A stretch of DNA of 28,223 bases from positions 1 to 28,223 of IMG/VR virus record IMGVR_UViG_3300005293_000050, one strand, 5' to 3'. The notes below the pieces were generated by a model, which was given only the letters and a program-made list of their open reading frames with translations, had not been told where the DNA came from and ran no database searches. Position 1 is the first letter of the stretch. Each line of letters opens with the position of its first letter. Positions 1 to 28,223 of this stretch are shown here, one piece after another. Made by a program: the position numbers and the translations under genes. The stretch comes from a virus.

Positions 1-1
1 C

Positions 2-289
2 GCTACGGCTGGTGGATTCATCCCGCCCGCCCCGCAGGCTGCTGCTCCCGCAGCACCGGCTCCCCAGGCTGCTCCTGCTGCCCCTCAGCAGTTTGCCGCC
101 CAGCCCCCGGCTGCTGCTCCCGCACCGGCTCAGGCTCCGTGGGACAACGGTGCGCAGGCCCCGGCTCCGACCCAGGCCGCTCCTGCTCAGGCTCCGGTTC
201 CCGGTGGCTCGCCGTGGGACAACGGCGCACCGGCTGCACCCGCAGCACCCGCCCCCGGCGCTCCCGCGTTCCCGCAGCCCCCGTTCTGA
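2..289 (+). CDS. C-terminal end of an Ala/Pro/Gln-rich protein (5' truncated)
   Basis: The window opens inside a reading frame that stays open from base 2 to the TGA at 287-289, giving the last 95 residues of a protein. The tail is almost wholly Ala, Pro and Gln, with two copies of the short motif PWDNGA about 30 residues apart, and it ends in PQPPF. Disordered tails closing in a Pro-Phe pair are known from single-stranded DNA-binding proteins, where the tip docks partner proteins, and an SSB would fit beside phage replication genes. The folded part lies outside the window, so this is only a guess. A scaffold or other disordered protein is equally possible. An extended -10 box begins 5 bases after the stop, so the next gene probably has its own promoter. 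Confidence 0.6.
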   Translation, partial: ATAGGFIPPAPQAAAPAAPAPQAAPAAPQQFAAQPPAAAPAPAQAPWDNGAQAPAPTQAAPAQAPVPGGSPWDNGAPAAPAAPAPGAPAFPQPPF

Positions 290-293
290 GCCC

Positions 294-302
294 TGATATA
301 AT
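294..302 (+). promoter_or_regulatory. extended -10 promoter TGATATAAT
   Basis: TATAAT at 297-302 matches the sigma-70 -10 consensus exactly, and the TG at 294-295 makes it an extended -10 element. No convincing -35 hexamer is present 16-18 bases upstream, as is usual for extended -10 promoters. Transcription would begin near 308-309, at the base of the hairpin at 307-337, so the message for the 357-782 gene would carry that hairpin at its 5' end. Confidence 0.55.
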
Positions 303-306
303 GACA

Positions 307-337
307 TGTGGGCCAGACTAGCACGGTCTGGTCCACA
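307..337 (+). other. strong stem-loop in the leader of the 357-782 gene
   Basis: Arms 307-318 and 326-337 pair over 12 positions, with one G-U pair and a 7-base loop. No T-run follows, so it is not a standard terminator for the upstream gene. Its left arm starts where transcription from the 294-302 promoter is predicted to begin, which makes a 5'-end stabilising hairpin, an operator or a translational control element plausible. The arms contain CAGAC and GTCTG half-sites, also found as a tight inverted repeat in the promoter at 3923-3951. Confidence 0.6.
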
Positions 338-356
338 CTGTCAATAGGAGCATTTC

Positions 357-782
357 ATGAGTGAAGAACTCGATCTTTCGTGGGCAGAGGGCCAGATTGC
401 CGCTGCTCGCGTACCGGTCCCCGTAGGGAAGGCTGTCATCGCGCTACTCAAGGCGTGGGCAGAGCTAGACTTCCCGAATGAAGCACAGCAAATCAAGGCA
501 CTCGAACTCTTCAATTCTCTGGCTCGTAACGAGGCTGTAGTAGAAGACACTGAGGCCGTGTGGACGCCTGTGCAGGTTGGCTTTATGCTCAAGGTCGGTG
601 ACACCGTACGAGTCCGCAAGGATGCGTTTACGGACGAAGCCGGTCGAATTCACAATGGGCGTATTGGCCGCGTACTAGCCAAGCGTTCCGGAGACATCAT
701 CATCCGCACAACGGATGATCGTAAGCCGTATCTGGACGGTGCGCACTACCCTGCTTCGGCGCTGGAACTCCGCGTCAAGTAG
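357..782 (+). CDS. hypothetical protein with C-terminal SH3/KOW-like barrel
   Basis: This 141-residue protein is not recognised. AGGAG at 346-350, six bases before the ATG, fixes the start. Residues 1-70 look mainly helical and acidic. Residues 78-141 read as a small beta barrel: VGDTVRVRKDAF, then NGRIGRVLAKRSGDIIIRT, then a closing strand. The GxxGxVL turn followed by a strand resembles KOW and other SH3-like folds, which often bind nucleic acid or peptides. It lies in the plus-strand block with the WhiB-like gene, behind its own extended -10 promoter, and is closed by the hairpin at 797-825. Consecutive stop codons TAG TAG end it. A role in early or regulatory functions is inferred from position only. 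Confidence 0.75.
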   Translation: MSEELDLSWAEGQIAAARVPVPVGKAVIALLKAWAELDFPNEAQQIKALELFNSLARNEAVVEDTEAVWTPVQVGFMLKVGDTVRVRKDAFTDEAGRIHNGRIGRVLAKRSGDIIIRTTDDRKPYLDGAHYPASALELRVK

Positions 783-796
783 TAGATAGTCTGATT

Positions 797-825
797 TAGC
801 CTTATGGGAATTTCCCATAAGGCTA
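797..825 (+). terminator. intrinsic terminator after the 357-782 gene
   Basis: A perfect 12-bp stem (797-808 with 814-825) closes a 5-base AATTT loop and is followed by a T-rich stretch, TTTCGGTTTGCTTT. It starts 15 bases after the stop codon of the gene at 357-782. It is nearly symmetrical, so it could act in both directions, but only plus-strand genes flank it. The -35 box of the next promoter starts 8 bases further on. Confidence 0.8.
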
Positions 826-832
826 TTTCGGT

Positions 833-861
833 TTGCTTTATTCAGGAAGATGTACTATGAT
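833..861 (+). promoter_or_regulatory. sigma-70-type promoter TTGCTT-N17-TATGAT
   Basis: TTGCTT at 833-838 and TATGAT at 856-861 are separated by exactly 17 bases, four and five matches to the -35 and -10 consensus. Start of transcription is expected near 868. The -10 box covers an in-frame ATG at 857, so that codon would not be in the message, which supports the ATG at 893 as start of the following gene. The site lies directly downstream of a terminator. Confidence 0.7.
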
Positions 862-892
862 AGAGCCCAAGACCGCATTCAACTGGAGACAA

Positions 893-1216
893 ATGACATC
901 CTCACAAACCTGGCAGCAGTGGGAAGGCCTGGGGTACCCGGCTGAAAGACTGACTTCCGTAATCTATTACTTCCCTGGTAAAGCCAACATCGAAAATGAC
1001 GAGCAGCGTGATCGCCTCGCTGAAGAAATCAAGATGGACGGCATTGCCCCCTCGAAGAGCACCGCTCACCTGATCCTTGAGGACGCTATTGTCTTCCACG
1101 GACAGGTTGAGTACATCCTTGGTGAACTGTGGTTCTACAATGGAAACTCTTCCGGCAATCTGACGCAGGAAATTCACGAAGCGACCTGGGTGGAACTCGA
1201 TGCTTACGAAGATTGA
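893..1216 (+). CDS. hypothetical protein, 107 residues
   Basis: The frame is open from 833, but the ATG at 893 is preferred. It has GGAG at 885-888, and the earlier TTG (833) and ATG (857) fall on the predicted promoter boxes. The protein is acidic and rich in Trp and Tyr, with a likely mixed alpha/beta fold, a helical patch around NDEQRDRLAEEIK, and no Cys cluster, signal peptide or membrane segment. No family is recognised. Its 3' end overlaps the WhiB-like gene by 17 bases in another frame, so the two are probably translated from one message and the protein may work with that regulator. This link is inference from overlap only. Confidence 0.7.
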   Translation: MTSSQTWQQWEGLGYPAERLTSVIYYFPGKANIENDEQRDRLAEEIKMDGIAPSKSTAHLILEDAIVFHGQVEYILGELWFYNGNSSGNLTQEIHEATWVELDAYED

Positions 1217-1775
1217 TGATAACCGTGAGCCGTTCGAGTACTATGCCGAATGGCGAGACGACGCCGCGTGCGCGCAGCCTGAAAATAACCGCATCTTCTT
1301 TAGAGAGCGCGACATCTGGTTCCACCCTGAGGTCGATGAGGAAGGCTATGATGCGTGCCAGAAGGAGCGGGACGAAGTAAAGGCCCTCTCTATCTGCTTC
1401 TCGTGCCCTGTGAGGGACCTTTGCCTCGTGGAGGCCCTGGAGGATCAGCGCATCAATGGAACGCGCGGAGGGCTTACAGAGAGCATGACACGGGCTACTC
1501 TGAGCGTAGACGAGACTGGAAAGGAAATCCGTCGAGGCGAATTCCCCGACTGCCCATATTGCGGCGCTGCAACGGACGCGCTCGTGCCTACGAAGATCGA
1601 CCTACCGGACGGTGGAAGGTGGAGTGAGGCTAAGGCTGTCAAGTGCGGCGATTGCGGCTTTGAGTGGAAGTCTAGAAGTTCCCACAACTCTGTGGTAGCC
1701 TACTTCGGAGAGCAGAAGAAGAGGGCTGAACAAGAAAGACGTGAACAAATAGCACGAGAGCGGCTGTCAATCTGA
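1200..1775 (+). CDS. WhiB-like iron-sulfur regulator with C-terminal zinc ribbon
   Basis: The N-terminal 100 residues carry the WhiB signature. C24 is followed by C66-x2-C69-x5-C75, the four ligands that hold a [4Fe-4S] cluster in this family, and then by a GTRGG turn at 87-91 like the GVWGG turn that contacts sigma factor. WhiB proteins act as redox-sensitive transcription factors bound to sigma region 4, and phage copies are known to modify host gene expression. Unusually, the chain runs on to 191 residues. A second pair of Cys knuckles, CPYC at 118-121 and CGDC at 149-152, forms a zinc-ribbon-like element, followed by a charged helix. WhiB proteins are normally about 80-130 residues. The ATG at 1200 has only a weak GGAA upstream and lies inside the preceding gene, which suggests translational coupling. 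The stop codon lies in the terminator stem. Confidence 0.88.
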   Translation: MLTKIDDNREPFEYYAEWRDDAACAQPENNRIFFRERDIWFHPEVDEEGYDACQKERDEVKALSICFSCPVRDLCLVEALEDQRINGTRGGLTESMTRATLSVDETGKEIRRGEFPDCPYCGAATDALVPTKIDLPDGGRWSEAKAVKCGDCGFEWKSRSSHNSVVAYFGEQKKRAEQERREQIARERLSI

Positions 1776-1787
1776 CAGCCGCTCTCG
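1755..1787. terminator. bidirectional terminator between convergent genes
   Basis: A perfect 15-bp stem (1755-1769 with 1773-1787) encloses a 3-base loop. It overlaps the last codons and stop of the WhiB-like gene and lies 11 bases from the stop of the minus-strand exonuclease gene. The right flank has a short T-run, and the left flank seen from the minus strand is TGCTATTTGTTC. Its place between two convergent genes suggests it stops transcription from both sides. Confidence 0.8.
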
Positions 1788-1798
1788 CGGTTTGAAGC

Positions 1799-2692
1799 CT
1801 AGTAGCTTCTGAGTGATGTAGTTGCGATGCGCTTTGCACCGCGCGACCACTTACCGCACTCGCAGACGTAGCGGGGGAAGATGCTCGCATTGGTTGTGGT
1901 GGTCCCCGCAGAGCGCAGGTTGGTCGAACCGCAGTTCGGGCAAGCCTCGGCTTCACCAGAGAAGAGCGCCATGTTCGGGTGTCCGTCAATCCACGGCAGT
2001 AGCTTCTCGTAGACGCCGAAGAGCACTTCCACGTCCTGAATCTGATAGGCTTTCATTTCCTCCCACGCTACCGGGTCGCCCGCCATACACTTGACCCACA
2101 GCGTGTGGCCTTCGTGCTTGACCTTGGCACCGATGCCGAGATTCTGGACGAAGTAATCCAGCTTATTCGAGGGGAAACGGAACTTCGCCTTGCTAATGTT
2201 CATCAGGTCGAGGTCGATGTGAGGCGAGGGCGGCAGGAAGCCGTTCTCAATGAACTCACGATTCAGGTGCTTGATATCGAAGCCCTTAGAGTTCCAACCC
2301 ATAACGGCGTCGGCTTCATTGAGCAGGTCCCATACCTCTTGAAGCATGGTCTGCTTGCCGTCGTGGAACACGGAACGGAAGATTACTTCGTCCCCGCCGA
2401 GCCACTTAGCGCCGAAGCAAATTACCTCAGTGGATTCGAGTAGCTGATTGAGGCCGACGTTCTGCTGCCAGAGGCCCCATACGTGCGCGAGGTTTGGACT
2501 TGTCTCTAGGTCGAGAGCCAGAATCTTTGGCTTATTGACCACAGGGAGGTCCGATGCTGGGGAGGTCTGTTCTCGCCGCTTCGCTCGCGCATCATTGATG
2601 GTAGACTTTCCGCAGCCCAGAACCTTTGCCGCCTTACGGGACGTAAGATCAGCAACACGGTCCAGGTCTGCGTCTGAGATGTACTTGGTCAT
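1799..2692 (-). CDS. DnaQ-like DEDDy 3'-5' exonuclease with HTH and zinc ribbon
   Basis: This 297-residue protein has three parts. Residues 1-40 contain a helix-turn-helix-like segment (SRKAAKVLGCGKSTINDARA). Residues 56-235 form an RNase H-fold exonuclease: motif I is D61-x-E63, motif II is around N134 and D139 (GWNSKGFDIKHLN), and motif III is Y216-x3-D220, which makes it a DEDDy nuclease of the kind found in proofreading domains and the RNase_H_2 family. Residues 251-279 carry CPNC and CEC, a probable zinc ribbon. It probably trims single-stranded DNA or DNA ends during replication or recombination, but RNA cannot be excluded. An AAGGA site precedes the ATG. It is the last gene of a minus-strand trio behind two membrane protein genes and converges on the WhiB-like gene. 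Confidence 0.85.
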   Translation of the reverse strand: MTKYISDADLDRVADLTSRKAAKVLGCGKSTINDARAKRREQTSPASDLPVVNKPKILALDLETSPNLAHVWGLWQQNVGLNQLLESTEVICFGAKWLGGDEVIFRSVFHDGKQTMLQEVWDLLNEADAVMGWNSKGFDIKHLNREFIENGFLPPSPHIDLDLMNISKAKFRFPSNKLDYFVQNLGIGAKVKHEGHTLWVKCMAGDPVAWEEMKAYQIQDVEVLFGVYEKLLPWIDGHPNMALFSGEAEACPNCGSTNLRSAGTTTTNASIFPRYVCECGKWSRGAKRIATTSLRSY

Positions 2693-2714
2693 GTCATCCT
2701 TACCGGAGTGTCGC

Positions 2715-2735
2715 GGAGGCGCGAATTATGCCTCC
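2715..2735 (-). other. small hairpin with CATAAT in its loop, between membrane and exonuclease genes
   Basis: GGAGGC (2715-2720) pairs with GCCTCC (2730-2735) around a 9-base loop. Read on the minus strand, the loop contains CATAAT, a five-of-six match to a -10 box, but no -35 or TG extension is present and no T-run follows. It might be a weak terminator for the coiled-coil gene or a weak promoter for the exonuclease. Neither reading is strong. Confidence 0.3.
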
Positions 2736-2740
2736 ACCGG

Positions 2741-3325
2741 CTATTCTACTACAGAATCGGAGATATTGAAACTCTCGGCAACAATCCGGGCTGCTTCCAT
2801 CTTCGAGTGAGTCTGCGAGAGCAGCGATGTAATCTCTTCCTGCTTGATCACAAGCTGCTCCTTCTGCTCCTGAACGCGCGCCTCGGCACGCTCTAGCGCC
2901 GCCTTGGTGCGATCACGATCAGCGGTAAGCTGCGTGATAACATCGCTCTGGGCGGCGCTCAGGGACTCAAGGAGCTTGATGGTGTTCGTGAGCGTGTCTA
3001 CGGTGCTCTTCAGCACAGCGACTTGCTCGCGAGAGTCCGCCAGTAGTTCCTTGATCGTTGTGACAGCGCTTTCCTTTTGGGCACGCTCTTCGGAAGCCTG
3101 CTCCTTGTATCGAACGATGAGGTCCGAGTGCTCGTCTACAGTGTTCTTACGCTCCGTGATACGCGAGTTGCGGCGGTTGATCATGAACTGCACCAGACCG
3201 GTAATGAGCGCGCTGAACACCGTTGCGGACACTACGGCTGTGATGACCAGGCTGACGACATCAGCGGCGAAGGAGTCCTCGGGCGTCGGCGCTGCCATAA
3301 GGACGGTCTGAAGCGTGTGGAGCAT
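2741..3325 (-). CDS. single-pass membrane protein with long coiled coil (holin-like accessory)
   Basis: From the ATG at 3325 the protein has 194 residues. A short exposed N-terminus leads to one membrane helix at about 22-49, then a basic stop-transfer patch (NRRNSRITERK), then a long heptad-like coiled coil at about 55-172 rich in Glu, Gln, Lys and Ala. The frame extends to a TTG at 3352 inside the previous gene, but ATG 3325 lies 7 bases after that gene's stop and fits reinitiation. The nearest purine-rich site (GGCGGA) is about 12 bases upstream, so the start is uncertain. Pairing with a four-helix membrane protein just upstream is typical of phage holin or antiholin pairs, and the coiled coil could drive oligomerisation. 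No lysin is in the window to confirm this. Confidence 0.75.
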   Translation of the reverse strand: MLHTLQTVLMAAPTPEDSFAADVVSLVITAVVSATVFSALITGLVQFMINRRNSRITERKNTVDEHSDLIVRYKEQASEERAQKESAVTTIKELLADSREQVAVLKSTVDTLTNTIKLLESLSAAQSDVITQLTADRDRTKAALERAEARVQEQKEQLVIKQEEITSLLSQTHSKMEAARIVAESFNISDSVVE

Positions 3326-3332
3326 AGTTGGG

Positions 3333-3785
3333 TTAGTCCGCCTCGTGTGCAAGCGGAATCTTCTTTACGAGCTTAACGCGAGCCTTTAGCTGGCGACGGC
3401 GCTTGTTCAGGAAGAGGTAGGGCCAGAGTGCGAAAAATACTAGGTGGACTCGTGCGATGGGGTCGCCAAGGTCTACGATGGTAGCAGCGATTGAGAGCCC
3501 AAGCTGGGTCAGCGAGTAGGCGATAGGGCCAATCATCAGCAGATGGACGCCGAAGCGCTCAACCAGAAGGTTGTCTCGGGTCACGAGACCGTATATGCCG
3601 AGGGCAGCACCAATCACCGTAACGGTCGTCCAGAGCCAGACTAGTGTCGTGCTGAACGCGGTTACGGTTGCGGTGGGGGTGGCTGTAGCGTACACTAGAG
3701 CCCACAGCGCCCCCCACGCATAGATGAACAGATAGTCTTTCTGCTCGGGGGGCGAGCTTCCCCAGAATTCGCGCAGGGAGTTCAT
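3333..3785 (-). CDS. four-helix membrane protein, putative holin
   Basis: This 150-residue protein has four predicted membrane segments, at about 17-36, 45-67, 79-104 and 112-127, and a strongly basic C-terminal tail (NKRRRQLKARVKLVKK) that should face the cytoplasm by the positive-inside rule. There is no signal peptidase site and no catalytic motif. GAGG lies 6 bases before the ATG, near the very 5' end of the leader produced by the promoter at 3805-3834. Small multi-helix membrane proteins followed by a one-helix coiled-coil membrane protein are commonly the holin cassette of actinophages, so a role in membrane permeabilisation at lysis is inferred. It could instead act in superinfection exclusion. 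Confidence 0.72.
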   Translation of the reverse strand: MNSLREFWGSSPPEQKDYLFIYAWGALWALVYATATPTATVTAFSTTLVWLWTTVTVIGAALGIYGLVTRDNLLVERFGVHLLMIGPIAYSLTQLGLSIAATIVDLGDPIARVHLVFFALWPYLFLNKRRRQLKARVKLVKKIPLAHEAD

Positions 3786-3804
3786 GGATGCCTCGCTTGG
3801 TTGT

Positions 3805-3834
3805 AGTATATTACTATTGTAACGTCTCAGGCAA
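3805..3834 (-). promoter_or_regulatory. sigma-70-type promoter TTGCCT-N18-TATACT, minus strand
   Basis: Read on the minus strand, TTGCCT (3834-3829) and TATACT (3810-3805) are separated by 18 bases. Transcription should start near 3798, leaving a leader of only about 13 bases before the ATG at 3785, with GCGAGG at its extreme 5' end. It would drive the two membrane protein genes and perhaps the exonuclease. It is one half of a divergent promoter pair with the one at 3923-3951. Confidence 0.6.
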
Positions 3835-3922
3835 AGGTCTAGCTGTCCGTTCTGTGCAGGCTCTATATTGGTACCTAATGAAGCCCCATCTGTGCTAACC
3901 TAGAGGTCCCCCACTTCTCGGT

Positions 3923-3951
3923 TTGACTCAGACTGTCTGGGGAGATATGCT
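3923..3951 (+). promoter_or_regulatory. sigma-70-type promoter TTGACT-N17-TATGCT
   Basis: TTGACT (3923-3928) and TATGCT (3946-3951) are spaced by 17 bases and match the consensus at five and four positions. The spacer starts with an 11-base inverted repeat, CAGAC-T-GTCTG at 3929-3939, which could be an operator. Transcription would begin near 3958 and give a leader of about 44 bases to the ATG at 4002. This is the only evident promoter for the primase-helicase gene. Bases 3835-3922, between the two divergent promoters, show nothing else recognisable. Confidence 0.7.
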
Positions 3952-4001
3952 GGTCGTATGCCTCGACCCAGTTGGTTTATCTACTCGAAGGTTTGCTCAT
4001 C

Positions 4002-6629
4002 ATGACAGACCCCAATCCCCTACTCAATGGCGCACTCTGGTACGCCCAAACCTACAACTGGAAGATTCTTCCAACACACGGCCTCCGTCCTGACGGTCGC
4101 TGCACATGCGGTAAGGCCCACACGGACCCTAAGGACGTGGGCAAGCATGCCGCTGTCACATCGTGGCAGAATGACGCCACAGACAACCTCGCCACCATTC
4201 AGGGTTGGTGGGAGTCCGAGCCGAACTACAACATCGCCGTCATGGCACGTAACTCGGGATTCTTTGTTCTCGATGTCGATCCTCGCCACGGTGGTGATGA
4301 GGCTTTCTATCGCCTTGAGGAGACTCTCGGTGGGGACATCCCTAACACCCTGAAGCAGATCACAGGCGAGTACACCGTTCGTGGTGTCAAGAAGCGCGGT
4401 TACCACCTGTTCTTCAAGGCTCCCGAGGGGTACACGTTCCCGGCGAACCTGAACAACAAGGGGTTCAGTGGAATTGACATCAAGCACAATGGTTACGTGC
4501 TGCTCTACCCCTCGAAGCACATTACAGGTGTGGAATATGGGTGGGACCCGGAGCGCGCCCCATGGAATCTCGAAATGGCAGAGCCGTCTCAGGCGATGCT
4601 GGAATACTTCGGGCGTAAGGGCGGCGGACAGCGCAACGCTTCGGGCGGCTACAACGGCCAGAAGCGTGACGGGGGTGCCGGTGGCATCTGGGACTTCGTG
4701 GAAATGCTCGAAGATGATCGTGGCGAGAAGATGGACCTCGACCGCTTCATGGAAGAGGGCGTAGCTGAGGGCTCGCGTGCGGTGGATATCTACCGTATCG
4801 CGCTCTCTATGGCGAACAAGCTCGGCACCGACCCCATCGGTCGCGAGGCTACCGTCTCCACGATGCAGAAGTTCAACGCGGAAAAGGTCAAGCCCCCGCT
4901 GCCGATGGACGAACTGATGATGCACGTTGAGCGTGCAATCGAGTTCGTGCATGCCAATCCTAAGAAGGATTTCAACGCGGACGGCGCTCTCGGTAAGCAA
5001 ATCGGCACGTACTTGGCGAACACTAGCGCCTACGTCAAGGAAGAGACTGCCCCGGCACCGCCCAAGAAGAGCGAGCAGCCGTGGGATTCCACGTCTGACA
5101 ATGATGATTGGGAGGACGAGCACGCGCACATCAGCACGGTTGCCATGGCTCTCGATGCGGATGCGCTGTCCGAGGATGAGGGCGGTACACCGGGCGAGCG
5201 TACGATGACGGACACCGGTAACGGTCGTCGTCTCGTGGACGCTTTCGGTAACGTGGTGCGTTATACGCCTGGCCTAGGATTCTTCCTGTGGAATCAGGAG
5301 TACTGGAACCCGGACGTGGAAGAGCTTGGCCTGCGCGAGCACACCAAAAAGCTGAGCGCTATCATCGGTGCCGAGGCTGCGGCAATGACGGACAAGGAAG
5401 CGATCAAGACCGCGAACAAGTGGGCCAAGGATACCAAGTCCAACGCGCGCCAGTTCGCCGCTATCGAGTCTGCCAAGTCCGACTCCCGTATCGGTGTACC
5501 CGTCGAGTTCTGGGACGCCGACCCGCACCTTATCGGTGTAAAGAATGGTGTCGTGAACCTCAAGACCGGCGAACTGATCAAGGGTCGTGCAGACCTCCAC
5601 ATCACCCGCCGTGCCCCTGTGGCCTACCAGCCCGGATTCGGCTCCATGAAGCGTTTCCAGGACTTCCTAGACTTCGGTACGCACGGAGACAAGGAGTACC
5701 AGGCGTGGCTTCAGCGCGCCGCAGGATATACGCTGACGGGTCTACACACCTATGACGTGATGTTCCTCGTCTACGGGCCTCCTGGGACCGGTAAGAACGT
5801 TCTCGTGGAAGCTATCGTCAAGGCGCTGGGCACGAAGCAGTATGCCCTCCCGCTGCCCTCTGAAGTCCTCGGCTCCGGTGACGGCAAGTCCAACCAGTCA
5901 GACCAGTACTACTGGGCTGAAATGCGTGGACGCCGCATGATCTGGGTAGACGAGCTTCCCGAGACGGAGCGCATGAAGGAAAACGCGGTCAAGAAGCTGA
6001 CGGGTTCCGACGAGATTACGGCGCGTTCTCCTGGTGAGAAGCCGTTCTCGTTCGAGTCGCAGGCTAAGCTGTGGATCACCACGAACCACCGTCCGATCAT
6101 TACGGACGATGCTATGTGGCGTCGTATCCGTCCTATGCCGTGGGACCGTCAGCCACAGGTTTCTGACCCGACGCTGAAGGCGTTCATCCACGACCCGGAC
6201 GGCGGACTTCCTGCCGTACTGGCGTGGGCTGTCGAGGGTGCTCAGATTGTTCTGAACTCTACGGAGCCTGACGCTCTCGGCTGGTGCTCGCGTGTCTCCG
6301 AGGCACACGAAATGTACCGCAAGAATGAAGACCGCATGGGCATGTTCCTCGAAGAGGAAATGCATGAGTCGCCCACCGCCGAGATTTCGATCAAGACGAT
6401 GTACGGCCCGTACCAGGCCTGGAGCGAGGGGCGAGGCGAGCGTGCAATGTCACAGATCGCCTTCACCCGCAAGCTTCAGGACCGTGGTGTGCAGGTTACC
6501 GGCACAGGCTCTCGCGCCATGGTGCTCGGATACACAACCCGCGAACCGCTGGAGATGGGTAGCTCGGCATTCAACTGGAACACCAGCAACTACAACCGCC
6601 CCAACCCGCGCGATGACGGGTGGGCCTAA
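4002..6629 (+). CDS. bifunctional primase-polymerase / SF3 (D5-like) helicase
   Basis: This 875-residue replication protein has an archaeo-eukaryotic-type primase-polymerase domain at residues 1-205. The catalytic DxD is D91/D93 (VLDVDP), His135 lies in GYHLFF, and a third acid is at D159 (GIDIK). C34/C36 (CTC) may form part of a metal site. A Gly/acid-rich linker follows at about 210-430. The C-terminal half is a D5_N-type region and an SF3 helicase: Walker A GPPGTGK ending at K598, Walker B around D650/E651 (MIWVDE), sensor-1 WITTN, and an arginine-rich MWRRIR. It should prime and unwind the phage origin as a hexamer. ATG 4002 is preferred over the in-frame TTG at 3972, which has no ribosome site, although AAGG at 3988-3991 is 10 bases away. 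It is a lone plus-strand gene between two minus-strand blocks, and its stop overlaps the stop of the next gene. Confidence 0.93.
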   Translation: MTDPNPLLNGALWYAQTYNWKILPTHGLRPDGRCTCGKAHTDPKDVGKHAAVTSWQNDATDNLATIQGWWESEPNYNIAVMARNSGFFVLDVDPRHGGDEAFYRLEETLGGDIPNTLKQITGEYTVRGVKKRGYHLFFKAPEGYTFPANLNNKGFSGIDIKHNGYVLLYPSKHITGVEYGWDPERAPWNLEMAEPSQAMLEYFGRKGGGQRNASGGYNGQKRDGGAGGIWDFVEMLEDDRGEKMDLDRFMEEGVAEGSRAVDIYRIALSMANKLGTDPIGREATVSTMQKFNAEKVKPPLPMDELMMHVERAIEFVHANPKKDFNADGALGKQIGTYLANTSAYVKEETAPAPPKKSEQPWDSTSDNDDWEDEHAHISTVAMALDADALSEDEGGTPGERTMTDTGNGRRLVDAFGNVVRYTPGLGFFLWNQEYWNPDVEELGLREHTKKLSAIIGAEAAAMTDKEAIKTANKWAKDTKSNARQFAAIESAKSDSRIGVPVEFWDADPHLIGVKNGVVNLKTGELIKGRADLHITRRAPVAYQPGFGSMKRFQDFLDFGTHGDKEYQAWLQRAAGYTLTGLHTYDVMFLVYGPPGTGKNVLVEAIVKALGTKQYALPLPSEVLGSGDGKSNQSDQYYWAEMRGRRMIWVDELPETERMKENAVKKLTGSDEITARSPGEKPFSFESQAKLWITTNHRPIITDDAMWRRIRPMPWDRQPQVSDPTLKAFIHDPDGGLPAVLAWAVEGAQIVLNSTEPDALGWCSRVSEAHEMYRKNEDRMGMFLEEEMHESPTAEISIKTMYGPYQAWSEGRGERAMSQIAFTRKLQDRGVQVTGTGSRAMVLGYTTREPLEMGSSAFNWNTSNYNRPNPRDDGWA

Positions 6630-7096
6630 TCGATGTACTCGAACCTATAGAGCATGTCAAGATCGGCGTCCTGGGCGGCTGCATCCTGTAGCAGCCGCTC
6701 AGCGACGCGGGTCAGGTATCGAGCCCCGTAATCGTCTGGCTTATATAGTGCTTCCAGTACCGCCTCGGCTTCATCGGCCACTAGCGTCCAGTACCGGAAT
6801 GTCTCCGGATAGACTTCGGGCTCAAGGGAATCCGGCTTGCACTCCTGGCAGGGGGTCGCAAATGTGGTCAGGTCCTCGCTGTGCGCCTCGTGGAGGCCAT
6901 AACGACTCACCAGGGGGCACACGGACGAGTGGAAGACATACGAGACGCCTACGCGGCTCAGGACGTACTTACCACCGTCCGTCTTGTAGAGGTCGAACTC
7001 AATCCAACGTGTGGCTCCGGGGCGCTTCGAAGATGAGGACGCCAGGTGACGACCCTCGAACCGCAGCACGCGGTTGCCGTTTCTTACTTCATACAT
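6626..7096 (-). CDS. unknown protein with Ada-like HCCC metal site, last gene of late operon
   Basis: This 156-residue protein is not assigned to a named family. The N-terminal third is a beta-rich stretch (RWIEFDLYKTDGGKYVLSRVG). It runs into VFHSSVCPLV, where H56-x3-C60 is followed by C83-x2-C86 (PCQECKP). The arrangement, including the terminal CKP, is like the compact zinc site of Ada-type and related treble-clef-like domains, so metal binding is a reasonable inference. The C-terminal part is helical and acidic. ATG 7096 is 2 bases from the stop of the collar-domain gene, with AAGG within that gene's end, so the pair is coupled. Its TAG shares three bases with the TAA of the primase-helicase gene on the other strand. 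It could be a tail-tip accessory or an unrelated late-expressed host-takeover protein. Confidence 0.8.
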   Translation of the reverse strand: MYEVRNGNRVLRFEGRHLASSSSKRPGATRWIEFDLYKTDGGKYVLSRVGVSYVFHSSVCPLVSRYGLHEAHSEDLTTFATPCQECKPDSLEPEVYPETFRYWTLVADEAEAVLEALYKPDDYGARYLTRVAERLLQDAAAQDADLDMLYRFEYID

Positions 7097-7098
7097 GG

Positions 7099-7812
7099 TT
7101 AGGCCTTCATAATGTATAGTAGGGCGATATAGGGCTGGAGGTTGTTGTGCGCTCCTCCGCTACCACCATCGTTGGCCGTCTTGTTCCAGTTGCCCTGATT
7201 AGTTGTCAGGTTGTTAGACGGCGGACCACCAGCAGTTGCAATAGCGTTTGCCGCATAGACGGATGTACCACCAACACCACCCCAAGACCATGAGTGTGAG
7301 TTGCCGTTTGCGAATTCGTGAGTGTGCGCAGGAATCTCTCCCGCCGTCAGCGTGTGCGTCTTCGCGCCGCCCGTCTCTCCGAGGACGTTGAACTCGGCCT
7401 GACTGCTGTCGTATCCGACGAGCACACGGCCCTTCATGTTCGGGAGCGAGAAGTGGGTACCATCGGCTGCGCCATACTGGGTTCCGATATTCGCGAAGAG
7501 TGTCGGGTAGTCGGTGCGAAGGAGTGATGTGCCGTCACACACGAGCCAGCCCGCAGGCGCGGTAGCTCCACCCCACGCCATAACTACCCCGGACGGCAGG
7601 ATGTATCGACTATCCCAAATGTCCTGCTCCTGCGCTGACCGGTAGTTGGCGCTGGAGAGATTCTCTATAGTGCGCTCCAGACGCGCTATACGGTCCTCTG
7701 TACCGTCATCAGCCGGTGTGCGGGTCTTCGCCTCAATGGCAGACACACCCTCTTGAATCGCGTTCAGGCGCGTCCCAAGGGTGTTTGACGATCTTGCTCG
7801 CTTACTAACCAC
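7099..7812 (-). CDS. tail fibre/minor tail protein with phage collar domain
   Basis: This 237-residue protein has a short helical, probably trimerising coiled-coil region at about 12-55 and a tail collar domain at 73-134 with the usual landmarks: MAWGGATAPAGWLVCDG, YPTLF, FSLPNMKGRVLVGYD. The end, LQPYIALLYIMKA, is the standard closing strand of collar-domain fibres. A Gly/Ser/Asn-rich segment with several His (EIPAHTHEFANGNSHSW) lies between and resembles metal-binding tips of short fibres. These proteins usually form the receptor-contacting tip of the tail. It overlaps the end of the Gp37-like gene by 8 bases, as expected for the next gene of the tail-tip set. Confidence 0.88.
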   Translation of the reverse strand: MVSKRARSSNTLGTRLNAIQEGVSAIEAKTRTPADDGTEDRIARLERTIENLSSANYRSAQEQDIWDSRYILPSGVVMAWGGATAPAGWLVCDGTSLLRTDYPTLFANIGTQYGAADGTHFSLPNMKGRVLVGYDSSQAEFNVLGETGGAKTHTLTAGEIPAHTHEFANGNSHSWSWGGVGGTSVYAANAIATAGGPPSNNLTTNQGNWNKTANDGGSGGAHNNLQPYIALLYIMKA

Positions 7813-10800
7813 GAGTATCTACCTCCCATTCGGCTACGAGATTCAGTGTAACAGTTTCAGGGAATGTGACCCCATCAGGAACCTGTACCGAGTATGAGCT
7901 AATTTTGCGGACGAACACGTCGGTGCGGGGCTCTAGCTCGGACGCTAGACGCATCCGCATGAAGGGGTCATCTAGAATCAAAGCGCACCAGTCACCCGCC
8001 TTGTATTCGCCTACGTACGGGGCGATAGAGCCATTAAGCGAGACGTTGAGGCTCGTGTACGGCGGCGCGGCCTCAGAGAGGTACCGCTTAGCGTAGGCAT
8101 AAAGCTCATTCTCATCATCGGTCCCCGCGATACCCTCACTAGCGTCCAGCAGGGGCCAGCGCCGCCCGTCCTTGCCGGTAAGTAGGTCTTGCGACGAAGC
8201 GATGCCGATATTGGGTCCAGCCTCCGGGCCTAGGTCCGTCTCACCGACCGCGAAGAATCGGGTTGCCGAGTTTTCCGCAGACTCATTGATACTTACATTC
8301 GTGATGTTACCACCGGGGTATTCGAAGATCAGCTTATCAGCGCCGTAGCGAGACAGCGGTGCAACCGTCCCTACGGGCGGCGGGTCCGGAAAATTGATCG
8401 GGATGAGGACGAACTTCTTCATAAAACGGTTGTTCGGTTCATCGAATTCACAGTCAATCCGGTATTCGAATCCGTTGATGTTGTCCGAGTAGGAATCCAG
8501 CGCCTCACCAACACTCTTCAGTTCGAAGCCACGGTATGCCGTAGGCTCAAGATTGATGCCGGTGTATCCGCGAGACGAGAATTGCATGTCAATATCCGCA
8601 TTGCCGGGGAATGGTCCGAAGCTAGAAATGACCAGAACCGGGTCCACGGATGCACTACCGCGAGACAGCATCGGCTTGGAGGGGTACGGCAGTAGGGTGT
8701 TCTTCACAAAATACAGCATCTTGTTTGCCGAATCGAGACCGCTCACTGTGTATGTGCCGTTGTATAGCAATGTGGCGCGAACGTATGACGGATTCGTGTC
8801 AGATTCCTCCAGAACGTTAGCAGTATACCCCGGTAGGCTGAAGCAGAATCGGTCGGTCGTCGGAACTTCGGTGATGGTTTGTCCACCGTTGAAGATCGAG
8901 GCCTTCCGACCCTCCAGCGTTACCGGCTGAGATGCAACAGACGGCATCGCCTGGGCGAAGGTGAAAGTGTTCGCCGTGACTCCGGTTAGCGTCCGATTAC
9001 CGTCATGAATACTGAGAAGAGTAATCGACGGCTGCGGTTCGTCCTCCTTGGTCGCTAGAGGTACAGCGACGGACACGACATTGGCTCCGGTGCGTGCATA
9101 GGAGAGCGTGGTGTCCGTACGCGCGGTGACGGTATACTTCCCTACAAAGACGCTCGGTCCTTCGACCTTTGCGTTCTGTCCAGATGCCGCCGTAGAGGGC
9201 TGATCTTCGCCACGAAGTGGGAAGCTGATCGTGGTGCCGGTGCGTGCGGAGATGTGCCACTGACCGTTATAGAAACTGTCTAGATTCGTGAGAGTTCCGG
9301 ATGCCTTTGAGGCGGGCACGTTGAGAGGTACCTGAAGATTCTGACCGGCGCGTGCTGCCGCCGCCTTCTTCTCGTCCCAATAGGCTGCGTCAATCTTATA
9401 GGTGACGCGCGTAGCGGTAACTTCGTCAACCACGATTTGCGTGCCGTCGAATGGGACACCTACACCGGCTACCTCCAGCTTAGAGCCTACCAGAATGTTG
9501 TGTGGAATTGAAGTGGTTAGGGTTACAATACCTGCCACGGCCTCTTTACCTGATACGGTATACTGATCGGTCAGCCCGGTGATGGTGATCGGATCATTCA
9601 CCTGGAAGTTGTGCGCCCCTGCCGTGGTAATGGTCGCGACATTATCGACCATACTGCGGCGAGAAATGGCGGAGTTGTCATAGAGGTCTCTGACCGTAAT
9701 GGTCGCCCCCACGGCGGTGTTGTGTGGTACCTGTGTCGTGAGTGTGGCAACATTGGACGTGAGTGCCTTGTTGACGATATTGTGGGTGTCCATACCGGAG
9801 ATGGTCAGACTATCTCCGACCCGGAGATTATGCGGACGCGCGGTGGTCATGGTGACGGTTGTGGTTGTGGTGGACTTGGCTACAATATCCGCATAATCCA
9901 TCAGGCCTGTAAGCAGCAAAGTATCTCCGACCTTAAGCCCATGATCCTCGGTCGTCTTGATTGTGGCCTTCGCGTTAGGGGCGTCCAGCGCTTTTTCGGC
10001 AATCTTTAGATCACGATTGGCCCCGGTAACTGTAAGAGTCTGTCCGTAGGATGCCACAAACGGGTCCTTAAGCTGCATGCCTACGACACCGTACTTGTTT
10101 ACCTCGGTTCGGATGATTTCATTTGTCGGGTTGCTGCCTATTTGGACCGCAGCATAAGGGAGAGTGCTGCTCGAAAAACTCTTCCCGGTGCCAGTATCAT
10201 AGCGGAAGCGGGTTGGAGTCGGAATGCTTAGCACTGGGAAGGTTCCGGAGAAGTCGCTATAAGGGTCGCCAAGAGTGATGGTGACATTCTGCCCCACAGA
10301 AAACCCGTGGTTTGCCGTGGTTGTAGCTTGCGCAATGCCGTTAGACATCTGCACGGTGCTGATGGTCGCTGTGGTCGGCCCCACGGGGGTAAGACCGACA
10401 GCCCCGCCTCGCTCGTAGACAATCACATTGTCAGCGGGGGTGTCTGTGACTTCATATTCACCGTCAAAAAGACCGTCCACATCCTGCACTTGAATAGCCT
10501 GCCCCGGCGCGATGCCGTGGGGGCCTTCAGTTTCGATGATTGCATATCCGTCAATCGCCTGCTTAGAGACAACCGGAAGAGCCCATGAGATTCCAGGCTC
10601 GATGTAGACGTTCGGAAAATCCGTACCTACGAAATCCTTGAACGTGGAGTCGATGAGCGTACGAATATAGTCATACGCATCCTGACGTACGGTCACAGTC
10701 ACATCTTCGTAAGTCCCTTCTGGCAGCGGGCGATAGACGACACCCTCGGCGGGCGAGAGAGGCCGTATCTCGCTAAACCAGTCGAGTCGGAACCAGTTAC

Positions 10801-13276
10801 TATTTGGACCATCGGGCGCATCCACAGTGCCGCTGTTCGTCCCCTCATCTAGAGGTATTGCCACACCATTCTCAGCGGTAAGTTGAACGTCAACTATGTC
10901 TCCAGTGGCGTAGCCGTGGTTCTCCTTGGTGTAGTAGTAGTACCAACCACCCTTGACCTCGGTAGACACGACATCCACAACATCAGACCCGCCCACGACG
11001 TAGAAGCCCTTTGAGTTGGGTGTAGGGCTCTGCAATACGCGGTACGTACCGTTGTACTTCATATTCCCAGGCTCAAAGAATTCAAGCTTTACGGTCGAGC
11101 CCCCACCTGGCAGCACATTGGAGCCGTTGTCAAGCACGACGTTCCACCCGAGAGGGACAGAAACACCAATCTCCTGCACCGAGGGGCTGGCGTTCGTTGC
11201 ACCAAGCCAGTCGAAGTCTTCATCTGGCCCGTAGGGGGTGTTGTCGCCATTACCTGAAAACCAGCGGCCTAGTTCAGTAGTCTTCTCGACCAGCAGGTCC
11301 GAGAACCACACCTTATCCGAGGCAGTGGACAGCCCACCGCTCGTGTAAACCTGCGCAACAATTCCAGCGCTTACTGCACCGGCAGGAACAGGCGGCGTCG
11401 TGAAGGACAGACGAGCCCACTTCTCCGTGCCCGAGAATTCCGTTGGTGTAGTTGTGGGGGAGTATGCGTTGGAGCCGACCGATGTTCCGGCAGCGTCAAA
11501 GTAGTAAACGATCAACTGATAACGCCAACCGGTGACGTTAGCGCGTCCATAGATAGACACGGTAAGCACATCCCCAGGCGCGACCACGGGACGCCCCGCA
11601 TTAGTCCATGCCGTACCACCCACCATCACCGAAGCGAGGTTGGTGTCGGGGCCTGTGGCAGAGCGGTCCACGCGAAGAGTGTCATTGAATGTAGGAGAAT
11701 TGACAACCGTGTCAACTGTCACCGGATACAATACAGGATTATTGGTCGCCCATCCGGCAGACGCAATAGGCGTCAGTGCGATGTTTGTGCGCAAGGTTTC
11801 CCATGTGACCGGTGTATTGTCCGCGTGACGGTAGGTGAGAGTGGCACCGAACTGGTGATTCCACGTCTTCCAAATCTTACGGTGGTAGAAGTAGCTTGTG
11901 AATTCGGACGCCGACACCGAAAGGTCTTTCGACTTGAAGTCGTAGTCACGCGCCCAGATGATGCCGCCCCAGACGCACTTACCGTTACGCATCACATAAA
12001 TAGCTGTGTTGCCAGGCATAGTCGAGTTGTAAAGCTCCATGCTGTTAGTCTCGGCAGTGATTGGAATCTTTCCCTGGAACTTGCCTGCCGCCTTCAGAGC
12101 GCACTCATAAGACACATTACGCAGAGGAATCTCTGCGATGATGTCACCCGTCAGGAGGTCAGCGGTGAAGTAGCGGTACTCGGGGGCCAACCCACGCGGC
12201 TTTTCCGGAACACTCGCCACCTTTGCGGGGATGTGGTGGTTGAATGTGATGTCATCCCAGAGAACATCACCGGCTCCGGAGAGGTAGACCCACTCAGCCG
12301 AGTTTACGGCTGTGAAGGTTACACTTACGTCCGTCCAAATGGATGTTAGTGCCCCGCCCCCACTGGTGATGCTGCCAACGGAGATAGTCCCGCTTCCGGA
12401 TGTCCCCGCTGACCGCGCCTTGGCGGTGAACGTGTAGCTGTCGCCAATAATGAGTCCGGTAAACTCCCGAGCAGCCGATGTGGCGTCTGGCACCAGCAGC
12501 GAGTACATGCCCATGAAGGCTGACGTAGCCGTAATCGAAATCGGTGCGTTGACGTTGAGGCCTTCCCATCCCTCAAAGTCTGACACCCAGACTTCGGGTG
12601 CCTGCACACCCGTTTCCATGACTGATGGGGACTGGTTCGGGGTCCCCGACCACAGCGCATGTCGAAGTGGCTCGTCAGGATATGTGCTGGTGCCGTCAAA
12701 GTATGTGCCTGTCGTCGTACTTACAGGCTCGATAAGGATACGAGTAACAGTAAGTGTGGCACCAATTTCCCCTCCGTCATGGACGACTGTTAGCCCCGCC
12801 GTGGCCGTTGGCGTGGTGGTGGACGTGGTTCCGGTGAGGTCAATATAAGACACACCCTGCGGAACAACTGCCACACCAAATAGTACCTGATTCGCACTGG
12901 ACTCGGTGGCAGGACGCGCGGTAAGCATGACACCAGTGAGCGTGTGCGAAGACTCGATCTTTGCGAGGAATCGGTACCTAGTGTTCGGCAGTAGTGTCGT
13001 GCCGACAACGAAGTCAACCAGGCGGACAGAGCCGCTAGCAAGACGGGTAGCACGGATAGCGGTCGGGATTTCACCAGGCGCATCTGACACAGCGCTCAGC
13101 GACACACTGGAGCCGCCTGAAGAGGTAAATCCGAATGTTCCTACCGCTCGCGGGTTGGGAAACAGGTTACGTCGGACCTCAGACCAGGTAATAGGTCCGG
13201 GGGTCTTCGTACCAGCTTCGAACCCGTGGATGAATAGAGTCTCATCACGAGCCGGGATGTTAATGATCCGAGGCAT
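7805..13276 (-). CDS. giant Gp37-like (Tal-type) minor tail protein with carbohydrate-binding-like domains and FCCH-like repeats
   Basis: At 1823 residues this is the largest protein here. A Gp37-like tail-tip core is split: its first part is at about 365-475 (AEIPLRNVSYECALKAAG, then WGGIIWARDYDF), a helical piece is at 858-895, and the C-terminal part is at about 1560-1823. Two beta-sandwich carbohydrate-binding-like domains precede the core (about 35-220 and 230-345), and a third is inserted at about 495-700. The first and third end in a similar signature (YFDGT...SPSV; WFSGN...SPSV). Residues 905-1510 hold at least eight FCCH-like repeats, typically xVATLTTxxPHN..VGD, plus degenerate FNG-type half repeats. 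Gp37/Tal-like proteins close the tail tube and bear receptor-binding extensions. GAGAG precedes the ATG. A hairpin and an extended -10 box lie in the 49 bases upstream. Confidence 0.87.
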   Translation of the reverse strand: MPRIINIPARDETLFIHGFEAGTKTPGPITWSEVRRNLFPNPRAVGTFGFTSSGGSSVSLSAVSDAPGEIPTAIRATRLASGSVRLVDFVVGTTLLPNTRYRFLAKIESSHTLTGVMLTARPATESSANQVLFGVAVVPQGVSYIDLTGTTSTTTPTATAGLTVVHDGGEIGATLTVTRILIEPVSTTTGTYFDGTSTYPDEPLRHALWSGTPNQSPSVMETGVQAPEVWVSDFEGWEGLNVNAPISITATSAFMGMYSLLVPDATSAAREFTGLIIGDSYTFTAKARSAGTSGSGTISVGSITSGGGALTSIWTDVSVTFTAVNSAEWVYLSGAGDVLWDDITFNHHIPAKVASVPEKPRGLAPEYRYFTADLLTGDIIAEIPLRNVSYECALKAAGKFQGKIPITAETNSMELYNSTMPGNTAIYVMRNGKCVWGGIIWARDYDFKSKDLSVSASEFTSYFYHRKIWKTWNHQFGATLTYRHADNTPVTWETLRTNIALTPIASAGWATNNPVLYPVTVDTVVNSPTFNDTLRVDRSATGPDTNLASVMVGGTAWTNAGRPVVAPGDVLTVSIYGRANVTGWRYQLIVYYFDAAGTSVGSNAYSPTTTPTEFSGTEKWARLSFTTPPVPAGAVSAGIVAQVYTSGGLSTASDKVWFSDLLVEKTTELGRWFSGNGDNTPYGPDEDFDWLGATNASPSVQEIGVSVPLGWNVVLDNGSNVLPGGGSTVKLEFFEPGNMKYNGTYRVLQSPTPNSKGFYVVGGSDVVDVVSTEVKGGWYYYYTKENHGYATGDIVDVQLTAENGVAIPLDEGTNSGTVDAPDGPNSNWFRLDWFSEIRPLSPAEGVVYRPLPEGTYEDVTVTVRQDAYDYIRTLIDSTFKDFVGTDFPNVYIEPGISWALPVVSKQAIDGYAIIETEGPHGIAPGQAIQVQDVDGLFDGEYEVTDTPADNVIVYERGGAVGLTPVGPTTATISTVQMSNGIAQATTTANHGFSVGQNVTITLGDPYSDFSGTFPVLSIPTPTRFRYDTGTGKSFSSSTLPYAAVQIGSNPTNEIIRTEVNKYGVVGMQLKDPFVASYGQTLTVTGANRDLKIAEKALDAPNAKATIKTTEDHGLKVGDTLLLTGLMDYADIVAKSTTTTTVTMTTARPHNLRVGDSLTISGMDTHNIVNKALTSNVATLTTQVPHNTAVGATITVRDLYDNSAISRRSMVDNVATITTAGAHNFQVNDPITITGLTDQYTVSGKEAVAGIVTLTTSIPHNILVGSKLEVAGVGVPFDGTQIVVDEVTATRVTYKIDAAYWDEKKAAAARAGQNLQVPLNVPASKASGTLTNLDSFYNGQWHISARTGTTISFPLRGEDQPSTAASGQNAKVEGPSVFVGKYTVTARTDTTLSYARTGANVVSVAVPLATKEDEPQPSITLLSIHDGNRTLTGVTANTFTFAQAMPSVASQPVTLEGRKASIFNGGQTITEVPTTDRFCFSLPGYTANVLEESDTNPSYVRATLLYNGTYTVSGLDSANKMLYFVKNTLLPYPSKPMLSRGSASVDPVLVISSFGPFPGNADIDMQFSSRGYTGINLEPTAYRGFELKSVGEALDSYSDNINGFEYRIDCEFDEPNNRFMKKFVLIPINFPDPPPVGTVAPLSRYGADKLIFEYPGGNITNVSINESAENSATRFFAVGETDLGPEAGPNIGIASSQDLLTGKDGRRWPLLDASEGIAGTDDENELYAYAKRYLSEAAPPYTSLNVSLNGSIAPYVGEYKAGDWCALILDDPFMRMRLASELEPRTDVFVRKISSYSVQVPDGVTFPETVTLNLVAEWEVDTRG
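8687..10566 (-). repeat. FCCH-like repeat array inside the Gp37-like gene
   Basis: This segment encodes residues about 904-1530. At least eight units match the pattern [VA]-x-[IL]-x-T-T-x3-[PA]-H-[GN]-[FL]-x-V-G-D-x-[IVL], centred on the His at residues 920, 990, 1112, 1149, 1185, 1222 and 1259, with a further divergent copy at 787. Some continue into the second half of the module (FDGTYxV then TxxxYxx); others are cut to the first half and joined by linkers such as NKALTSN. The repeats are diverged at DNA level, so they were amplified long ago. Confidence 0.75.
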
Positions 13277-13289
13277 TTTAGTCTCTCAA

Positions 13290-13318
13290 ATGGTAGGTGT
13301 CTTTGTCGTTCCTACCAT
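13290..13318 (-). other. hairpin between fibronectin and Gp37-like genes
   Basis: ATGGTAGG (13290-13297) pairs perfectly with CCTACCAT (13311-13318) around a 13-base loop. On the minus strand it is followed by TTTGAGAG, which includes the ribosome site of the Gp37-like gene, so it could be a weak terminator or a structure affecting that start. Its upstream arm overlaps the -10-like box at 13317-13322. Confidence 0.45.
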
Positions 13319-13325
13319 CATACCA
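13317..13325 (-). promoter_or_regulatory. possible extended -10 box TGGTATGAT upstream of the Gp37-like gene
   Basis: Read on the minus strand, TGG directly after the stop codon of the fibronectin gene is followed by TATGAT, giving an extended -10 element. No -35 match is seen. It could be an internal late promoter for the tail-tip genes. Such a box can occur by chance, but similar boxes occur at 294-302 and 26207-26215. Confidence 0.35.
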
Positions 13326-15620
13326 CTATCCAGACCACCCTGATCTGAACTGCACATCTAGCAGCGCCGGGGAAGACGCCCGCGAAACGACACCGTTCGG
13401 CCCCAACCAAGTGCGGGTCAGAATATTTGACGCAGTTCGAGCGTACTGAACAATATTGTTCGCCGGGATGGAGGAAACCACATAGGAGCCGTTGAATGTG
13501 TCACGGTTGGTGGTGTTGATGACAGTACCGGCTGCATTACTCTCGGTCACGTTGGCGCTAGTCTGCCCGTACTTTATCGTGAATTCAGTAATGGCTGTGA
13601 TAGTCTTCCCCACGCCGTTGAAGATCGCGTTGGAGAGGTTTGTCACCGTACCACTTTGCCCAGGAGAAGCGTTCACAGGGACAGTGGTTGGAGCCAAGTC
13701 CGCTCCTGGGCTGTTATAGCTCACCGTGTTCGCGCCCGCATTTACAGCGGTCACCGTAACGGTTCCGTTGAAACTCTGGTTTGTGGTGTCGGTGACCGTC
13801 CCACCGGTCGTCCCTAGTATGGCGATATTAGCATTGGTCTTCGCGTAGGAAATGGTGGTAGACGTGGGGGTGCTAATTGTATACGAACCGTTAAATATCG
13901 CGTTGGTGGTGTTACTAATCGATCCGCCAGATGCCGCGCTCGCGACATTTGCTGCGGTCTTAGCGTAGCGGACAGTGGTAGAAGTTACCTGGTTAATCAC
14001 GTAGCTGCCGTTGAATACGGCGTTCGTCTGATCAGCCACGGTTGCGGATGTCAGGAGCGTTTGAGAATTGTTGATTGTAGCGGTACCGACCACGTTTGCC
14101 GAGGCGGGTCCGCCCCAGTTTCCGGGGTACCCCGACGCAAGTGTGTCTGTGTAGACGGTACGGGCACGGACATGGAACGTCTGAGGGACGCCCAGTGGCA
14201 TATCATCAAAGCTATATGATGTGTGAGCCGAACCAATCTGACGCACCAAAATAAAGGGACCGCTGCTGTCGATCTGGCGGAAAATAGAATATCCTGATAG
14301 AGTCCCAGCGGGAGCGCTCCACGAGAGGACCAGTCGGTTCGAGGTTGTGGTACTTTGCGCGACCGACACATTGGTCGGGGCTCCAGGCTCACCGATAGGC
14401 GTAACAACTACCTGGCTAGAGAATGCTCCTTCAGAGCCTTCCGCGTCAGACAGCGCGTTACGTGCGGAAACCTTGAAGGTGTATGCAACACCCGGCGTGA
14501 GCCCTGTGGCAGAGTACGTGGTGGCGGTGCCCGCCTGATTGACGATAAGCGTCCCGTCAGCGAGGCGAACACGGTATCCGGTGATGCCACCGGCACCTGT
14601 ATTTGTGGGCGCGGTCCAGGAGAGGTTGACCTTACCGGCCTGCGCCCCATCAGAAACTCCTGCCAGGTTTGTCGGCGCTCCGGGCGGTCCAGGAGCCGTC
14701 GCCGCCACACCGGAAGTCAGCGGGCTCGTACCAGCTACGGAGTCCGAGTAAGCGTTACGTGCGGCCACCGTAAAGGTGTAGCTCGTATAGGGGGTCAGTC
14801 CGGTGGCAGTGTACCCGGTGAGGGTACCGGTCGTGGTGGCGATCTGCGTACCGTTACGGAAGATATTGTATCCGGTGATACCACCGGCACCTGTAGTGGT
14901 CGGCTGAGACCAAGTAAGCGCGATACGTCCGGTGGCAGAGGCACTAGGTGTTGCAGCTAGGGAGAGCGGGACAGTCGGGTGCCCGGTCGTGGCGGCTGAA
15001 ATAGTGGGGGTTGACCAACCACCTGTACCGACCGCGTTGACACCGCGAGAGCGGAAATAGTACGTGGTGTGGTTCGCAAGACCGGTAACATTTTCGGTGC
15101 CACTACCGTTGATAGCACCCGAGTTACCGGATGAGAAGTTCGAGGATGTCGAATACTCATACTGCCATGCGGTAATGCCGGAGCCACCGTCACCGTTGCC
15201 GCTGAATCGGTAGCGCATGGAGGTCGGTGTGATTTGATCCAGACCAACCGATGTGGGAGCAGGCGGAGCGGTTGCCGGGTACGCGCGGTAGATCGCATAG
15301 TCTAGAGTCGTCGGACCACCGAGACCGCTCGTTCCCGTGGCACCCATGGTAAAGGAGACAGTCTGTGAGCCGTAGTTGGCGGTCCATGCACCGAAGAGAA
15401 GACCCGGTGCAGCCTTAGACCCGTAGCCCCACGCGGGACCAGTACCGCCCACGCCACCCGAACCGCCGACTCCGACACCGTTGACCGTTCCAGACCAGTC
15501 CATCGGATCGTAGTGGTTGGTCGAGGAGTATCCGCCGTACACGTAGAATCGGACGGTGGTGCCGTCGAAGTCGATGCGTAGATAACCGGCACCACCGGTC
15601 GCCTTGTCTGCATAAACCAT
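13326..15620 (-). CDS. minor tail protein with four fibronectin type III domains and five FCCH half-repeats
   Basis: This 764-residue protein begins with a beta-rich, Gly-rich domain of about 115 residues. Four fibronectin III domains follow, at about 120-212, 215-310, 312-410 and 412-512, each with the usual PxAPTxL start, LxWxxP, ITGYxIFR and the TxYxFxVxARNA closing strands. Residues 520-735 hold five beta half-repeats of 40-50 residues, with conserved FNG at 536, 576, 617, 667 and 709 and partners such as TSTTISYAKTAANV. A short unique C-terminus closes it. Fibronectin domains on phage virions are thought to bind host surface polymers weakly. AAGGA lies upstream of ATG 15620, 12 bases after the Dit-like gene. 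Its place between Dit and Gp37-like genes suggests a tail-tip or tail-surface protein. Confidence 0.87.
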   Translation of the reverse strand: MVYADKATGGAGYLRIDFDGTTVRFYVYGGYSSTNHYDPMDWSGTVNGVGVGGSGGVGGTGPAWGYGSKAAPGLLFGAWTANYGSQTVSFTMGATGTSGLGGPTTLDYAIYRAYPATAPPAPTSVGLDQITPTSMRYRFSGNGDGGSGITAWQYEYSTSSNFSSGNSGAINGSGTENVTGLANHTTYYFRSRGVNAVGTGGWSTPTISAATTGHPTVPLSLAATPSASATGRIALTWSQPTTTGAGGITGYNIFRNGTQIATTTGTLTGYTATGLTPYTSYTFTVAARNAYSDSVAGTSPLTSGVAATAPGPPGAPTNLAGVSDGAQAGKVNLSWTAPTNTGAGGITGYRVRLADGTLIVNQAGTATTYSATGLTPGVAYTFKVSARNALSDAEGSEGAFSSQVVVTPIGEPGAPTNVSVAQSTTTSNRLVLSWSAPAGTLSGYSIFRQIDSSGPFILVRQIGSAHTSYSFDDMPLGVPQTFHVRARTVYTDTLASGYPGNWGGPASANVVGTATINNSQTLLTSATVADQTNAVFNGSYVINQVTSTTVRYAKTAANVASAASGGSISNTTNAIFNGSYTISTPTSTTISYAKTNANIAILGTTGGTVTDTTNQSFNGTVTVTAVNAGANTVSYNSPGADLAPTTVPVNASPGQSGTVTNLSNAIFNGVGKTITAITEFTIKYGQTSANVTESNAAGTVINTTNRDTFNGSYVVSSIPANNIVQYARTASNILTRTWLGPNGVVSRASSPALLDVQFRSGWSG
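13416..14063 (-). repeat. five tandem beta half-repeats in the fibronectin protein gene
   Basis: This region encodes residues 520-735. Each 40-50-residue unit has the form G-[TS]-[VI]-x-N-T-T-N-x-x-F-N-G-[ST]-Y-x-[VI] followed by T-S-T-T-[VI]-x-Y-A-K-T-x-A-N-[VI]. It equals the second half of the FCCH-like module found complete in the major tail protein (FDGTYTI then TATTFTYAKTATNV). Confidence 0.75.
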
Positions 15621-15632
15621 GTTGTGTCCTTA

Positions 15633-18434
15633 TTAGAAGTTGTAGGCGAACGTGTTACCAGAAGCGGATACAAGAGTCTTGACGCCGTTGTAGGCCATGT
15701 GGGTACGGTTATCGATATATACCACACCGGCACCCCCCACGGAACGGGTGCTGTCCACCTTCTGGTCCCATGCACGGAACGTAAGCTGGTTAGCGTTAGG
15801 GGTTGACTCGATGATCTTTAGTCCCACATAGTATGTATTCCACGTCTTATCTTCGACCATTCCGCTAGATGCAGTGCTCGCCTCGACGGCACCCGCGAGG
15901 TTATACGTAACCGTGGTGCTGTTCGGAACAGAAGCGATTGGATACAGTCCATTATAGCGAGCACCGACATCGGTGACCAGAATGTATTCACCTACTGTCA
16001 TCTGGTGTGCAACACTAGTTGTTAGTGTAACTACGGTGGCGGTCGCGGCGCGGTTAGTGATGAGCCAGTAGCTCTGCCCCGACGTGCCAACATATATGGT
16101 ATCGCCTACAGAGTATCCGTGCGCCGCTGCCGTAGTCATTGTGACAAGGTTGGTTGTTCCGCTCGATACAAAGCTGCCGGTAGGCGTGGCGGTTGTAGGC
16201 AACATAATCGACACCTGGTCACCGGTCGCGAATCCGTGCGGACCCGAGGTTGTCATGACAACCTGAGCACCGGAGCGCGCCTTGCCAGTGATAGAAGCAC
16301 TGCCAGGCAGGGCAACGGTAATGGTGTCACCGACAACAAAGTTGTGCTGAGTGGTTGTTGTTAGCGTAGCCTGGTCAGATGTTAGCTGCTTGTTTGATAC
16401 CGTGGCACCAGTCGGCAGCGCAACGGTCACGCTGTCACCGGCAGACATGCCATGAGCATTCTGGAAGGTCAGAGTGGCAACATTCGACGTAAGCGCCTTC
16501 TGCGTAGGGACGGCTGTAGACGGCAGAGCAACAATAAGATTGTCCGTGAGATTAATACCGTGTGGAGACTCCGTGGTTAGTGTTGCCACGCCGGATGTGC
16601 GTGCCTTAGTGATGACCTTCGACTGCTCGGTGGACTGCACGGTGACGACATCGCCCACCGAGAATCCGTGAGGCTCTGCTGTCGTAAGGGTGACGACGTT
16701 TGAAGTCAGACTCTTCTTAGCCAGTGGCTTGTTGACCGGAAGATCGACCGTGATCGTTTCACCTGGAATGAAGTAGTGAGAATCGCTGGTTTTCAGGGTA
16801 ACAACGTTGCCAGTAAGCTGCTTACTGACAACCTCTATTTCCGCAATCTCATCATAAAACTCAATGATGTTCTCTCCGGGACCGAAGTGAATCCAGTCTG
16901 TCAGCGTAGTAAGCTTAGAGCGGTGCCCGGAGGTCTCCCCATTATATGTAACAGCACGATTGTAGGTGTCAACGAGCAGTGTGTCGTTGTTGACGAGTCG
17001 AATCTGCCCTCCCGTACTCATGGGGCTAATATCCGCAGTCGCAATCTCAACACTAAATGAGTAGGGATAAACTTCTGATACAGCGGTGACAATACGAGTC
17101 TTGTCAGCCTCGGAGAAGGGGATCACCATATTGAGTAGGGCGACCTCATCGCCCACCCGAAGGTTGTTAGGCGCGACAGTCTTGATGGTCGCGACTCCAT
17201 CGGTAGAAGACACTTCATAGGCATCAGCGATGAGCCCTGCGCCTCGCAGCGGATACGCCAGTGTCATCGTCTCGTCAGTAGTGGCATTGAAGATACGAGT
17301 ACCGGCACCGGCAGGGCCGGTGATGGTGAAGTTTCCAGTCACCGTCGCCGTGCCGATATTTTCGGCGTACCCGATAACGTCTGCTGCCTCGAAGTGAAGA
17401 TTGGTGTAGCCTTCGGGGTCGTCATCGTCCCAGTGATACTTGATTGGGTCGCCCGCGCGAAGCTGAATCTGGAATGTGGTGCGTCCACGCGCGTTGACGG
17501 TACGAATATCAGGCTTTGACGAGAGACGCACCCAAGCAGCCTTTGTAGGCCCTTCGTGCGCGTGCAGCCAGCCACCCTTACGGGTGAGGTTCAGCGCCAG
17601 CACAAGCCGGTCAATGGACTTCGAGAGAGATGTTTCAGCGTCCTTAGGGATGAAGAATCCACTGATCGTGATGTTACGCGCCTTAGTGCGGCCCTCTACG
17701 TCATAGGAGCCGTCCTCAGTACCACGAGCGATATCAGGAATGTCCGGGTCAGCCTGACCCCACCACCCGTCAATATCGGTCACGATCCAGACTGTATCGT
17801 TTTCGTCGATGGTGTTGAGTACTAGCTCATTGAGCACTACGTCCGCTCCAAGGCGGATGCCATTGATTACCTGAGGTACCGCCGATAGAGCCTTATTGAC
17901 TATAGCATTTTTCTCGGCCTGGGGAATGTTGTCAAAGTATCCCCCGATGTAGTTAGCCTGCTCGATAAGCAAGGCGTCCAGAATAATCTTAGCGCCTGTG
18001 CTGCCTGGGAGGGGCTGAAGGATGGTGACATTGGCGAACGTGGCTCCAACCGCCGCCGTCCATACGCCTCCGATTCGGTACCACGAATCGTCACTATCCA
18101 TTAGCAGTGCAGCCGATGTTTCGATTTGGAGCACTACGCCGAGAGAGTTTAGCCACTCGACCTGCATAACAATTTCAGCATACTCGGAGAGTGGGATAGT
18201 GATAGGAAGCCGCGCGTAGATAGAGAATGCATAAGGCTTTCCAGCGTCCACAGGGACAGGCGCGGCAATTTCGACACCTGAACCGTTGGTGCCTGCCTTG
18301 GTGACGACTAGTGCATTTTCCCCGTAGAAAGCGTAGTCATCCGTGATGCTGAGGGTTGCACCCGCCACTGGAAGGAAGGCCGAAGTTGTGCCGCTCCGAA
18401 GGGAAGGGTCCTTCGCTAGATTGATGCGCACCAT
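15633..18434 (-). CDS. Dit-like distal tail protein with N-terminal carbohydrate-binding-like domain and FCCH-like array
   Basis: This 933-residue protein is encoded directly after the tape measure, where the distal tail protein normally lies. Residues 1-165 form a carbohydrate-binding-like beta sandwich ending in GGYFDN. Residues 190-340 look like the Dit N-terminal domain (DTVWIVTDIDGWWG, RNITISGFFIPKD, LHAHEGPTKAAWVRL, FQIQLRAGDPIKY). The remaining Dit part (about 340-395 and 480-528) is interrupted by one FCCH-like module at about 411-465. From 533 to 850 there are eight more modules in tandem, several joined by linkers such as QKALTSNVATLT. A unique C-terminal 70 residues follows. Dit rings link the tube to the tip. 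Here they would carry long arms, as in evolved Dits with binding modules. Its ATG overlaps the tape measure stop (TAATG). Confidence 0.83.
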   Translation of the reverse strand: MVRINLAKDPSLRSGTTSAFLPVAGATLSITDDYAFYGENALVVTKAGTNGSGVEIAAPVPVDAGKPYAFSIYARLPITIPLSEYAEIVMQVEWLNSLGVVLQIETSAALLMDSDDSWYRIGGVWTAAVGATFANVTILQPLPGSTGAKIILDALLIEQANYIGGYFDNIPQAEKNAIVNKALSAVPQVINGIRLGADVVLNELVLNTIDENDTVWIVTDIDGWWGQADPDIPDIARGTEDGSYDVEGRTKARNITISGFFIPKDAETSLSKSIDRLVLALNLTRKGGWLHAHEGPTKAAWVRLSSKPDIRTVNARGRTTFQIQLRAGDPIKYHWDDDDPEGYTNLHFEAADVIGYAENIGTATVTGNFTITGPAGAGTRIFNATTDETMTLAYPLRGAGLIADAYEVSSTDGVATIKTVAPNNLRVGDEVALLNMVIPFSEADKTRIVTAVSEVYPYSFSVEIATADISPMSTGGQIRLVNNDTLLVDTYNRAVTYNGETSGHRSKLTTLTDWIHFGPGENIIEFYDEIAEIEVVSKQLTGNVVTLKTSDSHYFIPGETITVDLPVNKPLAKKSLTSNVVTLTTAEPHGFSVGDVVTVQSTEQSKVITKARTSGVATLTTESPHGINLTDNLIVALPSTAVPTQKALTSNVATLTFQNAHGMSAGDSVTVALPTGATVSNKQLTSDQATLTTTTQHNFVVGDTITVALPGSASITGKARSGAQVVMTTSGPHGFATGDQVSIMLPTTATPTGSFVSSGTTNLVTMTTAAAHGYSVGDTIYVGTSGQSYWLITNRAATATVVTLTTSVAHQMTVGEYILVTDVGARYNGLYPIASVPNSTTVTYNLAGAVEASTASSGMVEDKTWNTYYVGLKIIESTPNANQLTFRAWDQKVDSTRSVGGAGVVYIDNRTHMAYNGVKTLVSASGNTFAYNF
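15885..16838 (-). repeat. FCCH-like repeat array in the Dit-like gene
   Basis: The region encodes residues 533-850, with eight units of about 35 residues. Each shows the first half of the module, [VQ]-[VA]-T-[LM]-x-T-x3-x-H-[GN]-[FMY]-x-x-G-[DE]-x-[IV], with His at 553, 589, 625, 661, 697, 733, 772 and 810. Spacing is exactly 36 residues for the first five intervals, then 39 and 38. The last unit alone has the second half (YNGLYPIASVPNSTTVTY). Confidence 0.8.
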
Positions 18435-21400
18435 TAGATTGTCGCTCCCATTCTCATGTCACTAGAGATAAGCTGGGAGATGCGGCGAGCAAGCTGCTCA
18501 CCGTCTTCGTTTGGAAGTTGTGTCACGTAAATCGTCGTGTCTCCTCGACCGCCACCAGCTAGGTGCTCGATCATCGCCTTGTCTCTGTCAGATAGTCCAT
18601 TCGGGTCTAGAGGCTCGACACGCTCAGGCTTGCCAGCTTCCGCCACTCGTACAATACTACCATCTCTTGTGGGGTAGACAGTTCCACCATTAGCCATGGC
18701 CCAGTGGACGTGGTTGTAGTGCTGAGCCTTTACAGCCCCGGTCCATAGGTGTTCGCGACCGTTGAGAAGCTGACGTGCACCAGCGGGCGAGAAGATAAGC
18801 TCCTTGGAGTTCGGGAATGCGCCCTTTAGCCAGTTGAAGATATCCATACGCGCCGGGAGGTCGATAGCACGACCGAGGGAGTGGTAGGACTGGCCTCCGT
18901 TGACAGTTCGCGCGCCGGGTCGGTATGCCGAGTTCAGCGTGGCGTTCGGGAACTGAGCCTTGGCAATGTTCCACATCGCCTGCCAGCCCATCCCGCTACC
19001 GCCGCCTCTGGCAGAGGGGGCGCTTCCGAAGAATCCCTTTACAACATTTCCAATGTTGTTAGCGATGCTGACCGGCACCTGATTGACAAGCTTCTGGAAC
19101 ATGCTGTCGTTGGAACCAGATGTTAGCGGCTTGATTACTCCATCGATAAGGTTCTTCTTGACAGCCGCCACCGGGTCTGCAAAGAAGTCAGCAACAACCT
19201 TGCTCATCTTCGCTAGGTTGTCGATGGTGTCGCCTACGAAGTCGAGGACGCCTCCGCTCGCAAAGCGCCGTACGGGGGCCTGTGCGGCGCTGTAGACGCC
19301 TCCAGAGGCGAATGCCTGTCCACGGCGTGCAGCGCGGTTCATGCGCTCCACAGCGGCAGGACCGCCTACAGCGCGAGTCCACTCCGGGCGCATGATTGCC
19401 TCGCCACCGGACAGGTGGAGGTATCCGCCAGTCGGAGAGTAGAACTTGTGGATATCCTTACCGGGGCTGTACCCAGGCATAACACCACCGCTGGCGAAGG
19501 CGATAGAGTTCGCACGCTTTAGCTTCAGGTCCTTCAGGTTGAGCGCATCAGCGATGTTGTTCCAGAAAGGAAGAAGACCGTTGTTGTAGACGGTATCGAT
19601 CACGAAGTTGATCGGGGATGCTGCGGCCTTCTTGATGCCGTCCCAGGCGATGCGAACACCCTCAGCCACGTTCTCGAACGCCTGCTGGACTAGCCCAACG
19701 GCGTACTTGATCGGGTTGAATACGTGCTCGTCAATCCACTTCCAGGCGTTGGACAGCGCGTCCTGCATTGTCTTCCACGCCTGCTGGATCAGAAGACCCG
19801 CAGTCTGGAAGGCTAGCTGCACCATCGCTATGGCGTCGCGGATAGGCTTGAAGACATTAGCATCGATCCAGCGGTACGCCTTATCGATAGCGTCCTGGAT
19901 GTCCTTCCACACGTCACCGATAAAGGCTCCGACAACCTCGAACGCCTCTCCGACCGCCTGGAATGCGAGGATCATGGGCTGGATTACGTACTGATCAATC
20001 CACTTGAAGGCTGCATCGAAGAAGCCCATGATGTTCGCCCAGACATCGGAGAAGAACTGTACGATTGCTTCCCAGTTCTTGATAATGATGCCGTAGATTG
20101 TCCAGTTCAGGAAAATATCTACGAGGAACTGAACCGCGTCCTCTACGAAGTTGACGATGTTGTCCCACACATCAGAGAAGAACTGGAAGATTCCGTCCCA
20201 GAAATTGCTCCAGTTTTCACCGAATCCGGTGATCGCACCGATAATCCAGACGATAACCGCAGTCAGCACATTTACAACCACGGTAAGAATTCCGGCGAGC
20301 ACCTGAATGATGACAGTCAGGACCGAAGCAATGATAGGCACAGCCTTAGCCAGCAGGTCCGCGAGGAATGAGAATACCGGCACCAAGGCGGTAATCAGGA
20401 TCGTGACCAGGGGCACAATCGCTGAAACCAGGGTGGTAATGATGGGCACGAGCGCTGTGACAAGTGTGGTGATGAGTGGGACAATCGCATCGACAATATC
20501 CATGAAGACCGGGATAAGCGGCTGAAGCGCTTCCATGATCTGTGCGCCTGCGTCTGCGAATGTCTTAGATAGGTCTGCCCAGACCTTATCCATATCCTTC
20601 TTGAACTGGTCGTTCGTGTTGTAGAGCAGCATGAATAGGCCGACGAGTGCCGCGATGACGCCGATCACGATACCTACAGGGCCTAGCATGACCCCCATCA
20701 GTCCTCGACCTAGCGCAGCGAATCCGCCACCGACCCTGGCGAGGACGCCACCAAGTGGGGCAAATGCTGTACCGATACCGGCAATAGCTCCACGGAAGAT
20801 GCCGGTCTTTCCACCGGTCTCCTTCATCTTGCCGTCGAAGGTCTTCAGGTTGTCAATGAACCCGTCCTTCTTCTTTCCGGTCTTATCGAAGTCATCTCCG
20901 ACCTTTAGGAGGTCATCGCCAAGTCCCTTGGGCTTGATCTTGCTGAACATGCCCGCCAGGCCCTTACCGGCGTTGACAACGTTGCCGATAGGGCCTAGGA
21001 CGCCGGTAAGAATGCCAGCGGTAATCTTGATACCGGTACCGGCGAGTGCAAGAACAAAGCCGACAGCGGAGAACATCGCGAAGACGCGGCCCCAGTAGTC
21101 GAGGAATTCCTTATTCGCCGGGTCCTTGACAAAATCAAGAACCGGCGTTAGAATGTTGTTTAGCGTCTCGAAGAATACCTGCATCGCTCCGGTATCCGCG
21201 AGAGCGCTGACGATTTCTGTGATCGTGCCGACTAGCTCGGCTAGCTGGGGAGCCGCGTTGATTGTAGTTTGGAGAATATTTTCCAGGGCAGGAGCGTGTT
21301 CAACCAGAACATCGAAAGCCTTCCCGATATTCTCATTCGTACCGAGACGCCCCAGAATGTCTACCAGTTCGCCAACAGCATCGAACACCGATGTAGCGTT

Positions 21401-23164
21401 GTTTGCTACGTCGATGAAGAACTGGTTCATTCCAGTACTGGAGCCCCAGTCGGCGGTGGCGGTCTTGAAGTACTCAAGAAGTATAGCGCCACCCGTACCT
21501 GGACCGATGTTGGCATTGATAATGCCGCCAATGCCCTGCATGACGTTGCCGAAGATGTCCCCGAAAAGCCGCGCGGAGTATGCTGCCTTATCGAAGAACT
21601 CGATAAGCTCAGCTTTCCCCTCCGGAGAATTCAGATGGTCAGCGAATGTCTGAAGTTCGTCATTGAGCCAGCCGAAAAACTCCTCGGCAAGCGGGGCCAC
21701 CCCGGTCAGAATAGACATCAGAATGTCATACACACTGCCGAGGCTTTCTCCGAAGAGACGAATAAGGACAGCAGAACTGTCGAATAGTGTCGCCAGCTTG
21801 TCGAGGTTCTGGCCTTCGGTGATGACATCCGCGAGAGAGATAGCGGCGTCACCCATAGCGGATGCAACAACGCCAATACCCACCGCAACAACGGGGTAGG
21901 CCTTGTCCATTAGGGTCTGAATAGCAGTCTGTAGTTTAGGCAGGAATGCTTCGGAGGCAATCCGGCTTAGCTCATCAAACTGAGGCTGTAGACTGTTGAT
22001 GAACAGAGCGAACTTACGTTGAGCGGCGTTCAGGCCCTCATCCCACGCGGCACCGGCAGCGGCGACACCGGCTGCGGGTCCAGCACCGGCTGCGTCCTGT
22101 CGGTCATCTACGTTGGCGGCGTCAGCCTTAGCCTCTGCGAGATTGCGCTCAGCATCCTCCTGGTCACGGAGCGCGTCGATGATTGTCTTAGAACGGTCAA
22201 CTTCGGCCTCAGCCAGCGCATCACGCGCGTCAACAACACTATCGAGTCCGTTGACACCAGACTTAGCTAGACGGTCCTGCTCCTTTGCAAGATCGGCATT
22301 AGCGTCCTTGGCCTTTCGGTAGTTGAGTTCTGCTTCAGCATACGCCAGTTCAGCTTCACGTCGGGCGCGGCTGTTCGGCGGAAGGTCCTGGACGCGCGCC
22401 AGAGTCTCGCGTGCGCGTTCGAGTTCGATAGCGGCGCGCTGCTCGTTGATCGCGGCATCTTCGGCGGCAAAGCCTAGCTGCTGTAGCTCTTCACGGCCTG
22501 CACGGATCGCGGCGTTCAGTTCATTCTGAGCATCCGCGACATCCTGATTGGCGTCTATGAGCCGATCACGATTCGCTTCGATGACACGCGCTAGCGCACG
22601 CTCGGCGTCCTCCACACGGCGGGCAGCAAGTTCACGCGCCTGTGAGTCACGTACGGCTTGTAGGGCGCTACGAGTGTTGGCAGCGGCGGCAGAGGATGTC
22701 TGCTGCTTCAGCTTGTTGAGCGCGCCCCCGATGCCGCTCGTGGCGAGCTTGACGGACGCGAACCCGGCACCGAGCGCGAAGATCGCGTTACCGAGAACCG
22801 ACATCGTAGATGCGGCACCGATAGCGGCACCACCGAGGGCACCGATAGCGGACACCGCCGCAGAAGCACCGCCGACAATACCGGTCAGAGCGGTACCGAG
22901 GGTGTAGCTCGTACGGACTAGGGTGGCGAAGGACTTACGGGCTTGTTCTGCCCCAGGAACCATCGAGTTGATTCCGTTAGCCACACGGTGGAATGCGTTG
23001 ACATCAACGCCCCGGCTAAATCCCTTAGAGAAGGCGGCACCAAGGCTCTCCCCATAACGCTGCGCGGTACGGTTCGATCCCGACAGGCCCTTGGCAATGT
23101 CAGGGCCTAGGTGGTTCGTAAGCGCTCGTACGGAGACGTATACTGGAGTTCCCAGTGAAACCAT
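18434..23164 (-). CDS. tape measure protein with C-terminal M15-like peptidase domain
   Basis: This 1576-residue protein has the usual tape measure layout. The N-terminal region (about 1-150) contains a Gly/Ala-rich hydrophobic stretch. A long Ala/Glu/Arg-rich coiled coil lies at about 155-345. Hydrophobic segments lie at 830-880 and 890-990, then Trp-rich repeats at 1035-1185, and then the FASGGV and LSGGEAIMRPEW motifs often seen near the end of tape measures. Residues about 1395-1492 form a DD-peptidase-like domain: H1428-x6-D1435 (SYHSLGRAID) and HYNHVH with H1485/H1487, the zinc ligands expected for M15-type peptidases. It would set tail length and locally open peptidoglycan during DNA entry. 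GGGAGG precedes ATG 23164. At about 0.15 nm per residue the tail would be near 235 nm. Confidence 0.93.
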   Translation of the reverse strand: MVSLGTPVYVSVRALTNHLGPDIAKGLSGSNRTAQRYGESLGAAFSKGFSRGVDVNAFHRVANGINSMVPGAEQARKSFATLVRTSYTLGTALTGIVGGASAAVSAIGALGGAAIGAASTMSVLGNAIFALGAGFASVKLATSGIGGALNKLKQQTSSAAAANTRSALQAVRDSQARELAARRVEDAERALARVIEANRDRLIDANQDVADAQNELNAAIRAGREELQQLGFAAEDAAINEQRAAIELERARETLARVQDLPPNSRARREAELAYAEAELNYRKAKDANADLAKEQDRLAKSGVNGLDSVVDARDALAEAEVDRSKTIIDALRDQEDAERNLAEAKADAANVDDRQDAAGAGPAAGVAAAGAAWDEGLNAAQRKFALFINSLQPQFDELSRIASEAFLPKLQTAIQTLMDKAYPVVAVGIGVVASAMGDAAISLADVITEGQNLDKLATLFDSSAVLIRLFGESLGSVYDILMSILTGVAPLAEEFFGWLNDELQTFADHLNSPEGKAELIEFFDKAAYSARLFGDIFGNVMQGIGGIINANIGPGTGGAILLEYFKTATADWGSSTGMNQFFIDVANNATSVFDAVGELVDILGRLGTNENIGKAFDVLVEHAPALENILQTTINAAPQLAELVGTITEIVSALADTGAMQVFFETLNNILTPVLDFVKDPANKEFLDYWGRVFAMFSAVGFVLALAGTGIKITAGILTGVLGPIGNVVNAGKGLAGMFSKIKPKGLGDDLLKVGDDFDKTGKKKDGFIDNLKTFDGKMKETGGKTGIFRGAIAGIGTAFAPLGGVLARVGGGFAALGRGLMGVMLGPVGIVIGVIAALVGLFMLLYNTNDQFKKDMDKVWADLSKTFADAGAQIMEALQPLIPVFMDIVDAIVPLITTLVTALVPIITTLVSAIVPLVTILITALVPVFSFLADLLAKAVPIIASVLTVIIQVLAGILTVVVNVLTAVIVWIIGAITGFGENWSNFWDGIFQFFSDVWDNIVNFVEDAVQFLVDIFLNWTIYGIIIKNWEAIVQFFSDVWANIMGFFDAAFKWIDQYVIQPMILAFQAVGEAFEVVGAFIGDVWKDIQDAIDKAYRWIDANVFKPIRDAIAMVQLAFQTAGLLIQQAWKTMQDALSNAWKWIDEHVFNPIKYAVGLVQQAFENVAEGVRIAWDGIKKAAASPINFVIDTVYNNGLLPFWNNIADALNLKDLKLKRANSIAFASGGVMPGYSPGKDIHKFYSPTGGYLHLSGGEAIMRPEWTRAVGGPAAVERMNRAARRGQAFASGGVYSAAQAPVRRFASGGVLDFVGDTIDNLAKMSKVVADFFADPVAAVKKNLIDGVIKPLTSGSNDSMFQKLVNQVPVSIANNIGNVVKGFFGSAPSARGGGSGMGWQAMWNIAKAQFPNATLNSAYRPGARTVNGGQSYHSLGRAIDLPARMDIFNWLKGAFPNSKELIFSPAGARQLLNGREHLWTGAVKAQHYNHVHWAMANGGTVYPTRDGSIVRVAEAGKPERVEPLDPNGLSDRDKAMIEHLAGGGRGDTTIYVTQLPNEDGEQLARRISQLISSDMRMGATI
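18689..18982 (-). other. M15-like peptidase domain region of the tape measure gene
   Basis: This is a domain-level annotation of residues about 1395-1492. In order it shows NSAYRPGARTVNGGQSYHSLGRAID split by a Gly-rich turn, a helix around FNWLKGAF, and HYNHVHWAM. The H-x6-D plus H-x-H pattern matches zinc-dependent D,D- or L,D-carboxypeptidase-like domains that cut peptide stems of peptidoglycan. All three expected zinc ligands are present, so activity is likely. Confidence 0.75.
19610..20062 (-). repeat. 44-residue repeats in the tape measure
   Basis: Three [KR]-W-I-D motifs at residues 1054, 1098 and 1142 are exactly 44 residues apart and head similar units: WID-x2-V-x2-P-[IM], then A-x2-V-x2-A-F, then W-x-x-[IM]-Q-D-A. 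Degenerate units flank them. Forty-four is four times eleven, in line with an extended helical (undecad-like) arrangement along the tail lumen. Confidence 0.7.
20351..20482 (-). repeat. 11-residue hydrophobic repeats in the tape measure
   Basis: Four consecutive 11-residue units start at V895, V906, V917 and V928, each V-P-[LIV]-[IVF]-[TS]-x-L-[VIA]-x-x-[LI]. Proline at every eleventh position in a fully hydrophobic run is unusual. The segment may contribute to membrane insertion when the tape measure leaves the tail. Confidence 0.7.
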
Positions 23165-23181
23165 TGGTGCTCGCCTCCCTT

Positions 23182-23595
23182 CTAATTCAGTGGGGCGTCC
23201 AGTCCTTCAAAGGACTGTTCTACTAGTGGGACGGAAGAGGCATCAACAAAGTCGATCTTCCGCTTGGGCTTGTCCGCGCGAGGACTGAATGGGTCGTTCT
23301 TCTTCGCAGAGAACGGCTCTACCTTATCGAGAGAACTGAAATCGTCCGGGTCGTCAGGATACTGGAACTCGTTACTAGCCCCGCTTCGCCCGCGAGGCTG
23401 GTCCTTCATCTTGAAGTTGTACGGCACGCCATACATATCGGTGTAGAGTTCTACTCGAATAGCTGAGCGGCTCCGGGCGTGATCTTCACTAGTCGCGGTG
23501 AAGTCCTCCTCGAAGAGGAAATGGAGAACATCCATCATGTCGGATGCCTCCATTTCCATCAGTCGAATCCCGCTCATTAGGGCTTTCCCATTCAC
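23182..23595 (-). CDS. tail assembly chaperone, downstream part (GT-type)
   Basis: This frame follows the first chaperone and precedes the tape measure, the position of the T part of G/GT chaperones. The earliest start within the frame after the first gene is GTG 23595, which has no good ribosome site. The frame stays open upstream to 23664, inside the preceding gene, in the -1 frame, and the upstream codons look protein-like (GLITWAAECWPYVNG). So it is probably made mainly as a fusion by -1 frameshifting. The part from GTG is 137 residues: a helical N-terminus (EASDMMDVLHFLFEED) and a hydrophilic, Asp/Lys/Pro-rich C-terminus typical of T extensions that bind the tape measure. It has no catalytic motifs. 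If translated separately, an internal ATG could also serve. Confidence 0.78.
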   Translation of the reverse strand: MNGKALMSGIRLMEMEASDMMDVLHFLFEEDFTATSEDHARSRSAIRVELYTDMYGVPYNFKMKDQPRGRSGASNEFQYPDDPDDFSSLDKVEPFSAKKNDPFSPRADKPKRKIDFVDASSVPLVEQSFEGLDAPLN

Positions 23596-23621
23596 ATAGG
23601 GCCAACACTCAGCGGCCCATG
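23595..23621 (-). other. stem-loop just after the first chaperone's stop, possible frameshift stimulator
   Basis: On the minus strand, CATGGGCC (23621-23614) pairs with GGCCCTATG (23603-23595), giving eight base pairs, one bulged T and a 10-base loop. It begins 3 bases after the TGA of the first chaperone and about 25 bases after the likely slip region. It may stimulate frameshifting. It also covers the GTG that would otherwise start the second chaperone. Confidence 0.45.
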
Positions 23622-23624
23622 TGA

Positions 23625-23664
23625 TCAGTCCTCGCGTTCCTCTTCCGGGCGTCCACTGTACTCC
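23625..23664 (-). other. window for a programmed -1 frameshift between the chaperones
   Basis: In the -1 frame relative to the first chaperone, the last stop (TGA) lies at 23667-23665 and no stop follows until the end of the second chaperone. Ribosomes must therefore shift between 23664 and the stop at 23625. No canonical X-XXY-YYZ heptamer is present. The best local candidate is around ACGCCCGG (23652-23645), where CCG could re-pair as CCC. Confidence 0.5.
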
Positions 23665-23957
23665 TCAACGAGCCAGCCGACGATTTCAGCCAGAGTCTCG
23701 ACGGGGACGATCTTGTCGTCACTATCGATGAGCACATTGAAGCGCTCTAGGCTGTCCTTCGTGAGAACCTGGTCGAAGAATCCAAGAACCAGCTTGGCGG
23801 ACTCTGCGGGGTTGTTGATGTCGGAATTGGAGACGAGACCCATAAGAGTCTTGCCCTGGATTGCCGGTACGGCGTCAAACTTCTCGCCGTAGAGCTTGAA
23901 CGTAAGGGGCTTGCCCTTATCTGCTGCGGGGGAACCGAAGTCCTTGAAACGTGCCAT
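23625..23957 (-). CDS. tail assembly chaperone, upstream part (G-type)
   Basis: A 110-residue protein encoded just before the GT-type frame and the tape measure, starting at ATG 23957 with AAAGGAAG eight bases upstream. It starts MARFKDFG, has a beta-rich first half (PLTFKLYGEKFDAVPAIQG), then helical acidic sequence ending in PEEERED. Size, acidity and position fit the G protein of siphophage chaperone pairs, which coats the tape measure with GT while the tube polymerises. It follows the gp10-like gene after a 57-base gap containing only a small hairpin (23987-24001). Confidence 0.82.
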   Translation of the reverse strand: MARFKDFGSPAADKGKPLTFKLYGEKFDAVPAIQGKTLMGLVSNSDINNPAESAKLVLGFFDQVLTKDSLERFNVLIDSDDKIVPVETLAEIVGWLVEEYSGRPEEERED

Positions 23958-24014
23958 TGTATTTCTTCCTTTGGTAATGTGTCGTTGAGGGGGATTCCCT
24001 CTCTCACTATTGTA

Positions 24015-24425
24015 CTACAGACGGGCGAGGTAGAGATTGTCAGTGAGGAAGCGATTCGGCTTTGTTCCGGGGTGCATAACCGTGCGGTCGTAGACCACAC
24101 GACCCTTTGCCGAAAAGCGGAGGAATTGAGCATTTCTAGCGCGAATCGCGTGCGGGCGTGTACCCTCGTGATGAATATACGCGATAGGGTGCTCGCTGCC
24201 GACTTCGACCTCTGGAAGCCCGCCCCAACGCTTGATATTGTAGTGAATGCTCCGAGCCAGTTCCCCGGTGTCCTTACCGACCTGCGCGCGCGCAGCGGTC
24301 ACGATAGAGCGACCGATGTGGTTTAGTCTTAGCATGACAGCCCCACCTGGCTCCCAAACGATCCGTCTAATGTCCGCCTCAGTTGGCGCATACGGCTCGA
24401 TGTGTATATTGAACGCGCCTGCCAT
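24015..24425 (-). CDS. HK97 gp10-like minor structural / neck protein
   Basis: This 136-residue protein shows the HK97 gp10-like pattern: TGELARSIHY at 53-62, a beta hairpin, YIHHEGTRPH at 83-92, then RFSAKGRVVYDR and VMHPGTKPNRFL at 116-127 before a final helix. Family members sit at the head-tail interface or help tail completion. The start ATG 24425 overlaps the TAA of the preceding gene by one base (TAATG), indicating coupled translation. Length is normal for the family. Confidence 0.88.
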   Translation of the reverse strand: MAGAFNIHIEPYAPTEADIRRIVWEPGGAVMLRLNHIGRSIVTAARAQVGKDTGELARSIHYNIKRWGGLPEVEVGSEHPIAYIHHEGTRPHAIRARNAQFLRFSAKGRVVYDRTVMHPGTKPNRFLTDNLYLARL

Positions 24426-24949
24426 TATCCGAGTACCAGACTGATATTAAGTACCGTGCTCTGTACGCCACCGTTCGGGGGGAGAGTGTTCACTGTAGCG
24501 ATAACGCCAGGCCCTTTCCAGCCGTCTTCCATGGTGTTCAGGGTGTCAAGACTCCACAGCAGAACGGCGTTATCTACCGCACCCCACTTGGAGGCGGTGA
24601 TGATCCGTTCCGGGCTGACCGCCTTCCCGTTCTCCCCGACCGGGTGATCACGAGTCACCACCACGTTGAAGACGCCGGTACGGGGCGCATTGCACTGCTG
24701 CGCCTGGGCAGCGGCATCTCCCGGAACCCCGAGGTAGCTCTGGATATAGGTTACAACAACCTGCTCGCAGTCCTCCGGAACCTCGGCACCTAGCATCCAA
24801 TAGCGACGTGTAGGCAGCGGGACCTGCATCGACTCGTAGGAAGCGATGACATTCTCCAGGAGTCGGTCGAGCATCTTCACAATTATTAGTGCGTCGGAGT
24901 CCATTGGATAGTCTTCAATGGGTCGTCCTGTCGGCTGAGATAGTGCCAT
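24425..24949 (-). CDS. putative tail terminator / neck protein
   Basis: This 174-residue protein lies between a connector-region gene and the gp10-like gene, where tail terminators are usually encoded. It has a helical N-terminus (ALIIVKMLDRLLENVIASYESM), strands around PEDCEQVVVTYIQSYLG and GVFNVVVTRDHPV, a helix with aligned Asp/Trp, and a C-terminal strand pair (GVIATVNTLPPNGG then STVLNISLVLG). This alpha/beta pattern with a long first helix resembles tail terminator folds. Similar proteins in actinophages are placed at this position, but I rely on order and pattern, not on a clear signature. GGA lies upstream of the ATG, after the terminator at 24975-25000. Confidence 0.68.
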   Translation of the reverse strand: MALSQPTGRPIEDYPMDSDALIIVKMLDRLLENVIASYESMQVPLPTRRYWMLGAEVPEDCEQVVVTYIQSYLGVPGDAAAQAQQCNAPRTGVFNVVVTRDHPVGENGKAVSPERIITASKWGAVDNAVLLWSLDTLNTMEDGWKGPGVIATVNTLPPNGGVQSTVLNISLVLG

Positions 24950-24974
24950 GGGGTGTCCTTAGTCATTTGAAGGA

Positions 24975-25000
24975 GGGGCGGCAACCGAAGCTGCCGCCCC
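24975..25000 (-). terminator. UUCG-capped terminator hairpin within the late operon
   Basis: On the minus strand an 11-bp GC-rich stem (9 perfect pairs, then a G-U and a C-G) is capped by the very stable C(UUCG)G tetraloop and followed by TCCTTCATTT. The G-U pair forms only in the minus-strand RNA, so the element is oriented for the late operon. It lies 11 bases after the stop of the 25011-25376 gene and should partly stop transcription towards the tail genes, or protect the 3' end of upstream messages. Confidence 0.78.
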
Positions 25001-25010
25001 GTCCGATTAG

Positions 25011-25376
25011 TTACTTCTTGTCGTCAGCATCCTCGGGGAGTGTGGCCTTGGCGACCTCATCCGCGATGTGCTTGTCCGCAGCCTTAGCGGCCTTGGTGGC
25101 AGCAGTGGACTTACGACGAGTGGATGCCTTAGCGGCGGTCTGCTCTTCGTTCGTACCCTCTTCTACCGTGTTCTTGACTTCATCCGCCAGCTTCTCTTCA
25201 GCAGCGGCATCCTTCTCTGCAAACTCCTTGGCGAACTTAGCGCCCTCCTTGGAGTCCCGAACAGCCTTCTCAACCTCAACGTCAAGGATTGCGTTGTCCT
25301 TGCGCGCCTCGTTGTGCTGTTCCTTGATCTTCTTTCCCTGGGGGAAGTCCCCGCCTCGGAAATTGGTTACGGCCAT
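25011..25376 (-). CDS. small highly charged Lys/Glu/Ala-rich protein
   Basis: This 121-residue protein is of unknown function. It starts MAVTNFRGGDFPQG and is then almost entirely Lys, Glu, Ala, Asp and Thr, with predicted helix or coiled coil from 20 to 75, a basic Thr/Ala/Lys patch around STRRKSTAATKAAKAADK, and an acidic end. There are no Cys, Trp or hydrophobic core segments, so it may be largely disordered. A strong AAAGGAGCG precedes the ATG, and a stable terminator follows, suggesting good expression. It lies between the head-tail adaptor and the putative terminator gene, a place where stopper or decoration proteins may be encoded, but its composition fits a scaffold, nucleic-acid-binding or accessory head protein as well. 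Confidence 0.75.
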   Translation of the reverse strand: MAVTNFRGGDFPQGKKIKEQHNEARKDNAILDVEVEKAVRDSKEGAKFAKEFAEKDAAAEEKLADEVKNTVEEGTNEEQTAAKASTRRKSTAATKAAKAADKHIADEVAKATLPEDADDKK

Positions 25377-25409
25377 AGTGGTCGCTCCTTTCGTGTTATC
25401 TCTATTCTA

Positions 25410-26171
25410 CTAGAGTGTGCGGCGGCGTCCGCGTGGAAGGTCTACGGAGAAGACCTTAGACTTCACCCGCGCCTTGTCGGGGTTGACGCTCTTGAGGAAC
25501 ATATCAACCATGTAGATTCCGGTCTTCAGGTCGTCCAGGAAGTCCTGGTTGTCGAGTAGAACCCAACTCACACCCTGACGTGTAACAGCAGTCACACGAT
25601 CAGGAAGCGAGCATTCATCCTCGCGGCCAGACCACGCATAGAAGAACTGGGTAGCCATGGCGAGTGCTGCCATTTCTCCCGTCTTCGGCGGGCGCTGTCC
25701 GTAGGTGTACGACACATCGATCCCGTGGGGGACAGGCGTGTTTAGCTGTAGGAATGTGCGATTTATCACAGCATATTGGGATGGGTCGAGAACGGAACCA
25801 TCACCCAGGTTCGTGACCGAGCCAATCGATTTGATGGGGGTCCCGTCAAGACGAATCTTGCCACGATTCCAGTCATAGGGGTCCACAACGTAGACGCCCC
25901 ACTCGCGGTCGTAGGCAGAGATACCTCGCACCGGGCTTAGAAGGTATGGACTGACCCAAGCGCGGTCAACAATGTAACGCTCGGTCATGACGGTGCCAGT
26001 GTGGTACTTTCTACCGGAAAGACTCCACAGCATTTGCGAAGCAAATTCGCACGCTGCGAGGGCCGCTTCGTAATCCTTGAGGGTCGCCACATCGTCAGGA
26101 TCGATGGTGTCAAGGTCCAGACTCTCATCGATATCCGAGGGCTGTACCCAGAGGGCTTCTAGGTTAGTCAT
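25410..26171 (-). CDS. head-to-tail adaptor (connector) protein
   Basis: This 253-residue protein starts after AAGGACAATT. The N-terminal half is helical (DPDDVATLKDYEAALAACEF) with the phrase SQMLWSLSGRKYHTG, which is characteristic of actinophage head-tail adaptors. Beta segments around YLLSPVRGISAYDR and IKSIGSVTNLG follow, then VPHGIDVSYTYGQRPP and a late helix (MAALAMATQFFYAWSG). Such proteins form the ring below the portal and are followed by stopper and terminator genes. Two stop codons (TAG TAG) end the gene. It is behind the hairpin at 26190-26227 and therefore separated from the capsid and tube genes by a likely terminator. Confidence 0.8.
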   Translation of the reverse strand: MTNLEALWVQPSDIDESLDLDTIDPDDVATLKDYEAALAACEFASQMLWSLSGRKYHTGTVMTERYIVDRAWVSPYLLSPVRGISAYDREWGVYVVDPYDWNRGKIRLDGTPIKSIGSVTNLGDGSVLDPSQYAVINRTFLQLNTPVPHGIDVSYTYGQRPPKTGEMAALAMATQFFYAWSGREDECSLPDRVTAVTRQGVSWVLLDNQDFLDDLKTGIYMVDMFLKSVNPDKARVKSKVFSVDLPRGRRRTL

Positions 26172-26189
26172 AATTGTCCTTCAAATGAA

Positions 26190-26227
26190 AGTGGCGGTTA
26201 CTGGCAATTATACCAGCAACCGCCACT
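26190..26227 (-). terminator. terminator hairpin after the major tail protein gene
   Basis: AGTGGCGGTT (26190-26199) pairs with AACCGCCACT (26218-26227), followed inward by one mismatch and CTGG/CCAG, closing an 8-base loop: 14 pairs in all. On the minus strand it starts 17 bases after the stop of the tail tube gene and is followed by TTTCATTTG. It should separate the highly expressed capsid and tube genes from the connector and tail-tip genes. Confidence 0.78.
26207..26215 (-). promoter_or_regulatory. possible extended -10 box TGGTATAAT inside the terminator hairpin
   Basis: The minus-strand sequence of the hairpin loop and its left flank reads TGG-TATAAT, a perfect extended -10. No -35 is seen. 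If active, transcription would restart at about 26200 and serve the adaptor gene, whose ribosome site AAGGA lies downstream. Terminator and promoter would then share the same bases. Confidence 0.4.
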
Positions 26228-26243
26228 CTTCTATCGGGGGTGC

Positions 26244-27284
26244 TTACGCGGACGGGTCCTCAACCGAGTTCAGGATGTTGTCAATGGCAGCCGCAGAGTT
26301 GTACTTAGCGTTACCAGGGACGTTGTAGTCAATACTGGTTTCTCCATCAGGCAGGTCCGTAACTGCACGAGGGCCAGCCGCAACCAGTGCCGTACCTGTC
26401 GCCGCTGCGGCTACTACGTTGGTAGCAGTCTTGGCGTAGGTGAACGTGGTGGCTGTAGGCGTAGCTAGAATGGTGTAGGTACCATCGAAGGTCGCGTCCA
26501 CGCCGGTAATCTTAACTAGGTCACCAGGCTTGAAGTTGTGCGCAATCGTGGTGGTAATCGTAGCTACGTTGGCGGTGAGAGCCTTGTTCGAAATCGACGC
26601 AGTGATATCCTCGTGCCATGTGTAGAAGCCACGGAGACCCGAGGGTGCCCATGCCGTCTTGGCGAACGAGTACGGACGGCTGGTAGCCTCTGGGAACTCC
26701 CAGCGACCGTCAGGTCCGTCACCGAACAGGCTGTTGCCGAGGCCGTAGCCTTCGAACGTGTTAGCCAGTAGGCCGTTCTCGATTACGCGGTCACCGCTCT
26801 GGCGAAGCTTGGCGTAGGGGAATACCCAGTGGTAGAACGGCAGGGTAGCGGAAGGCTTTCCGTCAACGATTGCTCGCGACCAGCTTTCTACTGCCACACC
26901 GTTACCGGAGGGGTCGTCACCTACGGCAGGCGATGCCCAACCCACGGACTTGTGATCCGGAGCTACGAACGTGCCGAGGTTCTTGCGAAGAAGCAGACCA
27001 CCGGACATTAGCGACGTAAGCTCGGGGTCGGGCTCACAGATAGCTACTTCCATGGTGATGCGCTTTAGGGTGTCGGGGGACTTGAACGAAACACATACCG
27101 CACCGTTAGCGGACTTTTCCGTGATTTCGTCACCCTCTTCGTACTCAGGAGTGAAGCTCACGCGCATGAATGCGTGGGTCGTGTAGCTGTCTCCAGGGCC
27201 GTTGAGAAGGTTCCCGTTAGCATCGAGGCGTGTCACACGAAGTGCCACACCCTGAATGCTGCTGGTGTATTCCTGGGTTGCCAT
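26244..27284 (-). CDS. major tail (tube) protein with inserted FCCH-like module
   Basis: This 346-residue protein has the pattern of actinophage tail tube proteins: VALRVTRLDANGNLL near the start, HAFMRVSFTPEYEEGDEI, then ANGAVCVSFKSPDTLKRITM and ICEPDPELTSLMSGG, all within the first 100 residues, followed by a long beta-rich body. One FCCH-like module (about 230-301: KALTANVATITTTIAHNF, FDGTYTI, TFTYAKTATNV) lies between the tube fold and a short C-terminal piece (DLPDGETSIDY). In lambda and others the tube subunit carries an added Ig-like domain near its C-terminus that projects from the tail; this module probably plays the same role. AAGGAGCG precedes the ATG. It directly follows the capsid gene, ahead of the connectors, which is not the usual order. 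Confidence 0.83.
   Translation of the reverse strand: MATQEYTSSIQGVALRVTRLDANGNLLNGPGDSYTTHAFMRVSFTPEYEEGDEITEKSANGAVCVSFKSPDTLKRITMEVAICEPDPELTSLMSGGLLLRKNLGTFVAPDHKSVGWASPAVGDDPSGNGVAVESWSRAIVDGKPSATLPFYHWVFPYAKLRQSGDRVIENGLLANTFEGYGLGNSLFGDGPDGRWEFPEATSRPYSFAKTAWAPSGLRGFYTWHEDITASISNKALTANVATITTTIAHNFKPGDLVKITGVDATFDGTYTILATPTATTFTYAKTATNVVAAAATGTALVAAGPRAVTDLPDGETSIDYNVPGNAKYNSAAAIDNILNSVEDPSA
26382..26597 (-). repeat. single complete FCCH-like module in the tail tube gene
   Basis: Residues 230-301 contain both halves of the module: NKALTANVATITTTIAHNFKPGD, split here by the turn after TTT, then FDGTYTILATP and TFTYAKTATNV. It is the most complete copy in the window and a useful reference for the shortened copies in the Dit-like, Gp37-like and fibronectin genes. 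Confidence 0.75.
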
Positions 27285-27323
27285 GATTGGCGCTCCTTCT
27301 TGGTTATTGTCTAACTACCGGCT

Positions 27324-28205
27324 CTAGGGCAGGGTGACCTGAGCGGCGGAGAAGATGGACGGATCGAAATGTACCGAAGCAGGGTAAGAAATGAGAGCGT
27401 AGTGGTCGTTCGTGGCGGGCTCACTGTACGTCTGCACAGCGGCCTTACCGAGTTCAACCGTGACGCCACCCGTCACGTAAATCCACTTGTTGGTCGCGGT
27501 CGCGGCAGCGCCGGTTGCTCCGATGGGACCCGCTCCGGTGTAGCCGGAACCGATAACCACCACAGTGCCAAGACGAGTGACGGCATACGTCTTCTCGTCA
27601 ATCTCGTTCTTTTCGAAGTAACGGAGACGCGAGCCGAGAGCCGAAGCTACGTCGCGCGTCATGTGGATCACTCCACGTCCGCCAGTCGGTGAGTTCGAAA
27701 TGGACTGCTCGATAAGCCATAGGGCCTTTTCGGGAGTCTGACCACCTGACGTGACCACGGTAGCGCCGCCAGAAGCAGTTGCACGGCGAAGGAATCCAGC
27801 GTCCGATGCGGGGGTGCTGCCTAGCGTGGCAACACCTTCCCACAGTTCGCGCTCGACAGCCTTCTGTGCGACAGCCTTGACCTGCTCTTCCATGGTGTCG
27901 GTCAGGTCTTCATTGTCACGGACGTAATCGACCGAAGTCTTGTTCGCCTTGATTTCAATGAAGAACGGGGTCGTCGTGTAGGTCTTCGGGGAGGCGCTAC
28001 CGTCATAGATGACACCAGCGCCGCCCGAAATTACTGCATCCTGGTTCGTACGAAGCTGGACGGTCGGGAACGCATTCGTCTCGACCTCAGCCCCGGCGAT
28101 CCAGTGCTCTTCTTCCTCACGGTGATCCACGACCCGAGCCACACTGAACAGGCCGCAGGGTGCGACCTCTAGTGGTGAGGCGGGTACAATGCCGTTGAAA
28201 GCCAT
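27324..28205 (-). CDS. major capsid protein (HK97-type, putative)
   Basis: This 293-residue protein is probably the capsid subunit. It starts MAFNGIVPASPLE, has an extended acidic arm (VVDHREEEEHWIAGAEV), then a long beta/alpha body with a spine-like helix (TDTMEEQVKAVAQKAVERELWEG), Gly/Ala-rich loops (TGAGPIGATGAA) and a closing segment, YALISYPASVHFDPSIFSA. Length, lack of Cys clusters, and the position ahead of tail tube and connector genes fit HK97-fold capsid proteins of actinophages. No protease or scaffold is visible; those would lie to the right. AGGAG lies eight bases before ATG 28205, so the gene is complete with only 18 bases of leader in the window. Its promoter is outside. A different head protein is possible but less likely. 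Confidence 0.75.
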   Translation of the reverse strand: MAFNGIVPASPLEVAPCGLFSVARVVDHREEEEHWIAGAEVETNAFPTVQLRTNQDAVISGGAGVIYDGSASPKTYTTTPFFIEIKANKTSVDYVRDNEDLTDTMEEQVKAVAQKAVERELWEGVATLGSTPASDAGFLRRATASGGATVVTSGGQTPEKALWLIEQSISNSPTGGRGVIHMTRDVASALGSRLRYFEKNEIDEKTYAVTRLGTVVVIGSGYTGAGPIGATGAAATATNKWIYVTGGVTVELGKAAVQTYSEPATNDHYALISYPASVHFDPSIFSAAQVTLP

Positions 28206-28223
28206 TGTTTAGTCTCCTAGTTT

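Follow-up and report, generated by a model that had tools for sequence, protein, structure and literature searches.

A WhiB-ribbon fusion protein restricted to viruses and its acidic neighbour: a probable two-protein device for the capture of host RNA polymerase

The stretch of DNA analysed here (hereafter, the window) corresponds to positions 1 to 28,223 of the IMG/VR virus record IMGVR_UViG_3300005293_000050, that is, 28,223 nucleotides from a phage of soil actinobacteria. Near its start lies a gene whose product joins a WhiB (Wbl) domain to a C-terminal ribbon, preceded by a small gene encoding an acidic protein; the fusion and its acidic neighbour look like a two-protein tool for the takeover of host RNA polymerase. 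The following features can be distinguished:

357..782, plus strand: gene A, 141 residues, two positions upstream of the WhiB-ribbon gene (tblastn homologues).
857..1216, plus strand: partner gene, encoding an acidic 119-residue protein (conserved upstream homologue; alignment A8).
1200..1775, plus strand: WhiB-zinc-ribbon protein, 191 residues (translation of the open reading frame; AlphaFold2 model run with 46 homologues, pLDDT 90.6, pTM 0.83).
1251..1493, plus strand: WhiB (Wbl) domain, residues 18-98 (Pfam; VIA-align Z to WhiB1, WhiB3 and Streptomyces WhiB).
About 1341-1373: insertion, approximately residues 48-58, between the first and second Fe-S ligands (alignment of 55 homologues).
1458..1472, plus strand: turn G87-T-R89-G-G91, with R89 at 1464-1466 (alignments; WhiB3 W76 aligns with R89).
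1494..1544, plus strand: linker, residues 99-115, with the invariant motif LSV...E.R (alignment of 55 homologues).
1545..1703, plus strand: C4 zinc ribbon, residues 116-168, with C118, C121, C149, C152, GGRW and CxFxWxSRxSxN (alignment, model).
1674..1769, plus strand: C-terminal charged helix, residues 159-190 (AlphaFold2 model, block pLDDT about 88-96).
1755..1787, no strand: perfect inverted repeat of 15 bp, arms 1755-1769 and 1773-1787, spanning the whiB stop codon.

The N-terminal part of the protein is recognised by the Pfam model WhiB (PF02467) over residues 18-95 (E 4.9e-10; 40.3 bits vs. a cut-off of 23.6), as are all 13 aligned family members, and, among solved structures, the closest in sequence are those of WhiB3, WhiB4, Streptomyces WhiB and WhiB1. 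The first-pass annotation had read the cluster ligands C24, C66, C69 and C75 (C...CxxCxxxxxC) in this 191-residue frame, a reading borne out by the translation and by the invariance of the four positions in 55/55 distinct homologues; a further cysteine, C53, is not conserved among them. Most likely, then, to judge from this ligand set, the protein binds a [4Fe-4S] cluster through its WhiB domain. The predicted model consists of the WhiB helices, a three-stranded ribbon and the helix 159-190, and reproduces the Wbl fold (VIA-align Z 8.6-11.0 against seven solved Wbl chains); on the sigma-A4-bound WhiB1 and WhiB3, its WhiB part superposes with Z 10-11 and an rmsd of 1.8-1.9 Å over 72-76 residues. 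The insertion, which is predicted to lengthen a helix, is found in 8/55 members, all in the clade of the window, and is absent from Pumpernickel.

The turn that follows the cluster ligands deserves closer attention. It had been described as an intact GTRGG turn, and its GxxGG frame is indeed kept (G87 is invariant; G90 and G91 are each present in 54/55 members), but the canonical Trp is not, its place being taken by R89. The usual motif, G[VI]WGG, occurs in 30/30 sampled host WhiB loci, which, as the best Pfam scorers, are biased to canonical WhiBs; within the family, Trp is kept in 46/55 members and replaced by Arg in 9/55 (the window and eight close relatives). These nine belong to the Microbacterium-type group and form one group in the tree (support 91). 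In the alignments, W40, F41 and R89 correspond to F31, F32 and W76 of WhiB3, each of which (in WhiB1: F17, F18 and W60) is required for binding sigma-A4, and the change of WhiB3 W76 to Ala abolishes that binding (PMC10245118). The two aromatic positions are thus retained as W40/F41, while the residue that marks the canonical sigma-A4 binders (WhiB1 W60, WhiB3 W76) is missing, and because R89 replaces it the window protein is here classed as a Wbl protein, not as a canonical sigma-A4 binder. As aligned, a key sigma-contact position is altered in the window's clade, and canonical sigma docking may have been lost there.

Beyond the linker, the protein carries the CPYC (118-121) and CGDC (149-152) pairs. 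The presence of such a ribbon and of a charged helix after the WhiB domain, already noticed in the first-pass annotation, agrees with the sequence, the homologues and the model alike. The four ribbon cysteines, C118, C121, C149 and C152, are conserved without exception in the 55 distinct homologues, as the ligands of the cluster are, so that eight cysteines are invariant; since tail motifs including C152 and GGRW were used to retrieve part of these homologues, the invariance of C152 and GGRW is inflated, a bias from which the search based on the partner gene and the plain tblastn are free. Other invariant residues are (i) R98, L101-S102-V103, E109, R111, P116, R140-W141 and V147; and (ii) more distally, F154, W156, S158-R159, S161 and N163. 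Conservation is higher in the ribbon than in the WhiB domain (1.02 vs. 1.27 bits of mean column entropy), GGRW and WxSRxSxN are near-invariant among homologues with about 38-86% tail identity, and dN/dS in the ribbon is about 0.03-0.18 where computable, with dS near saturation, which indicates purifying selection. Cysteine invariance and dN/dS rule out chance Cys pairs. The model places strands at 128-134, 143-149 and 155-157, so that the two conserved CxxC knuckles and a beta-hairpin typical of a C4 zinc ribbon are both present, the tail folded alone reaching a pLDDT of only 72.5; presumably, the tail binds zinc.

It is less easy to assign the ribbon to a known type. A Pfam search of the window tail returned nothing significant; Foldseek with the tail alone (the fold of pLDDT 72.5) gave no significant match (E >= 0.26), with the archaeal Rpb9 1qyp in its list; and Foldseek, VIA and profile models yielded no significant match between the ribbon and known DNA- or polymerase-binding ribbons. 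The net charge of the window tail is about neutral (-0.2) despite the many charged residues of its helix, while most freshwater relatives have strongly basic tails (+10 to +18). One member, L203 (IMGVR_UViG_3300000405_001035), extends more than 100 residues beyond the ribbon, unlike the other members seen. The idea that the protein is an ordinary WhiB with a structural decoration of no added function could appeal to the unrelated C-terminal extensions of other phage WhiBs (LilSpotty, Fruitloop), but the near-invariance of GGRW and WxSRxSxN seems to go beyond the needs of stability, and we regard it as extremely unlikely.

The tail is widespread among viruses. A search of IMG/VR with the tail found at least 517 contigs, and eight named phage records carry it. 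Among 80 loci retrieved in this way, 75 have an in-frame WhiB upstream, two are cut by contig ends and three are non-matches to the regular expression. By tblastn against phage records, the relatives are (i) Microbacterium phages of about 186-195 kb, including A3Wally, Big4, Zooman, Cece and Pumpernickel; (ii) the lake-water phage DSL-LC01; and (iii) more distantly, Arthrobacter phages. Part of the window matches A3Wally at about 75% DNA identity, from which the window is taken to be a piece of a large phage of the Microbacterium type.

About half of the sampled actinobacterial genomes encode ordinary WhiBs, most of them in short frames. The tail profile detected nothing at E <= 1e-3 in 396 actinobacterial genomes (0/396), known carriers scoring E 1e-38 to 1e-43 as positive controls, and no CxxC follows the turn in the 30 sampled host WhiBs (0/30), a sample for which, given its bias, the search of the 396 genomes is the fairer comparison. 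The tail as a common feature of ordinary WhiBs is rejected on these two counts. Neither of the two observations that would have spoken against the first-pass annotation, variable Cys pairs at 118/121 and 149/152 or a tail shared by many ordinary WhiBs, was therefore made. The bacterial genome collection contained no tail-bearing relative, its single contig match (L095) being a tail-less WhiB, and the plasmid WhiBs gave matches to the WhiB domain only. In a quick tree with long branches, the 55 members cluster together, separately from the host WhiBs sampled (support 89, moderate), and the Arthrobacter phage proteins fall next to them. On sequence grounds, the WhiB-ribbon proteins are a virus-specific WhiB subfamily and not a single oddity. 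Hence, the architecture, once singled out as unusual for a phage transcription modifier, is so when compared with host WhiBs but not among phages, where it defines a widespread subfamily. Several freshwater records encode one or two additional WhiBs in shorter frames, some of these paralogues being tail-less, and for this reason the ribbon form appears as a specialised paralogue in those records.

The gene immediately upstream, which in the window shares its last 17 nt with the beginning of whiB, accompanies the family almost without exception. Its product has a pI of about 4.5 (in a longer, 127-residue reading), and the homologues have charges of about -6 to -21. A partner homologue lies directly upstream in 54/55 family members, usually with an overlap of 4-17 bases; the exception, L035, has the WhiB-ribbon gene without the partner and, by eye, gene A directly upstream instead. 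A search of IMG/VR with the partner only, for which alignment A8 was too diverse to serve as query, found at least 456 contigs, and in the best 80 of these loci the WhiB-ribbon gene is immediately downstream in 76, the other four being at or near contig ends. Among named phages, the partner is present in exactly the same eight records as the tail. Pfam, PHROGs, NCBIfam, PADLOC and PDB profiles gave no confident match for the partner, with scattered weak ones only; a search of the 396 actinobacterial genomes, run without a positive control of its own, was empty; and the upstream genes of the Arthrobacter phages showed no detectable kinship with it (hhalign probability 0.1). Such linkage would fit a complex between the partner and the WhiB-ribbon protein. 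Simple charge pairing between an acidic partner and a basic tail fails family-wide, the window tail being neutral.

A small acidic first gene, overlapping starts and stops and a fixed pairing are also what would be expected of a toxin-antitoxin-like pair in which the acidic protein neutralises a growth-inhibiting WhiB-ribbon protein. This is very improbable: the pair is located, in large phages, within their core replication region, PADLOC returned no defence-system match, and the partner-less L035 is unexpected for an antitoxin model. Likewise, the phage WhiB domain might compete with or repress a host WhiB, the ribbon being mainly a targeting or stabilising tail. There is a precedent in mycobacteriophage TM4, whose WhiB is reported as a transcriptional inhibitor that acts on whiB2, blocking host WhiB2 function and septation (cited in PMC10611076 and PMC10202952), and the tail-less paralogues of some family phages could fill other roles. 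Antagonism of this kind leaves unexplained, however, both the conservation of ribbon and linker above that of the WhiB domain and the near-constant acidic partner, and it is judged unlikely.

Regarding the neighbourhood, the pair sits beside recombination genes. In Microbacterium phages, a RecB-like and then a RecA-like gene are followed by two hypothetical genes, the partner and the WhiB-ribbon gene, after which comes a convergent DnaQ-like gene. Freshwater contigs repeatedly show homologues of gene A and of the RecA-like and SSB-like genes close to the pair ("SSB-like" being a reading of the sequence by eye, not a database match), and tblastn matches to gene A were obtained in 54/88 family loci, at the same position even in distant members. 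A stretch of gene A (VGDTVRVRKDAF...GRIGRVLAKRSGDIIIRTTDD) is KOW/SH3-like by eye, with no Pfam match. In DSL-LC01, the pair is found in a different setting (methyltransferase, pyrimidine dimer glycosylase, glycosyltransferase).

This context could point to a replication/repair or restriction factor with a Lar-like ribbon, acting with the neighbouring RecA-, RecB- and SSB-like genes and not at promoters. The gene ends the recombination cassette in Microbacterium phages, homologues of gene A, RecA and the SSB-like gene are again found upstream of it in freshwater contigs, sigma docking would on this account be lost in the window's clade through the R89 change, and the nearest named profiles of the tails are VdcD (best E 2.8e-6) and Lar (best E 9.2e-6), with 21/25 tails each. 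Nevertheless, both sets of matches fall below the curated cut-offs where scored, the canonical Trp persists in most of the family (46/55) and the DSL-LC01 pair has another gene context; on balance, a role of this sort seems improbable.

Downstream, the inverted repeat separates the convergent whiB and dnaQ-like genes and is also present in six relatives (L002, L003, L004, L005, L014 and L015). In L014 and L005, paired changes affect both arms, so the last whiB codons (ARERLS) seem to double as a hairpin, and the repeat is probably a bidirectional terminator. As for the transcription machinery, neither a sigma factor nor an RNA polymerase is annotated in the roughly 174 kb of A3Wally examined, positions 49,001-69,999, a region that matches tail genes and primase, being covered only partly. 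Consequently, A3Wally probably relies on the host polymerase.

Taking these data together, the preferred reading, to which a probability of about 0.5 is given, is that of a phage-specific Wbl cofactor that is made with its partner and docks on host sigma-A/RNA polymerase, the ribbon providing a second contact. The WhiB domain would hold a [4Fe-4S] cluster and bind the host primary sigma factor at its region 4, close to the beta-flap tip; the partner would be produced in step with the WhiB-ribbon protein from the gene just upstream; and the ribbon and helix, together with the partner, would make a second contact, with either upstream promoter DNA or the polymerase, which would steer host RNA polymerase toward phage genes. 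In the window's clade, since the turn Trp is lost, the sigma contact would be weaker or rewired, with the partner or the ribbon compensating for it. Sigma docking is proposed because the ligands and core motif are invariant, the model superposes on the sigma-A4-bound WhiB1 and WhiB3, and W40/F41 are kept; the partner is included because of its linkage (54/55, 76/80, the same eight phage records). Also in favour are the invariant ribbon, well modelled as part of the whole protein, the probable reliance of A3Wally on host polymerase and the inhibition of transcription reported for the TM4 WhiB. Against the proposal count R89 in the turn, a ribbon with no significant match, the neutral tail of the window protein and a partner with no recognisable fold family. 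Domain architecture, the eight invariant Cys, the restriction to viruses, the partner linkage and the place beside recombination genes are direct observations; cluster and zinc binding, contacts with sigma or DNA, a complex with the partner and an effect on transcription are inferred.

It is plausible that the protein touches the transcription complex at two points, as the first-pass annotation suggested. The analogy drawn is with known Wbl proteins: the AT-hook of WhiB7 and the Arg-rich motif of WhiB3 are subclass-specific DNA-binding additions to a common sigma-docking core (PMC10245118), and the ribbon and partner are, on the favoured analogy, their counterparts. More tentatively, and on the doubtful side, a virus-only two-protein complex might appropriate actinobacterial RNA polymerase by a sigma contact unlike the one known from Wbl structures (with Arg for Trp, in one clade), the ribbon being a new polymerase- or DNA-binding module.

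Nowadays, whiB genes are routine actinophage markers, and, to our knowledge, the roles of phage WhiB proteins have been established for very few of them. The existence of whiB-bearing actinophages is well documented (PMC8612146; PMC10914622; PMC6802176), and several proteins of the present family have been deposited in GenBank under the name "WhiB family transcription factor". No description of a zinc ribbon in a phage WhiB, or of the partner gene, was found in the literature searched, which covered few subscription journals. What emerges is a sharply defined subgroup, a Wbl protein with an invariant ribbon, encoded nearly always beside a small orphan gene, carried by large Microbacterium phages and very many freshwater actinophages. 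Its relevance is threefold: (i) it offers a handle on how the carrier phages redirect host transcription; (ii) as a natural experiment, it bears on the Trp by which Wbl proteins bind sigma-A; and (iii) it provides an annotation for "hypothetical" genes across hundreds of viral genomes.

In comparison with known systems, the window protein shares with the Wbl family PF02467 (WhiB1, WhiB3, WhiB7, Streptomyces WhiB) the four Cys ligands, the core helices, the fold, the aromatic pair W40/F41 and the GxxGG frame of the turn. It differs in that a C4 ribbon and a long helix stand where those proteins have a short basic tail or an AT-hook, and in belonging to a virus-only family with a linked partner gene and, in the window's clade, an Arg in the turn. 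The actinobacteriophage WhiBs surveyed in PMC8612146 are, like it, phage-borne Wbl proteins; the main text of that survey nowhere mentions zinc. The WhiBs of the Arthrobacter phages Atuin, Mimi, Racecar and Talia1610 come closer, inasmuch as the WhiB domain is followed by CxxC...CxxCGLxWxxRKxxN, which aligns with the tail, but their ribbon is shorter, lacks GGRW and is preceded by a different upstream gene.

Among small zinc ribbons, Lar (TIGR03655/PF14354) and VdcD (NF041205) have a similar spacing of their two CxxC pairs, whereas the ribbon of the present family is fused to WhiB, and the functions of Lar and VdcD are not transferable to it. The window tail scores 20.1 bits with TIGR03655, below the cut-off of 39.6, and the best E with PF14354 is 0.012; with NF041205, L071 scores 20.7 bits, below the cut-off of 30, and the window tail is unlisted at E <= 0.5. 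The ribbons of Rpb9, TFIIS, RPA12 and NrdR give VIA Z values of about 3 over 40-50 residues (rmsd 2.2-4.3), scores that are typical of common small folds and are not evidence of kinship, and no database model marks the ribbon as a polymerase-binding type. Finally, other phage WhiBs have additions of their own: LilSpotty gp59 (L010, 977-1330) bears a Cys-rich extension, CxxC...FCSxxC, after WhiB, and gp55 of Mycobacterium phage Fruitloop is deposited as a WhiB/HNH endonuclease. Since these extensions differ, phage WhiBs have probably acquired C-terminal additions on more than one occasion.
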